DNA from: an uncultured Bacteroidales bacterium
GTDB taxonomy: Bacteria > Bacteroidota > Bacteroidia > Bacteroidales > UBA932
Assembly: GCA_947302175.1 (NCBI GenBank)
Contig: CAMYVB010000009.1
Span: forward strand, 1 to 64,000
Direction of reading: 5' to 3'
Length of the DNA stretch: 64,000 nt
The notes under the pieces were generated by a model. The model had not been told where the DNA came from and made no database searches. It saw only the letters and a program-made list of their open reading frames with translations. Made by a program: the position numbers and the translations under genes. Below are positions 1 through 64,000 of the stretch, piece by piece (position 1 is the first letter of the stretch; each line of letters begins with the position of its first letter).

Positions 1-2
1 AG

Positions 3-1202
3 GTCTGGGAGAACGGCGGCGCCGAATCCACCCACGGCGGCGACATCATCACCGTCGACCAGTACGAGAACTTCTGGCTCTCAGTGGACTTCAAGCTCAC
101 CAAGGGCGCCAACAGCGGCATCAAGTACTTCGTCCGTCCCGACCTCTACAACGTAGTCGAGGCCTCCGCCATAGGCTGCGAATTCCAGCTCCTGGACGAC
201 AAGCACCACGTTGACGCCACCCTCGGCGTCGACGGCAACCGCACTCTCGGCTCCCTCTACGACCTCATCACCGCCGACAAGAGCGGCGCGTGGTACAATG
301 CAGGCCAGTGGAACACCGCCTGGGTCAAGGTCGAAGGCGACCACGTGGAGCACTGGCTCAACGGCGTCAAGATCCTCGAGTACGAGCGCAACTGCCAGAT
401 GTTTAACGCTCTCGTGCAGTGCAGCAAGTATAAGAACTGGGAGAACTTCGGTAACCACCGCCAGGGCCACATCCTCCTCCAGGAGCACGGCAACGAGGTC
501 TTCTACCGCAACGTAAGGATAAAGGTCCTGCCTGCCACCGAGCCTGCAGAGCCCGTCGTCGAGACAGCCCCCGTCGCCGACGACAGCTGGACTTCCCTTT
601 TCAACGGCAAGGACTTCGAAGGCTGGCGCAGCGTCAAGGAAGAGGGCTTCCCCACCCAGGGCTGGGCAGTTGAGGACGGCGTTATCGTAGTTAACCCCGA
701 AAAAGACCAGCGCGGCGGCGACATAATGACCGTTAAGGAATACGGCAACTTTATGCTGAGCGCCGAATTCAAGCTCACCGAAAGGGCCAATAGCGGCATC
801 AAGTACTTCATCAACCCCGGCACCTTCAAAGACCCTTCGATAGGCTGCGAATTCCAGGTGCTCGACGACACCCTGCATCCCGACGCCAAACTCGGCGTTA
901 ACGGCAACCGCACCGCCGGCTCTCTCTACGACCTCATCCCCGCCTGCAAGCAGGACGCCGGCTTCCAGCTTTACGACTGGAATACGGCCGTCGTAGTCGT
1001 CAACGGCGATAAGGTGCAGCACTGGCTCAACGGCGTCAAGGTGGTCGAATACACCCGCAACTGCCAGGAGTTCGACGCCCTCGTGCGCTACAGCAAGTTC
1101 CGCCCCTGCGAAGGTTTCGGCAACTTCGAGACCGGCCACATACTCCTCCAGGACCACAAGGACAAAGTCTACTTCCGCAACATAAAAATCAAAGAACTGT
1201 AA
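3..1202 (+). CDS. DUF1080 (3-keto-disaccharide hydrolase-like) protein with two tandem DUF1080-like domains; 5' end truncated by window
   Basis: Frame is open to the window edge (VWENGGAESTHGGDIITVDQYENFWLSVDFKL...). Repeated motifs ANSGIKYF, IGCEFQxLDD, GNRTxGSLYDL, WLNGVKxxEY, GHILLQ occur twice. Confidence 0.85.
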   Translation, partial: VWENGGAESTHGGDIITVDQYENFWLSVDFKLTKGANSGIKYFVRPDLYNVVEASAIGCEFQLLDDKHHVDATLGVDGNRTLGSLYDLITADKSGAWYNAGQWNTAWVKVEGDHVEHWLNGVKILEYERNCQMFNALVQCSKYKNWENFGNHRQGHILLQEHGNEVFYRNVRIKVLPATEPAEPVVETAPVADDSWTSLFNGKDFEGWRSVKEEGFPTQGWAVEDGVIVVNPEKDQRGGDIMTVKEYGNFMLSAEFKLTERANSGIKYFINPGTFKDPSIGCEFQVLDDTLHPDAKLGVNGNRTAGSLYDLIPACKQDAGFQLYDWNTAVVVVNGDKVQHWLNGVKVVEYTRNCQEFDALVRYSKFRPCEGFGNFETGHILLQDHKDKVYFRNIKIKEL

Positions 1203-1205
1203 ACT

Positions 1206-2075
1206 ATGACAAAAAGCGCAACCTACGTAAAACTCAACCACAAGGGTCTGTACATCACCCTTGGTCTGATCTTCCTGCTTGCCGTCATGATAGGCAGCTG
1301 CACCAAGATGGTGGACAACTCCGAGATCGGCATCAAGTTCAAGAAATTCTCTCTGACCGAGCAGGGCGAACTCGTCTCCACCCAGGTGTCGGGTCTCACC
1401 TTCTACAACCCCATCACCACGAAGATCTTCACCTATCCCGTCTATATCCAGAGGGTTGACTACAAGCCCTTCACCGTGACGACAAAGGACGCCGCAGTAT
1501 TCTCCATGGATCCCCTTCTTGCCTATCAGCTCGACAGGGCCAAGGCCTCCTACGTCTTCAACAAATACCGTCGTTCCCTCCCCGAAATCGAGCAGGGCTA
1601 CATGCGCACCTGCATCTACGATGCATACCGCATCTGCGCCAACAACTACACTTCCGACGAGCTCATGGGCAACCGCGCCCGTTTCGAGCAGGAAGTGAGG
1701 ACGATGCTCGAAAAGAGCCTCGGCGATGAAGGCTTCAAAGTGAGTGAGTTCACCTCTCAGATCACCCCTCCCCAGTCCTTGTCCGCTGCCATCGAGGCCA
1801 AGAACCAGGCCATCCAGGAGGCTCTGAAGGCCGAGAACCTCGTCAAACAGGCCGAAGCCAACGCCCAAATCGCCATCGCCAAGGCCCGCGGTGAAGCAGA
1901 AGCCACCAAGGTCAAGGCCGACGCAGAAGCCTACTACAACCGCACCATTGCCGCTTCCCTTAGCCCCATGATCGTCCAGGAAGACTGGATTGAGAAATGG
2001 GACGGCCACCTGCCCGACGTCGTCGGCAACGGCAGCGGCATGATGTTCAACCTCGGCGACCTCAAGAAGCAGTAA
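1206..2075 (+). CDS. SPFH/prohibitin-family membrane protein
   Basis: N-terminal TM, SPFH-like core and Ala/Glu-rich C-terminal helix (AIQEALKAENLVKQAEANAQIAIAKARGEAEATKVKADAEAYY). Confidence 0.85.
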   Translation: MTKSATYVKLNHKGLYITLGLIFLLAVMIGSCTKMVDNSEIGIKFKKFSLTEQGELVSTQVSGLTFYNPITTKIFTYPVYIQRVDYKPFTVTTKDAAVFSMDPLLAYQLDRAKASYVFNKYRRSLPEIEQGYMRTCIYDAYRICANNYTSDELMGNRARFEQEVRTMLEKSLGDEGFKVSEFTSQITPPQSLSAAIEAKNQAIQEALKAENLVKQAEANAQIAIAKARGEAEATKVKADAEAYYNRTIAASLSPMIVQEDWIEKWDGHLPDVVGNGSGMMFNLGDLKKQ

Positions 2076-2094
2076 TCCCTCACCTCTAAACACA

Positions 2095-2126
2095 CAAAAA
2101 ACCGGGCTGAGTGGCTCGGTTTTTTA
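2095..2126. terminator. Rho-independent terminator between convergent SPFH gene and rnfA
   Basis: AAAAAACCGGGCtgagtgGCTCGGTTTTTT hairpin with flanking A/T runs. Confidence 0.75.
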
Positions 2127-2148
2127 TCTATCTATTCAGTAGCGAAGG

Positions 2149-2748
2149 CTAGACCATGCCGGAGAAGCCGAGGAAGGCCATGGCCATGATGCTGACGGTG
2201 ATGAGGGCGATGGGGAGACCTTTGAAGGCCTTGGGGACCTCATTGCCGGCCAGGTGCTCGCGAAGACCTGCGAAAAGAATCATCGCAACGCCGTAGCCGA
2301 TGGAAGTGGCCAGGGCATAGACCAGAGCCTGGGGCAGATCGAGCATGTGGGACTCGGCGCCGAAGGTGAACTCCTTGGTAACCACGGTGATGGCCACGCC
2401 GAGAACGGCGCAGTTAGTGGTAATCAGGGGAAGGAAGATGCCGAGGGCCTGATAGAGCGAAGGGCTGATCTTCTTCAGCACGATCTCGACTATCTGCACC
2501 AGCGAAGCGATCACGAGGATGAAAGCTATGGTCTGCAGGAACTCCAGCTTCAGGGGAACGAGAAGATAAGCGTTCAGCAGGTAAGTCACCAGCGTGGCAA
2601 GGGTGATGACGAAGCAGACGGCTCCGGACATACCCGTGGCGGTGCTCAGCTTGTTGGACACCCCGAGGAAGGGGCAGATGCCAAGGAACTGCGCCAGCAG
2701 GATGTTATTTACGAATATCGCGGAAATAATGATTGCAAAATACTCCAT
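2149..2748 (-). CDS. rnfA: Rnf electron transport complex subunit A
   Basis: Hydrophobic RnfA/NqrE-like sequence (NNILLAQFLGICPFLGVSNKLSTATGM); last gene of rnfBCDGEA. Confidence 0.93.
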   Translation of the reverse strand: MEYFAIIISAIFVNNILLAQFLGICPFLGVSNKLSTATGMSGAVCFVITLATLVTYLLNAYLLVPLKLEFLQTIAFILVIASLVQIVEIVLKKISPSLYQALGIFLPLITTNCAVLGVAITVVTKEFTFGAESHMLDLPQALVYALATSIGYGVAMILFAGLREHLAGNEVPKAFKGLPIALITVSIMAMAFLGFSGMV

Positions 2749-2754
2749 AAGGCG

Positions 2755-3342
2755 CTAGGATTTTTTGAGATACTTGTTGAAAATGACCATGAGGTAGCCG
2801 AGCACGAGGAAGGCGCCGGGAGCCATCACGAAAGCCAGGACGCCGTCGCCGGGCATGAACTTCCAGCCGAAAGCGGCGCCGCTGCCGAGAACCTCGCGCA
2901 CAAGGCCGATGACGGTGAGCGACAGGGTGAAGCCGAGACCCACTCCTATGCCGTCCAGGGCGCTCTCCCACACATTGTGCTTGTTGGCAAAAGCCTCAGC
3001 GCGGCCGAGGACTATGCAGTTCACGACAATAAGGGGGATGAAGAGACCGAGGGTCGCATAAGCGCCGGGCGTAAAGGCCTGCATGACAAGCTGGAGCACG
3101 GTCACGAAAGTCGCAATCACGACTATGTAGACAGGGATGTGCACCTTGTCGGGCACTATGGGAGCAAGCAGGGAAATGGCCATATTGGAAAGCACCAGCA
3201 CGAAGAGCGTGGCTAAACCCATCTCGAGGCCGTTGATTGCGGAAGTGGTCGTGGCAAGGGTGGGGCACATGCCCAGCACCAGCACGAAGGTCGGATTGTT
3301 CTTAATGAATCCGTCAGTAATCAGTGACAATTTCTTTCCCAT
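2755..3342 (-). CDS. rnfE: Rnf electron transport complex subunit E
   Basis: RnfE/NqrD-like (NPTFVLVLGMCPTLATTTSAINGLEMGLA). Confidence 0.93.
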   Translation of the reverse strand: MGKKLSLITDGFIKNNPTFVLVLGMCPTLATTTSAINGLEMGLATLFVLVLSNMAISLLAPIVPDKVHIPVYIVVIATFVTVLQLVMQAFTPGAYATLGLFIPLIVVNCIVLGRAEAFANKHNVWESALDGIGVGLGFTLSLTVIGLVREVLGSGAAFGWKFMPGDGVLAFVMAPGAFLVLGYLMVIFNKYLKKS

Positions 3343-3345
3343 AAT

Positions 3346-3984
3346 CTACTTCTCCTCTTCTTCTTGAACGTTTGATTCGTCCTTTTTAAGGCTTGCACCG
3401 GTGTATGTATCCACCGAAGGAGCGTTGCCCGTAAGGTAGTTGACCAGCGCGACGGCGTTGCTCACTGCAAGAGCGTAAGCGCGCGAAGTGATGGTGGAAG
3501 CGGTGATGGCATCGACGTCGCCGCCGTCCTTGGTGACCCAGAGTTTCTTATCGCTTCCGAAGCCCTTGAACTGCTCGCGGAAGTGGGAATCCTTCTCCTG
3601 GCACTTGGCGCCGAGACCGGGGGTCTCGTTGCATGTAACGACGGAAGTATTATAGACGGTGCCGTCCGACAGGACGCCGACCATGATGGTCAGGGGACCG
3701 CCGAAACCGATGGTCGTGGACTTGACGGCAAATGCAACTTCGTCGCCGTCCTTGGTGGCTGCGTAGAACTCGAAGTTCTTGCCGCCGGTCTCGATAGTCT
3801 CATACTCGCCTATCTCTACGCCCTCAGGCAGGACTTCAGCGATTGAGGCCTTCAGGACATTCTCGTTGGCCCTGAGTATGGGCTCGTAGGTCAGGGCGTA
3901 CACTCCGCCGAGCACGGCTGCGCAGAAAAGGCAGACGAGCGTCAGGCAGAGCACCATGTTCTTAAGTGAAGATTTTGCTGCCAT
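3346..3984 (-). CDS. rnfG: Rnf electron transport complex subunit G (FMN-binding)
   Basis: FMN-binding domain with DAITASTITSRAYALAVSNAV (SGATxT-like flavinylation region); N-terminal TM. Confidence 0.92.
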   Translation of the reverse strand: MAAKSSLKNMVLCLTLVCLFCAAVLGGVYALTYEPILRANENVLKASIAEVLPEGVEIGEYETIETGGKNFEFYAATKDGDEVAFAVKSTTIGFGGPLTIMVGVLSDGTVYNTSVVTCNETPGLGAKCQEKDSHFREQFKGFGSDKKLWVTKDGGDVDAITASTITSRAYALAVSNAVALVNYLTGNAPSVDTYTGASLKKDESNVQEEEEK

Positions 3985-3987
3985 ATC

Positions 3988-4974
3988 CTATGCCCTCCCG
4001 TATTTCTTGCCGTGGAACGCCCTGTCGATGAGCGGCACGGTCATGTTCATGAGCAGAATCGCGAAGGAAACACCCTCGGGATAGGAGCCGAAGTAGCGTA
4101 TCATCATGACGAGGAAGCCTATGCCGAATCCGAACACCACCCCGCCCCAGTTGCTCATGGGCGAAGTGACGTAGTCCGTGGCCATGAAGCAGGCACCGAG
4201 AATCAGACCGCCGGAAAGGAGGTTGAACAGGGGGCCGGTGTAGGCAGTGGGATCGACGGCATGGAATATGGCGGCGACAATGGCGACCGTGGCGAATATG
4301 CTGAGCGTAATCCAAGGCCTGATGACCTTGCGCACGACGAGGTAGACCCAGCCGGCGAGCAGCGCGAGAGCGGAAATTTCACCTGCGGAACCGCCAATAT
4401 TATAAAGGAAGGTCTGCACCGAAGCGAGCGCGTCAGCGCCCTCAGCTCCAAGGATATGCACCTGGCCGAGGAGAGTGGCTCCCGAGAATGCGTCAGGCAG
4501 GGCGACGAAGCCCTGGGGCGCAGTCCAGTTAGTCATCTGCTGGGGGAAGGAGACCAGGAGGAATACGCGAGCGGCAATGGCGGGATTGAAAACATTCTGG
4601 CCGAGGCCGCCGAACGACATCTTGACCACGCCTATGGCGAAAACCGCACCGATGAGCACTATCCACCAGGGGGTGGAGACGGGAAGGTTCATCGCAAGCA
4701 AAAGGCCGGTCACAAGCGCGGCACCGGGCGAGAAAATGCCGGGGCGCTTGAGCAAAAACTTAACTATCGCCCACTCTATCAGCACGCAGGAAACGGCGCT
4801 GACGGCGAGGATAAGCAGCTCGGCCCATCCGTAGAACAGGACCGAAACCACTATGGCGGGCACAAGGGCAATGACGACGTCCCTCATCAGGGACTCGGTC
4901 GATACCGCCGAGTGGATATGCGGATTGGGTGAAACAATGTGTTTGTCCATATATCGCAACTGTTTTTCGTTCAA
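3988..4974 (-). CDS. rnfD: Rnf electron transport complex subunit D
   Basis: Multi-TM NqrB/RnfD family (FSPGAALVTGLLLAMNLP; FMATDYVTSPMSNWGGVVFG). Confidence 0.93.
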   Translation of the reverse strand: MNEKQLRYMDKHIVSPNPHIHSAVSTESLMRDVVIALVPAIVVSVLFYGWAELLILAVSAVSCVLIEWAIVKFLLKRPGIFSPGAALVTGLLLAMNLPVSTPWWIVLIGAVFAIGVVKMSFGGLGQNVFNPAIAARVFLLVSFPQQMTNWTAPQGFVALPDAFSGATLLGQVHILGAEGADALASVQTFLYNIGGSAGEISALALLAGWVYLVVRKVIRPWITLSIFATVAIVAAIFHAVDPTAYTGPLFNLLSGGLILGACFMATDYVTSPMSNWGGVVFGFGIGFLVMMIRYFGSYPEGVSFAILLMNMTVPLIDRAFHGKKYGRA

Positions 4975-6372
4975 CTATTTGGCGGCTGATTCCGCGGCTT
5001 TCGCAGCTTCGGCGGCGACCTTGGCTGCAGCGGCGCGGGCGCGGATGACACCCATCACCTGACCCTTGGCCATGCGTATGTTGTCGAGCAGGGGGATGTT
5101 GGCGGGGCAGCTGTAGAGACAGCAGCCGCACTCGATGCAATCCTGCACGGCATTCTTCTCGAGACCTTCCAGGTCGCCCGCGGCATAAAGACGCCTCAGC
5201 AGGAAAGGCTCCAGGCCCATAGGGCAGGCCTGGGCGCAGCGGCCGCAGCGTATGCAGAAGCTCTCCTCCCCGCGCTTGGTAGCAGCTTCGGAAAGGTAGA
5301 GGATTGACGAGGAGCCCTTTACGGTGGCGGCATCAATATTCGCGATGGCCTTACCCATCATGGGACCGCCGCTAATGAGCTTGGCTGCATTCTCGGGCAC
5401 TCCGCCGGCCTGCTCCGCGATGTACGACAGAGGCATGCCTATGCGGAAAAGATAGTTGTGCTGCTTCTCCTCGGGGATGCAGTCGCCGGTGATTGTGAGT
5501 GTATTGGTAATGAGGGGCTTGTTCTTCTGGACGGCCTCATACACGGCGAGGGCCGTGGCGACGTTCTGTACGACGGCACCCACGCTGATGGGGAGGGCAC
5601 CCGATCCGACCTGACGCTTCATCACGGCTGCGATGAGCTGCTTTTCACCGCCCTGGGGGTATTTCTTCTTGAGGGTGACAACCTCGATGTCCTTGTAGCC
5701 GAGCTCGGCGACGGCTTCGCTCATGGCCTTGATGGCCTCGGGCTTATTCTCCTCTATGCAAATCTTGCAGGGGCAGCCGCCGAGAACCATCTGCATGATG
5801 GCCGCGCCGACCACTATCTCGCTGCTCCTTTCGAGCATGATGCGGAAGTCGCTCGTGAGGTAGGGCTCGCACTCTGCGCCGTTCAGGAGCAGGCACTCGG
5901 CCTTGGAGCCGGGAGCGGGATTGAGCTTCACGTGGGTGGGGAAAGTGGCGCCGCCGAGTCCCACTACGCCGCAAGCCTTGATCTTATCGAGGACTGCTAC
6001 GCGGTCGGTGGGGATTTCCCTTACGAGGGTGTCGCTAAGGTCTATGCCCTCCTCCCATTCGTCGCCTTCGACGGCTATTTCGATATGGGGAACGTTGTTG
6101 CCTGCGATGTCCTTGCGGGGCTCTATCTTTTTGACCGTGCCGGACACGGGAGAATGGACGAATGCGGAGATGAATCCGCCGGGTTCAGCGAGAACGGTGC
6201 CCACCTTGACATGGTCGCCTACGGCCACCACGGGCTTGGCGGGAGCGCCAAGGTGCTGGGCCATGGACACATAGACCGTCTGGGGCAGGGGAAGCACCTC
6301 GATGGCGCGGTTGCGGGCTATCTTGCTGTCGTCGGGATGGACGCCGCCTATCTGGAATGTTATCTTAGCCAT
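4975..6372 (-). CDS. rnfC: Rnf electron transport complex subunit C
   Basis: RnfC Rossmann/SLBB region plus two CxxCxxCxxxCP clusters (CIRCGRCAQACPMGL; CIECGCCLYSCPANIPL). Confidence 0.93.
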   Translation of the reverse strand: MAKITFQIGGVHPDDSKIARNRAIEVLPLPQTVYVSMAQHLGAPAKPVVAVGDHVKVGTVLAEPGGFISAFVHSPVSGTVKKIEPRKDIAGNNVPHIEIAVEGDEWEEGIDLSDTLVREIPTDRVAVLDKIKACGVVGLGGATFPTHVKLNPAPGSKAECLLLNGAECEPYLTSDFRIMLERSSEIVVGAAIMQMVLGGCPCKICIEENKPEAIKAMSEAVAELGYKDIEVVTLKKKYPQGGEKQLIAAVMKRQVGSGALPISVGAVVQNVATALAVYEAVQKNKPLITNTLTITGDCIPEEKQHNYLFRIGMPLSYIAEQAGGVPENAAKLISGGPMMGKAIANIDAATVKGSSSILYLSEAATKRGEESFCIRCGRCAQACPMGLEPFLLRRLYAAGDLEGLEKNAVQDCIECGCCLYSCPANIPLLDNIRMAKGQVMGVIRARAAAAKVAAEAAKAAESAAK

Positions 6373-7219
6373 TGTTCTCCTCCTTTTTAGGCATTAGGGG
6401 CTTGGGGAAGTTGATGTCGTGGATGGCTCCGGTGGGGCATTCGGCGACACACTTGCGGCAAAGTTTGCACTTGTTGAAATCGATGTAGGCGAGGTTGTTC
6501 TCCACGGTTATGGCCTCGTGGGCGCATACCTTGGCGCACTTGCCGCAGCCTATGCAGGCGGCGGAGCAGGCCTTGCGGGCCACGACGCCCTTATCCTTGT
6601 TGACGCAGGAGACAAATACCCTCATGCCGCGTGGACCCTTGTTGCGCAGCTCGATGATGCTCTTCGGGCAGGCCTTGACGCAGGCGCCGCAGGCCGTGCA
6701 CTTCTGCTCGTCGACTACGGGAAGACCGGTCTTGGGATCCATCGAAAGGGCGCCGAACTGGCAGGCGGCTACGCAGTCGCCGCAACCGAGGCAACCGAAG
6801 GGGCAGGCGGTATCGCCGGCGTAGAGGGCGGCCTTGATCTTGCAGGTCTGCGCACCGTCGTAGATGTTGGTGCGGGGACGGTTCGCGCAGCTGCCGTTGC
6901 AGCGCACGACCGCGACCATGGGAGCCTTTGCCTTCACTTCATAGCCGAGAATGGCCGCGACCTGCTTCATCACGGGGTCGCCGCCGACGGGGCAGTAATG
7001 GTTGTCGAGGTTGGGAGCCTTGACGGCGGAATCGGCGAATGCGCGGCATCCCGCGAATCCGCAACCTCCGCAGTTGGCACCAGGCATGACCTTTTCGACC
7101 TCGTCTATCCTGGGATCTTCCTCCACCTTGAATTGCTTCGCGATGAAAAAGAGAATGACCGACAGGAGCAGGCCGAGTCCGGCAAGGATGCCGATGGTCC
7201 AAATGAGCGTTGTCGTCAT
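6365..7219 (-). CDS. rnfB: Rnf electron transport complex subunit B
   Basis: N-terminal TM, GANCGGCGFAGCRAFA cluster and further 4Fe-4S motifs. Confidence 0.93.
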   Translation of the reverse strand: MTTTLIWTIGILAGLGLLLSVILFFIAKQFKVEEDPRIDEVEKVMPGANCGGCGFAGCRAFADSAVKAPNLDNHYCPVGGDPVMKQVAAILGYEVKAKAPMVAVVRCNGSCANRPRTNIYDGAQTCKIKAALYAGDTACPFGCLGCGDCVAACQFGALSMDPKTGLPVVDEQKCTACGACVKACPKSIIELRNKGPRGMRVFVSCVNKDKGVVARKACSAACIGCGKCAKVCAHEAITVENNLAYIDFNKCKLCRKCVAECPTGAIHDINFPKPLMPKKEENNG

Positions 7220-7220
7220 C

Positions 7221-7649
7221 TTATTTGTCGTTTAATTTATTGATTTCGAATATGTATTCGTTTTTCAGGCGGTCGCGCATGAGCCAGATCGCGAAATAAT
7301 AGACCGCGACTGCGGCTATGCCGCTTATGCCTGTCACAAGCTCGCTTGCGCCCGAAGCAGACGCCGCTGCGATGGCGATCATGAGCACGACAAGGGGGAA
7401 TGCATAGGCAATCCACACCGCCTTGTGACCCATGGAGGCCTTCAGGGACACTTCCACCTCCTCGCCTTTCTCATAGAACTCAGAAACGGGAGTGGGCACT
7501 ATGACTTCCTTCTCCACGGCCTCGGAAACGCCGCAGAGACCGGCTGCGTGGCAACTCGAGCACGCCGCCTGGGAGACTATCTGCACGGTTATGAAATCGG
7601 CGGCAGCCTCAAGGACTATTCCTTTATGGGATATTTTTTCTTTTGACAT
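7221..7649 (-). CDS. rseC: RseC/MucC-like SoxR-reducing system protein
   Basis: MSKEKISHKGIVLEA...SQAACSSCHAAGLCG, then two TMs; first gene of the rnf operon. Start moved in from the ORF-track start. Confidence 0.75.
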   Translation of the reverse strand: MSKEKISHKGIVLEAAADFITVQIVSQAACSSCHAAGLCGVSEAVEKEVIVPTPVSEFYEKGEEVEVSLKASMGHKAVWIAYAFPLVVLMIAIAAASASGASELVTGISGIAAVAVYYFAIWLMRDRLKNEYIFEINKLNDK

Positions 7650-7650
7650 G

Positions 7651-9174
7651 CTAGTATCCGGGAGGGTTGTCGTATGATGACGGGGCGTAACCGCTGAAGG
7701 GGTCGTAGCCGGCCGCATCCTGAGGCGCCTCGTTCATGCCTGAAGGGATGCGGAGGGCCTGGGCGGCGAGGGCCTCGTCGAGCTCGACGAACTTGACCTG
7801 CTCGCTCTTGAAGAGCATGGGGATTTCGCCGGTCTCGCCATTGCGATGCTTGGCTATGATGATCTGGGTGACTTCCTTGTCCTCGGGATTCTCCGACAGG
7901 CCCACATGTTCGGGACGGTGGATGAAGAGGACCATATCGGCGTCCTGCTCGATTGAGCCGGACTCGCGAAGGTCGCTGAGGACGGGCTTTCCGTTGCCGC
8001 CGCTGCGCTGCACGGCATTTCGCGAAAGCTGGGAAAGGGCGATGATGGGGACATCGAGTTCCTTTGCCGTGGCCTTCAGGGTGCGGGAGATGGCGGCGAC
8101 TTCCTGCTCGCGCATGCCGCGAAGCTCCGAAGGACCCTGCATTAGCTGCAGGTAGTCCACGACTATGAGGCGCACGCCCTTATTCTTCACCAGGGTCTTG
8201 GCCTTGGTGCGGAACTCCATAACGGGGATTCCGGGAGTGTCGTCGATGTAGAGGGGGGCCTTGATGAGGTTCTTGAGCTTGACCTCGAGCTGCTCCCACT
8301 CGTAGCTCTCGAGCTTGGCGCCGCCTTTAATCTTGTCGGCGCTCAGACCCGACTCGCTGGTCATCAGACGCTTTGCGAGCTGGATGGCGGACATTTCCAG
8401 GGAGAAGAAAGCCACGGGCATGTGGTGATCTACGGCAGCGTTGCGCGCAAGGTTGAGCGAGAATGCCGTCTTACCGACCGAGGGACGGGCGGCGAGGATA
8501 ATGAGGTCGGACTTCTGCCAGCCCTGGGTGATGCGGTCGATGGAAGGGAAACCGGAGGGGACGCCGTTCAGACCGGTGCGGCCCTGCATCTCCTGGATGT
8601 CGTCCATCGCGGTATTGATGATGGAGCCAATATCCTGGACTTCCTTCTTGACGTTGTTCTGGATGGCGGCATAGACCTTGGTCTGGGCCATATCTATGAG
8701 GTCGTCCACCTGAACGGAGTCGTCGTAGGAGCTTTTCAGGATGTCGTGGGAAGCGGTTATAAGGTCTCTCTGGATGGTTTTCTGCTTGAGTATCCTTATG
8801 TAGTACTCCATGTGCGCGGCCGCGCCGACCTTCTGGGAGAGGCCGGCAAGGTAGGCTGCGCCGCCCACGGCTTCAAGGCTGTCGCTTTCCCTGAGCTTGG
8901 TGCTTACGGTGATGATGTCTATAGGGGCGTGCTCGTTGACAAGGGCCGTCATAGCCGAGAAAATCATCTGGTGGCGCTTGTCGTAAAAGCACGCGCTCGT
9001 CAGCGAGTCCATCGCCTCGTCTATCGTGGCGGGCTCGATGAGCATCGCCCCCAGTACGGCCTCTTCAACATCAAGAGCCTGAGGGGGTTTGTTACCCATC
9101 TCAAGCCCTATGGTCTCCAGGTCGGGGGACTGGTCCTTCTTTCTGCCGGCCGGCCTTTCCTTGGTCTGGGGCAT
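7651..9174 (-). CDS. dnaB: Replicative DNA helicase DnaB
   Basis: Walker A (AARPSVGKTAFSLNLARNAA), VDYLQLM, SDLRESGSIEQDADMVLFIHRPE. Confidence 0.96.
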   Translation of the reverse strand: MPQTKERPAGRKKDQSPDLETIGLEMGNKPPQALDVEEAVLGAMLIEPATIDEAMDSLTSACFYDKRHQMIFSAMTALVNEHAPIDIITVSTKLRESDSLEAVGGAAYLAGLSQKVGAAAHMEYYIRILKQKTIQRDLITASHDILKSSYDDSVQVDDLIDMAQTKVYAAIQNNVKKEVQDIGSIINTAMDDIQEMQGRTGLNGVPSGFPSIDRITQGWQKSDLIILAARPSVGKTAFSLNLARNAAVDHHMPVAFFSLEMSAIQLAKRLMTSESGLSADKIKGGAKLESYEWEQLEVKLKNLIKAPLYIDDTPGIPVMEFRTKAKTLVKNKGVRLIVVDYLQLMQGPSELRGMREQEVAAISRTLKATAKELDVPIIALSQLSRNAVQRSGGNGKPVLSDLRESGSIEQDADMVLFIHRPEHVGLSENPEDKEVTQIIIAKHRNGETGEIPMLFKSEQVKFVELDEALAAQALRIPSGMNEAPQDAAGYDPFSGYAPSSYDNPPGY

Positions 9175-9186
9175 AACGGAAGTGTA

Positions 9187-9999
9187 TTATTCAGCAGTGG
9201 GATCCACTATGATGCGGCCGCAGTGCTCGCAGATAACGAGCTTGTTGCCGCTGGAAATCTCTATCAGACGCTGAGGAGTGATGGTGTTGAAGCAGCCGCC
9301 GCAGGAGTCGCCGTCGAAAATGGGGACTACTGCGAGGTGGTTGTGGACGCTGGCGCGAATGCGCTCGTAGGCGCTCATGGTGCGCTTGTCGATCTTGGAG
9401 GCGAGGCTGTCCCTGCGGGCGCGGAGCTTCTCCTCTTCGCCGGAGGTGGAAGAAACGATGCCTTCGAGCTCTTCCTTCTTGGCGGCGAGGTCCTCGGAGC
9501 GGATTTCGAGCATGCGGGTGATGTCCTCGATCTTGGCGCGGCGCTCCTCGATGGCTACGCGGGTGTCGCCGATGTTCTTGACTGCGATCTGGCGCAGGAG
9601 GTCGAGATTCTCGATTTCCTTTTCGAGGGAGTCGTACTCGCGGCTGTTGCTGATATTGTCGAGGCGGGCCTTGTACTCGTCTATCTGGGCGTCGTACTCG
9701 ACGATGTTGTTCTTATTGAGCTCGATGGACTCCTGATAGCCGGCGATCATGGTCTGGGACTTTTCGATCTTGGCCTGCATGGCGGCGACCTCTTCTTCAA
9801 GGGCGGCAACCTCGGCGGGCAGTTCGCCCCTGAGCTGGACTATCTTCTCTATTTCGTTGTCGGAACGCTGGAGTTCGTAGAGTATCCTGACTTTCTCGCG
9901 CACGCCCTCGGCGTCCTCCGCGAAGGATTTCTGCAGGGATACGAAAGTCTCCCTTTCGTCGATGGGAGTCTCGATTTTCTTGGTTTTGCTGGTGGCCAT
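9187..9999 (-). CDS. Coiled-coil protein with C-terminal C4 zinc ribbon (CT398-like)
   Basis: Long coiled coil, then CGGCFNTITPQRL...CEHCGRIIVD. Confidence 0.85.
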   Translation of the reverse strand: MATSKTKKIETPIDERETFVSLQKSFAEDAEGVREKVRILYELQRSDNEIEKIVQLRGELPAEVAALEEEVAAMQAKIEKSQTMIAGYQESIELNKNNIVEYDAQIDEYKARLDNISNSREYDSLEKEIENLDLLRQIAVKNIGDTRVAIEERRAKIEDITRMLEIRSEDLAAKKEELEGIVSSTSGEEEKLRARRDSLASKIDKRTMSAYERIRASVHNHLAVVPIFDGDSCGGCFNTITPQRLIEISSGNKLVICEHCGRIIVDPTAE

Positions 10000-10005
10000 A
10001 TGTAT

Positions 10006-10788
10006 CTAGATATATTTTATCGGGTTACTGTCTTGCAGCGCCTTGCTGACATGAACGGCAAAGTTAGGAAATTTTTTCCGTAAGTGGGAAAATAAAACAT
10101 CCACAATCTCAACTTCGCTCTCAAAATGACCGATATCGGCGACGGCGAAGCCGGGGGCGGTGAAAAAATGGTGGTACGACACGTCGCCGCAAAGGTAGAG
10201 CTGGGCGCCTGCAGCGCGGGCAGCGTCCATGAGCGACTGCCCCGACCCGCCGCACATTGCGATGCGGCTGACGGGGACGCCGGGGTCGCGCGAAGCGCGT
10301 ATCATCTTGAGCCCGAAAGCGCTTTTGACGAGCGCGAGGGCCTGCTCGTAGCTAAGGGGAGAAGGAAGGTCGCCTACCATGCCGAGGCCGTAATTCCCGT
10401 CTCCTTCCGGCTCCAGGATGCTGATATTCTGCAGCCCGAGGCGCGAGGCCATTGCACCGCTCACTCCCCCTGGCACCTTATCGGCCGTGGTGTGGGCGGC
10501 ATAAACGGCAACGCCCGCCCTGACCGCCTTGATGATGGTAAGGCCTACAGGATCTTCGGGGGTAATCCTCTTGATGCCGCCGAAAATGAGGGGGTGATGG
10601 GTCACGACCATGTTGCAACCGCTCGCTACCGCCTCGTCCACGAGCTCGGGAGTGCAATCAAAGCCTATCATGACGCCGGAGACTTCCTGAGAGGGAGAGC
10701 CTACGCTCAGGCCGCTGTTGTCCCACTGCTCCTGTATTGAAAGCGGGGCGAACTCTTCGATCGCTGCAGCTATCTGTGAAACCTTCAT
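10006..10788 (-). CDS. Nif3-like dinuclear metal-centre hexameric protein
   Basis: WDNSGLSVGSP, VTHHPLIFGGIKRIT, AAHTTADKVPGGVS motifs. Confidence 0.88.
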   Translation of the reverse strand: MKVSQIAAAIEEFAPLSIQEQWDNSGLSVGSPSQEVSGVMIGFDCTPELVDEAVASGCNMVVTHHPLIFGGIKRITPEDPVGLTIIKAVRAGVAVYAAHTTADKVPGGVSGAMASRLGLQNISILEPEGDGNYGLGMVGDLPSPLSYEQALALVKSAFGLKMIRASRDPGVPVSRIAMCGGSGQSLMDAARAAGAQLYLCGDVSYHHFFTAPGFAVADIGHFESEVEIVDVLFSHLRKKFPNFAVHVSKALQDSNPIKYI

Positions 10789-11102
10789 AGTCCTGCCCTC
10801 ACGTCTTCGAGTTTGCGGCGTATTTCCTTCAGGGAATCCAGGACGCGCACTTTGCGGTCCACGGCGCTGCGGTCAGTGGCCATCTGCGCGGCCGCACCGT
10901 CCAGGGTGAGACCCTTGGTCTTAACCAGGTAATGCACCTTTTTCAGCGTTTCGATGTCGTCAGCCGTGTAGAGACGGTTGCCCTTGGCGTTGCGGTTAGG
11001 CTTGATGTATTTGGTGAAGGTGTTGGACCAGTAGCGCACGAGGGAAGTGCTTTCCCCGAGCATCTCGGCGGCTTCGCCAATTGTATAGTAGAGCTTTTCC
11101 AT
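10785..11102 (-). CDS. MerR-family transcriptional regulator
   Basis: YYTIGEAAEMLGESTSLVRYWSNTF...GNRLYTADDIETL winged-helix sequence. Confidence 0.85.
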   Translation of the reverse strand: MEKLYYTIGEAAEMLGESTSLVRYWSNTFTKYIKPNRNAKGNRLYTADDIETLKKVHYLVKTKGLTLDGAAAQMATDRSAVDRKVRVLDSLKEIRRKLEDVRAGL

Positions 11103-11113
11103 ATCGAAAAGGA

Positions 11114-12052
11114 TTAGTCGAGCGATTGACCCGTGTTGACCGACATGTAGAGCATGTTGGTGTACTCGTAGGGGGTGACGGAGGCGAAGAAATGGTGGAC
11201 GGGATCGAGCAGGACTCCGTCGCGGAGCACCTCGTAATGGAGGTGGGGGACAAGCGAATTGCCGCTGGAGCCCACTTCCGCTATCTTGGTGCCGGCCTTG
11301 ACGCTCTGGCCGAGGTGCACCGAAATGTCGCCGAGATGGCAGTAACGGGTCACGTATCCCCCGTCGTGGGTTATTTCCACGACGTTTCCTTCACCCTTGA
11401 AGCTCCTGCGCACCAAGCTCACCCGCCCCGCAGCCGAGGCATAGACTGCGGCGCCCTGGGAGGCGATGATGTCGAGCCCGTCGTGGCGGGCCGTAACCTT
11501 GAGGAAAGGATTCATCTTCTCGCCTATGGAGGCGCCAACCTGCACGTACGACAAGTCAGCAACAGGCATGTAGAGGGGAGGCAGGGACGCCCCGGGAGCG
11601 CAGTATTTCTCGTGAGACGCCTTCATCAGGGAGTCAATTCTGCTTGAAGCGGCGAGCAGGGCGTCCGCCTTGGCGGCGGTGAATTTGACTATTTTCCTGT
11701 CGGGGATGGTATCTGACGAAAGGAAATCGGTCTCGCCCACGGGATCGAGGCCCGGAGCTTCGGCATAGAAGATGTCTTTGTATATCCTTGCATCCTTGAC
11801 CTGGAGGCCGCTCAGCACGGTTTCGACAAGGGCTTCGTCCCTTAGCATGCCGGGGAAAATCTTTTCGTAGAGGCGGTTCTCGCTCTTCATCTGCTTCTCG
11901 CTGTCGGTGCTGACAAGGAGGGCCACAATCGCATAGTAGATGGCGGCGACGAGCACCGAAAGAAGGAAGTACTTCACCACGACGAGCACGAAGCCCCAGA
12001 AGGTGCGGTTCGCCTTCTTGACTGCCGATATGACGTTTCCCTGCCTGCTCAT
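11114..12052 (-). CDS. M23-family (LytM) metallopeptidase
   Basis: HDGLDIIASQGAAVYASAAGRVSLV...GSSGNSLVPHLHYEV. Confidence 0.87.
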   Translation of the reverse strand: MSRQGNVISAVKKANRTFWGFVLVVVKYFLLSVLVAAIYYAIVALLVSTDSEKQMKSENRLYEKIFPGMLRDEALVETVLSGLQVKDARIYKDIFYAEAPGLDPVGETDFLSSDTIPDRKIVKFTAAKADALLAASSRIDSLMKASHEKYCAPGASLPPLYMPVADLSYVQVGASIGEKMNPFLKVTARHDGLDIIASQGAAVYASAAGRVSLVRRSFKGEGNVVEITHDGGYVTRYCHLGDISVHLGQSVKAGTKIAEVGSSGNSLVPHLHYEVLRDGVLLDPVHHFFASVTPYEYTNMLYMSVNTGQSLD

Positions 12053-13062
12053 CTCTTTGTCCTCGCTTTAAAACCGGATTTAAGCATCGCGGGTGATTCC
12101 TCCTCCCGTTTCTGCACCATGGCGGCGTACTCTTCTTTACTCACCGACAGGTCATAGTAGTTGGCGGGGTTGACCTTGTTGCCACGGTAGATGACCTCGT
12201 AATGCAGGTGGTCGCCCGTGGACTTGCCGGTGCGCCCTATGGCTCCTATGCACTGCCCGCGCTTGATTTGCATGCCCTCGGTCACGAAGACCTCGCTCAT
12301 ATGCGCGTACATGGTCTGGTAGCCGAAACCGTGGTCGATCACGACCATGTTGCCATAGCCGAAGAACTGGAACTTCACGGACTCGATTACACCGTCGCCG
12401 GTCGCGTAGATGGGAGTGCCCTTCTTGGCGGCGAAATCCACGCCCATGTGGCGCCTCAGACCGCCGTAAACGGGGTCTGTCCTCACGCCGAAAGTACTGG
12501 AAATACGATAGTTACGCGTATTGGGATCTATGGGGGGGATATTGGGGATGCTGGACGCCATGTCCCCCGCCCTCTTCGAAAGGGCTTCCACTTCGTCGAA
12601 AGACTTCAGCTGGACATAGGTCCTCTTTTTGAGCTCTTCGAGGCGTATGTAGTTCTCCCTGAGGCGGCTGTTGCGGCCTATCTCGGAAAGCACGTCAAAA
12701 TCGCCCTCGTACTCCCCCGCTCCGGTAACGGCGCTCCGGGGAATCTCGGACATACCGAAAATGGAACGGTAGACGTCGCTATTCCTAAGCTCGAGGTCCT
12801 CGAGGATCTCTTCGCAGCGGTCCATATCCCTGGAGAGGACGGCGACCTTCGCGTTCCACGCCGCGTTGGTCTTTTTCAGCAGGGCTGCCTTGGGCGTGTC
12901 GAGACCGAGGAAAATGAAAAGGAACCAGAAATATAGTACCGCCAGGGCGACGCTCGCGAGGAAAATCAAACTGTACCGCACCAGTCTTCTCCTGGGCGGT
13001 TCTGTGGAGATCTCGTACAAGAGAGTCTCCGGATTGATTCTCATATTCGGATTGTCCGGCAT
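12049..13062 (-). CDS. M23-family (LytM) metallopeptidase
   Basis: [24 protein letters not shown]...[17 protein letters not shown]; overlaps the next gene by 4 bp. Confidence 0.9.
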
Positions 13063-13091
13063 AATTGAAGGCTTTAGCCTGGCTCAAGATG

Positions 13092-13099
13092 CAAATATA
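13092..13099 (-). promoter_or_regulatory. Candidate -7 box (TATATTTG) for the M23 pair
   Basis: TATATTTG on the minus strand matches the Bacteroidetes TAnnTTTG consensus, about 30 bp upstream of the CDS. Confidence 0.5.
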
Positions 13100-13121
13100 C
13101 CTCTTTTTTTATTTTTTATGC

Positions 13122-13129
13122 TAATTTTG
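13122..13129 (+). promoter_or_regulatory. Candidate -7 box (TAATTTTG) for alaS
   Basis: TAATTTTG, 27 bp upstream of the alaS ATG. Confidence 0.5.
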
Positions 13130-13156
13130 CAGGTTCGCTTGAAAATCAGAACGACT

Positions 13157-15787
13157 ATGACATCGAAAGAAATACGCCGGAAGTTCCTGGACTTCTTCGC
13201 CTCCAAAGGCCACACTATCGTCCCTTCAGCCCCCATGGTGGTCAAGAACGACCCCACGCTCATGTTCACCAACGCGGGGATGAACCAGTTCAAAGATTAT
13301 TTCCTCGGCAACGCCACTCCCCCCTTCAAGCGCGCCACCGACTCCCAGAAGTGCCTCCGCGTCAGCGGCAAGCACAACGATCTCGAGGAAGTGGGCCACG
13401 ACACCTACCACCACACGATGTTCGAAATGCTGGGCAACTGGAGTTTCGGCGACTACTTCAAGGCCGAAGCTATTGACTGGGCCTGGGAGCTCCTCACCGA
13501 AGTCTACAAGATAGACAAGAGCCTGCTCTACGCCACCGTATTCGAAGGCGCCGCCGAAGACGGCACGACCCTCGACACCGAGGCTCAGGAAGCCTGGCGC
13601 AAATACCTCCCCGAGGACCACATACTCCTCGGCAACAAGCACGACAATTTCTGGGAAATGGGCGACACCGGCCCCTGCGGTCCCTGCTCTGAAATCCACA
13701 TCGACATCCGCACCCCCGAGGAGAAAGCCGCTAGCGGCATCCCCGGCCGCGAGCTCGTCAACAAGAGCGACCCCCACGTCATAGAAATCTGGAACCTGGT
13801 CTTCATGCAGTTCCAGCGCTTCGCCGACGGCCATCTTGAGCCCCTCCCCGCCAAGAACATCGACACCGGCATGGGCTTCGAGCGCCTCTGCGCCGTTCTC
13901 CAGGGCAAGAATTCCAACTACGACTCCGACGTCTTCACCGGCATGCTCGGCCGCATCGAAGAGTTCAGCGGTCACAAGTACGGCGAAAGCGCCGAGACAG
14001 ACGTCGCCATGAGGGTCATCGCCGACCATATCCGCACAATCGGCTTCTCCATCGCCGACGGCCAGCTCCCCGGCAACGTCAAGGCCGGCTACGTCATCCG
14101 CAGGATCCTTCGCCGCGCCGTTCGCTACGGCTACACCTTCCTCGGTTTCACCGAGCCCTTCCTCTGCCGCCTCGTGCCCCAGCTCCTGTCCGACATGGGC
14201 GAAGCCTATCCCGAGCTCGTCGCCCAGAGCAAGCTTATCGAGAGCGTCATACGCGAAGAGGAAGTTGCGTTCCTCAAGACCCTCGACCGCGGCATCAGCC
14301 TGATGGACGAGTATATGAAGCGTTCGAAAGACACACGCGTAATCGCAGGCCCCGACGCCTTCAAGCTCTACGACACCTACGGATTCCCCATAGACTTGAC
14401 GCAGCTCATCGCCTCCGAGCACGGATTCACCGTCGACCTCGAGGGCTTCAACGTGGAGCTCCAGAAGCAGAAGGACCGCGCCCGCGGCGCCACCGCCAAC
14501 GAGTTCGGCGACTGGGCCGAGTTCCACCCCGGCAAGTGCGAATTCACCGGCTACGACTCCACCACCGTCGAGGGCGCCCTGCTCCTCAAGCAGCGCACCG
14601 TCAAGCAGAAGAATAAGGAAATGCTCCAGCTCGTCTTCGACCGCACCCCCTTCTACGGCGAAATGGGCGGCGAAATAGGTGACACCGGCACCATCACCTC
14701 CGCCTCCGGCGAAACCATCAGGATACTCAACACCATCAAGGAGAACGACCTGACCATACACGTTGCCGAGCGCTTCCCCGCAGACCCCGAAGGCACTTTC
14801 ACCCTCAGCGTCGACGCCGCCCGCAGGCAGAAGATAGCCAATAACCACAGCTGCACCCACCTGATGCACCAGGCCCTCCGCGAAATCCTCGGCACCCACG
14901 TCGAGCAGAAAGGTTCGTACGTCACCGACAAGGCCCTGCGCTTCGATTTCTCCCACTTCGAGAAGCTCTCCGACGAGCAGATCGCAGCCGTCGAGCGCCG
15001 CGTCAACACCCTCATCCGCGAGAACATCGCCCTTCGCGAAAAGAGGGACGCCACCATGGACGAGGCCCGCGAAATGGGCGCCATGGCCCTCTTCGGCGAA
15101 AAGTACGGCGACAAGGTCCGCGTCGTCAGCTTCGGCCCCAGCGTTGAGCTCTGCGGCGGCTGCCACACTTCCGCCACCGGCAACATAGGTCTTTTCAAAA
15201 TCCTTAGCGAAGGCGCCATAGCAGCTGGCGTGCGCCGCATCGAAGCCATCACCGGCGAAGAGGCGGAAGAGTTCGTGCTCAATCTCCAGGGAATGATGCG
15301 CGACGCCCGCGCCTTCTTCAACAACGCCCCCGACCTCGGCGGCGCAATACGCAAGATGATAGACGAGAACGCCGTCTACAAGAAGCAGGCTGAGGAGTTC
15401 GCAAAGCAGAAAGCCGCGCAGCTCGCCCGCACCCTCGCCGACAAGGCCCGGGAAATCAACGGCGTCAAGGTAATCGTCGTAAGCGACTCTGCCCTCAGCG
15501 GCGCCGATCCCGCAATGCTTCGCAACGCAGCCCTCACCCTCCAGAAAGAGCTCAAGGGCACGGCCCTTATCGCAGCATACGAATTCGAAGGCAAGCCTCA
15601 GCTTATGCTCATGTACTCCGACGACCTCGTCGAGGCAGGCCGCAACGCCGGCAAGGACATACGCGAAGGCGCCAAGTTCATCCAGGGCGGCGGCGGCGGC
15701 CAGAGCGGTCTCGCCACTGCCGGCGGCAAGAATGTTGCAGGTCTGAAGGACGCACTCGAAGCTCTCAAGGAAGTAGCCACGAAGTAA
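13157..15787 (+). CDS. alaS: Alanyl-tRNA synthetase
   Basis: [28 protein letters not shown]...[20 protein letters not shown]-terminal DHHA1. ATG at 13157 chosen over the ORF-track start. Confidence 0.96.
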
Positions 15788-15799
15788 GCTTCATCCCGG

Positions 15800-18250
15800 A
15801 TGAAAAGGATAGACCGTTTCATACTCACCTCCTTCATCGGGCCGTTCCTGGCGATACTTTTCGTCGTCATGTTCGTCCTGATGATGCAGTTCCTGTGGCT
15901 CTACATTGACGAGCTCATAGGCAAGGGACTGAGCATGGGCGTTATCCTCGAATTCCTGATGTGGGGCGGCTGCACCATCATCCCCATGGCCATGCCGCTT
16001 GCCACCCTCCTTTCGTCGATGATGACTATGGGCCTGATGGCCGAGCACAACGAGCTCATAGCCCTCAAGTCCGCGGGCATCTCAGTGCTCCGCGTCATGA
16101 AGCCCATCATCTACGCATCAGCCGTCATTACTATCCTGGCCTTCTTTGCCAACAACAATCTCGTCCCCCACGCCTACAACAAGATCTACACCCTGAGGGA
16201 CGACATCCTGAAGACCAAGGAAGAGATAAAAATCCCCCCGGGAACCTTCTACGACGGCATCGAAGGCTATGTGCTGAGGGTCGACGAGAGCGACGAAAAG
16301 ACCGGCATGATGCACGGAATCATGGTCTACGACCACACCCGCGGCCGCGGCAACTCCGCCACCATACTCGCCGACTCCGCCACTCTGACGATGTCCAAGG
16401 ACAAGGACTATCTCACCTTCACCCTCTACAACGGCACCAACTACCAGGAGGACAACACGATGAAATACAGGGACACCTCCCTGCAGCTCCAGCGCGTCAA
16501 ATTCGCCCGCGAGGAGCTCATCATCTCCCTCCAGAATTACGCCTTCGAGAAATCCGACTCCGCCCGCTTCTCCGACCAGATCATGGCCATGGACATAGCG
16601 CAGCTCAGGGTGGAAAAGGACTCCCTGCGCAAGGTCGGCGAGCACACGCATGAGATGCAGCTCACCCGCCTGATGAACAGCGGAATCCTCGCGAAAAACA
16701 ACCAGCTGGACACCTCCTTCACCAAGCGCGGGTTCAGCAACTACTCCCACCCCGACTACCTCAAGTGGGACAGTCCTTCCGACGAAATCGAATCCCTGCA
16801 TACCGCCTCCGAGAACGCCAACCAAATGGTCTCCCTCGTGACTTCATTCTCCAGGGATTCCAACGAATATCTCTTCTACCTCAGGAGGGCCGACCTCGAA
16901 TTCCTCAGGAAATTCGCCGTGGCGCTCGCCTGCTTCATCATGTTCTTCATCGGGGCCCCCATAGGCGCCCGTGTGCGCAAGGGCGGTCTCGGAGTGCCTG
17001 CCATCATCTCCGTCCTGTTCTTCGTCCTCTACTACATAGTGGACATCACAGGCAGCAAACTTGCCAAAGACGGAGCCGTGGCTGCAGCGGTGGGCGCTTT
17101 CATCTCCTTTGTAGTACTGATTCCTATAGGCTTCCTCCTCACGAGGCAGGCCGTCAACGACTCTTCCATTTCCAGCTCCGAGAGCCTCAAACTGCGCATA
17201 CGCAGGCTTTGGAGACAATTCATCGGCATGATTAGGAAACCCCGCATCGTCTATATGGGCACGCCCGAGTTCGCCGTCGCCCCTCTCGAAAGACTCCTTT
17301 CCAACAAGAAATATAAGGTGGTCGGCGTTGTCACCGTGGCCGACAAGCCGGGCGGCAGAGGCCTTGGCATGAGCGAGAGCGCCGTCAAGAAATACGCCGT
17401 ATCGAAGGGCCTTCCCGTCCTCCAGCCCGTGAAGCTCAAGGATCCCGAATTCCTCGCTTCGCTCAAAGCCCTGAAAGCCGACATTTTCGCAGTCGTGGCC
17501 TTCAGGATGCTCCCCGAGGAGGTCTGGTCCATGCCAAGGCTGGGCACTTTCAACCTCCACGCAGCTCTGCTGCCCCAGTACCGCGGCGCCGCTCCCATCA
17601 ACTGGGCCGTCATCAACGGCGAAGCCCTGACCGGCGTCACCACCTTCATGATAGATAAAGACATCGACACGGGCGGCATTATCCTGCGCGAAGACTACCA
17701 CATCGGTCCCGCTGAGAATGCCGGCAACGTCCACGACGCCCTGATGTCCATGGGTGCCGACCTCGTTGAGAGGACCGTTGAGGGCATAGTTGAAGGCACG
17801 GCCGAAATCCGCGTCCAGAAGAGCTATATCCAGGGCTCCGAAGTGCTCCATGCCGCACCCAAGCTCCGCAAGGAGCTCTTCCACATCGACTGGGCCGACA
17901 CTTCCCGCCACATTTTCAATCTCATACGCGGTCTGAGCCCCTATCCCGGTGCTTATACGGAGCTCACTGACGGAGCTTCCGCCCCCGTCCAGCTCAAGGT
18001 TTTCGAGGCTTCCGTCATGCAATACGACGGCCCCGAAAAGCCCGGAGAGCTCATCTCCGACGGCAAGAGCCTGCTTGCCGTAAGGACCCTGGACGGAGCC
18101 GTCAAACTCGAGAGCGTCCAGATGGCCGGGAAGAAGCGTATGGAAGCCAGAGCCTTCCTTGCAGGTTTCCGAAACCCCGCCTCCTTCCATTGCACCCCCG
18201 GCACTTCCAAGGAGGAAATCTCCCGCGTAAGGGCCCTCGAAAACGCCTGA
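15800..18250 (+). CDS. Fusion protein: LptF/LptG-type (YjgP/YjgQ) permease (N-terminal ~480 aa) and methionyl-tRNA formyltransferase (C-terminal ~335 aa)
   Basis: One uninterrupted 816-aa ORF. N-terminal MKRIDRFILTSFIGPFLAILFVVMFVLMMQFLWLYIDELIGKGL; C-terminal RIVYMGTPEFAVAPLERLL, LNxHAALLPQYRGAAPINWAVINGE, TFMIDKDIDTGGI. Confidence 0.9.
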   Translation: MKRIDRFILTSFIGPFLAILFVVMFVLMMQFLWLYIDELIGKGLSMGVILEFLMWGGCTIIPMAMPLATLLSSMMTMGLMAEHNELIALKSAGISVLRVMKPIIYASAVITILAFFANNNLVPHAYNKIYTLRDDILKTKEEIKIPPGTFYDGIEGYVLRVDESDEKTGMMHGIMVYDHTRGRGNSATILADSATLTMSKDKDYLTFTLYNGTNYQEDNTMKYRDTSLQLQRVKFAREELIISLQNYAFEKSDSARFSDQIMAMDIAQLRVEKDSLRKVGEHTHEMQLTRLMNSGILAKNNQLDTSFTKRGFSNYSHPDYLKWDSPSDEIESLHTASENANQMVSLVTSFSRDSNEYLFYLRRADLEFLRKFAVALACFIMFFIGAPIGARVRKGGLGVPAIISVLFFVLYYIVDITGSKLAKDGAVAAAVGAFISFVVLIPIGFLLTRQAVNDSSISSSESLKLRIRRLWRQFIGMIRKPRIVYMGTPEFAVAPLERLLSNKKYKVVGVVTVADKPGGRGLGMSESAVKKYAVSKGLPVLQPVKLKDPEFLASLKALKADIFAVVAFRMLPEEVWSMPRLGTFNLHAALLPQYRGAAPINWAVINGEALTGVTTFMIDKDIDTGGIILREDYHIGPAENAGNVHDALMSMGADLVERTVEGIVEGTAEIRVQKSYIQGSEVLHAAPKLRKELFHIDWADTSRHIFNLIRGLSPYPGAYTELTDGASAPVQLKVFEASVMQYDGPEKPGELISDGKSLLAVRTLDGAVKLESVQMAGKKRMEARAFLAGFRNPASFHCTPGTSKEEISRVRALENA

Positions 18251-18256
18251 CCTGCA

Positions 18257-18898
18257 ATGGCTTCAGCAGTAATAGTTTGCAACGGAGAATTCCCCAGGAA
18301 GGAATATCCCCTGTACCTTCTTCGCAGCGCCGGGTCTGTCATTTGCTGCGACGGCGCTCTCTCCGCGCTTGAGAAACGCGGCATCGTGCCTGACGTAGTA
18401 ATCGGCGACATGGATTCCGTCTGCCCAAGGGCTCTGGGGCGTTTCCCCGGAAAAATAATCAAGGTCTCCGAGCAGGACGACAACGACCTTGCCAAGGCCT
18501 TCGCCTATCTGATGTCTTCCTCTCCCCTGCCGGATGAAGTCCACATCCTTGCCGCCACCGGCCTTCGCGAGGACCACACCCTCGGCAATTACGGGCAGCT
18601 CATGGAGTTCGAGAAAAAGTACCGCCTCCAGAAAAAGGGCATAGCCGTCGATATGGTTTCCGACCGCACCAGCGCCTTCGTCATAAGCGACAGTTGCGAA
18701 CTCTTTGTCGGGGGGGGCCGCAGCGTTTCTATTTTCACTCCCGACCCTTCGCTCAGGATAAAGTCTTCCGGACTTGAATACCCCACCGACGATGTCGTTT
18801 TCGACAACTGGTGGAAAGCAAGCCTTAACCACGCAGTCGCCGACAGCTTCACCCTTACCCTCTCCCACTCCGCCCCCGTCCTCCTCATCCTCGGCTAA
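18257..18898 (+). CDS. Thiamine diphosphokinase
   Basis: VICCDGALSALEKRGIVPDVVIGDMDSV and ATGLREDHTLGNYGQLMEF. Confidence 0.88.
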   Translation: MASAVIVCNGEFPRKEYPLYLLRSAGSVICCDGALSALEKRGIVPDVVIGDMDSVCPRALGRFPGKIIKVSEQDDNDLAKAFAYLMSSSPLPDEVHILAATGLREDHTLGNYGQLMEFEKKYRLQKKGIAVDMVSDRTSAFVISDSCELFVGGGRSVSIFTPDPSLRIKSSGLEYPTDDVVFDNWWKASLNHAVADSFTLTLSHSAPVLLILG

Positions 18899-18904
18899 TC
18901 CCGG

Positions 18905-19059
18905 TCCCTGAATGGCCCCTGAATGGTCCCTGAATGGTCCCTGAGCTTGTCGAAGGGCTTGTCGAAGGGCTTGTCGAAGGGCCGGTTGTTTCGACAGGCT
19001 CAACAATCGTAGTCGAAGGGCCGGTTGTTTCGACAGGCTCAACAATCGCAGTCGAAGGG
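18905..19059. repeat. Compound tandem repeats: 11 bp x3, 12 bp x3, 39 bp x2
   Basis: (t/c)ccctgaatgg x3 (18905-18937), cttgtcgaaggg x3 (18946-18981), ccggttgtttcgacaggctcaacaatcg(t/c)agtcgaaggg x2 (18982-19059). Confidence 0.92.
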
Positions 19060-19130
19060 ACGGCACTCGGCGTTTGGCGTAATTGCCCGATTTTTGCTAA
19101 CTTGCGATGTTTTTGAAAGGACAACTACGA

Positions 19131-20534
19131 ATGTTACGAACACTTAGAATCGTTTTGGCAGCGCTGTTCTTTATCGGGACGACACTGCTGCTTGCCGGCA
19201 TAGGCGCCGGATGGTGGGGATGGATGGCCAAGGTCCAGTTCATGCCCAGCCTTATGAGGGTCATCGGGAGCGCCACCCTGCTCAACATAGCCATACTGGG
19301 AGGCATCCTGCTGCTCACTTTGGTTCTCGGGCGCATATACTGCTCTGTCATTTGCCCTCTGGGCGTATGGCAGGACATAGTAAACTGGCTTAGCGCCAGA
19401 AGGAAGAAGCATCGCCGCCGCTTCAGTTTCAAGCCTGAAAACAAGTGGCTGCGCTATATTTTCTGGGCCTTCTATGTCGCGGCCCTCGTGTTCGGCGTCC
19501 AGGTCGTTGTGTCCCTGCTTGCACCGTACAGCGCCTGGGGAAGGATAGTGAGCACCGCTCTCAACCCCCTTGGAGCCGGCACTGCGCTGATTATTGTCGC
19601 TGTCGTGACTTTACTTGTCACGGGCGTTCTCGCTTGGGTTGGCGGCAGGACTTACTGCAACACTTTCTGCCCCGTGGGCACGACGCTGAGCTTTTTCTCC
19701 CGTTTTGCCATTTTCCGTCCCAGGATTGACGCCGAGGCTTGCACCGGCTGCCGCATGTGCGAGAAGGGCTGCAGGAGCTCCTGCATCGATATTAAGAATA
19801 AGACTATAGATTACAGCCGCTGCGTGGATTGCTTCGACTGCGTGGATAACTGCAAGTTCGGAGCGATGTCGTTCGGGACAGGAAAGGACAAGCCTCAGGC
19901 TGATTCCAAGGGGCGCCGCGCGTTCCTTGCAGGATCGGCGCTGGCGCTTACCTCGCTGACGCTGAAGGCGCAGGAGCAGAAGCTCGACGGCGGCCTTGCC
20001 CCTATCGTGCCGAAACGCACCCCTGAGCGCACGGAGCGCATAGTGCCCCCCGGAGCCGGGAGCGCCAAGGATTTCCATGCCCGCTGCACGGCCTGCCAGC
20101 TCTGCGTGGACAGCTGCCCCAACGGTGTCCTTCGCCCGAGCACAGACCTTGACCACTTCATGCAGCCTGAAGCTTCGTTCGAAAAGGGCTACTGCCGCCC
20201 CGAGTGCTCAGCCTGCTCGCAGGTCTGCCCCGCCGGCGCCATACTGCCCGTCACCCCCGAGGAGCGCACGCAGATCCACGTCGGCGTCGCCTCGGTCAAT
20301 ACCGAACTCTGCGTTGCCGTGACCGACGGTGTGCAGTGCGGCAACTGCGCCCGCCACTGCCCCGCCGCCGCAATCACTATGGTCAGGCTCAATCCCGAGG
20401 ATGACCTATCACCCCTTGTGCCCGCCGTGCTCGAAGAAAAGTGCATAGGCTGCGGAGCATGCGAATATCTCTGCCCTTCGAGGCCCTTCAGCGCAATTCA
20501 CGTCAACGGTTTGAAAATACACATCAATGGATAG
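19131..20534 (+). CDS. Polyferredoxin: NapH/NosR-like membrane region followed by a NapG-like Fe-S region
   Basis: Several TMs, multiple CxxCxxCxxxC motifs, and an internal RRAFLAGSALALTSL segment. Alternative start at 19107. Confidence 0.82.
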   Translation: MLRTLRIVLAALFFIGTTLLLAGIGAGWWGWMAKVQFMPSLMRVIGSATLLNIAILGGILLLTLVLGRIYCSVICPLGVWQDIVNWLSARRKKHRRRFSFKPENKWLRYIFWAFYVAALVFGVQVVVSLLAPYSAWGRIVSTALNPLGAGTALIIVAVVTLLVTGVLAWVGGRTYCNTFCPVGTTLSFFSRFAIFRPRIDAEACTGCRMCEKGCRSSCIDIKNKTIDYSRCVDCFDCVDNCKFGAMSFGTGKDKPQADSKGRRAFLAGSALALTSLTLKAQEQKLDGGLAPIVPKRTPERTERIVPPGAGSAKDFHARCTACQLCVDSCPNGVLRPSTDLDHFMQPEASFEKGYCRPECSACSQVCPAGAILPVTPEERTQIHVGVASVNTELCVAVTDGVQCGNCARHCPAAAITMVRLNPEDDLSPLVPAVLEEKCIGCGACEYLCPSRPFSAIHVNGLKIHING

Positions 20535-21867
20535 GAGAGATTTTATTAAGGCTTCCGCAGCATCGGCGGCGGCAATAGGCCTTGCATCATGCACAGACGG
20601 CCACAAAGAGGGCACCGTTAAGCAGCAGACTGAAATTGAAGGCGAAATGACCTACCGTCCCAACACCGACGGCAGCGACAGCGTGTCGCTTCTAGGCTAC
20701 GGCTGCATGAGATGGAAGATGAAGACTCTCGAGGACGGCAGCCAGGTCGTGGACCAGGACAATGTCAACGAACTTGTGGACTACGCCATCGCCCACGGCG
20801 TCAACTACTTCGACACTTCGCCCGTGTACCTCCAGGGCCAGAGCGAGCAGGCGGCGGCAACAGCCCTCCTGCGCCACCCCCGCGACAGCTACTACATCGC
20901 GACCAAGATGTCCAATTTCTCCAACGCCGGCAAGGAAGCGAGCCTTAGGATGTATCACCGCTCTTTCGAAATCTTCCAGACCGACCACATGGACTACTAC
21001 CTGCTCCACTCGGTGAGCGGAGAGGCGGACTTCAAGAGGCGTTTTTTCGACAACGGCATTCTGGACTTCCTTCTCGAAGAGCGCCGCAAAGGCCGCATAC
21101 GCAACCTTGGCCTGTCGTTCCACGGCCCCGTCGAAGGCTTCGACTACCTCGTGTCCCTCCACGACAAGTACCACTGGGACTTCGTCCAGATACAGATGAA
21201 CTACGTGGACTGGAACCACGCTACCGGCCGCAACGTCAACGCCAGCTACCTCTACTCAGAGCTCGACAAGCGCGGCATTCCCGTAGTCATAATGGAGCCC
21301 CTTCTCGGCGGCCAGCTCGGCAACCTTCCCACACCCGTGGCCAGGCGCCTCAAGGAAATGGAACCCTCGAAAAGCGTCGCATCCTGGGCCTTCCGCTTCT
21401 GCGGCACTTTCCCCCGCGTCATGACCATCCTGAGCGGCATGGTCTATTACGAGCACCTGCATGACAACCTTATGAACCTGAGCGGCCTTAAGCCCCTCAC
21501 CGGGCAGGAGCTCGCCACACTCGAGGAACTGGCCGTCGCCATCAGGCAATTTCCCTTGATCCCCTGCACAAGCTGCAACTACTGCATGCCCTGCCCCTAC
21601 GGCATAGACATACCCGGTATATTCAACCACTACAACGCCGCAGTCAACGACGGAGCCCTGCCCGAAAGCAGCGCCCAGAAAGACTTTAAGCGCCTCAAGC
21701 GAAAATACCTCACCTCATACGACAAAGCCATCGAGTCCGCCCGCCAGGCCGACCATTGCATCTCCTGCCGCCAGTGCATTTCCCACTGCCCGCAGCGCAT
21801 CCGCATACCCGGCGAACTCGCACGCATAGACAATTACATAGAAAAACTTAAGCAAGAAACATTATGA
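20527..21867 (+). CDS. Aldo/keto reductase with C-terminal 4Fe-4S clusters and twin-arginine-like signal
   Basis: MDRRDFIKASAASAAAIGLASC; AKR core; CTSCNYCMPCPYGIDIP and CISCRQCISHCPQRI. Confidence 0.87.
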   Translation: MDRRDFIKASAASAAAIGLASCTDGHKEGTVKQQTEIEGEMTYRPNTDGSDSVSLLGYGCMRWKMKTLEDGSQVVDQDNVNELVDYAIAHGVNYFDTSPVYLQGQSEQAAATALLRHPRDSYYIATKMSNFSNAGKEASLRMYHRSFEIFQTDHMDYYLLHSVSGEADFKRRFFDNGILDFLLEERRKGRIRNLGLSFHGPVEGFDYLVSLHDKYHWDFVQIQMNYVDWNHATGRNVNASYLYSELDKRGIPVVIMEPLLGGQLGNLPTPVARRLKEMEPSKSVASWAFRFCGTFPRVMTILSGMVYYEHLHDNLMNLSGLKPLTGQELATLEELAVAIRQFPLIPCTSCNYCMPCPYGIDIPGIFNHYNAAVNDGALPESSAQKDFKRLKRKYLTSYDKAIESARQADHCISCRQCISHCPQRIRIPGELARIDNYIEKLKQETL

Positions 21868-23948
21868 AAAAGACCCCGGCAGCGGCCCTGACCCTGCTTT
21901 TTACCCTTTCCTGCACTATGGAAAATCCCCTTCTTACTGAATCCCCCCTGCCTTACGGTGCCCCGCAGTTCGACAAAATACGCACCGAGCACTATATGCC
22001 CGCCTTCGAGCAGGGCATCAAAGAGGCCAAGGCTGAAATCGATGCGATAGCATCCAACCCCGAGCCCCCCACTTTCGAAAACACCATCGAGGCCCTCGAG
22101 CGCTCCGGCAAGACCCTCGACCGCGTGAGCGGCATATTCTACAATCTCCTCGAAGCCGACACCAACGAGGAAATGCAGGCCATCGCCGAGGAAATCTCGC
22201 CCAAGATGACCGAGTACTCAATGTACGTCTCTCTCAACGAGCCCCTCTTCCAAAGGATCAAGGCCGTCTATGAGCAAAGGGAAACGCTCGGTCTCGAACA
22301 GGACCAGCTCAAGCTCCTCTGCGACACCTTCAAGAGTTTCGAAAGGTCGGGCGCCAACCTTTCCCCCGAAGCCAAGGAGGAATACAGCAAGCTCTCCGAG
22401 GAGCTGTCGCTGCTTACTCTCCAATTCGGCAAGAACGTCCTTTCCGCCACCAACGCCTACACCCTCGACATCACAGACGAGGCTCTCATAGCCGAACTCC
22501 CCGGCTTCGTCAAGGAAGCCGCCGCAGAGAACGCCAAGAGCCGCGGCAAGGAAGGCTGGACCTTCGACCTGTCCTACCCCAGCTACTCCGCCTTCATGCA
22601 GTACAGCTCCAACCGCGAGCTCAAGAAGCAGATATACATGGCCTACAACAGCAAGGCCCTAGGCGGTGACTTCGACAACACGGGCATAGTGCGCGACATC
22701 GTCGTCGGCAGGGCCCGCATGGCCAATCTCCTCGGCTATGACACCTACGCCGAATATGTGGCCGAAGACCGCATGGCAAAGACTCCCGAGACCATAGCAC
22801 GCTTCCTCGACGGCCTGCTCAAGCCCTCCCTTCCAAAGGCAAAGGAAGAAGTCGCAGCTCTTCTCGACTACGCCCGCAGCCAGGGTTTTGAAGACTCCGT
22901 CCTGCAGCCCTGGGACTTCAGCTACTGGTCCGAGCAGTACAAGGACGCCCACTACAATCTCGCAGACAGCCTCCTCAAGCCCTATTTCCCGCTTGATAAA
23001 TGCATAGACGCGGTGCTCGGCCTCGCCGGCAATCTCTACGGCCTGCAGTTCACCGAGCGCAAGGACATCCCCGTCTATCATAAGGACGTAAAAGTCTATG
23101 ACGTCACCGACGCTTCCGGCCGCCACATGGCCCTCTTCTATGCAGACTTCTTCCCCCGCGAGAGCAAGAGGGGCGGAGCCTGGATGACCGAATTCCGCGG
23201 CCAGAGCATAGTGGACGGCGTCGAGCAGCGTCCCTTCGTGAGCATAGTGACCAATTTCACCAAACCCACCTCGACGTCTCCTTCGCTTCTCACCCACTAC
23301 GAGCTCACCACTTTCCTGCACGAGTTCGGCCATTCTCTGCACGGCATGCTCGCAGAAGGACGCTACAGCTCCCAGACCGGCACCAACGTAGCCACAGACT
23401 TCGTTGAGCTGCCTTCCCAGATCATGGAGAACTGGGGCTACGAAAAGGAATTCCTTGAGCCCTTCGCTGCTCATTACCAGACCGGTGAGCCCATCCCCGC
23501 CGAATACATAGAGCGCATCGCTGCTGCTAAGAACTATCTTGCCGCATACCTACAGGTACGCCAGCTTCATTTCGGCATACTTGACCAAGCATGGCACACC
23601 CTCAAGGAAGTGCCTCAGCAGGATGTAGAGACTTTCGAGAAGAGCGTCCTTACGCCCATCAGCGTCATGCCTTCCGTGCCCGGCACATGCATCTCCACCT
23701 CCATCACACACCTCTTCTCCGGCGGTTACGGAGCCGGTTACTACTCTTACAAATGGTCGGAAGCCCTCGAGGCCGACGCTTTCAGCTATTTCCAGGAAAC
23801 AGGTCTTCTTGGCGGCGAAGCTGCCGACAGCTTCCGCGAAAACATCCTTTCAAAAGGCAGCACCGAAGACGAGGCCGTGCTCTACCGCCGCTTCCGCGGC
23901 CGTGACCCCGAGCCCGACGCCCTGCTTAAAAAACTTGGCATAATTTAG
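21864..23948 (+). CDS. M3-family metallopeptidase (peptidyl-dipeptidase/oligopeptidase A type), lipoprotein
   Basis: HEFGHSLHGMLAEGRYSSQTGTNVATDFVELPSQIMENW; lipobox-like TLSC. Confidence 0.92.
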   Translation: MKKTPAAALTLLFTLSCTMENPLLTESPLPYGAPQFDKIRTEHYMPAFEQGIKEAKAEIDAIASNPEPPTFENTIEALERSGKTLDRVSGIFYNLLEADTNEEMQAIAEEISPKMTEYSMYVSLNEPLFQRIKAVYEQRETLGLEQDQLKLLCDTFKSFERSGANLSPEAKEEYSKLSEELSLLTLQFGKNVLSATNAYTLDITDEALIAELPGFVKEAAAENAKSRGKEGWTFDLSYPSYSAFMQYSSNRELKKQIYMAYNSKALGGDFDNTGIVRDIVVGRARMANLLGYDTYAEYVAEDRMAKTPETIARFLDGLLKPSLPKAKEEVAALLDYARSQGFEDSVLQPWDFSYWSEQYKDAHYNLADSLLKPYFPLDKCIDAVLGLAGNLYGLQFTERKDIPVYHKDVKVYDVTDASGRHMALFYADFFPRESKRGGAWMTEFRGQSIVDGVEQRPFVSIVTNFTKPTSTSPSLLTHYELTTFLHEFGHSLHGMLAEGRYSSQTGTNVATDFVELPSQIMENWGYEKEFLEPFAAHYQTGEPIPAEYIERIAAAKNYLAAYLQVRQLHFGILDQAWHTLKEVPQQDVETFEKSVLTPISVMPSVPGTCISTSITHLFSGGYGAGYYSYKWSEALEADAFSYFQETGLLGGEAADSFRENILSKGSTEDEAVLYRRFRGRDPEPDALLKKLGII

Positions 23949-23949
23949 T

Positions 23950-25452
23950 ATGACACATATCAGAATAAGCCGCATACTCGCGGCTCTTTCGCTGCTACTC
24001 TGCCTCACTTCATGCGAGTGGTTCAAGGGTGGCGATGATGAAAAGGGGCCCAACTACGAGACTTGGAAGTCAGTCGGCTACTTCGGAGCCAATTTGATGA
24101 ACACCTACTACCTCTGGGAGGAAGAAGTGGGCGCCGACATCCAGGAGTGGATGTCCAGGCGCGGCTACGTGGATCCGATAGAGACCGTAGCTGACATACG
24201 CTACAAGGAAAACGGCAAGGACTATGACCGCTGGACCGAGATGTTCAATGACATCGAATCCGTCGAAGACACCTTCCAGGGAGTCAGCACCACCTACGGC
24301 TGCAGCATCGTCCTCAAGATGTGGTCGCAGGATCAGGTAGTCGCCGTAATTACCCTTGTCTACCCCGGCTCCCCTGCAGCAAATGCCGGACTCAAGAGGG
24401 GTGACATTGTTTTCACGGTCGACGGAAAGGCCATGAATACTTCAAACTACTATGATCTTGTCACCTCGCACTTCCTCTACAGCCCTTCGTGCAGGATAGG
24501 CGTAAGCCGGACAGGGTCCGATATCGTAAACGAAGTGTCAATGACTGCCGTTACCATGTATGAAAACCCGGTGGTGCATCACGACGTTTTCGACATCAAC
24601 GGAAAGAAGGTCGGCTATCTCTTCTATTCCAGCTTCACCTTGAGGTCCATACCCGAGCTCATCGAAGTCTTCAGGGGTTTCAAAGCCGAAGGCGTAAAAG
24701 AGCTCATCATAGACCTTAGGTATAACGGCGGCGGCTATGTAACGGCAGAGGAAGTCCTCGCTTCCATGATTGCCCCCGCAAAGAACGTCAGTGCCGGGGA
24801 TATCTTTGAAATATCCACCTACAACGAAACTCTCACGAAGGCGTATATGAAGCAGTATGGCGATGACGCCCTGAACAGCCACTTCACGACCAGCTTCACT
24901 TATGAAGAAGACGGACAGAAGTATTCATACAGCACCGCAGGCCTCAATCTCGGCATTTCTAAGCTCTATGCCATCGTGGACAGCGGCTCGGCGTCAGCTT
25001 CCGAAAGCCTCCTTGTGGGCCTTATGCCCTATATGGACGTTGTCACTATCGGCGGCCGTACCCACGGCAAGTTCTGCTCCGGCATAACATATTCGGCCGA
25101 CGACTGGTACGAAGAGATGAGTGACTATATCCTGTCTTCCATACGCAAGAATGCCCCCCTTGCTTCAGGATGGGGAATGTACATCATGATAGGCAGCTAC
25201 TCCGACTGCAACGGCGACAATCCCTGCCGCCCCAACGGTCTGACTCCCCGCTACGAGGCTGAAGACATCCCTGAGAACGGCCATGCCATAGGCGACCCCT
25301 ATGAGGGCATGCTCCGCCAGGCTCTCACCCTTGCCGGCAAGACCGACTGGGTGCGCCCTGAATCCACAGCCCCTGCCGTGCAGGAACTGCCTGATATGGC
25401 GCTCCAGGTCGAATCTCCCGTCTTCGGTCGCCGCATCATCTCCTTAAAATAA
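23950..25452 (+). CDS. S41-family peptidase with PDZ domain, lipoprotein
   Basis: LTSCEWF lipobox, PDZ (AANAGLKRGDIVFTVDG), LIIDLRYNGGGYVTAEEV, VDSGSASASESLL. Confidence 0.88.
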   Translation: MTHIRISRILAALSLLLCLTSCEWFKGGDDEKGPNYETWKSVGYFGANLMNTYYLWEEEVGADIQEWMSRRGYVDPIETVADIRYKENGKDYDRWTEMFNDIESVEDTFQGVSTTYGCSIVLKMWSQDQVVAVITLVYPGSPAANAGLKRGDIVFTVDGKAMNTSNYYDLVTSHFLYSPSCRIGVSRTGSDIVNEVSMTAVTMYENPVVHHDVFDINGKKVGYLFYSSFTLRSIPELIEVFRGFKAEGVKELIIDLRYNGGGYVTAEEVLASMIAPAKNVSAGDIFEISTYNETLTKAYMKQYGDDALNSHFTTSFTYEEDGQKYSYSTAGLNLGISKLYAIVDSGSASASESLLVGLMPYMDVVTIGGRTHGKFCSGITYSADDWYEEMSDYILSSIRKNAPLASGWGMYIMIGSYSDCNGDNPCRPNGLTPRYEAEDIPENGHAIGDPYEGMLRQALTLAGKTDWVRPESTAPAVQELPDMALQVESPVFGRRIISLK

Positions 25453-25458
25453 ATAAAA

Positions 25459-25546
25459 GCTAAGGCAGGCAGCTTCGGTTCCTGAGCCTGTCGAAGGAAC
25501 CGAAGCTCCCAACAGAACGGTCGCTCAGGAAACTGCCTGCCTTAGC
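25459..25546. repeat. Nested inverted repeats between convergent genes (bidirectional terminator/REP-like)
   Basis: Outer GCTAAGGCAGGCAG (25459-25472)/CTGCCTGCCTTAGC (25533-25546); inner AGCTTCGGTTCCT (25471-25483)/AGGAACCGAAGCT (25495-25507). Both perfect. Confidence 0.9.
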
Positions 25547-25565
25547 GTAAAACATAGCCAAGTGG

Positions 25566-26081
25566 TTATCGGGGGCGGACGAGAGGGACGGTGCCGGGGA
25601 TGATGTCTTCCTCCTCGGGGGTAAGGTGTATTATGCGCTGATTGGGAGAGCCGCGGAAAAGAAGGGTCGTATCGCGCTGCTCAAGGATGAACGGACCGTC
25701 CACCAGGACGTCGATCCAAGGCAGCATCTGGGCAAGATGCTCGTCCGCAAGGATCTCCTCATAGGTAAACCCCGTCCAGCACCAAATAGTCTTATTAGTC
25801 TCCTCCTTAATCCTGCGGGCAAGCTCCGTAAAGGCATCGACCTGATAGAAAGGATCTCCGCCGGAAAATGAAACATTGCTGAACTCGTCGGACTTGATTA
25901 GATCAAGAAGATCGTCCACGCTCACCCAGTGGCCGTTTTTCATGTCCCACGACTGGGGATTATGACAGCCGGGGCATTTGTGGTAGCAACCCGCACAGTA
26001 TATAGAAGTGCGCAGACCGGGGCCGTCGGCCATGGTCTGCTCAATCACTTCCATTATACATATCTTGTCCTTCTCCCTCAT
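25566..26081 (-). CDS. nrdG: Anaerobic ribonucleoside-triphosphate reductase activating protein
   Basis: GPGLRTSIYCAGCYHKCPGCHNPQSWD radical-SAM motif; adjacent to nrdD. ATG at 26081 chosen. Confidence 0.93.
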   Translation of the reverse strand: MREKDKICIMEVIEQTMADGPGLRTSIYCAGCYHKCPGCHNPQSWDMKNGHWVSVDDLLDLIKSDEFSNVSFSGGDPFYQVDAFTELARRIKEETNKTIWCWTGFTYEEILADEHLAQMLPWIDVLVDGPFILEQRDTTLLFRGSPNQRIIHLTPEEEDIIPGTVPLVRPR

Positions 26082-26107
26082 AGCGGAGCAGGCAGGGGGT
26101 ATGGAGA

Positions 26108-28315
26108 CTATTTGTGGATGACGCGGTCCTTCAGCTCGGCGAGCTTGCCGCTGTTCCAGCGGTTGGTGGTGCCGACGAGGTAGCCGGTGATGCGCTGGAG
26201 GGTGTCGATGTTGTGACCGTGGCAGTGAGGGCACTCCTCGAGACCTTCGGTGGCATCTTCGTAGCCGCAATCGAGGCAGCGGTTGCGGTTGTGGTTCACG
26301 CTGCCGTAGCCGATGTCGTACTTGTCCATGAGGTCGACTATGGACATTATGGCTTCGGGATTGTGCGTTGCGTCACCGTCGATTTCGACATAGAAGATAT
26401 GACCGGCGTTCTCGTACTTGTGATAAGGGCCTTCGATCTCGGCCTTGTGCTGGGGAGTGCACTTGTAGTAGACGGGGACGTGGGTGGAGTTGGTGTAGTA
26501 GTCCTTGTCGGTGACTCCGGGGATGATGCCGTATTTCTTGCGGTCCATCTTGGTGAATCGGCCGGCAAGGCCTTCGGCAGGAGTTGCGAAGAAGCTGAAA
26601 TTGTGCTGGTAGCTCTCGGAGAAGCCGTTGACCCTCTCTGCCATGTGGGCAATGATCCTCAGGCCGAGCTCCTGGGCTTCGTCGCTCTCTCCGTGATGTT
26701 TGCCTATGAGGGCTATGAGGGTCTCGGCTAGGCCTATGAAGCCTATTGCGAGGGTGCCCTGGTTCATCACCTTGTCTATGGTGTCGCAATCCTCGAGCTC
26801 GTCGCTGCCCAGCCACAAGCCGCTCATGAGCAGAGGGAACTGCTTCTTGAGGGCGGTGCGCTGGAAATTGTAGCGCTCATTGAGCTGCTTGGCTGCAATG
26901 TCGAGAGCCCAGTCCACCTTTTCCATGAAGGCGGCGATTCTCTCCTCCTTATTCTGGATGTGGCGGCACTCTATGGCGATGCGGACTATGTTCACGGTGG
27001 TGAAACTAAGGTTGCCGCGGCCTATGCTGGTCTTGGGGCCGAACATGTTGCCATACACCCTGGTGCGGCAGCCCATAGTGGCGACCTCGTGCTCGAAACG
27101 ACGGGGATCGTCCTCCTTCCAGGCGTCATCCTGGTTGTAGCTTGCGTCCAGATTGAGGAAGTTGGGGAAGAAACGACGGGCCGAAACCTTGCAGGCGAAT
27201 TTATAGAGGTCGTAGTTGGGGTCGGTGGGAAGATAGCTCACTCCCCTCTTCTTTTTCCATATCTGGATGGGGAAGATGGCAGTGCTGCCGTTGCCGACGC
27301 CTTCATAAGTGGTGTTGAGGATCTCGCGGATTATGCAGCGGCCTTCGGCGCTGGTGTCCGTGCCGTAGTTGATGGAGCTGAAGACCACCTGGTTGCCACC
27401 GCGGGAGTGGATGGTGTTCATGTTGTGGACAAACGCCTCCATGGACTGGTGGACGCGGCCGACGGTCTGGTTGACAGCCTGCTGGACGGCGCGCTCGTCG
27501 CCGAGAAGGCCCGTGAGGTCGCGGCGGAGGTAATCGCGTACGGGAACGTCGTAAAGGTGGGAGTAGGAACGGTTGTCGTAGGACTCGAGTTTCTGAAGCT
27601 CCTCCTTGAAGGTGTAGCGCACGTAAGGGGCGAGATAGTAGTCGAAGGCGGGGATGGCCTGGCCGCCGTGCATCTCGTTCTGGACAGTCTCCATGGAGAT
27701 GCAGGCCAGGACTGCGGCAGTCTCTATCCTCTTGGCGGGACGGGACTCGCCGTGACCGGCCTTCAGGCCGTTCTGGAGTATCTTGTCAAGAGGGTGCTGG
27801 ATACAGGTCAGGGACTTGGTGGGATAGTAATCCTTGTCGTGGATATGGATGTAGCCGTCCTGAACTGCGGCCTTGACGTCTTCGGAGAGCAGGCAGGCGT
27901 CGACATAGGCCTTGGTGCTCTCGGAAGCGAACTTCATCATCATGCCGGCAGGGGTGTCGGTATTCATGTTGGCGTTCTCACGGGTGACGTCTGTGGCCTG
28001 GGCGTCGATAATCTCCTGGAAGATCTCGTTGCTCTTTGCGTTGCGGGCGAGGCTGCGCTGGTTGCGGTAGGCGATGTATTTCTTTGCCGTCTCCTTGCGG
28101 GGCGAATTCATGAGCTCCATTTCTACGCAGTCCTGGATTTCCTCCACGCTCATCTCCTCTTTTTCGGCCTTGGAGATCTTGTCTGCTATCTGGGCGGCAA
28201 GTATGATGTCCTCACCCTGCTCGGAAGCCGCCATGGCTTTCAGGATGGCATCAACAATCTTCTGGATATTGAAATCGACGACACGTCCGTCGCGTTTTAC
28301 GACTCTCTTAATCAT
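26108..28315 (-). CDS. nrdD: Anaerobic (class III) ribonucleoside-triphosphate reductase
   Basis: ATP-cone N-terminus (VVKRDGRVVDFNIQKI), C-terminal Zn site CLDCGYEDATEGLEECPHC, glycyl radical RITGYLVGT. Confidence 0.95.
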   Translation of the reverse strand: MIKRVVKRDGRVVDFNIQKIVDAILKAMAASEQGEDIILAAQIADKISKAEKEEMSVEEIQDCVEMELMNSPRKETAKKYIAYRNQRSLARNAKSNEIFQEIIDAQATDVTRENANMNTDTPAGMMMKFASESTKAYVDACLLSEDVKAAVQDGYIHIHDKDYYPTKSLTCIQHPLDKILQNGLKAGHGESRPAKRIETAAVLACISMETVQNEMHGGQAIPAFDYYLAPYVRYTFKEELQKLESYDNRSYSHLYDVPVRDYLRRDLTGLLGDERAVQQAVNQTVGRVHQSMEAFVHNMNTIHSRGGNQVVFSSINYGTDTSAEGRCIIREILNTTYEGVGNGSTAIFPIQIWKKKRGVSYLPTDPNYDLYKFACKVSARRFFPNFLNLDASYNQDDAWKEDDPRRFEHEVATMGCRTRVYGNMFGPKTSIGRGNLSFTTVNIVRIAIECRHIQNKEERIAAFMEKVDWALDIAAKQLNERYNFQRTALKKQFPLLMSGLWLGSDELEDCDTIDKVMNQGTLAIGFIGLAETLIALIGKHHGESDEAQELGLRIIAHMAERVNGFSESYQHNFSFFATPAEGLAGRFTKMDRKKYGIIPGVTDKDYYTNSTHVPVYYKCTPQHKAEIEGPYHKYENAGHIFYVEIDGDATHNPEAIMSIVDLMDKYDIGYGSVNHNRNRCLDCGYEDATEGLEECPHCHGHNIDTLQRITGYLVGTTNRWNSGKLAELKDRVIHK

Positions 28316-28357
28316 ATCAGTGTTGGTTTGGTTTATTTCCCGAAGGGGAAGCTGAAA

Positions 28358-28365
28358 CAAAGGTA
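28358..28365 (-). promoter_or_regulatory. Candidate -7 box (TACCTTTG) for nrdDG
   Basis: TACCTTTG on the minus strand, about 43 bp upstream of the nrdD ATG. Confidence 0.45.
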
Positions 28366-28476
28366 AGATATAAATCCACAAGTTCAGCCGAATCCCTCAA
28401 GAAAAGTTATCAACAGACCCCGTTGATAAAAATTAAAACCATGTCTGTCAAGGGCTTACACCGAGGTTTACGCACG

Positions 28477-28501
28477 AAAAAACCGCCTCGCCGGCGGTTT
28501 T
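28477..28501. terminator. Rho-independent terminator
   Basis: AAAACCGCC-tcgcc-GGCGGTTTT hairpin. Confidence 0.75.
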
Positions 28502-28533
28502 ATAACAAAAGAGTTAGGTGCCTTGTGGATTAC

Positions 28534-29175
28534 TTACGAACCGACCACCCAGACCATTACATGGCCGTCAAAAACGATATATTCGAGCTCGAATTCCTCT
28601 TCGTTGCCGTCCTCGTCTTCGAATGTGGCCTCGAGCTCGCCGTCCCTGCGGGGATGGAATTTCTCGACCTCGATCTGCTCCGCGAAGTTGACGTCGTACT
28701 GGCCGAGCATCTTGTAGATGGCTTCCTTGGCGCACCAATAGATGGCGAGCTGGCCGTTGCGCTTCTCGTCGTCTTCGAGGTCGTCGATTTCGTCCTCGGA
28801 GAGGGCCTTCTTCTCCACGGGAGAGAAGTCGCGGGAAAGAGACTCGATATCTATTCCCACATCTTCATTGTCGTTGAGTATCACGGCCACGTATTCCTCC
28901 GTGTGGGTGATGCTGATATTGGTGACGCTGTTTTCGATGTAAGGCTTGCCGTTGTCGTGGTGGGAAAGATAGACCTTGTCCTCGAACATCTCGTTCAGGA
29001 GGGCCCTGACGGCGAGTTTCTGGCGCCTGAGCGACTCGCTCTTGAAGTAGGATATCTCTTCAAGCTCGTCGGAAGGCACTCCGCCGAGTTCTTTGAGTTC
29101 GTCTTCAGTTTCCGTGACCTGCCATACTCCGATGCGGGTCTTGTCTTCTAGTTCTTTTTTTAAGTAAAGTGGCAT
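28534..29175 (-). CDS. 4'-phosphopantetheinyl transferase superfamily protein
   Basis: VGIDIESLSRDFSP, YWCAKEAIYKMLG motifs; NISITHTEEYVAV. Confidence 0.85.
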   Translation of the reverse strand: MPLYLKKELEDKTRIGVWQVTETEDELKELGGVPSDELEEISYFKSESLRRQKLAVRALLNEMFEDKVYLSHHDNGKPYIENSVTNISITHTEEYVAVILNDNEDVGIDIESLSRDFSPVEKKALSEDEIDDLEDDEKRNGQLAIYWCAKEAIYKMLGQYDVNFAEQIEVEKFHPRRDGELEATFEDEDGNEEEFELEYIVFDGHVMVWVVGS

Positions 29176-29197
29176 ATTAATGCAATAAATTCCCCGC

Positions 29198-29320
29198 TCA
29201 GGCCTTCAGGCCCGGGCGGGAAACGGGTTGTTCATATTGTCCTATGGTCTCCAACGGGACCTCAGAGGCAGGGTCCGCTGTTATGCCGCAATCATCAGAT
29301 ATGCAACTGGGAGGCTCCAT
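29198..29320 (-). CDS. Candidate small protein, 40 aa (absent from the ORF track)
   Basis: ATG preceded by gacgaaaaa; translation MEPPSCISDDCGITADPASEVPLETIGQYEQPVSRPGLKA*; TATATTTG promoter upstream. A structured ncRNA is the alternative. Confidence 0.4.
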   Translation of the reverse strand: MEPPSCISDDCGITADPASEVPLETIGQYEQPVSRPGLKA

Positions 29321-29347
29321 TTTTTCGTCAAACTTTCTTTAACGGGA

Positions 29348-29355
29348 CAAATATA
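29348..29355 (-). promoter_or_regulatory. Candidate -7 box (TATATTTG) with upstream TTTG at 17 bp spacing
   Basis: Minus strand ctcttttTTTGaaataaaaaaatatcacTATATTTG fits TTTG...TAnnTTTG. Confidence 0.5.
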
Positions 29356-29382
29356 GTGATATTTTTTTATTTCAAAAAAGAG

Positions 29383-30375
29383 CTAGAGGTTCGCATTGAC
29401 CTTGGTCCACTCTTCGACAGCGGGGACTATGCCCAGGGTGACGATCTCGTCGCGCATCTTGCAGAGGTGCTCGTAGGAAGCCTTGAGGTCTGCGAGTTCG
29501 GTAGCGGTGCCTTCGGGGGTGGTGTAGTGGACGCCGGTCTTGTCAATGACTGTGGGCATAGCCATGAAAACGTTCTTGAAACCAAGCTCGGGAGCGTTGA
29601 CATAGCAGCCTGCGGGCCAGGTGAAAGGCTCGCCGCCCATTGCGGCCTCGATCATCTTGACGGCCTGGTATGCAGGGCTCTGGAAGGAGCTGCGGCCACG
29701 GAGCTTGATGATGTTGGAGCCGCCCTGGATGGTGGCGTGCTTGATTTCAGCCCATTTCTCTTCGCTGAGGCCGCACTCTGCGACGGGTTTGCCGTCTATC
29801 AGGGCCTTGCTTGCGAACACTGCCATGGCTTCGCCGTGACCGCCGTAGGTGCGGGCGCCGGTGACCTTGCACTGCTGGACGCCGAATTCGGCTGCGAGGG
29901 CCTCCTGGAGGCGGGTGGAGTCGAGGGCTGCGAGGCTGGTAAGCTGGTCGGCACGAAGACCGGAGTGGATGAGGGCGGTGAGAGCGGTGACGTCGGCGGG
30001 GTTGAAGATAACGACCACGTGCTTGACGTCGGGGCAGTATTTGCGGATGTTGTCACCGAAGTCGGCGGCAATCTGGCAGTTGCCCTTGAGCAGATCCTCG
30101 CGGGTCATGCCTTCCTTGCGGGGGGCGCCGCCGGAGGAAATGATGTATTTGGCATCCTTGAACGCGACGGCGGGGTCAACGGTCCAGGTAATATCGGCCT
30201 CAGGGAAAGCGCAGTGGTCCATCTCGGCGACTACGCCGCGAAGTCCGGGCTCATAGATGTCATAAAGACAGAGATTGGGAGTGAGGCGCAGCATCATGGC
30301 AGTCTGGGCCATGTTGGAGCCGATCATACCGGCGGCGCCTACGATAACGAGTTTCTCGTCAGTAAGGAATTTCAT
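29383..30375 (-). CDS. mdh: Malate dehydrogenase
   Basis: VIVGAAGMIGSNMAQTAMML, SSGGAPRKEGMTREDLLKGN, NPADVTALTAL. Confidence 0.92.
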   Translation of the reverse strand: MKFLTDEKLVIVGAAGMIGSNMAQTAMMLRLTPNLCLYDIYEPGLRGVVAEMDHCAFPEADITWTVDPAVAFKDAKYIISSGGAPRKEGMTREDLLKGNCQIAADFGDNIRKYCPDVKHVVVIFNPADVTALTALIHSGLRADQLTSLAALDSTRLQEALAAEFGVQQCKVTGARTYGGHGEAMAVFASKALIDGKPVAECGLSEEKWAEIKHATIQGGSNIIKLRGRSSFQSPAYQAVKMIEAAMGGEPFTWPAGCYVNAPELGFKNVFMAMPTVIDKTGVHYTTPEGTATELADLKASYEHLCKMRDEIVTLGIVPAVEEWTKVNANL

Positions 30376-30413
30376 GGTTTTAAATAATTAAGACTTTGTA
30401 TGTCAATAATATC

Positions 30414-31325
30414 TTAGAATCTGTAACCTGCGCTTATGCAGAGGGTGCCCGAAGGGACTGCGGGAGAGACGAGGTATGCTGCGTCTACATACACGCCGAA
30501 GAACTTGGCACCGAGGCCGAGGCTGAGGAACGAGGGCAGCACTGCGCCGACGTGGTAGCCTGCGCGCACCGTGAGCATGTCATTCCAGCAATAATGAGCA
30601 CCTGCGCTGATGTCGGGACCGGCGGCGAACACGTAGTCGGCATCAAGCTCAGCGCCAAGACCGAAAGCGGAAGCATACGCCACGCCTACACTGGCGGCCG
30701 TGGGGATGCTGAACTCGTCGCCGGAGTAAGACTTTACCTTGGAACCGATGTTGCGGACGCCTGCGCCCACGTTGACGGGGCCGAAGCTGCCGAATGCCAT
30801 CACATCCACGCCGAAGGCGCTATAGGCAGCAGCGGAGGAAAGGGTGTTGCTGAGGTACTTGCCGCTCACGCCCAGGCCGATGTTCTTGGTAATGCCATAA
30901 GCGGCGCCGAAAGCGATGTGCATATCCTTGGGAGTGAACTTCGAGCCTTCGAATCCGCCCTCGCGGTACTCGGTGTAAGGCTCGTTGTTGCCGAGGCTGC
31001 CCGCCACGGAAGCGGCGAACTTGCCGAAGTGCACACCGGCGCCGAAGTTGATGAACTTTTCATTCGACTGCTTGGGAGCCCACATCTCATATCCGCCGCC
31101 GACATCCACCTTTGAAGTGGTAAAAGGCAGGGCCGCGATGTTTTCGAAAGCGCCGTACGCGAGCGAGGAAGAAGAGCCTGCAAGGTGCACGCCACCTTCG
31201 CCGAGAGCCGCTGCGTTGCGGGGAATTTCAGCGAAAGGCATGGCAACGCTGCCTGCGCCGTCACCGGCCGAAAGGGAAGCGCCTAGCGCTGCAAAAAGGC
31301 TGATGCTTACTAATATCTTTTTCAT
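30414..31325 (-). CDS. PorV/PorQ-family outer membrane beta-barrel protein
   Basis: AEIPRNAAALGEGGVHLAGSSSSLAYGAFENIA followed by repeated barrel strands. Confidence 0.75.
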   Translation of the reverse strand: MKKILVSISLFAALGASLSAGDGAGSVAMPFAEIPRNAAALGEGGVHLAGSSSSLAYGAFENIAALPFTTSKVDVGGGYEMWAPKQSNEKFINFGAGVHFGKFAASVAGSLGNNEPYTEYREGGFEGSKFTPKDMHIAFGAAYGITKNIGLGVSGKYLSNTLSSAAAYSAFGVDVMAFGSFGPVNVGAGVRNIGSKVKSYSGDEFSIPTAASVGVAYASAFGLGAELDADYVFAAGPDISAGAHYCWNDMLTVRAGYHVGAVLPSFLSLGLGAKFFGVYVDAAYLVSPAVPSGTLCISAGYRF

Positions 31326-31337
31326 AACCCTTTGATT

Positions 31338-33995
31338 CTACTGTTTAACGATGGTTCTCTGGTGGGTCTCGCCGTCGAAGGAGACGTTGACCACATACTT
31401 GCCGGGAGCGACGCCGCCCATGTTTACCTTGACGGGGTCGAAAGGAGAACCGGCGCCTGTCTGCTCAAACACGGTGGCGCCCGTTGCGGAGACGACGCTC
31501 ACAGTGGCGGAAGAGGTGGCCTTGTAGGGACGGACTGTCATCACGTCAACGACGGGGTTGGGATAGACGTCGATGGGGATGGAAGGGTCGCGGGCAAGGA
31601 CCTTGAAGGAGAGGGTGCAATACTTACCCTTGATGTCGGAACCCCTCATGGTGACGGTGGTTTCGCCGAAATTGGTGGAGCGGAGCTCGATGGTGTTGCC
31701 GTCCTGGGAGAGGGTGAGGTTGGTCGACGTGGAAAGGACGGCCGAATAGGTGAGGGTCTCGCCGTCGGGATCCTTGATGTAGTCCTCCATGTTCAGGGTG
31801 GCCTTCTCGCCTACCCTCGACATAAGGATGTTGTCCACGTCTTTGCTCTTTTCGGGAGCGTGGTTCTCGAGTACGGTGTAGGTCAGTGTGCCGGTGGCGG
31901 AAAGACCGTATTTATCGCTGGCTGTGACATTTACGGTATAGATACCCGCTTCGGCGAGAGGAGCGTTGATATTGACGGTGTAATTCACATTGTCCTCGCT
32001 CTTGCAAGTTGCAGCCTTGGAGCCGCCGTCGAATTCGACCGTGACCTCATGATCGTCAGGATCGGCGACGGAGAACTTAAGCGTGCCGGTCTCGTGGGCC
32101 TTGAGGGTGATGCTGCTCTCGCCCTTGACCGTGACTACCGGTGCATGGTTGACACCGGTCTCGGTCTCAGTGGGATCGGCAGACGTTGTGGACTGGCCGG
32201 AAGCGTTGGTCACGTTGGAGTAGAAGTTGTTGGAATTGAAGCCGGCGATAGCGGTATAGTAGGTCTTGCTGAAATCGAGGTCGGTAATCCTACCCGTCAT
32301 GGTCTGGCCCACTTTGTAGCCTTCGGTGAAGACTTTCACGCTGATTACCCCCTCGGGGAGCTCCTTTGCGGGATTGAGACCCTTGAGGCGGGAGGCGTCT
32401 TCGCTGGCAAAGAGCTCGTATCCGTATGCCTTGAGACCGTCCTTGTCGGCAGTCACGACCCAGGAAAAGTCGAGGCTGTTGGACTTGGGAGTCACGGTGT
32501 AGGCTGCAACGTCTGCGGGAGGGTTGGCGCCGCCATAGGTCATGGAGCCGAAGGCGTCGACGAGGGGACCGATGTAGGTCCTTTCATTGGTCTTCTTCAT
32601 CGCGTCCACATTCGCACCGTTGATGAGCCTTTCTGTAAGTTTGTCAGCAGTAAAGCCCTGGCCTCCGTAGTAGGAGACTATGAGGGCTGCTACGCCACTG
32701 ACATGGGGGCAAGCCATAGAGGTGCCCTGGAAATAGCCGTAAGTGCCGACCTTGGTGCTGTAGACCTGGGTCGTGGTGCCCAACTGGGCGTCACCGCCGG
32801 GTGCAGCTATGTCGACCCAGGAGCCGTAGTTGGAATAGTAGGCCTTGTTGAAATTGGGAGCTACTGCACCTACTGCGATGACCGGACCGTACTCGCCGAT
32901 GACATCGCGGTTGCGGTTGTCGTTTCCTGCAGAACTGATATAGACGCCGCCCTTCATGGGGCTGTCCGCCTTCTGGCGGCCGGCATTGTCGCAACCTGCA
33001 TACTTGATGAAATAGTCAATGGCGGCCTTGAGGCCGGGAGAGTAATTAGCTAGTCCGGCGCGCGCAGCGGCGGCGGCTTCCTGATCGGTCTTGAAATCGA
33101 AGCCCCAGCTGTTCTGGGAGATTACGGCGCCGTTGTCGGCACCCCACTTGATTGCAGCAGCGAAGCTCTCGGCGGAACTCGAGCCCTCAAAAACCTGGCA
33201 GGAGAGAAGACCTACGCCCTTTTTGCCTGCAGCATAATCGCCACCGGCAATGCCGCAAACGCCTACGCCGTTGTTGTTGGTAGCGGCGATGGTACCCGCG
33301 ACGTGGGTACCGTGGTTGTCACCTGTGATTCGTTTGGAGTTGGAGACAAAATTGTAGCCGCCCACATAGTTGTATGCCAGATCGGTGTGGTCGGGATCAA
33401 TACCGCCGTCCACGACAGCAACGATCACCTTGGGGTCGCCGGTGGTGTAACTCTCCCAGACAGGAGTGACATTGACGTCGCATCCCTTGCTGAATGAGGA
33501 GCCGAGGGAACCGTCATTATAATAGTGCCACTGCCTCTTGAGCTCGGGATCGTTGAAGGAATTCTGCTTGATCTTGCGCACGGGAGTAGCCTTCTCGATG
33601 CCTTCTATCTCAATGAGCTCGGAGCTCGCACGGGTGGCGGGGACGCTCTCTGAGAGACGGACGCGATAGAAGCGGTGGAGGCCCTCACGGCGTGTGCGCT
33701 CTTCGTACTCGCCGGCATAGGGGAAAATTCGCTCCATGGAGAAAACATTGGCTGAAGAGAATAGTTCGCCGGTCTCGGAGCTGCGGGTAAGAAGCTTCTG
33801 GTCAGCCATTTCGCGCTCTACAACAGCGCAGAGCTCTTCCGACAGATAGACTTCCATGACGGAAACCTGCTCATCGGAAACGGCCCCGGAAAGCTCGGTC
33901 TCCCCGGCTGCGGGATTCAGTTCGTCCGGAGTCTGCACCGTGCAGGCTGCAAACAGGGGGACGATAATGGAAAGGGTGAAGATTATCTTTTTCAT
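31338..33995 (-). CDS. S8 (subtilisin-like) serine peptidase with T9SS type A-like C-terminal domain and lipobox-like N-terminus
   Basis: Triad motifs VAVVDGGIDPDHTD, NHGTHVAGTIAATNN, GTSMACPHVSGVAALI; C-terminal IDVYPNPVVDVMTVRP...GKYVVNV; N-terminal LFAACT. Confidence 0.9.
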   Translation of the reverse strand: MKKIIFTLSIIVPLFAACTVQTPDELNPAAGETELSGAVSDEQVSVMEVYLSEELCAVVEREMADQKLLTRSSETGELFSSANVFSMERIFPYAGEYEERTRREGLHRFYRVRLSESVPATRASSELIEIEGIEKATPVRKIKQNSFNDPELKRQWHYYNDGSLGSSFSKGCDVNVTPVWESYTTGDPKVIVAVVDGGIDPDHTDLAYNYVGGYNFVSNSKRITGDNHGTHVAGTIAATNNNGVGVCGIAGGDYAAGKKGVGLLSCQVFEGSSSAESFAAAIKWGADNGAVISQNSWGFDFKTDQEAAAAARAGLANYSPGLKAAIDYFIKYAGCDNAGRQKADSPMKGGVYISSAGNDNRNRDVIGEYGPVIAVGAVAPNFNKAYYSNYGSWVDIAAPGGDAQLGTTTQVYSTKVGTYGYFQGTSMACPHVSGVAALIVSYYGGQGFTADKLTERLINGANVDAMKKTNERTYIGPLVDAFGSMTYGGANPPADVAAYTVTPKSNSLDFSWVVTADKDGLKAYGYELFASEDASRLKGLNPAKELPEGVISVKVFTEGYKVGQTMTGRITDLDFSKTYYTAIAGFNSNNFYSNVTNASGQSTTSADPTETETGVNHAPVVTVKGESSITLKAHETGTLKFSVADPDDHEVTVEFDGGSKAATCKSEDNVNYTVNINAPLAEAGIYTVNVTASDKYGLSATGTLTYTVLENHAPEKSKDVDNILMSRVGEKATLNMEDYIKDPDGETLTYSAVLSTSTNLTLSQDGNTIELRSTNFGETTVTMRGSDIKGKYCTLSFKVLARDPSIPIDVYPNPVVDVMTVRPYKATSSATVSVVSATGATVFEQTGAGSPFDPVKVNMGGVAPGKYVVNVSFDGETHQRTIVKQ

Positions 33996-34004
33996 ATCAA
34001 CTGA

Positions 34005-35840
34005 TTATTCTTTGATACATCTGATTGCGTAGGCGTCGGCCCTGGAGCCGTTGGCAATGGGGGAAAGGGTCACGGAGTAGTCCTCCTTGGGACCGTTGGT
34101 GCCGTAGTCCTTGATGCCGAAAGACATGCAGGTACCGAGGTAGGTGTCGGCCCCGTCCGAATCCAGGTTCGGGGCATTGAACCAATAGTTGCCCCAAAGG
34201 CCCACCATGCTGCCCATGAGCATTGCGTACATGCCGTCGTAGCGCGTCGTGGCGGGGAAATAGGATATGATTTCGGGGGTCTGGCTCAGGATAAAGAACC
34301 AGCCGTCCTTGTAGTCTTTGAGATTCACGAGGCCGTCGGCATCGATATCGGCAATCTGGACTGTTGTCGTGCCGCCGAGGTCGCCCCACGTGAGTATGCC
34401 TTCGGCTTCTCCCGTGGCCCAGGCCATGCCGCCGGACTTGGTGAGCATCCTCAGGCTCCTGGGAGAAGGGACCCTCCAGCCCTTGGGGCAAGGGTCGTAG
34501 TAGGTCTTGGAACCGAGATTGTGATAGTCGCCGTTTTCGCGGATACTGCCTCGGGGATTGCCCCAGAGGGCGGTATTGCTCTCTGCGGGTTTCAGCCAGT
34601 CGCGGCAGGAAGCATACTGCTGGTTGTTGCTTATGCAGACCGTGGGATTGGCTATTGAGAAAGCGAGATTGTTGTCGGCCGTGCTGTACATGCTCGTCGA
34701 GCCTATAGCAACCGTGTTGCCGTCAATGTCGTAGACAGGAGCACCGACGGTGGTGATGGAACCGCCGTGCATCAGGGGCGAGCCGGGGAAGGGATCCTTG
34801 CGGCCCCACTGGTAGAGAAGGCCGTAGGAGCCTATGTCGTCGCTGCGGGAGTGCATGGCGCCGAGGTTGAAGCTCATCATCGTGTCGCCCTGGCTCGTCG
34901 TGAACTCAGTCACTTCGTCAGTGGGGAACCAGATGTGCCAGCTCCAAATAATCTTTCCGCTGCCGTCCAGGGCGGCGATAAGGGCGTTGCCGTTGACCTT
35001 GGCGGCGTTGAACACTATCTGCTTTGCTTCGGAATCGAAGCTGACTTTCTTAATCATGCCCTTGGCGCTCTGCCAGACGAGTTTTGCGCCGGCAGGCTCG
35101 AGGGCGGCGGGAGCGGCAAGTCCGCTTACGGTCTTGCCGTTGCCACGGACCGTAGCATCTATCTTATATGTGCCGCGATGGGAAATAATGTAGCAGTTCG
35201 AGCTGCCGCCTTCACTGAGGACCTCCGTGCCGTAATCCACTTCCATTTCGGCCTGTCGGACAGTGAAGTCCCTGATGACGCGGCGGGTGCCTTCGCCGGG
35301 GGCGAAGACCCTGACAGAAGCGCTGCGTATTTCCTCCACGGGATTCGCCGAGAATCTGACTGTCAGCTTATTGGCAGAGGCGGAAAGGCTTATCCAGTCG
35401 GCATCGGTCTCATAGCCCCATGAGGAGAGATTGGTTTCGACCGTCACTTCCCTGCTGCCTGCTGCAGCCTCCACTTCGATGATGCGGTCGCAACTAAGGG
35501 TCATCACGGCTTCCTTTTCGGACTGGTTGATGACCACGTTCGCTGTAGATTCCTCGGCCCTGAAGCTTATGACGGCCTTGCGGCCCGCGCTGCTGTTGTT
35601 CTCGGAGACATCTACGACAAGGCCGGAAGCCGTGGCGTTAGCGCAGAGCCATGAGGCCGCTGCGCCAAGGTCGTAGGTCCAATTGGCGCGGTTGCACTTG
35701 ACGCCTATCACTATCTGGCGGGCGTCACCGTCGATGTTGTAGGTGGTTTTGCCGTCGATGCTGATACTCGCCGGCTCCTCGGGGGTGCAGGACATGACTG
35801 CTGCAAGCGCAAGGACTAATGGTGTGAGAAATCTTTTCAT
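34005..35840 (-). CDS. Lipoprotein with BACON-like repeats and FISUMP-like C-terminal domain
   Basis: AAVMSCTPEE lipobox; repeated BACON-like segments; GLLYQWGRKDPFPGS, YYDPCPKGWRVPSPRSL. Confidence 0.7.
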   Translation of the reverse strand: MKRFLTPLVLALAAVMSCTPEEPASISIDGKTTYNIDGDARQIVIGVKCNRANWTYDLGAAASWLCANATASGLVVDVSENNSSAGRKAVISFRAEESTANVVINQSEKEAVMTLSCDRIIEVEAAAGSREVTVETNLSSWGYETDADWISLSASANKLTVRFSANPVEEIRSASVRVFAPGEGTRRVIRDFTVRQAEMEVDYGTEVLSEGGSSNCYIISHRGTYKIDATVRGNGKTVSGLAAPAALEPAGAKLVWQSAKGMIKKVSFDSEAKQIVFNAAKVNGNALIAALDGSGKIIWSWHIWFPTDEVTEFTTSQGDTMMSFNLGAMHSRSDDIGSYGLLYQWGRKDPFPGSPLMHGGSITTVGAPVYDIDGNTVAIGSTSMYSTADNNLAFSIANPTVCISNNQQYASCRDWLKPAESNTALWGNPRGSIRENGDYHNLGSKTYYDPCPKGWRVPSPRSLRMLTKSGGMAWATGEAEGILTWGDLGGTTTVQIADIDADGLVNLKDYKDGWFFILSQTPEIISYFPATTRYDGMYAMLMGSMVGLWGNYWFNAPNLDSDGADTYLGTCMSFGIKDYGTNGPKEDYSVTLSPIANGSRADAYAIRCIKE

Positions 35841-35854
35841 ATCCTTTGAATCTA

Positions 35855-35862
35855 CAAATATA
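35855..35862 (-). promoter_or_regulatory. Candidate -7 box (TATATTTG) for the 35840-30414 transcription unit
   Basis: TATATTTG on the minus strand, directly downstream of the hairpin terminator. Confidence 0.5.
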
Positions 35863-35863
35863 G

Positions 35864-35897
35864 CTAAAAAAAATGGCATCCCTGCGCGGGATGCCAT
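35864..35897 (-). terminator. Rho-independent terminator of the SusC/SusD unit
   Basis: ATGGCATCCC-loop-GGGATGCCAT followed on the minus strand by an 8-T run. Confidence 0.85.
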
Positions 35898-35921
35898 AAA
35901 TATGAGAGAGAGTGAGTAAGC

Positions 35922-37694
35922 TTATTTCTTCAGGACTGCGAAGCCAGGCTGGGGCTTAGGAAGGGCGAAGAAATTTGCAACACGCTTATTGTTGGCGACA
36001 GGGGCGGCACTGGACTCCTTCTTGGTGAAAGTAGTGGTTTCGTCGCAACTGTCATATACTCCAAGATATCGGCCGTCGCTGAGACGCACCACACCATATT
36101 CACAGTAGCTGATGCTTGCAAGCTTGCCATCTTCGCCATAGGTAATGGTGATAGGCTCGGTGCCAGTGTCACCGCCGCCGTAGAACGCCATACCCATGGT
36201 GTGAGCGTTGTCATAATAGTAGAATATGGTTCCAAAGAGGTCTTCCTCCACGCTGCCGCTGTAGTAGAACTGGTTGTTGCAGGTAAGAGTCCTGGAGGGC
36301 TCGTCGAGCGTCAGATAGAGCGTCGGGTTTGCATTTACGGAACTGAAACTGTCAAACCAGTTGGCATAGAAGAGGTAAGGGCCCTCAGGATTATCGGTAA
36401 GAGCAACGAGGCGTGCGTCGAAGGGATACTCACCATTGTTGACGGTGTAGTCACCCTGCTCGGGATAGACGGGCGTGTAGGCGTAGGAAAGCGGGCCGAC
36501 GGTGATGGCAGCGCTCTTGTTGCCATAGATGTCGGTGCATGCGCCGGCAGGGACATTAATGGTAATCTGATCCTTCGGCTTGGGATTGCCTGCGGGCCTG
36601 ACCATGATCTTATAGAGGTCGCCGCCGTAGTGGGTGATGGGAGACATGGGATAGGTGGTGACGGTCTCGCTCTTGACACCGCCGACCTCCTCGACATGCT
36701 TGATGGTGGTGGTCCACTCAAGCTTGTTGTCAACCCTCTGGACCATCGAAGGAACGCCGATTTCGATCCACTCGCTGAGATCCTCGACCGAGGTGGCCTC
36801 GGGCATGACAACGGTAAGGGGAGCGTTGGAGGTGCAGCCCCAGACATCGTTCTCAACGGTGCTGACGAAAGCGGGATAGCCGTTGTAGAAGTAAGGATTG
36901 TTGAACTTACTGGTCAGACCAGGGGCCTCGTTGCCTGCTCCGTCGACGAATGCTCCGTCGGGTATGGAGATGGTGTAGTAGGTGCCGGGGGTCATGTCAC
37001 CGAAGTTGAGCTGGACTACGCCGGAAGCGTTGGTCGCGACCTTTGCGGTGCGGGTGCCGACGGGAGTGCCAACGGTGTAGGGGACCACGGTGATGGTATA
37101 GCCCTCGATGATGTCGGTGCTCTCATAGCTGTAGCCTGCAAAGAGGGTGGCGACGATGTTCTTGCCTGCGACATACTTGACAGCCTCTGTGTACTGGAGG
37201 TACAGGACAGACTCATCGTATTCGAAGACATAGCTTTCTTCTTCTTCGTCATACTCGATTTCGGGAGCGACGGTGTCGGTCACGAACACGTTCATGGACA
37301 CGACTTCACCCACGAGACCTGTGGTGCTGATTGCGGCTGCAAAAATCTGATAATCAGTATTGGAGTCGCACTCTATGCTGACTTCCTGGGAGGCAGCGTC
37401 GGCATAGTTGAACACTCCGCTTTCTGCGACATCGCTGACTTCGTTAACGACGATGTCGTAGGCGACGGGAGCCTCGTTGTCCTTGCCCTCTACGAGGACA
37501 AAGCCGTACTGTGAGGTGGTGTTGTCTGCCGCGATGGTGAAAGTGAGGACGCCGTCTGTAGCAGTGCCCTGGGTGAGGGTCACTACGGGCTTGGCCTTAC
37601 CTTTGTTCTGATCGCTGGGACCCTGCTCCTGCTCGCATGAGAGAGCGAAGATACTTGTGAGGCAGATTACTGCCAAATATTTCAATGCTTTCAT
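35922..37694 (-). CDS. SusCD-associated surface lipoprotein, unknown family with Ig/cadherin-like segments
   Basis: IFALSCEQEQ lipobox, beta-rich repetitive composition, operon position. Confidence 0.65.
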   Translation of the reverse strand: MKALKYLAVICLTSIFALSCEQEQGPSDQNKGKAKPVVTLTQGTATDGVLTFTIAADNTTSQYGFVLVEGKDNEAPVAYDIVVNEVSDVAESGVFNYADAASQEVSIECDSNTDYQIFAAAISTTGLVGEVVSMNVFVTDTVAPEIEYDEEEESYVFEYDESVLYLQYTEAVKYVAGKNIVATLFAGYSYESTDIIEGYTITVVPYTVGTPVGTRTAKVATNASGVVQLNFGDMTPGTYYTISIPDGAFVDGAGNEAPGLTSKFNNPYFYNGYPAFVSTVENDVWGCTSNAPLTVVMPEATSVEDLSEWIEIGVPSMVQRVDNKLEWTTTIKHVEEVGGVKSETVTTYPMSPITHYGGDLYKIMVRPAGNPKPKDQITINVPAGACTDIYGNKSAAITVGPLSYAYTPVYPEQGDYTVNNGEYPFDARLVALTDNPEGPYLFYANWFDSFSSVNANPTLYLTLDEPSRTLTCNNQFYYSGSVEEDLFGTIFYYYDNAHTMGMAFYGGGDTGTEPITITYGEDGKLASISYCEYGVVRLSDGRYLGVYDSCDETTTFTKKESSAAPVANNKRVANFFALPKPQPGFAVLKK

Positions 37695-37703
37695 ACGCTC
37701 TAA

Positions 37704-38648
37704 TTATTTACGGGTCATGCTCATTGCATAGTAACGTACCCAGACATAGCCTGTATAACCGGAATCGTTGTAGATCTTGAAGGTAAGACCTGCCGTGGGA
37801 TCGAAGGTAATGGTGTTGAGATCCTTGCTCCAGGAGCCGGGGATGTCGACAGTCTCGCTGACAGTACTGGCTGCCATATCCCAATATGCGCTGACGGCGT
37901 ACTGGTTGCCACCGAGACCCCAGTCTATGTCACCGGGTTCGCAGATCTTCTTGCCGGCCTGGATGGCGAGCCTTCCGGCATCGGCATCGTAGCTCATGTA
38001 CCACACGGGGACACCGCCGTCCCACTGATAGCCTTCGAGGCCCCAGCAAACGAGCACCTTGTCGGCGTTGGCTTCAACCTCTTCTTCGGTAAAACCACCG
38101 GAGATGTTGACGTTGAATTCAACTGCAGCACCTGAAGACTTGGTGGCGTGGAATACCCAGTCGCCCCAGAGCTTCTCGTAAGGGTTGTTGTCATTGTCCT
38201 TGATTACGATGACAGTCTCGGCGACTTCGCTGAGTTTCGCACCCTGGACATTGGTGAGTTTGAGCTTGAAGGAACGGTCGTCGTTGATCTCCGTGTCGTC
38301 CTTAATCTTGAACTCGACGTAGATCGTGCCGTTGCCGTTGTCTTTGAAATTGGTGGTCTGCGTGAAGAGGACGAGGTCGCCCAGGTAATTCAGATTCACC
38401 AGGTCGATGGCTTCAGCCGTGACATCGAAGGTGGAAGGGTAGGTGTCGGGAGTGCCGGTAATTGCGACCGGAACCCTAACGATACCTGCGCTCTCCTTGA
38501 AGGTGTAGGTAGGGGAAGCGAATCCCACCACGGCGTCGCCTTCTCCGTGCTTTACCTCAGGACCGAAAAGACCGAGGTCGCAGGAAGAGACGCCGAAACT
38601 GGCTACTACCAAACCGGCTGCAAGTATGATGTTCTTAAAAATTTTCAT
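37704..38648 (-). CDS. SusCD-associated lipoprotein with Calx-beta-like domain
   Basis: GVSSCDLG lipobox; INDDRSFKLKLTNVQGA...ETVIVIKDND Calx-beta-like pattern. Confidence 0.65.
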   Translation of the reverse strand: MKIFKNIILAAGLVVASFGVSSCDLGLFGPEVKHGEGDAVVGFASPTYTFKESAGIVRVPVAITGTPDTYPSTFDVTAEAIDLVNLNYLGDLVLFTQTTNFKDNGNGTIYVEFKIKDDTEINDDRSFKLKLTNVQGAKLSEVAETVIVIKDNDNNPYEKLWGDWVFHATKSSGAAVEFNVNISGGFTEEEVEANADKVLVCWGLEGYQWDGGVPVWYMSYDADAGRLAIQAGKKICEPGDIDWGLGGNQYAVSAYWDMAASTVSETVDIPGSWSKDLNTITFDPTAGLTFKIYNDSGYTGYVWVRYYAMSMTRK

Positions 38649-38668
38649 AACGCAAAGTCAGTTAAATG

Positions 38669-40168
38669 TTAACGAGTGTAGGCGGGATTCTGGACCATCT
38701 GAGGGTTGGCCTGGCACTCATCCTTGGGGATAGGCCACAGGAAGAAAGGATCGTCAGCCTCACGGGTGCAATCCACATAGTTCTTGCCGGGGAAGAGGAT
38801 CGAAGGATCCTGGCCCTTTGAACGGGTGAAGCCCATGTGCCAGCGCTTGAGGTCGTTGAGACGGAAGCCTTCGCCATAGAGCTCGCGGACCCTTTCCTCG
38901 CGGATTTCGCGGAAGAGGTCGAGGCCTGCATAGTCGGTCTTGGTCCAGCTGGGGATACGGGCGGAACGCAGATCGTTGAGGTACTTGTTGGCGTTGACGT
39001 AGTCGTTGTTGCTGTATGCAGCTTCTGCGGCGATAAGATACATTTCACCGATGTGGAAGATCTTGGGCATGTTGCAGTAGTTGGACACGTCGTTGGACTG
39101 GAGAGCGGGGTTGCCGGGATACTTCACGAGGAGGTAAACGTTGCCGGTGACCCTGAGGTGTATGTTCCTCTTGTCGAACCAGGCCCAGCGGATATCGTCG
39201 TCTACATAGAGATTCAGACACCAGTCTTCGGGAATGTACTGGGGATCGTCTTCACCGTCGACACCGGTGGTGTTGTAGATGAAGTAGCTGTAGGAGTTGC
39301 CACGGTCGGAAGCATCGACCATCTTGGCCTGCCAGAGGCACTCGGAGAGGTTGTCCTTGGTCCAGGCTTCTGCAAGGCCGGCCTTGGTGGTGACGAACTT
39401 GTAGGTGCCGGGAGTGATGAGGGACACGGCCTTGTTGTAGGCGGTCTCGTAGTCATGCATGGTGAGGGCTACGCGGGCCTGGAGGGCTGTGACGACATCC
39501 TTGGTGACGTAGCTGGAATTGACTTCGCCTTCGGTGGTGACATACTTAGCAGCCTCGGCGAGGTCGTCGGTAATCTGCTTGTAGGTCTTTGCGAGGGTGC
39601 CGCGATCGGGATACTTGTCGGCTTCGCCGGTAGGAGCGTAGACGGTCACGACGGGAACACCCATCTTGCTGTCTGCGGTCTCTGGATCGTAGTCTTCGCA
39701 GAAATACTGGGAGAGAACGAAATAGAAATGAGCCCTGAGGTAGCAGGCTTCGCCGTAGTAGAGCTGGACAGACTTGGTGTCAGCCTCGGAGAGAGTACCC
39801 TTCTCGAGGAGCTTCTGAGTGCCTTCGATGAGGAAGTTTGCATTGGCGATGGCGGAGTAGAGACCGAACCATGCGCTGTTGGGAGTGCTCTCGGAAGTGG
39901 TAAGCTGATAGGAGTAGAAGGGGCCCTGCCAGTTACCGAACTTGTCAACTGCGTGATAGAGGTCGGCCTGGAGATCCTGTGCATAGATGAATGCGCCGGT
40001 GAAAACACCCTTGGTGTTGGCATAGAGACCGTAGCGGAACTGCTGGCAGTCAGCTACGCTTTCCATAGCCTCGTCCTTGTTGATTGCATCGTAAGGGTAT
40101 TTCTCGAGGTTGCAGGAGCTAACGAAGAGAGCGGCGAGGGCGACTATATAAAGACTTATCTTTTTCAT
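38669..40168 (-). CDS. SusD/RagB-family outer membrane lipoprotein
   Basis: SSCNLEKYPYDAI; AEAAYSNNDYVNANKYLNDLRSAR; ERVRELYGEGFRLNDLKRW; C-terminal LWPIPKDECQANPQMVQNPAY. Confidence 0.95.
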   Translation of the reverse strand: MKKISLYIVALAALFVSSCNLEKYPYDAINKDEAMESVADCQQFRYGLYANTKGVFTGAFIYAQDLQADLYHAVDKFGNWQGPFYSYQLTTSESTPNSAWFGLYSAIANANFLIEGTQKLLEKGTLSEADTKSVQLYYGEACYLRAHFYFVLSQYFCEDYDPETADSKMGVPVVTVYAPTGEADKYPDRGTLAKTYKQITDDLAEAAKYVTTEGEVNSSYVTKDVVTALQARVALTMHDYETAYNKAVSLITPGTYKFVTTKAGLAEAWTKDNLSECLWQAKMVDASDRGNSYSYFIYNTTGVDGEDDPQYIPEDWCLNLYVDDDIRWAWFDKRNIHLRVTGNVYLLVKYPGNPALQSNDVSNYCNMPKIFHIGEMYLIAAEAAYSNNDYVNANKYLNDLRSARIPSWTKTDYAGLDLFREIREERVRELYGEGFRLNDLKRWHMGFTRSKGQDPSILFPGKNYVDCTREADDPFFLWPIPKDECQANPQMVQNPAYTR

Positions 40169-40184
40169 AAATGTGCCTCCTTGA

Positions 40185-43160
40185 TTAGAATGAGAGTTCG
40201 ACGCCGCCTACGATCTGACGGGAGTTGGGGTAGAGACCCTGGGTACCGTTGGAGTAGCCGACTTCGGGGTCATATCCTTCGTAGTTGGTGAAGGTGAGAA
40301 GGTTACGTCCGATGGCATAGATCTTTGCGCCGCTGAGGACCTTGGTCTTTTCCATGAGCTTCTTGGGGAAGGTGTAGGAGATGGAGACGTTCTTCATGCG
40401 GAGGAAAGCTGCGTTGGAGTAAGCGCCGGTATCGAAGCGGAACACGGTGTCGGCCTTGGGGATATCGGTCACCTGGCCGGGAGTGGTCCACATGTTAAGC
40501 ATGACCTTTTCGAAGTTGCTGGTCAGCAGGTTGGAATTAGGGTTACGGGTGTAGTAGCGCTCGTTGAGCCAGATATAGCGGTCACCGATCCAGGAGAAGT
40601 CGGCGTTGATGCCGAGACCGCCCCAGGAGAAGTTGGTGCTGAAACCGCCGGACCAGGGAGATACGCTGTCGTGACCCTCCCAGAACTGCATGAGGTCGTC
40701 GGAGTAGGTCTTGGTGTAGTTGCGGTTGAGGTCGTAGTAGACGGGCATACCGTCTGCAGGGTCGACATAAGCCCTTTCAACTACATATACAAGGGATGAA
40801 GAATAGCCAACCTGGTACTTGAGACCCTCGTCGGGGAAGGCGAGCTCGTCGAGACCCTGGTAGAGCTTGGTGATCTTGTTGCGGTTGTAGTTCACGTTGG
40901 CACGGACGCCCCAGTAAACGTTCTTGGTGTGGACGAGGTCGAGACCGAGCTCGAGATCGACACCGCGGTTGTTCATGGCTGCGATGTTACCGTTACCGGA
41001 GGAGTGACCGGTGGTGCCGGAGAACGGGAGTTCCATGAGCAGGTTGCTTGACTGCCTGTCATAGAGCTGGACGTCGAAGCTGAGGCGATCCCAGAGGCGG
41101 CCGTTCAGGGTCCAGTTGAGAGTGGCGACGGTTTCCCATGTGAGGTCGTCGTTGGGAACCTGGCTCAGACCCCATGCGGAGTGGCCGTCGTACTTGCTGC
41201 CTGCGCCCACGAGACCGAGGGAAGCATACCAGTCGCTGAGGCCGGAGTTACCGGTGGTACCGTAGCTGAGGTTGGTGTTCAGGTCGGTGACCCAGTTGAC
41301 ATCCTCCATGAAGGGCTCCTGCTTGATCTTCCACATGGCGCCGACGGAATAGAACGTTGCATAGCGGTGGTTCTTTCCGAAAACGGAGCTTCCGTCAGTA
41401 CGCACGGAGGCGTCGAGGAAGTACTTGGCGTTCATGTTGTAGTTGAAGTTGAAGAAGAAGGAGTTCATGGCCTGCTCGATGGTGGTGCCTGCCCAGGTGG
41501 AGATGGCGGTCGTCGTGCCGAAAGTGGTCAGACGGTCGTCGGTAAGGCCGGTACCGGTGGCGCTGAAGGTCTTCTCCTTCTTGATGATGGACTCGTGACC
41601 GAGGAGGGCGGTGAAGTGATGGGCATCAGCAATGTCGAACTTGTACTCCATCGTGTTGGTGGAGGAGAGCTGATAGTAGCGCTGGAAAGCCTGGCCGTTG
41701 CGTCCGCGGTAGGTGTAAGGAGTGTAGGAAGGCATGTTGATGGATTCGTTGGTGTAGTCGAATGCATCGATAGCCTGTGCGGCGCGGATGGTGAAGCCCT
41801 TGAAAGGCTGGACCTGGACATAGGTCTGACCCATCAGGGAAGCGCTTTCGCGGTCGTTGGTGTTGTACTTGTAGTACTCGTTGAGGTCGATCATGCCGTC
41901 CCAGGGATATATCCACTGGACGTCGCCGTAGCTCCAGGTGCCGTCACCGTTGTCGACGAGGCTGTAAGGAGTGTGGTAAGGAAGGCCGGTAACGGCCTGC
42001 AGGATCGGGGACTGGGTGTACCAACCGGTAACGATGGTGTGGTACTTGGAGTAGTTCAGGGAGAGGTTTGCACCCACCTTGAGCCACTTGCGCACCTGGG
42101 TGTCGACGTTGGTGCGGAAGTTGAAACGGTCCACGCTGGAGTTTGCCTTGGAGGTACCCTTTTCAGAGTAGTAACCGGCGGAAATGTAGTAGGTGGACTT
42201 GTCGGAAGCACCGCGGATCGAGACGTCGGCCTGGGTCAGGGGAGCTGACTTGTCATAGAGGTAGCTCGTCCAGTCAAAGTCGATGTTGTTGCCGAGGATG
42301 AAGGCTTTCTGGGCCTGGTAGGCGGGGTCGAGCTTGAGGCTCGGACGGGCCATTTCCTCGAACTGAATCAGCTCGGCGGAGTTCATCATCTCCAGAGGAT
42401 AGTTGGTCAGCAGGGAGATACCGTGCTGTGCCCTGACGGACACGGTCGGGGACTCGCCCTTGCGGCCCTTCTTGGTGGAGATGTAGATAACGCCGTTAGC
42501 AGCGCGGGAACCGTAGATAGCGGTGGAAGATGCATCTTTCAGGACGGAGATGTTCTCGATATCCTGAGGGTTGATGTCGTTGAAAACGGAGGAGCTCACC
42601 GGCACACCGTCGAGGATGTAGAGGGGAGCGGTGCTCAGGTTGAGGGAGGAGTTACCGCGGAGCTTGACGCTCACGGAGCTCTGAGGCTCACCGGAGGTGT
42701 TGAAGATCTGCAGACCGGCCACTTTACCCTGGAGGGCATCGCCGATGTTGGCGGAAGGCCTGTTCGTGATCTCGTCGGCGGAAACGGTGGTTATGGAACC
42801 CACGATGTTTCCGATCTTCTGGGCGGAACCGTAACCCACGACGATGGTACCTTCGAGGGCTTCGGAATCTTCTTCCAGAACGAAATTGATCGACACTCTG
42901 CCGGCTACGTCGACGGTCTGGGTCTTGTAGCCGATGACGCTGACCTGGAGCTTGCCGTTGGCGGGAACCTTGATGGTGTACTCGCCGTTGGCATCGGTCA
43001 CGACGCCGTTGGTAGTGCCGGGCACCATGACCGCTGCTCCGATGACAGGGTAGCTCTGCTGGTCGGAAACACTACCTTTGACGGTGATGTTCTGACCGAA
43101 AGAGACTGCTGCTGAAAGGAGGACGGCGAGGGCCGCAAGCAAAAGCTTAGTTCTTTTCAT
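40185..43160 (-). CDS. SusC/RagA-family TonB-linked outer membrane protein
   Basis: CarboxypepD_reg-like N-terminus, TonB box-like GTIVVGYGSAQK, plug SVKLRGNSSLNLSTAPLYILDGVP. Confidence 0.96.
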   Translation of the reverse strand: MKRTKLLLAALAVLLSAAVSFGQNITVKGSVSDQQSYPVIGAAVMVPGTTNGVVTDANGEYTIKVPANGKLQVSVIGYKTQTVDVAGRVSINFVLEEDSEALEGTIVVGYGSAQKIGNIVGSITTVSADEITNRPSANIGDALQGKVAGLQIFNTSGEPQSSVSVKLRGNSSLNLSTAPLYILDGVPVSSSVFNDINPQDIENISVLKDASSTAIYGSRAANGVIYISTKKGRKGESPTVSVRAQHGISLLTNYPLEMMNSAELIQFEEMARPSLKLDPAYQAQKAFILGNNIDFDWTSYLYDKSAPLTQADVSIRGASDKSTYYISAGYYSEKGTSKANSSVDRFNFRTNVDTQVRKWLKVGANLSLNYSKYHTIVTGWYTQSPILQAVTGLPYHTPYSLVDNGDGTWSYGDVQWIYPWDGMIDLNEYYKYNTNDRESASLMGQTYVQVQPFKGFTIRAAQAIDAFDYTNESINMPSYTPYTYRGRNGQAFQRYYQLSSTNTMEYKFDIADAHHFTALLGHESIIKKEKTFSATGTGLTDDRLTTFGTTTAISTWAGTTIEQAMNSFFFNFNYNMNAKYFLDASVRTDGSSVFGKNHRYATFYSVGAMWKIKQEPFMEDVNWVTDLNTNLSYGTTGNSGLSDWYASLGLVGAGSKYDGHSAWGLSQVPNDDLTWETVATLNWTLNGRLWDRLSFDVQLYDRQSSNLLMELPFSGTTGHSSGNGNIAAMNNRGVDLELGLDLVHTKNVYWGVRANVNYNRNKITKLYQGLDELAFPDEGLKYQVGYSSSLVYVVERAYVDPADGMPVYYDLNRNYTKTYSDDLMQFWEGHDSVSPWSGGFSTNFSWGGLGINADFSWIGDRYIWLNERYYTRNPNSNLLTSNFEKVMLNMWTTPGQVTDIPKADTVFRFDTGAYSNAAFLRMKNVSISYTFPKKLMEKTKVLSGAKIYAIGRNLLTFTNYEGYDPEVGYSNGTQGLYPNSRQIVGGVELSF

Positions 43161-43610
43161 AAGCTAATTTTTGGGTTAAACATATATAACAATAATCGTT
43201 GATTCGCTGTTTTCCAGTCGGACCATGCTTATAAAGTGTTAGTTAGGTTTGGCTTCAGCACACGTCCGCTGTAAAACTCATCCCCTTTATTAAAAGGAAA
43301 TAATCGCCGCAAAGATTGCAAACAAATTTCACATTTGCAAATATCTGATACAGGGCCAAATATGCCGTTTATTGAGGATATAGGGGCTTTTTTGTTGTTA
43401 TTTTTCTATTAATCGGGGGCCACAAGTTACAAATTGAAAGCTGGCGCGCCCTCGCTCCGACAATTTAACAAGGTAAAAATATTTATTAAAAAATTTAATA
43501 TACCATACCCACCTCTTTTCACCCCTTTATTATTAATTTCGCAACTTACTCGTTTACACACGGTTAGCCCTCCTGATTTTTCGCATATTGCGCCTAAAAA
43601 AGTTACGAAA

Positions 43611-45191
43611 ATGCTTGAAAAAATTTTTTGCGCAAAGTGTATCGGCATCGAAGCGGTACCCGTCACGGTAGAGGTTGATATAAGGAACGGAATAGGCATC
43701 CATCTCGTCGGCCTGGGCGACATGGCGGTCAAAGAGAGCCTGCTAAGGACCGTGAACGCCCTCCAGTCCATGGCGTTCTCCATCCCGGGGAAGAAAATCG
43801 TAATCAACCTGGCTCCCGCCGACCTGAGGAAGAACGGCAGCGGCTACGACCTTCCCATAGCCCTGGGCATCATCGCCTCGTCGGGGCAGCGTAGCCTCCC
43901 CGCCCTGGGCAATTATATCATAATGGGGGAACTTGGCCTGAACGGCGAGGTGCGCGAAATCAACGGCGCCCTCGCCTACGCCGAGATGGCGGCTTCCCTG
44001 GGCCTGAGAGGCTGCATCCTGCCTCTCAAGTCCGCTCTCGAAGCGGTCGAATTCAAGGGCATAAGCGTCTATGGGATAAGCACTATGATGGACGCGATCC
44101 GTATCCTTTCCGACGCGGAAGACTGCTCCGACATGCTCATTTGGAACAGGACCGAATACCTTTCCCTCCGCGACTCGAAGACGCCCGAGGGCGCGTCCCA
44201 ATATATGGACTTCTCCGAAATTATGGGCCAGGAAGGCGCCAAACGCGGCATCGAAATCGCCGCGGCGGGAGGACACAACACGCTCCTGGTCGGCAGCCCC
44301 GGCTCGGGCAAAAGCTCGCTTGCGAAAGCAATGGCCGGCATACTCCCGCCGATGACAATGGAAGAGTCCCTGCAAACATCGAAAATATATTCCGTCGCCG
44401 GCCGCAGTCCGCACGGGGCCGGCCTGATACGCCAGCGCCCCTTCCGCGCTCCCCACTACAGCGCCTCGCTCCCCGCCATCATAGGCGGCGGGTCGGACAA
44501 CATAATGCCCGGAGAAATGTCTCTGGCCCACAACGGCGTCCTCTTTTGCGACGAGTTCTGTGAAGCTCCGAAGAAGATGATTGAAGCACTCCGCGCCCCT
44601 ATGGAGGACCGCAAGGTGGTGATTTCGCGCCTGAAGAGCAAGGTCGAATACCCCTCGTCATTCATGCTCGTTGCCGCCACCAACCCCTGCCCCTGCGGCT
44701 GGTGGGGCGAAGGCGAGCGCTGCACCTGCACTCCAGGACGCCGCGAGGCCTACCTCGAGAAGCTCTCAGGCCCCATCCTTGACCGCATTGACATTCAACT
44801 CTGGCTAAAAAGCGTCGAGCCTGGCAAGATAGTTCGCGGCACCCCGTCGGAATCGAGCGCGACAGTAAGACAAAGGGTGGAGAAAGCGCGCGACATCCAG
44901 AAAGAGCGCTTCCGGGACGAAGCAATCTCCACCAACGCCGAAATGGATGGCCGCATGATAAGGAAATACTGCCCCTTAGACGAGCCATGCAAGGACTTCC
45001 TTGAAAAAGTAATGACGCGCATGGGCATGAGCGCCCGTGCCTGCACCCGCATCATCAAGCTCGCCCGCACCATAGCGGACCTCGAGGCAGCCGTCTCCGG
45101 CTCCCCCTCCCCGGGCCCAATCGACCTCAGACACATTTCCGAGGCCGTCGGTTACCGTTTCCTCGACAAAAAGAACATTTTTTACGTTTGA
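43611..45191 (+). CDS. comM: YifB/ComM-family Mg chelatase-like AAA ATPase
   Basis: VEVDIRNGIGIHLVGLGDMAVKES, LLVGSPGSGKSSLAKAMAGILPP, LVAATNPCPCGW; ATG at 43611. Confidence 0.92.
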   Translation: MLEKIFCAKCIGIEAVPVTVEVDIRNGIGIHLVGLGDMAVKESLLRTVNALQSMAFSIPGKKIVINLAPADLRKNGSGYDLPIALGIIASSGQRSLPALGNYIIMGELGLNGEVREINGALAYAEMAASLGLRGCILPLKSALEAVEFKGISVYGISTMMDAIRILSDAEDCSDMLIWNRTEYLSLRDSKTPEGASQYMDFSEIMGQEGAKRGIEIAAAGGHNTLLVGSPGSGKSSLAKAMAGILPPMTMEESLQTSKIYSVAGRSPHGAGLIRQRPFRAPHYSASLPAIIGGGSDNIMPGEMSLAHNGVLFCDEFCEAPKKMIEALRAPMEDRKVVISRLKSKVEYPSSFMLVAATNPCPCGWWGEGERCTCTPGRREAYLEKLSGPILDRIDIQLWLKSVEPGKIVRGTPSESSATVRQRVEKARDIQKERFRDEAISTNAEMDGRMIRKYCPLDEPCKDFLEKVMTRMGMSARACTRIIKLARTIADLEAAVSGSPSPGPIDLRHISEAVGYRFLDKKNIFYV

Positions 45192-45207
45192 TGCTTATCT
45201 TTGCGCC

Positions 45208-45633
45208 GTGCATCATGAAATCATCATAGCCGGCCTGGAAGGCCTGCCGAAAGCCGCGGCGCAGTTCCTCTCCGAAACGAAGGGGCACACCCTTATCGCA
45301 TTCCAGGCCCCAATGGGCGCCGGGAAGACCACCTTCATCACCGCCCTGTGCAAAGAGCTCGGTGTGGAGGAAGACGCTGTCAGCTCCCCCACCTTCGCAA
45401 TAGTCAACGAATACCGCGGCGCCAAAGGCGACAGCATCTACCACTTCGACTTTTACCGCATTGAACGCAATGAGGAAGCCCTGGACATAGGCCTCTATGA
45501 TTACCTTGACAGCGGTTCCCTGTGCCTTATGGAGTGGCCCGAAAACATAGAGTCCCTCCTGCCGGAAGAGACTCAGTTCGTGCGTATCAGCGTGACTGGC
45601 AAAGACTCCAGGCTCATTTCCTGGGACGACTGA
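45208..45633 (+). CDS. tsaE: tRNA threonylcarbamoyladenosine biosynthesis ATPase TsaE (GTG start)
   Basis: APMGAGKTTFITALCKELG, SSPTFAIVNEY, HFDFYRIE, LMEWPEN. Confidence 0.92.
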   Translation: MHHEIIIAGLEGLPKAAAQFLSETKGHTLIAFQAPMGAGKTTFITALCKELGVEEDAVSSPTFAIVNEYRGAKGDSIYHFDFYRIERNEEALDIGLYDYLDSGSLCLMEWPENIESLLPEETQFVRISVTGKDSRLISWDD

Positions 45634-45635
45634 TC

Positions 45636-46871
45636 CTATTTCATCATCGACACAGACGAATAAAATCCGTTGAAACTCCCCGTTTTGACGGTACCGGTAT
45701 CCCATATGAGAGGCTTCCCTGTGTCGAGATCGCTCATTGCGATTACCGCCCCCTTCCCCGTCCAGAGCACACAGCGGTGGGAGGGAAGAAACCATCTTCC
45801 CCTTGCGCCGTAGGACTTCCCGGCGCATTCAACCGCCTCCACCAGGCCATCCCGGCGCGAAACATAATCCTGCCCGCGAAAAATACTGCAGTCCCACGGA
45901 GTATATCCTTCAAGTCCGCTCTGCGACCAATGGGCCGTGTTAAGCGGCGTGTCGGAAAAATTCCTGAATGTTCCATAGAATTTGTACTGCCCATCTTCGA
46001 AAAACAGCCTGTAGTCCTGCTCCTTACGCGCGCCTACAATGGTCCAGTTGTAATCCTTCACCTTGTCCCCCGTGCAGAGCACCGGTCCACGGCCCGCCGT
46101 ACTCCTTCCGACGACCACCGTCTCTGACCCATCGTCCAGCCTGACATCATAGACCGTCCCCAGCACGTTGGGGATATCTATTTCTATTTCAGACCCCGCA
46201 GACAACCTGTACCACGCCCCACCCTGATGCGGCAGGCCTCCGCCGGTAAAAAACACAAAATATGGTTCCGAGCCGTCCGTCATGAAAGCTCCCGTATCCC
46301 CGAACGCCGGGTCGGATAGATCTCCATGGACGCATCCGCTCTTACGGGAAAACACATCTTCCCAGTCTTTGCGCAACACAAACCCTTCGCCCGAGGCGTT
46401 CTGGGAAAGAGTGTACAGCGCCCCCTCGTAGAGGCATATTCCCTTCAACAACTCTCTCTCAGTGGAAACGAATTCCGTAATGCCATCTTTTTTATAAACC
46501 GTACCGGCCTCTGAAGGCCCCTCGGTGTAGAGATGTCCCCCAACAACGTGGTGCTTATCGGCAGACAAGACTATGCCCGTCCCCGGGCCGGCATCTAGGC
46601 TTAGCAGCTCCTTTCCAGAGCAAAGCAGCTTGATTTTTCCGTTAACCGCGCCGTAGCTCGTGTCCCTGCGCCAGTCGTAACCCTCGGGGAACTCAACTGC
46701 TGAATACACGATCTTACCCTTAAGGGCGGCGATACTGTCCCTGAGGGAGCCGCTTCGGGAAGAAGTCTGCGAGCGGGTGCTCTTGCCGTTGATGTAAAAC
46801 TTTTCGCAAGAAATTGCGGTGCAGATAATTAGTGCCGCCAGAAGGCAGGCTGAAAGCGAAGTCCTTTTCAT
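45636..46871 (-). CDS. Hypothetical lipoprotein
   Basis: MKRTSLSACLLAALIICTAISCEK signal peptide and lipobox; no family recognised. Confidence 0.6.
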   Translation of the reverse strand: MKRTSLSACLLAALIICTAISCEKFYINGKSTRSQTSSRSGSLRDSIAALKGKIVYSAVEFPEGYDWRRDTSYGAVNGKIKLLCSGKELLSLDAGPGTGIVLSADKHHVVGGHLYTEGPSEAGTVYKKDGITEFVSTERELLKGICLYEGALYTLSQNASGEGFVLRKDWEDVFSRKSGCVHGDLSDPAFGDTGAFMTDGSEPYFVFFTGGGLPHQGGAWYRLSAGSEIEIDIPNVLGTVYDVRLDDGSETVVVGRSTAGRGPVLCTGDKVKDYNWTIVGARKEQDYRLFFEDGQYKFYGTFRNFSDTPLNTAHWSQSGLEGYTPWDCSIFRGQDYVSRRDGLVEAVECAGKSYGARGRWFLPSHRCVLWTGKGAVIAMSDLDTGKPLIWDTGTVKTGSFNGFYSSVSMMK

Positions 46872-46960
46872 AGTGCAAACAGTTTTGCACAAGAAAAAGA
46901 AAAGAGCCGTGTTGTGAACGCGGCTCTTGCAGATTTTTATGTTTTTTATAGAAAAAACTT

Positions 46961-48196
46961 CTAAAGTTGGAATCGCAGACCAAGCTCCAGGTTGAACATG
47001 AAGGGCTGCTGGGTGCGTATGGTCTTGGGCTGTCCCTCGCCGAAGTAGTAGCGGGCGCTGGGGTCGAGATACAGGCTGATATGGTCGCTGAGGTTGAAGC
47101 TCACGCCGAGACCGAGAGCGGCCGAGCCCTGAACGCCGGGAACGCTCCGGGACAATGTGGAAAAACTGCCGTTCGCGGGATAGGTGACCTGCTGGAGTAT
47201 ACCCTTCTCGATCGAAGCGCCGGCGAAAGTGTACATCCCGACCTTGCCTCCTGAAAGGACGTCGAAATATACGTTGACGGGGATGCCGATGTAGTGGACG
47301 CTGTGGCGCATCTGCCCCTTCTCGAAAAACACGTCGCCTTCTGCGTAGCTGCCGGTGAAAGTCCTGCTGAGGAGCGAATAATTGACTCCGGCACCCACGG
47401 ACCAGCGGCCTGCTATGGGGAACCTTGCGGAAACGCCTACGGTGAAGGGGATGTCGTATACCGACTCGCTGTCTTCCCTCACGCCGGAAGGAACGGAAGC
47501 TGTGGCGGCTGAGGCAGCACCCATGAACGCCGCGCCGCGGGAAACGCGGGACGAGGCGTCGTTGGTGCCCACGAGTCCGTTGATGCTCAGCGAAGGACGC
47601 GCTTTCGCGCGGCTCTTAAGGGCATCCTCATAGTCCATGAGAGCGAAGGGATCTGCGACCGTCCTCTTGTCATTCACCGCCTTAGAGGGAGTTTCACTTA
47701 CCGTCACGCTACCTGCTTTTTCGGCCGCAACAGTGCTTTCCCCGGCCTGTGCGGGAGTCTCATCCGCGACCTGGGTAACAGCCGCGACCGGCTCCGTAGA
47801 AACCACTTCCTGCGAAGTAGCAGCCTTCTTTGCGGAAACGCGGCTGCGCGAAGCAGCAACGGGGGCTGCGCTCTTAACAACTTCTTCTAATACAGGATCG
47901 GTAACGGGGACTTCAATCGCTTCATCAACGGAAAGGTCGGAAACCTGGGCCACGACATTCCCGCTCTCCGCCATAGGGAGCGTTGCATCCGAAGGGCGCA
48001 AGGTAAGGACCAGCGCGAGGGAGGCGGCGATTGCCGCGCCAACGACGCCCAGACGTCCGAACAAGACTGCCCGGCGTCTGCGCACCATACGGCCGTGGAC
48101 CGCCTCCCATGCCCCCGACGGGACATCGGCGGAGGCCTCTTCCAGAAGCGACCGTATCTCGCGATAGAACTCTATGTCGTTATTACCTTTCATCAT
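46961..48196 (-). CDS. Protein with N-terminal anti-sigma-like region and TM, Ala/Val/Pro linker and C-terminal outer membrane beta-barrel
   Basis: N-terminal cytoplasmic segment, TM (LGVVGAAIAASLALVLTL), long linker, C-terminal opacity-like barrel ending ELGLRFQL. Confidence 0.7.
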   Translation of the reverse strand: MMKGNNDIEFYREIRSLLEEASADVPSGAWEAVHGRMVRRRRAVLFGRLGVVGAAIAASLALVLTLRPSDATLPMAESGNVVAQVSDLSVDEAIEVPVTDPVLEEVVKSAAPVAASRSRVSAKKAATSQEVVSTEPVAAVTQVADETPAQAGESTVAAEKAGSVTVSETPSKAVNDKRTVADPFALMDYEDALKSRAKARPSLSINGLVGTNDASSRVSRGAAFMGAASAATASVPSGVREDSESVYDIPFTVGVSARFPIAGRWSVGAGVNYSLLSRTFTGSYAEGDVFFEKGQMRHSVHYIGIPVNVYFDVLSGGKVGMYTFAGASIEKGILQQVTYPANGSFSTLSRSVPGVQGSAALGLGVSFNLSDHISLYLDPSARYYFGEGQPKTIRTQQPFMFNLELGLRFQL

Positions 48197-48743
48197 TCAT
48201 TTTCTTAATCTTTGCCTGCAACAGCACCCTGGCCCTTTGGAGCTGGGATCGGGAAGTATTCTCCGAAATGCCCAGGATATCGGCTATGTCCTTGTGGGAA
48301 TACCCTTCAACGACATACATATTGAACACCGTCCTGAAGCCCGGAGGGAGCTCGGCGACCATGCGCATTATCTCCTTGTATCCGATAGTCTGCAAGGCCG
48401 TCACTCCCTGGCTTTCCATCCCGCCCGCGACTTCCACCTCCGCGCTGCCTTTCAGCACGTCGGACTTGCGCAGGCTCATGAGCGCCGTGTTGACAAAGAT
48501 CTTTCTTGCCCACCCTTCAAAAGAACCGACACCTGAAAAACTGTCAAGCTTTGAGAATAAGGTCACAAAGCCGTCTTGAAGAACATCCTCTGCCGCCATC
48601 GAGTCCCCCATATAGCGCAAGCATACGGCGGACATTTTGGGCGCCAAACGGTCAAATATCGCTTTCTGGGCGCGTGGGTTGCCGTTTTTCGCCAGGCGGA
48701 GCAGGTCTTGCTCTCCAGGTTCCAGTACATTTCTTTCGGGCAT
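48183..48743 (-). CDS. ECF-type RNA polymerase sigma factor
   Basis: Sigma2/sigma4 pattern (MAAEDVLQDGFVTLFSKLDSF; YSHKDIADILGISENTSRSQLQRAR). Confidence 0.92.
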   Translation of the reverse strand: MPERNVLEPGEQDLLRLAKNGNPRAQKAIFDRLAPKMSAVCLRYMGDSMAAEDVLQDGFVTLFSKLDSFSGVGSFEGWARKIFVNTALMSLRKSDVLKGSAEVEVAGGMESQGVTALQTIGYKEIMRMVAELPPGFRTVFNMYVVEGYSHKDIADILGISENTSRSQLQRARVLLQAKIKKMNDER

Positions 48744-48873
48744 AGTGCCTCGGGTGATCGTTTCTTTAGATGCCTTTCCCGCCTAGAACGTTGCATCAAA
48801 GACGCGAAAATCCTTCGGCGGGACTCTGCGAAAATAACTAAAATCGTTGGATTTTGTACTATTTTTGCAATTG

Positions 48874-50601
48874 ATGAAAAGCATGATGAAAAGATTGACT
48901 GCCGCGGCAGGGGTCCTTGTGCTGCTCATAAGTATCAGCCTGACCTGCGACGCGCAAAAGAAAAGCACCCTCAAAGCCACCGAAGGCGCCCTCGTCGATG
49001 CGGTGACTCTCTTTGACGACGCCCAATACTCCAAAGCGCTTCCCATGCTGGAAGCCATATGCACCGTCTCCCCCTCAAATGACGCGGCCTGGTACTACCG
49101 CGGCCTTTGCGAAGCATATCTCGGGGATAGCGACAACGCCATAGCCCACGTCCGAGAAGCCTCCCGCCTCGACCCGTCCAACTACTGGTACCGCGACCGC
49201 CTGGCCCGCCTCTACGCAGGCACGGGGCAGCTGGAAGCCGCAGCCGACATATATGAGTCGCTCGCCAAAGACTTCCCCAAAAACAATGAAATCTACTATA
49301 CCCTCGTAAGGATATACCTCCAGCTGGGCAACAGCGACAAGCTCATTTCCACGGTAGAAGAGATAGAAACAGTGTCAGGCCGTGACGAAATGACAGTCCT
49401 CACCCGCTACGACGCCCTCATGCGTCTGGGCAGGCAGGACGAAGCCTACTCTGTGCTCGAGCAGTACAACGACGAATTCTCGTCAGCGAGGATACTCTGC
49501 GCTATGGGAGACTACAACATAGCCCGCTTCCGCGACACCCTCGCCCTCGACAACTACACCGAAGCCCTGTCGTACGAGGCCGGCAATCCCCAGGCCCTGC
49601 TCGGCATCTCCGAAGTCTACCGCTATCGCAGCGACTATCCCAACTACTTCGCCTCCGTCAACTCCTTCATCACGGGAGAGCAGGTGCCGCTCGATGCGAA
49701 ATCGCGCTACATGGAGTCCCTTTTCAGGCACACCGACGGCGCATTTTTCAGGAATTTCAAGGCCAACCTCGACCTCCTCGTCGAAAACTACGTGGCCCAG
49801 GCTCCCGCCGACACCCTGGTCGGCGCCACCGCCAGTTCGTATTACTACAACACCGGCAACTCCGCCAAAGCCCTCGAAACCATCAGCTACACGGTCGAGA
49901 CCAACCCCACCCACATCAGCTCCCGCGCCCTTCAAATCCAGCTCCTTTCCCTAATGGAAGACTGGGACGCTCTCGACTCGGCCTGCGAAAAGGCATGGGC
50001 GGACTTCCCCGAAGAGCCCGGCTTCCTCGAGATGAAGACCTACGCCGACTACCACAAGAAGGACTACGACACCCTCATAGCCGACTGCGAGCGTCTCATC
50101 GCCGCAGCGCCCAGGGACACCGCTGTCATCGTACGGGCCCTCTCTACCATAGGCGACACCTATTACATGAAGGGCGACTCGCGCCGCGCTTTCTCCACCT
50201 ACGAAAAGGCCCTCAAGATCGATCCCGGCAACTGCCCCATCCTCAACAACTACGCATACTATCTCTCCCTCGAAGGCCGCAAGCTCAAGAAGGCCTACGC
50301 CATGAGCAAGATAACCATAGAGAAGGAGCCCGACAACGCCACCTACCTCGACACCTTCGGGTGGATACTCTTCCTCCAGGGGAAAGCCCTGGAAGCCAAG
50401 CCCTTCTTCAAGCACGCAATGCTCTACGGTGGCAAGGACTCCATCGCCATCCTCGACCACTACGCCGAAGTCCTCTACGCCCTCAAGGAGTACGACCTCG
50501 CCCGCGTCTACTGGAACATGGCCAAAGCCAAGAATGAGAACGGCGAAATCCCCGACCTCGACGCAAGGGTGGACAAAAAGCTCAAAGCCATAGACAAATG
50601 A
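48874..50601 (+). CDS. Tetratricopeptide-repeat protein
   Basis: Signal peptide and repeated TPR motifs. Start uncertain (48847, 48874 or 48883). Confidence 0.8.
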   Translation: MKSMMKRLTAAAGVLVLLISISLTCDAQKKSTLKATEGALVDAVTLFDDAQYSKALPMLEAICTVSPSNDAAWYYRGLCEAYLGDSDNAIAHVREASRLDPSNYWYRDRLARLYAGTGQLEAAADIYESLAKDFPKNNEIYYTLVRIYLQLGNSDKLISTVEEIETVSGRDEMTVLTRYDALMRLGRQDEAYSVLEQYNDEFSSARILCAMGDYNIARFRDTLALDNYTEALSYEAGNPQALLGISEVYRYRSDYPNYFASVNSFITGEQVPLDAKSRYMESLFRHTDGAFFRNFKANLDLLVENYVAQAPADTLVGATASSYYYNTGNSAKALETISYTVETNPTHISSRALQIQLLSLMEDWDALDSACEKAWADFPEEPGFLEMKTYADYHKKDYDTLIADCERLIAAAPRDTAVIVRALSTIGDTYYMKGDSRRAFSTYEKALKIDPGNCPILNNYAYYLSLEGRKLKKAYAMSKITIEKEPDNATYLDTFGWILFLQGKALEAKPFFKHAMLYGGKDSIAILDHYAEVLYALKEYDLARVYWNMAKAKNENGEIPDLDARVDKKLKAIDK

Positions 50602-51803
50602 CACCCCGGAGACTGATTTCCATACTCTTCCTGGCAAGTGCAGTGCTGCTGACTGCGCAGACCCTCTGCGCCCAAAACGTCAGCGACAAGCAGGCCCGCA
50701 AGGACCGCCTCGAGAAGGAAATCGCCATCCTGGACAAGCAAATCCGCATCAACAGCTCCAAAAACGCCGACGCCCTCGCCCGCCTCTCGCTCCTCCAGAG
50801 CAAGATCAAGGCCCGCCAGAGCCTCGTGGACGAAAGCAACAGGGAGCTCGACGCCATCAACGGCAGGATTGCAGCCAAGCAAAAGGAAATAGACCTGCGC
50901 CAGGCCCGGCTCGACACCATGACCGCCTATTCCGGCCGCCTGATACGCAGCGCCTACAAAAACCGCGACACCCGCGTCTGGTACATATATATCCTCGCCA
51001 GCGAGAGCGTCTCGCAGGGCCTCAGGAGGGCCGCATTCTTCAAGAACCTCTCCTCCACTATGGCTGCCCAGGCCGCGAAGATAAAAGCCGAAAAAGCCGA
51101 GCTCGAGAAGGAAAAAGCCGCCCTGGACGCCCTTGCCGCCGAAGCGCGCACCCTCAGGGACTACCGCGTCCGCGAGCTCAACAGCTTGAAAAAAGAGGAA
51201 AAGGAAGCCAAGAACCTCAGCGCCAACCTCAAGCGGCAGAAGACAAAATACCAGAAAGAACTCGCCGCAAAACGCAAGCAGGCCGACGCCCTCGAAAGGG
51301 AAATACGCAACGCCATCAAATCCGCCAAGTCCGGCGGCAAATCCGGCAGCGGCAAGAACAAGCCCAAGGCCCAGGTGGACTACACCCTGGCAAAGCAGTT
51401 CGTCGCCAACAAGGGCAAACTCCCCTGGCCGGCGGAAGGCGCCCTTACCGGCCGCTTCGGCAAGCAGTACCACCCGGTTTTCACCCGCCTCCGCCTTCCG
51501 GAGAACAACGGCATCAACATAGCCGTTTCTCCCGACGCCCCCGTCAAAGCCGTTTTCGACGGCACCGTAGCCCAGATTTCCGTCCTTCCCGGATACCACC
51601 AGTGCATCCTCATCCAGCACGGCGACTACTTCACCCTCTACTCCAAGATGAAGGACGTCAAGGTGAAGGCCGGCGACAAAGTGACCACGGGCCAGGCAAT
51701 CGGCACCGTGGACACCATCTCAGGCGAGACAGTCCTCCACTTCGAAATATGGGACGACAACACCTCTCCCCGCGACCCCGAGGTCTGGCTGCGTCCCCGC
51801 TAA
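50598..51803 (+). CDS. EnvC-like murein hydrolase activator (coiled coil plus M23 domain)
   Basis: Long N-terminal coiled coil and C-terminal LytM-like domain (GINIAVSPDAPVKAVFDGTVAQ...GETVLHFEIWDD). Confidence 0.88.
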   Translation: MTPRRLISILFLASAVLLTAQTLCAQNVSDKQARKDRLEKEIAILDKQIRINSSKNADALARLSLLQSKIKARQSLVDESNRELDAINGRIAAKQKEIDLRQARLDTMTAYSGRLIRSAYKNRDTRVWYIYILASESVSQGLRRAAFFKNLSSTMAAQAAKIKAEKAELEKEKAALDALAAEARTLRDYRVRELNSLKKEEKEAKNLSANLKRQKTKYQKELAAKRKQADALEREIRNAIKSAKSGGKSGSGKNKPKAQVDYTLAKQFVANKGKLPWPAEGALTGRFGKQYHPVFTRLRLPENNGINIAVSPDAPVKAVFDGTVAQISVLPGYHQCILIQHGDYFTLYSKMKDVKVKAGDKVTTGQAIGTVDTISGETVLHFEIWDDNTSPRDPEVWLRPR

Positions 51804-51815
51804 ATACTTTACCAC

Positions 51816-52520
51816 ATGAAGATTTGCGTACTCACCGGCGCCGGTGTGAGCGCCGAAAGCGGACTTTCCACCTACCGCGACAGCGGCGGCACATGGGATA
51901 ACTACGACCCCATGGTGGTCGCATCCATCCAGGGCTGGCATTCCGACCCTGAGACGGTGCTGAGTTTCTACAATGGTCTGCGAAAGCGCATGGCTGCGTG
52001 CAAACCCAACAGCGCCCATCTCGACATTGCTGCCCTTGAGAAAGAGCACGAGGTGGTCGTCATCACCCAGAATGTCGACGACCTCCACGAAAGGGCCGGG
52101 AGCAGCCACATTATCCACCTCCACGGCGAAGCCACCAAGATACGCCCCGAAGACTGTTTCAACGACTACGACCGCTTCAGCGAAAAGAAAGTGAAGGACA
52201 TAGGCTACTCGGAAGTGAAAATTGGCGATAAGGACGGCCGCGGCGTGCAATACCGCCCTCACATAGTCTTTTTCGGCGAAGCAGTCCCCAAGATGGACGA
52301 AGCTATAAAGGCCGTTGAAGAGGCTGACGTCCTTCTGATAGTGGGCACTTCCCTCCAGGTCTATCCTGCCGCATCGCTCTATCATTATGCCCGGTACGAC
52401 GCCCCTGTTTTCATCGTCGACCCGGCCGACGTCTCCGTCCCCCAAAGGGTCGTCCACATACGCGAAAAAGCCACAAATGGCCTCAAAACCTTCATTTCTG
52501 CCCTCAAAAAGCTCCAATGA
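51816..52520 (+). CDS. Sir2-family NAD-dependent deacylase
   Basis: TGAGVSAESGLSTYRDSGG, TQNVDDLHERAGS, HLHGEATK, VGTSLQVYPAASL. Confidence 0.92.
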   Translation: MKICVLTGAGVSAESGLSTYRDSGGTWDNYDPMVVASIQGWHSDPETVLSFYNGLRKRMAACKPNSAHLDIAALEKEHEVVVITQNVDDLHERAGSSHIIHLHGEATKIRPEDCFNDYDRFSEKKVKDIGYSEVKIGDKDGRGVQYRPHIVFFGEAVPKMDEAIKAVEEADVLLIVGTSLQVYPAASLYHYARYDAPVFIVDPADVSVPQRVVHIREKATNGLKTFISALKKLQ

Positions 52521-52532
52521 CGAGCTTTTTTT
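52506..52532 (+). terminator. Rho-independent terminator overlapping the Sir2 stop codon
   Basis: AAAAAGCTC-caatgac-GAGCTTTTT plus trailing T's; TGA lies in the loop. Confidence 0.7.
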
Positions 52533-52594
52533 ATTATATTGGCCATTTAGTGGAAGTTTAACGAGCCTTTAGGAGGCTCAAAAAGACACTTTGC

Positions 52595-52735
52595 ATGAAA
52601 AAGAAAGATGATTATTTAGCTCCGGAGGCCCTTACGACAATGGCCGTTTCGGGGGCTCTGATATGCGCAAGCCCCCACGGCATTGACGGGAGCCGCGACG
52701 ATTACGACACTTCTGATAATGAATTATACTTGTAG
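52595..52735 (+). CDS. Candidate small protein, 46 aa, upstream of the fimbrillin-like gene (absent from the ORF track)
   Basis: MKKKDDYLAPEALTTMAVSGALICASPHGIDGSRDDYDTSDNELYL*; stop is 3 bp before the next ATG. Confidence 0.55.
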   Translation: MKKKDDYLAPEALTTMAVSGALICASPHGIDGSRDDYDTSDNELYL

Positions 52736-52738
52736 GAC

Positions 52739-53479
52739 ATGAGAAAGATATTCATATATCTGGCCGCAGCACTGTTCCTTCTGTCCTGCAACAAGGAATT
52801 AGGTGTGGCACCGACCTATACCCTGACCGTGGAGGTCGGAAATGAAAGGACCAGGGCGCTGAACCTTGAATCCGATACCATAAAGGCCGCGTGGGCCGAG
52901 GGCGAGGAGGTAACGGTGCGCAATGGCTCAGGAGATTACCTGGGCACGCTTACGGCACAGTCTTCCGGCACGAGCACCACGCTCACAGGGACCATCACCG
53001 GAGACATGTATGTTAATAGAAAGCTCGTGCTGGATTTCCTAAGTCCCGCCTATGAGAACCAGGACGGCACGCTCACCGGGAATACCACCAGTATCGACAA
53101 GGTATGTGATTATGCCACGGCTTCAGTCAAAGTCAAGAGCATTGAAGGCGACACCGTAACCACGGATGAGGCACATTTCAGCAACAGGCAGGCAATCGTG
53201 AGATTCAAGATAAAACTCAACGACATTGATGTCCCCGCGGATGAAATGACGATTACGGTTTCCGGCTATGTTTCCGGTGGGCCGTCCAGCAAAACGATTT
53301 CTGTGCATCCCCAAAGACAATACGATGAGTTGTACGTTGCCATTCCTTGTTATTACAATACGGAGAGCGAAGCGTTAACCTTATCTTTTAATGTGGTAGT
53401 GATGGGGATTCCCCTCACAAAGAACGCATCAATGAATTTGAAAAATGGTGGTTTTTATCGGGCCACTTTGTCTTTATGA
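52739..53479 (+). CDS. Fimbrillin-like lipoprotein
   Basis: FLLSCNKE lipobox; fimbrillin-like N-terminus (TLTVEVGNERTRALNLESDTIKAAWAEGEEV). Confidence 0.65.
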   Translation: MRKIFIYLAAALFLLSCNKELGVAPTYTLTVEVGNERTRALNLESDTIKAAWAEGEEVTVRNGSGDYLGTLTAQSSGTSTTLTGTITGDMYVNRKLVLDFLSPAYENQDGTLTGNTTSIDKVCDYATASVKVKSIEGDTVTTDEAHFSNRQAIVRFKIKLNDIDVPADEMTITVSGYVSGGPSSKTISVHPQRQYDELYVAIPCYYNTESEALTLSFNVVVMGIPLTKNASMNLKNGGFYRATLSL

Positions 53480-53515
53480 TAATTTTGACTCTATCAGATA
53501 ATTATTTTTATCGTT

Positions 53516-54559
53516 ATGAATAGACTTGTTCGCGTTGTTTTACTGAGCCTCGCCGCAGGCGCCTGCCTGCTTACTTCCTGTAAAGAGGACGACTGGGAAG
53601 GAAAAAGGGAGAACCCCAATCCTGAGGTTTGCAAAGTTCCCGATTCCTATACTTTACGCAGCAGTTTCCTGGAGCTGGACCAGGACGGAAATGTCGTGGA
53701 CTGCTACTTTGGAAAATATGATCCGGCCACGCCCGGCGTGGTATCCATTACGGTGAAAAACTATGCTCGTGCGCTTGAAGTTATAAAGATGATTGTTCCG
53801 GATGAAGCTGAGGTAACTGAAACTGAAGATCAGCTGATTTGGAACCTGAAAGACGTGGATGGAAAGTCTGAGGGACAGATGGTGTTCAAGCGTTCTACGG
53901 CCCCCGGGCAGTTTGCCGTGGTGGAAATTCCTCAGTGCTCACGTCCGCTCACACAGGTCGTATTCAAAAAGCCCCTGCTTACCGACAGCTGGATGGACGA
54001 GTACAACACGTGTGATGCCCTGGATAACTTTTATCTTGGCGCACCGATTGATGTCAGTCTTGGTAAGCTTCCGGAAGGAGCGGCCAGCAATTTCGGTCAC
54101 GGCCAGGGAATGTTCCTGGTTATCCAGGAATACGAAGCCGGCGTCCATGACGGGCTCCTTCTGAGGCTTAACAATACGGAGAACAACTATGTAACGATCA
54201 AATGGGAATTTAACAACAGATTACAAGAGCAAATTGATCGCGCCATGAAGTATGCTGAAGCCCTGCTCGTAAAAAAGATTCTCCACGACAACACCTCGTT
54301 TGTAACTACGATGACGTCTATGGGTATGGCATCCTGGGATAACGGATTCATGTTTGACGCAATGAATGCGGGAAAAGACGTATTTTTTGCCAGTCCGGAG
54401 GTTCGCATAAACTTCAAAACCGGAGAGACAAACGCCCTTGCCATGGTTAACGCCTGGTATTATCGTGAGGCGTGGTTGTATAAATTCTATGTGGAGCCGG
54501 CGAAAGAGGATGGCGCTCTTAAAGTCATTATAGACAGTAGAACTTCAGGAGTTAAATGA
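53516..54559 (+). CDS. Hypothetical lipoprotein
   Basis: GACLLTSCKEDDW lipobox; cassette position. Confidence 0.55.
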   Translation: MNRLVRVVLLSLAAGACLLTSCKEDDWEGKRENPNPEVCKVPDSYTLRSSFLELDQDGNVVDCYFGKYDPATPGVVSITVKNYARALEVIKMIVPDEAEVTETEDQLIWNLKDVDGKSEGQMVFKRSTAPGQFAVVEIPQCSRPLTQVVFKKPLLTDSWMDEYNTCDALDNFYLGAPIDVSLGKLPEGAASNFGHGQGMFLVIQEYEAGVHDGLLLRLNNTENNYVTIKWEFNNRLQEQIDRAMKYAEALLVKKILHDNTSFVTTMTSMGMASWDNGFMFDAMNAGKDVFFASPEVRINFKTGETNALAMVNAWYYREAWLYKFYVEPAKEDGALKVIIDSRTSGVK

Positions 54560-57003
54560 TGAAAAAGATTATATTAATTATCGCGGCCCTGCTGCCGCTC
54601 CTTTTCGCGTGCGACATTGTCGATATTGGAGAGAAGGACACCCGGGTTTTAGATTTTACTCTGGAAGTTGCCAATGAGGATTATACCCAGTCCACCGTCC
54701 TGGACGGTATTGGCGACACTCAGATTACCTCCATCACCGGCCAGCCTGATTGGGTCAGCTCCATCTGCCGCCAGGAGGAGCTGTGCGAAGGTAATCTTGC
54801 ATTGGATGTGACTGTGACAGCCGACAGTAAAATGAACTGGGACCGCTCGGCCAAGATAGTGCTCACGATGATAAGCGGCACAACGGTTAATCTGACCGTC
54901 AACCAGCGCCCCGGTCTGCCGTATTTCTCAGGTGTCTTCGGCGCCACGACCCCCTCGGTCAACAAGGCCTTCGAGGAAGACTGGTCTTCGCAGACCGAGA
55001 TAGAAGTGGTCAGTTCCGTCATGAAGGTTAATGACCAGCTTGAGATCAGGGCCAAGAACGTGTATCTCCCCTGGGCCTTTGAAGAAGTCGGCGTGCAGCA
55101 TCATCTTCCCGACGACGAGCTGCGAAAGATGATGCTACACCAGGATGACTGGGCGCTGGCCTTCAATACCACCGGCATTGAAACTGCCGCCGGCGCCAAT
55201 CTGAATTATTTCGGCCTTTTCAACCGCTATTCTCATGTCCTTCGCGTCTTCTACTATTGGCCGGAAGAGCTGATTCCCGCCTCCGGAGCCAACGACTACG
55301 CGTGGCACGTCAAGTTCTCGGGAAAGCCGTCCGAGTACAATCCCACCGCTTTTGCAGTCCCGTACAACCATCGCTTCGAAGGGGCCGATGCCACCAGGTT
55401 CCAGGGATATGCCAACATATTTTTCACTTCCCCGCTGACGGATGAGATAGGACTGAAGAATCCGGGCATCGTGGTCCCCGCTCCCGGCTGGTGGGCCTTC
55501 GATATGGATATGTCGACCAAGCGGGCGCAATCCTTCTTCGACGACTACGACGAATTCAGCAAGATTACCATTGGGGTTGACATCTTCGATGTCCAGAGCG
55601 TATTCATGAAATCCTTAATGGATGGAGTCTCTATTGGTGGAGATCTGACAGGAAGCATGAATCTGAAAGGTCTGGTGCCCCAGTCCGCCACAGCGGCGGG
55701 AATTATTACTCCGGGCATCTTGGGGACATTTTCCAGTCTCTTTACCAACACCTACCTGCTGCAGTTTGTTAATGAAGCAAAAGCATTTAACCCCTATGTC
55801 CTTATTCCCGCCATCGCGGGTGCGGTCTGCGGCATAGCCGGAAATATTACGGATGGTTTAATTAACGGCGACCCTGATCATCCGGAAGAGACCATGAAGC
55901 AACTTGGGGCGATGAACGCTAAGCTTAACCTGCAGATGAACGGCATCATTTCGACCGAAGGCACCATCGAGTCGCAGCGCTCCCACAGCGTTCCTTCCCT
56001 GAGTCTTCCCATAGGATACCTCACCAGAATCCGTGACAACAAGACCTTCCAGATGGGTAAGGGCATATGGAATATTGAAAACGACCCCGTCGTTTACGTG
56101 GTGAAGGACGCCCTTTGGGCCAACAAACCCGTACTTACCTACTACAGCCGCAATCAGCAGAGTTGGTACCGCCAGGGGAATGAGGTCGCTGAATATGATA
56201 TATCCTCTTCCCCCTCTTCACTGGGGCTGCGCATCATCTCTTTCTTCGACCCTTCGTCCCTGGGAGACGTAATTCTCAATGAGGAAGTCTTCGGCAACAT
56301 TTCCGACATTAAAGTGGCTGCCAGTTACGGTGTTTATCCCGGCGGCAGCGCCGGCAATACCGATACTTTCCGCAGCGCAGTCGGGCTGGATTATGAGCCC
56401 ATGAGCCTTGCTACGGCCAATAAGGACGGGCGAGCATCTACGGGTGAGGTGTCAGGCACCACCAATCTTCCTCTCAAGATATTCAAAGACCGCTATACCA
56501 ACGATTTCTTCCAGATTCCCATTGATGAGCGGGATAAGGAAACGTTTGGCGATCTGGTCGGGACCCGGCTCAGCGCCCAGGGCGTTAACAATAACTACGA
56601 GCGCCGCTACTACGGGACCTCTCTTTTCTACATGAATCCGGATGCATCCTCCTCCGTAACGGACATTGTCCAATACGTGTCGGATCCCCAGATTTTCGTG
56701 CCCTTCAACGAGTCCAAGCGCGTCATTACCGATCCGGACATCCCTGACCTTGTGGTTACCGTCCAATTGAGCGTAAGGAGCGTTTCTCCCGGACAGGAGG
56801 AGGAAACGACCAAGATGTACCGTCTGCGCTACGTTCCCAAGATTGTGTATATCAATGCCGAAGACGTGCCCGCAGTCTATCAGCAGATTGCTTCCAAAGC
56901 CAATGGCGGAATGTCATCGAACGTCAGTTACCAGACATTTGAGGCCCACAAGGACCTTGTCAAAGCCTACGCCGACGAAATCAGCGCTCAGCTGAGCAAA
57001 TAG
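54556..57003 (+). CDS. Large hypothetical lipoprotein with BACON-like N-terminal segment
   Basis: LLFACDIVD lipobox; AKIVLTMISGTTVNLTVNQRPG resembles a BACON end; remainder unrecognised. Overlaps upstream stop by ATGA. Confidence 0.55.
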   Translation: MMKKIILIIAALLPLLFACDIVDIGEKDTRVLDFTLEVANEDYTQSTVLDGIGDTQITSITGQPDWVSSICRQEELCEGNLALDVTVTADSKMNWDRSAKIVLTMISGTTVNLTVNQRPGLPYFSGVFGATTPSVNKAFEEDWSSQTEIEVVSSVMKVNDQLEIRAKNVYLPWAFEEVGVQHHLPDDELRKMMLHQDDWALAFNTTGIETAAGANLNYFGLFNRYSHVLRVFYYWPEELIPASGANDYAWHVKFSGKPSEYNPTAFAVPYNHRFEGADATRFQGYANIFFTSPLTDEIGLKNPGIVVPAPGWWAFDMDMSTKRAQSFFDDYDEFSKITIGVDIFDVQSVFMKSLMDGVSIGGDLTGSMNLKGLVPQSATAAGIITPGILGTFSSLFTNTYLLQFVNEAKAFNPYVLIPAIAGAVCGIAGNITDGLINGDPDHPEETMKQLGAMNAKLNLQMNGIISTEGTIESQRSHSVPSLSLPIGYLTRIRDNKTFQMGKGIWNIENDPVVYVVKDALWANKPVLTYYSRNQQSWYRQGNEVAEYDISSSPSSLGLRIISFFDPSSLGDVILNEEVFGNISDIKVAASYGVYPGGSAGNTDTFRSAVGLDYEPMSLATANKDGRASTGEVSGTTNLPLKIFKDRYTNDFFQIPIDERDKETFGDLVGTRLSAQGVNNNYERRYYGTSLFYMNPDASSSVTDIVQYVSDPQIFVPFNESKRVITDPDIPDLVVTVQLSVRSVSPGQEEETTKMYRLRYVPKIVYINAEDVPAVYQQIASKANGGMSSNVSYQTFEAHKDLVKAYADEISAQLSK

Positions 57004-57027
57004 GGCACAAATCTGACCAACAAAAAA

Positions 57028-57063
57028 GAAAACCGCCCCAGGAAATCCTGAGGCGGTTTTTTG
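57028..57063 (+). terminator. Rho-independent terminator at the chromosome/element junction
   Basis: AAAACCGCCcCAGGA-aa-TCCTGaGGCGGTTTTTT. Confidence 0.85.
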
Positions 57064-57185
57064 TGGAGATAGTCGGACCAAAACCCGGGAAATAGTGCGT
57101 AATACTTTACGATATAACCGCCTGTAAATCAGCGCTAAAGTATCTTTTTGCCAATAGTACGGAATATTTGGTAATACAAAAAATA

Positions 57186-57210
57186 GTGCGTAAATTTGGT
57201 GCGTAAATTT
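57186..57210 (+). repeat. 12-bp direct repeat GTGCGTAAATTT x2; related AATAGTGCGTAA also at 57091
   Basis: GTGCGTAAATTT at 57186-57197 and 57199-57210; AATAGTGCGTAA at 57091-57102 and 57182-57193. Confidence 0.85.
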
Positions 57211-57243
57211 TGGGCGAAGGGAAGGAAAGCAAAAAACCGCAGC

Positions 57244-57251
57244 TATTTTTG
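57244..57251 (+). promoter_or_regulatory. Candidate -7 box (TATTTTTG) for integrase
   Basis: Matches TAnnTTTG about 54 bp upstream of the integrase ATG. Confidence 0.3.
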
Positions 57252-57304
57252 GGGCCTGCATTTTTTGCATTTTCTACACAAAGCCCGCAAACGCTAGTAG
57301 ACAA

Positions 57305-58624
57305 ATGACAGGTTTTTATCTAGAGAAAAGGGCCGACAAAAAAGGGGACTGCCCTATTAGAGTTTCTGCCCGGGCCGCTGGCGGCCGTTTGCTTACCTCA
57401 ATAGGCTATAGCATCAATCCCGATAATTGGGACAGCGAAGCCCAGCAAGTAAAGCCGGGGACCAAAAAGGCCCCTACCACCAACGCCCGGGGAATCCCGG
57501 CCGCCACTATTAACGCCCGAATTGCGGCTATTTCGGCCGCCTTCGCCCAGCTGGAAGCAACCCCCGGGGCCTGCACTATTGAAGCCCTACAGGCTGCGCT
57601 AGATGCTATTACAGGGAAGGCCGACAGGAAGGCCGCCGCCCGGCCTATTCAATCAATTGTGCTAACCTACTTTGATTTGTGGGTAAAAGAGGAAAGCACC
57701 CAAAACCAATGGGCCGCTAGCACTACAGCCAAAATGCAGTCCTTTAGAAATTCCCTAGAGGAATTCAAGCCCGATTTGGCATTTTCCGACCTCAACGAAA
57801 AGGGCCTAGCACGATATATTGAATTCCTGCGCAGCAAAAAGGACCACGAAGAAACTAGCATACAAAAGCGCTATAGCAATCTAAAGTGGTTTATAGATTG
57901 GGCTATACGCAAAGGCTACTGCGCAGAAACCGCTATAGATACCTACCGCCCCAAATTCAAAGTATTGGCAAAGCCTGTAATCTTTTTGACACGCCCGGAA
58001 TTGCTCAAACTCTATCACTATGAAATCCCGGCTACGCCCTGCGAAATGACTTTGACATACAGCACAGGGGAGCAATACACAAAGCCTGTGCAATACGCCG
58101 GGGCGCTGGAAAAGGCCCGGGACCTGTTTTGTTTCTGCGCCTTCACTAGCCTTCGCTATTCCGATATGGCAGCACTAAAGCGCAGCGACATAGTAGGGGA
58201 CAAAATCATAGTAACCACCCAAAAGACCAATGACCGCCTAGAAATCCCCCTCAATGACTACAGCCGGGCAATACTAGACAAATACGCCGATTTGCAGGAC
58301 CCCCGGGGGCTGGCCCTTCCTGTCATATCCAACCAAAAAATGAATGACTACCTAAAGGACCTTTGCGAACTCTGCGACTTTAGGGACCCTGTAACAAAGG
58401 TATTCTACAAAGGCGGGGCCCGCGTTGAGGAAACCCACGAAAAATGGGAACTAATCAGCACCCACGCCGCCCGCCGCACCTTCATTTGCTACGCCCTTAC
58501 AAAAGGAATCCCGCCGCAAATTGTTATGAAATTCACAGGGCACAGCGACTACAAAGCTATGAAGCCCTACATAGATATAGCCGGGGCCGATGCCGCCGCC
58601 GCTATGCAGTTAATGAATGACTAG
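57305..58624 (+). CDS. Tyrosine recombinase/integrase
   Basis: R (FTSLRYSDMAALKRSDI), HxxR (STHAARRTFICYAL), GHSDYKAMKPYIDI; SAM-like N-terminal core-binding domain. Confidence 0.93.
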   Translation: MTGFYLEKRADKKGDCPIRVSARAAGGRLLTSIGYSINPDNWDSEAQQVKPGTKKAPTTNARGIPAATINARIAAISAAFAQLEATPGACTIEALQAALDAITGKADRKAAARPIQSIVLTYFDLWVKEESTQNQWAASTTAKMQSFRNSLEEFKPDLAFSDLNEKGLARYIEFLRSKKDHEETSIQKRYSNLKWFIDWAIRKGYCAETAIDTYRPKFKVLAKPVIFLTRPELLKLYHYEIPATPCEMTLTYSTGEQYTKPVQYAGALEKARDLFCFCAFTSLRYSDMAALKRSDIVGDKIIVTTQKTNDRLEIPLNDYSRAILDKYADLQDPRGLALPVISNQKMNDYLKDLCELCDFRDPVTKVFYKGGARVEETHEKWELISTHAARRTFICYALTKGIPPQIVMKFTGHSDYKAMKPYIDIAGADAAAAMQLMND

Positions 58625-58640
58625 CACAGGGGGAAGGACT

Positions 58641-59102
58641 ATGAAGCACACGCCGACACTACAGGAAGCAATCTATATTGAAGGCCTGCCCGATTGGTAC
58701 ATAAGCGACACCCCGGCCGATTTTTGGACCCGGGAAGCCTTCGCCCTGTTTGAAGCCGCCCGGCAGGAAGGGCTAATAGATTTTGATAGCACCTACAGCG
58801 ACAGCTGGACCGCTGGCCCCAATATCCCCAAAGGGGCGCTAGCGTATTTTTGCCAAAAGGCTAGTAGATGCCTACACCTCAACAAAGGGGCCCACACCAA
58901 TTGGAAGCCCTTTGAAAGAATGTTTAACCGGGGCAGCCTGTGCTGGCCGGAATCCGACACCACAGGGCAGGCCCAGCCGGAACTGCGCCCAGCCGCGCCG
59001 CTGCGCCTGTCCCTGCATAACCTAGAGGAAAGCGCCGGGCAGGAAGCGCTGCGCAGCCGTATAGATGACTTTTTCACACGATATGAAAACGGAAATAGCT
59101 AA
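58641..59102 (+). CDS. Hypothetical protein of the element
   Basis: MKHTPTLQEAIYIEGLPDWYISDTPADFWTREAF...; element-like codon usage. Confidence 0.6.
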   Translation: MKHTPTLQEAIYIEGLPDWYISDTPADFWTREAFALFEAARQEGLIDFDSTYSDSWTAGPNIPKGALAYFCQKASRCLHLNKGAHTNWKPFERMFNRGSLCWPESDTTGQAQPELRPAAPLRLSLHNLEESAGQEALRSRIDDFFTRYENGNS

Positions 59103-59682
59103 AGCCCTTCCCGCCTTCCCCTGTGCTGCCCAGCTGGCCCCGGGACACCGGGCCGCCGATGCTGGCCGACCTCAACGCCGACAGCTGGCCGGGGCATCTA
59201 CTACAGGGCAGGGCGCAGGGAGCCCAGCCGGAACGCCGCCGGAATCCCCCGGGCAGGCCCAGCTGGCGCTGCCACCTCAAAAGACACAGGCCGCCGGAAC
59301 ACAGCCCAGCGCCGGGGCCGCCTTCCCCGCCTTCGCCCTGTATAGCGTTGAGGGGAGCAAAGGGCCGGGCATCAATACTACTACAATGAAAGACACCCGC
59401 CACAGCACCGCCTGCCCAGCGCAGCACACAGGGAGCCCAGCCGCCCAGCTGGCCGCCGCGCCTGTAGTCAATATCTATTTGACAGGCTGCAATATCAATA
59501 ACGGCCGGAATCAAATAGTAGGGAATCATAACACCCAAATTGGACATAACGCCTACGGCCCGGCCGACCTGTCCCAATGGCAGGCCGAAACAATCCGGGC
59601 ACAGGCCGCCACCATAGCCGCCCAGCAAAGGACCATAGACCGCCTAATAACGATACTAGAGGGAAGGACCGCCGGGGCCTAG
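59083..59682 (+). CDS. Hypothetical element protein; C-terminal coiled coil; start uncertain (59083 or 59387)
   Basis: C-terminal VVNIYLTGCNINNGRNQIVGNHNTQIGHNAYGPADLSQWQAETIRAQAATIAAQQRTIDRLITILEG; 5' part is repeat-rich low-complexity sequence. Confidence 0.45.
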   Translation: MKTEIAKALPAFPCAAQLAPGHRAADAGRPQRRQLAGASTTGQGAGSPAGTPPESPGQAQLALPPQKTQAAGTQPSAGAAFPAFALYSVEGSKGPGINTTTMKDTRHSTACPAQHTGSPAAQLAAAPVVNIYLTGCNINNGRNQIVGNHNTQIGHNAYGPADLSQWQAETIRAQAATIAAQQRTIDRLITILEGRTAGA

Positions 59683-59836
59683 CCTTCGCGCCCGCGCCTG
59701 CGCCTGTGAATGTTTCGCTTGTATAGCTAAAGCCCTACAGCCGTTGAGGTATGCAGGGCTTTATTTTGCTTTCAAGATACTTATTTTGCCGCCCTGTAGC
59801 GGCCTGTATTGGGCTTTGTATACTATATCTAACAGC

Positions 59837-59846
59837 CTGTATACAG
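59837..59846. promoter_or_regulatory. Perfect palindrome CTGTATACAG upstream of 59879
   Basis: 10-bp palindrome; GTATAC also at 59818-59823 and 60329-60334. Confidence 0.35.
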
Positions 59847-59878
59847 CCTGCCCCGATACTTTGAAATACCTTTGCGAT

Positions 59879-60202
59879 ATGGAACGCACAGGGACACCAC
59901 AGCCGGACCGCTGGCCGGACCTAGACACAGCCCCGCCGCTGGACATAACGGACAGCCCGCCGCTAGACATAACGGACAGCCCGCCGCTAGACCTCAACGC
60001 CGACAGCTGGCCCGCGCTGGACCTGTCCCACAGCTGGCCGGGAATAGAGCCCCCGGACCGCTGGCAGCCGCTGGACATAACGGACAGCCCACCGCTAGAC
60101 CTCAACAGCGAAAAGGGGCGCAGGAAGGCCGAAAAGCAACGGACCGGGGAAACCCTCAACGCCCAGCCAAAACGCCCTAGAAACGGCCGGAAACGGCCCT
60201 AG
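59879..60202 (+). CDS. Hypothetical repeat protein (DITDSPPLD units)
   Basis: MERTGTPQPDRWPDLDTAPPLDITDSPPLDITDSPPLDLNADSWPALDLSHSWPG...; preceded by TACCTTTG. Confidence 0.4.
   Translation: MERTGTPQPDRWPDLDTAPPLDITDSPPLDITDSPPLDLNADSWPALDLSHSWPGIEPPDRWQPLDITDSPPLDLNSEKGRRKAEKQRTGETLNAQPKRPRNGRKRP
59939..60094 (+). repeat. 24-bp repeats ct(g/a)gacataacggacagccc(g/a)ccg: two tandem copies and one distal copy
   Basis: 59939-59962, 59963-59986 and 60071-60094. Confidence 0.9.
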
Positions 60203-60326
60203 AACAAAGACAGGAACACAGGCCGCCGGGAGCCAATGACCGCGAAGGAAAAAAGCTAGAGAAACCCGAAGCGCAGGCACACGCCCGGCGGCTTTTTACA
60301 ACGCCAAAACCTCAAATAGATTTGAT

Positions 60327-60644
60327 ATGTATACACAGGAAATCACACCCGAAACGCCTTTAGTGCAAATGACCGCCGGGCAGCTGGCCGAATACCTCAA
60401 CAGCCGGGCGCAGGGAGCCCAGCCGGGCACAGGAACACAGGCCGCCGGGGCCGCCCAGCCCCGCCGCTTTGTCTATGGATTGCGGGGCATTATGCAGCTA
60501 TTCAATGTTTCCAATGTTACCGCCCAGCGCTACAAAAGGGGCATCATAAAAGATGCCGTTTCCCAACAGGGCAAAATCATAGTAGTAGATGCCGACAAAG
60601 CCCTACAGCTATTCAAAGAATGGAAGGATAGCAAAGGGGAATAA
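60327..60644 (+). CDS. DUF3853-like DNA-binding protein
   Basis: FVYGLRGIMQLFNVSNVTAQRYKRGIIKDAVSQQGKIIVVDADKALQLFKEWK. Confidence 0.75.
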   Translation: MYTQEITPETPLVQMTAGQLAEYLNSRAQGAQPGTGTQAAGAAQPRRFVYGLRGIMQLFNVSNVTAQRYKRGIIKDAVSQQGKIIVVDADKALQLFKEWKDSKGE

Positions 60645-60765
60645 TGAAGGCAGCCGCGCACAGCAATAGCTGTAGCAACGGCCGCCCCGCTAGTAGACGG
60701 ACAAATATAGCGCTTTTTTGCGACTTATGGGCCGCCGCTGGCGTAATCTTTAGCCGTATTGAGAA

Positions 60766-62229
60766 ATGACACCTAACAAAGAATTTGCGGCCCAGCTGGC
60801 GCAGGATATAGCGGCCCGGGGGGAAGCGCTGGAAACCCAGCCCGGACCCTTCGCGCCGGAACTGCAGGGCATCATTGACAGCCTAGAGCCTTTGAATTTC
60901 CGGGAACTAGCCGGGGCGAAGGCCAATGAAAAGCTAAAGCACAGCGAAACGCTAGTATTGGCTGTGCGGGAATTGCTCAAAATAGTAGAAACCGCCGGGG
61001 CTGGATTAACAGCCCAAAACGGCCTGCCCTTTGTCTATAACGGCCGATATTGGCAGGAAACTAGCCCGGGAGAAATTGAAGCCTTTTTGACAGCCGCAGC
61101 TATCAAAATGGGCATAGATGAACTAACGGCCGAATACTTTGAAAATCAAGAAAAGCTATACAAGCAATTCCTAAAGACTGCCCGACTACGGGCGCAGCGC
61201 CGGGACCGGGGCAAAATCCTTATCAATTTCCCCAATGGGACACTAGAGATAACACAGGCCGGGCGCTGGCATTTGAGGGAACACCGCCGGGCCGACTTTA
61301 TCAAATATGAATTGCCCTACAGCTATGATGCTACCGCCACCACCTGCCCGCTATTTACGGCCTACCTCAACAAAGTACAGCCCGACAGGGCAGCGCAGGC
61401 TGTGCTGGCCGAATTCGTAGGGAACGCCCTAGCGCCCGAATTGAAGCTACAAAAAGCCCTAGTTTTGAACGGCCCGGGCAGCAACGGAAAAAGCGTATTT
61501 TGCGACATTATAACGGCCGTATTGGGCCGGGAAAATGTAAGTAGCTACACAATGGAAAGCCTAACAAAGTCGGACAGCCGCAGCTGCGCCCAGCTGGAAA
61601 ACAAGCTACTTAACTACTCTAGCGAAAACTCTATCAAAATGAATGTTGAGGCCTTCAAAACGCTAGTTTGTGGGGAGCCTATAGAGGTACGCCGCTTGTA
61701 TGGGGAATCCTACCAAATTGAAGGCTACGCAAAACTAATGTTCAATTGTAACCTACTGCCCCGGGACATAGAGCAAAGCGAAGGCTTTTTTAGGCGCTTC
61801 CTTATAATCCCCTTCACTACCAAAATTGAGGAATCCGAAAAGGACCCCGAATTAGCGGCCAAAATCATAGCGCAGGAACTGCCCGCCGTATTCAATTGGG
61901 TATTGCAGGGGCTGCGCAGGCTACTACAGGCAAAGGCCTTCACGCCCTGCGACACAGCCCGGGAAGCGCTGGAAGCCTACAGGAAGGAATCTAACAGCGT
62001 TTTAATGTTCATTGAGGAATACGGCCTAGAGCCGGGGAGCCCAGCCGACCGGGAAGCCCTCAAAGACCTATACAACGCTTACAATTTCTATTGCAAAAGT
62101 AGTGGCTACTACCCTATGGGCAAAAGCACCTTCAATAAGCAAATGCAGGCACAGGGCTTTAGCGGGGGCCGGGACAGCAAAGGAATGTATCTAGCCTGTA
62201 AGGGCTTTGCCGATGCCGACAGGATTTGA
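60766..62229 (+). CDS. P4/D5-type SF3 helicase / DNA primase family protein
   Basis: Walker A LNGPGSNGKSVFCDII; LLNYSSENS; KLMFNCNLLPRD; FFRRFLIIPF. Confidence 0.9.
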   Translation: MTPNKEFAAQLAQDIAARGEALETQPGPFAPELQGIIDSLEPLNFRELAGAKANEKLKHSETLVLAVRELLKIVETAGAGLTAQNGLPFVYNGRYWQETSPGEIEAFLTAAAIKMGIDELTAEYFENQEKLYKQFLKTARLRAQRRDRGKILINFPNGTLEITQAGRWHLREHRRADFIKYELPYSYDATATTCPLFTAYLNKVQPDRAAQAVLAEFVGNALAPELKLQKALVLNGPGSNGKSVFCDIITAVLGRENVSSYTMESLTKSDSRSCAQLENKLLNYSSENSIKMNVEAFKTLVCGEPIEVRRLYGESYQIEGYAKLMFNCNLLPRDIEQSEGFFRRFLIIPFTTKIEESEKDPELAAKIIAQELPAVFNWVLQGLRRLLQAKAFTPCDTAREALEAYRKESNSVLMFIEEYGLEPGSPADREALKDLYNAYNFYCKSSGYYPMGKSTFNKQMQAQGFSGGRDSKGMYLACKGFADADRI

Positions 62230-62256
62230 AGCCTACCCCCCGGGGGTATTTTTTTA
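62230..62256 (+). terminator. Rho-independent terminator after the helicase gene
   Basis: TACCCCCCGGGGGTATTTTTTT. Confidence 0.7.
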
Positions 62257-62413
62257 AAGGGGTAGGGGTCCCCTAAACCTCGACCACAGCCCCGCCCGCC
62301 GCTATGCAATTTTTTGGATTTGCGGAACTTTTCGCCAAATAGTTACAATTTATTACATTTTTCGGCCAAAAACTTACGCTTTTTAATGCCGGTACAGCTC
62401 AAAATCTTACAAA

Positions 62414-63433
62414 TTGAAAGCAACGCACCGCTACATATTGGAGCCCTACACAGGGCCGGACAGCCGCCACGCCTGCCCCCAATGTGGGAAGGCCGGGGCC
62501 TTCGCCCGCTACATAGACAGCACCACCGGGGAAGCGCTGGCCGACAATGTGGGCCGATGCAACCGCGAAGATAGTTGCGGCTACCACTACAAACCGGGGC
62601 AATTTTTCAAAGATAATCCCGACAAAGGGCAGCCCTTTACGCCTGTAAAACGGACCAAAACCCGGCCGATAGTGCGGGAATGGAAGCCCGCCCCGCCGCC
62701 GGAATCCTACACAATCCCGGGCGCTGTCCTCAACGCCTTTTTTCGCTTTGAAAAGGAAGCCGACCAAAAGCGCCTGCGCACCCAGCGCCGGGCAGGGCCC
62801 ACAAACCTAGATTTATACCTGTGCAAAGTATTGGGGCCGGACCGCTATAGGGCTGTGCGCAAAGCCTACCACCTCAAAAGATACAGGGGCGCAGCTGTCT
62901 TTGTCTACTGCGACCGGGAAGGCCGCTATAGGACTATGAAACGAATCTACTACAAAGAGAATGGACACCGGGACAAAGACACCCAGCCGACACTACTACA
63001 CACCCACGAAAATATAAAGCCCTACCTTCCCGAAGGCTGGACCCTGCGCCGCTGTCTATTTGGGGAGCATCTACTACAGGGCAGCCCAGCCGCCCCTGTG
63101 GCGCTAGTGGAAAGCGAAAAAACGGCCCTAATTGGGGCCGCCCTGTGCCCGGGCCCTGTATGGCTAGCTGTAGGGGGCAAACAATGGCTAAACGCCGACA
63201 CCTGCGCAGCGTTGAGGGGCCGCCGCGTAGTAGCCTACCCCGATTTGCAAGCCTTCGCCCTGTGGCAGCACACGCTGGCCGACATAGCCCGCCGCGTAGG
63301 TTTTGCCGTTGAGGTTTCCGACATTTTGGAACGCACAGCAACAGCGCAGGAACGCGCCGCCGGGCTGGACATAGCCGACTATCTAATAAAGGCCGACAGG
63401 GGCCCGGAAACGGCCGGGGATAGCATCATATAG
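62414..63433 (+). CDS. Primase-like protein with N-terminal zinc finger and toprim-like region (DUF6371-like); TTG start
   Basis: CPQCGKAGAFARYID...GRCNREDSCGYHYKPGQFF; VALVESEKTALIGA; GRRVVAYPDLQAF. Confidence 0.75.
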   Translation: MKATHRYILEPYTGPDSRHACPQCGKAGAFARYIDSTTGEALADNVGRCNREDSCGYHYKPGQFFKDNPDKGQPFTPVKRTKTRPIVREWKPAPPPESYTIPGAVLNAFFRFEKEADQKRLRTQRRAGPTNLDLYLCKVLGPDRYRAVRKAYHLKRYRGAAVFVYCDREGRYRTMKRIYYKENGHRDKDTQPTLLHTHENIKPYLPEGWTLRRCLFGEHLLQGSPAAPVALVESEKTALIGAALCPGPVWLAVGGKQWLNADTCAALRGRRVVAYPDLQAFALWQHTLADIARRVGFAVEVSDILERTATAQERAAGLDIADYLIKADRGPETAGDSII

Positions 63434-63456
63434 GGAAGCATCAAACCACCTCAACA

Positions 63457-63747
63457 ATGAATAGCGAATACTACGAAATCAAAGAAATTGCCCAGCTGGA
63501 GCAATCAGCCTATGACGGCCGGACAGGGGAACTATTGGCAAAGCGCTTTGAAAGGCTGTTGAAGCGACAGCACAGCGAAATAGCGCAGTATAAGGGCCTG
63601 CGCCGGGACCTAGACCGCCTTCCACCCGGACCCACCCGGGAAGCAATAGCGGCCAAAATCCGGGCATTTACGGCCGACCACGCCCGCCGTATAGAACGCT
63701 ACGCCACTAAACTAGTTGAGGAATCCCACCCGGCCGGGAAGGGATAG
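63457..63747 (+). CDS. Small hypothetical element protein
   Basis: MNSEYYEIKEIAQLEQSAYDGRTGELLAKRFERLLKRQHSEIAQYK...; helical, charged; element-like codon usage. Confidence 0.55.
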   Translation: MNSEYYEIKEIAQLEQSAYDGRTGELLAKRFERLLKRQHSEIAQYKGLRRDLDRLPPGPTREAIAAKIRAFTADHARRIERYATKLVEESHPAGKG

Positions 63748-63882
63748 CCGCCCAGCTGGACACCTCAACACCCCAACAGGCCGGGCGCTGGCGCTAGCTG
63801 GCGGCCCGCCTTTGTTCTATCCCACAGGGAGCCCAGCCGACAGGGGCCGACCTCAACGGCCGACAGCTGGCCGGAATCCTTC

Positions 63883-63962
63883 ACGCGCGCGCAATTGGGC
63901 GAATTGGGCGAATTGAGCCCAGCCGCCCAGCTGGCCGGGGCCTTCGCGCCTACGCGCGCGCA
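63883..63962. repeat. ACGCGCGCGCA direct repeats flanking AATTGGGCG iteron-like repeats
   Basis: ACGCGCGCGCA at 63883-63893 and 63952-63962; AATTGGGCG at 63893-63901 and 63902-63910, degenerate third copy 63911-63919. Confidence 0.85.
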
Positions 63963-64000
63963 GTAAGTCGGAAATGTGGGGCAGGGCCAAACACACAGGC

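Follow-up and report, generated by a model that had tools for sequence, protein, structure and literature searches.

A compact integrative element beside a tRNA-Ala gene

The window analysed here comprises positions 1-64,000 of contig CAMYVB010000009.1, from the chromosome of an uncultured Bacteroidales bacterium (assembly GCA_947302175.1). A 7.3-kb stretch adjoining a tRNA-Ala gene, from ~57,062 to 64,380, is a complete integrative element of Bacteroidales, the right end of which lies just past the window. Its modules are a tyrosine integrase, a P4-type primase-helicase and a Zn-ribbon/DUF6371 protein, and its features are as follows.

57062..57078, no strand: attL-like sequence TGGAGATAGTCGGA, left over from the 3' end of tRNA-Ala, at the left end of the element
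57089..57212, no strand: candidate arm sites for the integrase, formed by the left-end copies of the terminal repeats GAAATAGTGCGTAAT and AATTTGGTGCGTAAA (15-bp stretches identical at both ends)
57305..58624, plus strand: tyrosine recombinase/integrase, 439 aa (Pfam Phage_integrase, Phage_int_SAM_5, Arm-DNA-bind_5; PHROG integrase, 4.9e-32)
58617..59102, plus strand: 161-aa ORF sharing 8 bp with the integrase gene (the related element L005 has a homologue, 8113-8583)
59103..60326, no strand: repeat-rich, poorly conserved stretch with dispersed GGGAGCCCAGCCG and GCCCAGCTGGCC repeats (repeat detection)
60327..60644, plus strand: DUF3853 protein, 105 aa, possibly a DNA-binding regulator (Pfam PF12964, 6e-16)
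60766..62229, plus strand: P4/D5-type primase-helicase, 487 aa, replication protein (Pfam D5_N, DUF5906, Pox_D5; PHROG DNA primase, 3.5e-87)
62414..63433, plus strand: Zn-ribbon and DUF6371 protein, probably a primase partner (Pfam PF19898, 7e-37; PF21957, 9e-27)
63457..63747, plus strand: 96-aa helical protein (ORF; homologue in L005)
57080..64000, continuing to ~64,380 past the window, no strand: stretch of restricted vocabulary (avoided-word counts)

The sequence TGGAGGTAGTCGGA, which shares a 14-bp core with TGGAGATAGTCGGA with one mismatch, forms the 3' end of tRNA-Ala(tgc), which is encoded on the minus strand at 64,380-64,453, past the window. The right copies of GAAATAGTGCGTAAT and AATTTGGTGCGTAAA (64,322-64,348) also lie there. 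The primase-helicase scores 170 bits against NCBIfam primase_Cterm (cut-off 109) and has a relative in the PDB, the DNA primase 7ola. For the 96-aa protein, a single-sequence model predicts three helices (mean pLDDT 75). Profile searches of Pfam, PHROG and NCBIfam gave no family match for the 161-aa protein and no relaxase or mobilisation family among the element ORFs searched. No capsid gene was found in the element, and a PADLOC search for defence genes gave no match for five of its proteins.

This gene content resembles that of P4-like and PICMI satellites, which are likewise small and carry an integrase, a P4-type (DUF5906) primase and few other genes (PMC10803314, PMC8628076). PICMI insert at fis, whereas this element is inserted at tRNA-Ala. 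The PICMI model includes an AlpA-type regulator (PF05930/PF12728; PMC10803314), but the DUF3853 protein matched neither AlpA nor HTH_17 in Pfam, and no capsid-remodelling gene was recognised in the element.

Word loss extends well beyond 4-bp palindromes

An earlier note on this DNA, made by eye, described GATC, CATG and ACGT as absent from 57,301-64,000 and TCGA as present once. Our counts agree (0, 0, 0 and 1, with TCGA at 62,280), as does the base-composition expectation of ~24 for each 4-bp palindrome, close to the ~25 that had been estimated. GTAC occurs four times in the same interval. The corresponding chromosomal counts (1-57,000) are GATC 135, CATG 245, ACGT 125, TCGA 347, GTAC 111 and CTAG 14. 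The note had further named strongly negative Markov scores in the element only as support. With a maximal-order model, the element gives GATC 0 observed/8.2 expected (z -3.4), CATG 0/9.4 (z -3.7), ACGT 0/3.1 (z -2.0) and TCGA 1/3.5 (z -1.5); the chromosome is also mildly depleted, for instance of GATC (135/211) and ACGT (125/175). The Markov null is conservative in the element, because the flanking trinucleotides are themselves depleted by other avoided words. We also used synonymous-codon shuffles, in which neither the proteins nor the codon usage of the element changes; the coding tests excluded the repeat-rich stretch (59,103-60,326). Observed versus expected counts were 0/12.4 for GATC, 0/12.7 for TCGA, 0/7.2 for CATG and 0/4.7 for ACGT, and for each word none of 300 shuffles gave a count as low as that observed.

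The idea that loss is confined to 4-bp palindromes did not survive this analysis. Non-palindromes are equally or more depleted (CGAG 0/18.5, CTGA 2/26, CAAG 7/41; CCAGG 0/19, ACTGG 0/13), and degenerate 5-bp motifs have been purged as well (CTNAG 0/7, ACNGT 0/8, CGWCG 0/4, CASTG 0/5). By codon shuffle, the rms tetramer z is 3.1 for the element, compared to 1.3-1.6 for nine chromosomal gene sets, and 66 of 496 pentamers with an expectation of at least 3 are absent, compared to 0-5 in chromosomal genes. Conditional greedy selection (p < 10^-3.4) yielded ~18-20 independently avoided words in the element and ~2 in the chromosome. CCWGG is missing (0/13) yet CCSGG is abundant (71/31), a contrast that amounts to enzyme-like discrimination. 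Synonymous codon choice depends on neighbouring bases: after C, Lys is encoded by AAA 45 times and by AAG 3 times; CTG is used for none of the 41 Leu codons that precede A; and C precedes a Met codon in 0 of 21 cases (0 of 30 in the relative L005). An effect of GC content or low complexity was rejected, as composition is controlled by both the codon shuffle and the dinucleotide shuffle described below.

The constraint acts on duplex DNA and stops at the ends of the element

Depletion of a pentamer is correlated with that of its reverse complement in the element (r 0.62), compared to 0.02 and 0.07 in controls and 0.18 in the chromosome. Equal depletion of a word and its reverse complement indicates a constraint on duplex DNA rather than RNA. 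In a held-out test, 26 words picked in coding DNA were found 38 times in non-coding DNA, where 123.5 +/- 12.3 were expected, and avoided words are also scarce in the repeat-rich stretch. Together, strand symmetry and the non-coding test rule out an RNA-level or translational cause.

The depletion is confined to the element and changes abruptly at its att ends. Seventeen avoided words occur 19 times in 57,081-64,380, where dinucleotide shuffles give 334 +/- 16; in chromosomal DNA of the same length they occur 582 times, compared to 562 in shuffles. Their density per 500 bp falls from 25-42 outside to 0-5 across the element and climbs again from 64,396.

CTAG and CTA as by-products

CTAG had been described as enriched and taken as the sign of a donor lacking counter-selection against it. 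The raw contrast is real (40 in the element versus 14 in 1-57,000), but CTAG does not exceed its Markov expectation in the element (40 vs 48.8), and the difference arises largely because the chromosome strongly avoids this word (14 vs 98 expected, z -11). In coding DNA of the element, 30 CTAG are observed where codon shuffles predict 19.7, a modest excess. Codon usage also differs between element and host (Leu CTA 0.39 vs 0.02, Ser AGC 0.63 vs 0.32). When avoided words were forbidden in simulations based on a neutral codon model, CTAG rose from 6 to 26.7 in coding DNA (observed, 30) and Leu CTA from 0.11 to 0.30 (observed, 0.39). Hence, the CTAG excess and CTA use are mostly a by-product of losing other words; no special donor is needed, and we rejected CTAG as a donor signature.

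Word lists differ between relatives

Four other small Bacteroidales integrative elements (L005, L032, L025 and L036) share the module of integrase, DUF5906 primase-helicase and DUF6371 protein. Some of them likewise lack GATC, CATG or GGCC, but their word loss is weaker or different, and only L005 comes near (40 absent pentamers versus 66). More distant relatives are mostly far weaker, with at most ~20. A genome-contig search yielded one close relative, RUG193, and a genus-rich family search again yielded this one alone. Viral contigs searched for the primase and the DUF6371 protein gave no closer one, and in searches of phage and plasmid DNA the only matches spanned 60-125 bp, close to where the integrase gene ends.

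L005 belongs to the same genus, and its primase is 77% identical. It shares part of the avoided-word set yet is rich in CCAGG (42 versus 0 in the element), GATC and AGCAG, which indicates that the word list changes by lineage. None of the 33 CCAGG, 21 AGCAG and 20 CTGA sites of L005 that align to the element is kept, compared to a background retention of 29-36%.

Origin of the missing vocabulary

Known restriction specificities are strongly enriched among the absent words. From a list of 31 known 5-bp specificities, 16 are absent from the element; of the 418 remaining words, 45 are (Fisher test, 1.3e-7; stratified permutation, 2e-4). For L005 the corresponding numbers are 12 of 31 and 23 of 418, and for the chromosome 0. 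Several words avoided by the element are not on the list; CAAG (as a core), CGAG, AGAAG, ATCGC and GCGGA are strongly avoided yet are not, to our knowledge, common restriction sites. In the current host (an 86% complete assembly), no C5, D12 or N6_Mtase methylase was found and N6_N4 gave only a sub-threshold match, so no cognate enzyme was identified there. Across the genus, methylase families are patchy (C5 in 11, N6_N4 in 19 and N6_Mtase in 21 of 61 genomes).

Strand symmetry, context-dependent synonymous choice, the reach into non-coding DNA, the match to known specificities and the abrupt boundary at the att ends all support restriction avoidance, the explanation already favoured in the earlier note, though not its limitation to 4-bp palindromes. 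We think it likely that the element was shaped by long selection to evade many nucleases that cut duplex DNA at specific sequences, with host restriction-modification systems as the most likely agents. Against this reading stand the lack of a recognised cognate enzyme in the current host, the strongly avoided words that are not common restriction sites and the far weaker loss in most distant relatives. In addition, surveyed phages avoid mainly orthodox Type II sites, not those of Type I or IIG enzymes, and temperate phages do so less strongly (PMC6286503).

A strand-symmetric, context-dependent mutation bias, such as deamination where former hosts methylated the DNA, could produce the symmetry and the coverage of coding and non-coding DNA without selection. 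It is improbable, given that many unrelated words are wholly absent and that neither host chromosome has the pattern. Moreover, GATC-type N6 methylation does not deaminate, and relative to L005 the CCAGG replacements comprise 24 transitions and 38 transversions, much like the background (554:710); with no transition excess at lost sites, deamination-type mutation was rejected. Still less probable is that an element not yet ameliorated simply retains the ordinary composition of some donor genome, CTAG tolerance included. The foreign codon usage and the CTAG counts would fit, but comparable missing vocabulary was seen in no sampled host or flank, the depletion survives a null with the element's own codon usage, CTAG and CTA rise once avoided words are forbidden, and the list differs in a relative of the same genus. 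Several avoided cores overlap and are shorter than usual sites (CGAG, GACG, CTGA, CAGA, GAGT), and GAAC/GTTC is depleted (17/38), which might suggest that one agent outside the classical types, with targets that are broad and of low complexity, acted in place of many restriction-modification systems. Such an agent might be an uncharacterised nuclease, one from a helper phage, or a system of the phosphorothioate type. Several agents are indicated instead by sharp contrasts (CCWGG 0, CCSGG 71) and by the number of separate known specificities that are matched, and lineages differ in their lists. This is the least probable of the three.

Under accumulated restriction evasion, each encounter would favour copies from which a recognition word had disappeared through synonymous or tolerated change. 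Such purges would add up until ~18-20 words were nearly or wholly gone and a small set of safe words was left, with CTA and CTAG use as a side effect. The most likely agents would be the restriction-modification systems of successive hosts, and the avoided-word list would then reflect passage through many of them. The DNA that enters cells is probably double-stranded, which agrees better with transduction or packaging as a satellite than with conjugation, where the DNA is single-stranded. It is conceivable, though on balance we lean slightly against it, that this minimal element, too small to carry anti-restriction genes, has acquired a vocabulary that is restriction-proof in a near-general way, by additive purging of ~20 or more target words, including non-palindromic ones, which are generally regarded as rarely avoided.

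Implications

As in restriction-avoiding phages and plasmids, recognition words are depleted here relative to codon- or Markov-based expectations (PMC6286503; PMC10359461), and avoidance is strongest in small representatives, as in this small element. Plasmids show no extra avoidance of 4-bp palindromes in this literature (PMC6286503; PMC10359461, which cites the IncP-1 work of Wilkins et al.). Avoidance is usually a weak statistical trend over a few palindromic Type II sites, whereas ~18-20 words, many of them non-palindromic, are nearly absent from this one integrated element. The loss works through synonymous codon context, and it changes between relatives. Its extremity and non-palindromic reach are unusual, and they question the view that only orthodox Type II sites are avoided and that temperate, integrating elements show the effect weakly.

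Elements of this kind could allow restriction specificities that are not yet known to be predicted from sequence alone. They could also serve to test the limits of word loss when proteins must be conserved and help in designing reporter DNA for hard-to-transform commensal Bacteroidales. The element appears to document with unusual completeness the DNA-cutting defences of bacteria that its ancestors probably met. If its vocabulary is indeed near-generally restriction-proof, the missing words would amount to a list of the restriction specificities in circulation among its Bacteroidales hosts, including several that have yet to be described.

Ends and genes of the element

The right end of the integrated element meets tRNA-Ala(tgc) at 64,380, within the 647 bases of the contig that follow the window's end. 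At the left end (57,062), TGGAGATAGTCGGA is the 14-bp core of the tRNA-gene TGGAGGTAGTCGGA with one mismatch, and repeats GAAATAGTGCGTAAT and AATTTGGTGCGTAAA are present at both ends. The shared att core, terminal repeats and tRNA-Ala junction give a total length of ∼7.3 kb. The genes, all on a single strand, encode:

tyrosine integrase
DUF3853 protein
P4/D5-type primase-helicase
Zn-ribbon/DUF6371 protein
small proteins

Neither a capsid gene nor a relaxase was found among them. The best match of the primase among solved structures is 7ola, a DNA primase that we take to come from a staphylococcal pathogenicity island. By gene content, the element would function like a P4/PICMI-type satellite in minimal form, although it has neither the fis integration site nor the AlpA that define PICMIs. 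GC-rich dispersed repeats (GGGAGCCCAGCCG, GCCCAGCTGGCC, GACCTCAACGCCGACAGCTGGCC) cluster in poorly conserved 59103–60326 and 63748–64000 (to 64,170 past the window) and are possible candidates for a replication origin or packaging repeats.

The element has a restricted vocabulary

The earlier note's counts agree with our recount: 57,301–64,000 has no GATC, CATG or ACGT and a single TCGA (62,280), and CTAG occurs 40 times, compared to 14 in the first 57 kb. We compared the element genes with shuffles that keep all proteins and the element's own codon usage. For tetramers (n = 136), the rms z is 3.1 in the element and 2.7 in its closest related element (L005), versus 1.3–1.6 in nine similar-sized chromosomal gene sets. 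Among 496 pentamers with an expectation of at least 3, 66 are absent from the element, 40 from L005 and 0–5 from the chromosomal sets. The strongest depletions (observed/expected) are CAAG (7/41), CTGA (2/26), CGAG (0/19), CCAGG (0/19 by conditional expectation; 13 expected if unconditioned), CGCG (7/31), CAGA (4/25), ACTGG (0/13), AGAAG (0/14), GACG (1/15), TCGA (0/13), GATC (0/12) and AGCAG (0/10). We ran a stepwise selection twice independently, with every added word scored against shuffles already lacking the earlier ones; both runs yielded ∼18–20 words at P < 10^-3.4, versus about two for chromosomal genes.

Seventeen avoided words, picked on the very data tested, occur 19 times on both strands of the whole element, versus 334 ± 16 in dinucleotide shuffles; a chromosomal stretch of equal length has 582 versus 562. 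Their density drops at the left att end and is back up from 64,396. The loss is confined to the element. The clean test is a held-out one: for 26 pentamers picked in coding DNA, the non-coding DNA of the element has 38 occurrences, where 123.5 ± 12.3 are expected. The maximal-order Markov comparison proposed in the earlier note gave z of −1.5 to −3.7 for GATC, CATG, ACGT and TCGA in the element, with GATC and ACGT also mildly depleted in the chromosome; it underestimates depletion, because trinucleotides within these four words are already depleted by other avoided words.

The host chromosome (1–57000) is strongly CTAG-poor (14 versus 98 expected, maximal-order Markov), an avoidance not seen in the element. 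When 28 avoided words are barred from a neutral codon model, CTAG rises from 6 to 26.7 (observed 30) and the CTA fraction of Leu from 0.11 to 0.30 (observed 0.39). Under this model, most of the CTAG excess would follow from word avoidance, and the CTAG-tolerant donor suggested earlier is unneeded.

Word loss acts on duplex DNA

Pentamer depletion in the element tracks the reverse complement (r = 0.62), not the reverse (0.02) or complement (0.07); the reverse-complement correlation in the chromosome is 0.18. Because the element genes share one strand, an mRNA or translation effect should be one-sided, and the reverse-complement match contradicts it. Word loss hence works at the level of duplex DNA, and the synonymous codon is set by the adjacent base. 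Lys codons preceded by C are AAA 45 times and AAG 3 times, compared to 16 and 42 in other contexts; CTG is used for 0 of 41 Leu followed by A, and GAC for 17 of 17 Asp followed by C. Codons ending in C precede Met in 0/21 cases in the element and 0/30 in L005, versus 166/366 in the chromosome.

Relatives lose different words

L005 is a 7.4-kb element of like make-up in rumen Bacteroidales RUG193 (contig ONDF01000038; genome G651 by match coordinates and an in-frame TAA), a genome that shares its genus with the host of the window. The L005 primase is 77% identical to that of the window's element. That primase gene (9995–11449) is broken by the TAA at ∼11,216, so this copy may be inactive, or the stop an assembly error. 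L005 also encodes an HNH endonuclease (12943–13362), for which no counterpart was seen in the window's element. In PHROG it matches HNH endonucleases and a single terminase small-subunit family, a hint of a phage-satellite life style.

Both elements avoid CATG, ACGT, ACTGG, CTNAG and ACNGT, yet L005 coding DNA holds 42 CCWGG, 21 GATC and 13 CAGCAG. None of 33 aligned L005 CCAGG sites is kept in the window's element (∼ten expected at the 29% background). Farther relatives lose other words (GATC alone, GATC and GGCC, or CATG and TCGA; at most ∼20 pentamers), so elements of this kind lose words repeatedly. The window's copy is the most extreme of those sampled.

Further Bacteroidales-type mobile elements (L042–L057, L074) repeatedly lack GATC, GGCC, CGCG and CCAGG, which would fit R-M specificities that are widespread in Bacteroidales. 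A primase 45% identical, from another genus of the family (L023; G399:C41:2954–4201), has two in-frame TAG read through, and is possibly a decayed gene or part of a TAG-recoded element.

Avoided words resemble restriction targets

We considered a hand-compiled set of 31 5-bp Type II/IIS/III specificities without internal 4-bp palindromes. The element lacks 16 of these, whereas among the 418 words outside the set it lacks 45 (Fisher 1.3e-7; 2e-4 by permutation inside composition and expectation strata); L005 lacks 12/31 versus 23/418, and chromosomal genes 0/31. This enrichment counts as a strong lead, since the hand-compiled list was drawn up after some absent words were known. CCWGG (0/13) is lost alongside abundant CCSGG (71/31), and CTNAG (0/7), ACNGT (0/8), CGWCG (0/4) and CASTG (0/5) are missing, a pattern as enzymes would discriminate. 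Of 64 6-base palindromes, 40 have no copy in the element, compared to 18–32 in chromosomal stretches. The avoided words thus look like restriction targets.

Cumulative selection by R-M systems of successive hosts is the most likely cause. The element, too small for anti-restriction genes, would enter cells as duplex DNA and be selected in one host after another, so that purges add up; both agents and route of transfer are inferred. Restriction avoidance, the earlier note's reading, is retained, but extends beyond 4-bp palindromes to non-palindromic words such as CTGA and CGAG. Deamination at methylated sites could also remove words; however, replacements at lost CCAGG sites include transversions in the usual proportion, which argues against it. 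No C5, D12 or N6_Mtase methylases were recognised in the present host assembly (86% complete), and methylase families are patchy in the genus (C5 in 11/61 genomes, N6_N4 in 19/61, N6_Mtase in 21/61).

Restriction-site avoidance is well established. In prokaryotic viruses, it chiefly concerns orthodox Type II sites, is far weaker in temperate phages, and is not seen for Type I or IIG sites and seldom for Type III (PMC6286503). Small, broad-host plasmids avoid 6-bp targets more, with no excess avoidance of 4-bp palindromes (PMC10359461). Compared to these surveyed viruses and plasmids, the element differs in the number of words, completeness of loss and inclusion of non-palindromic words.
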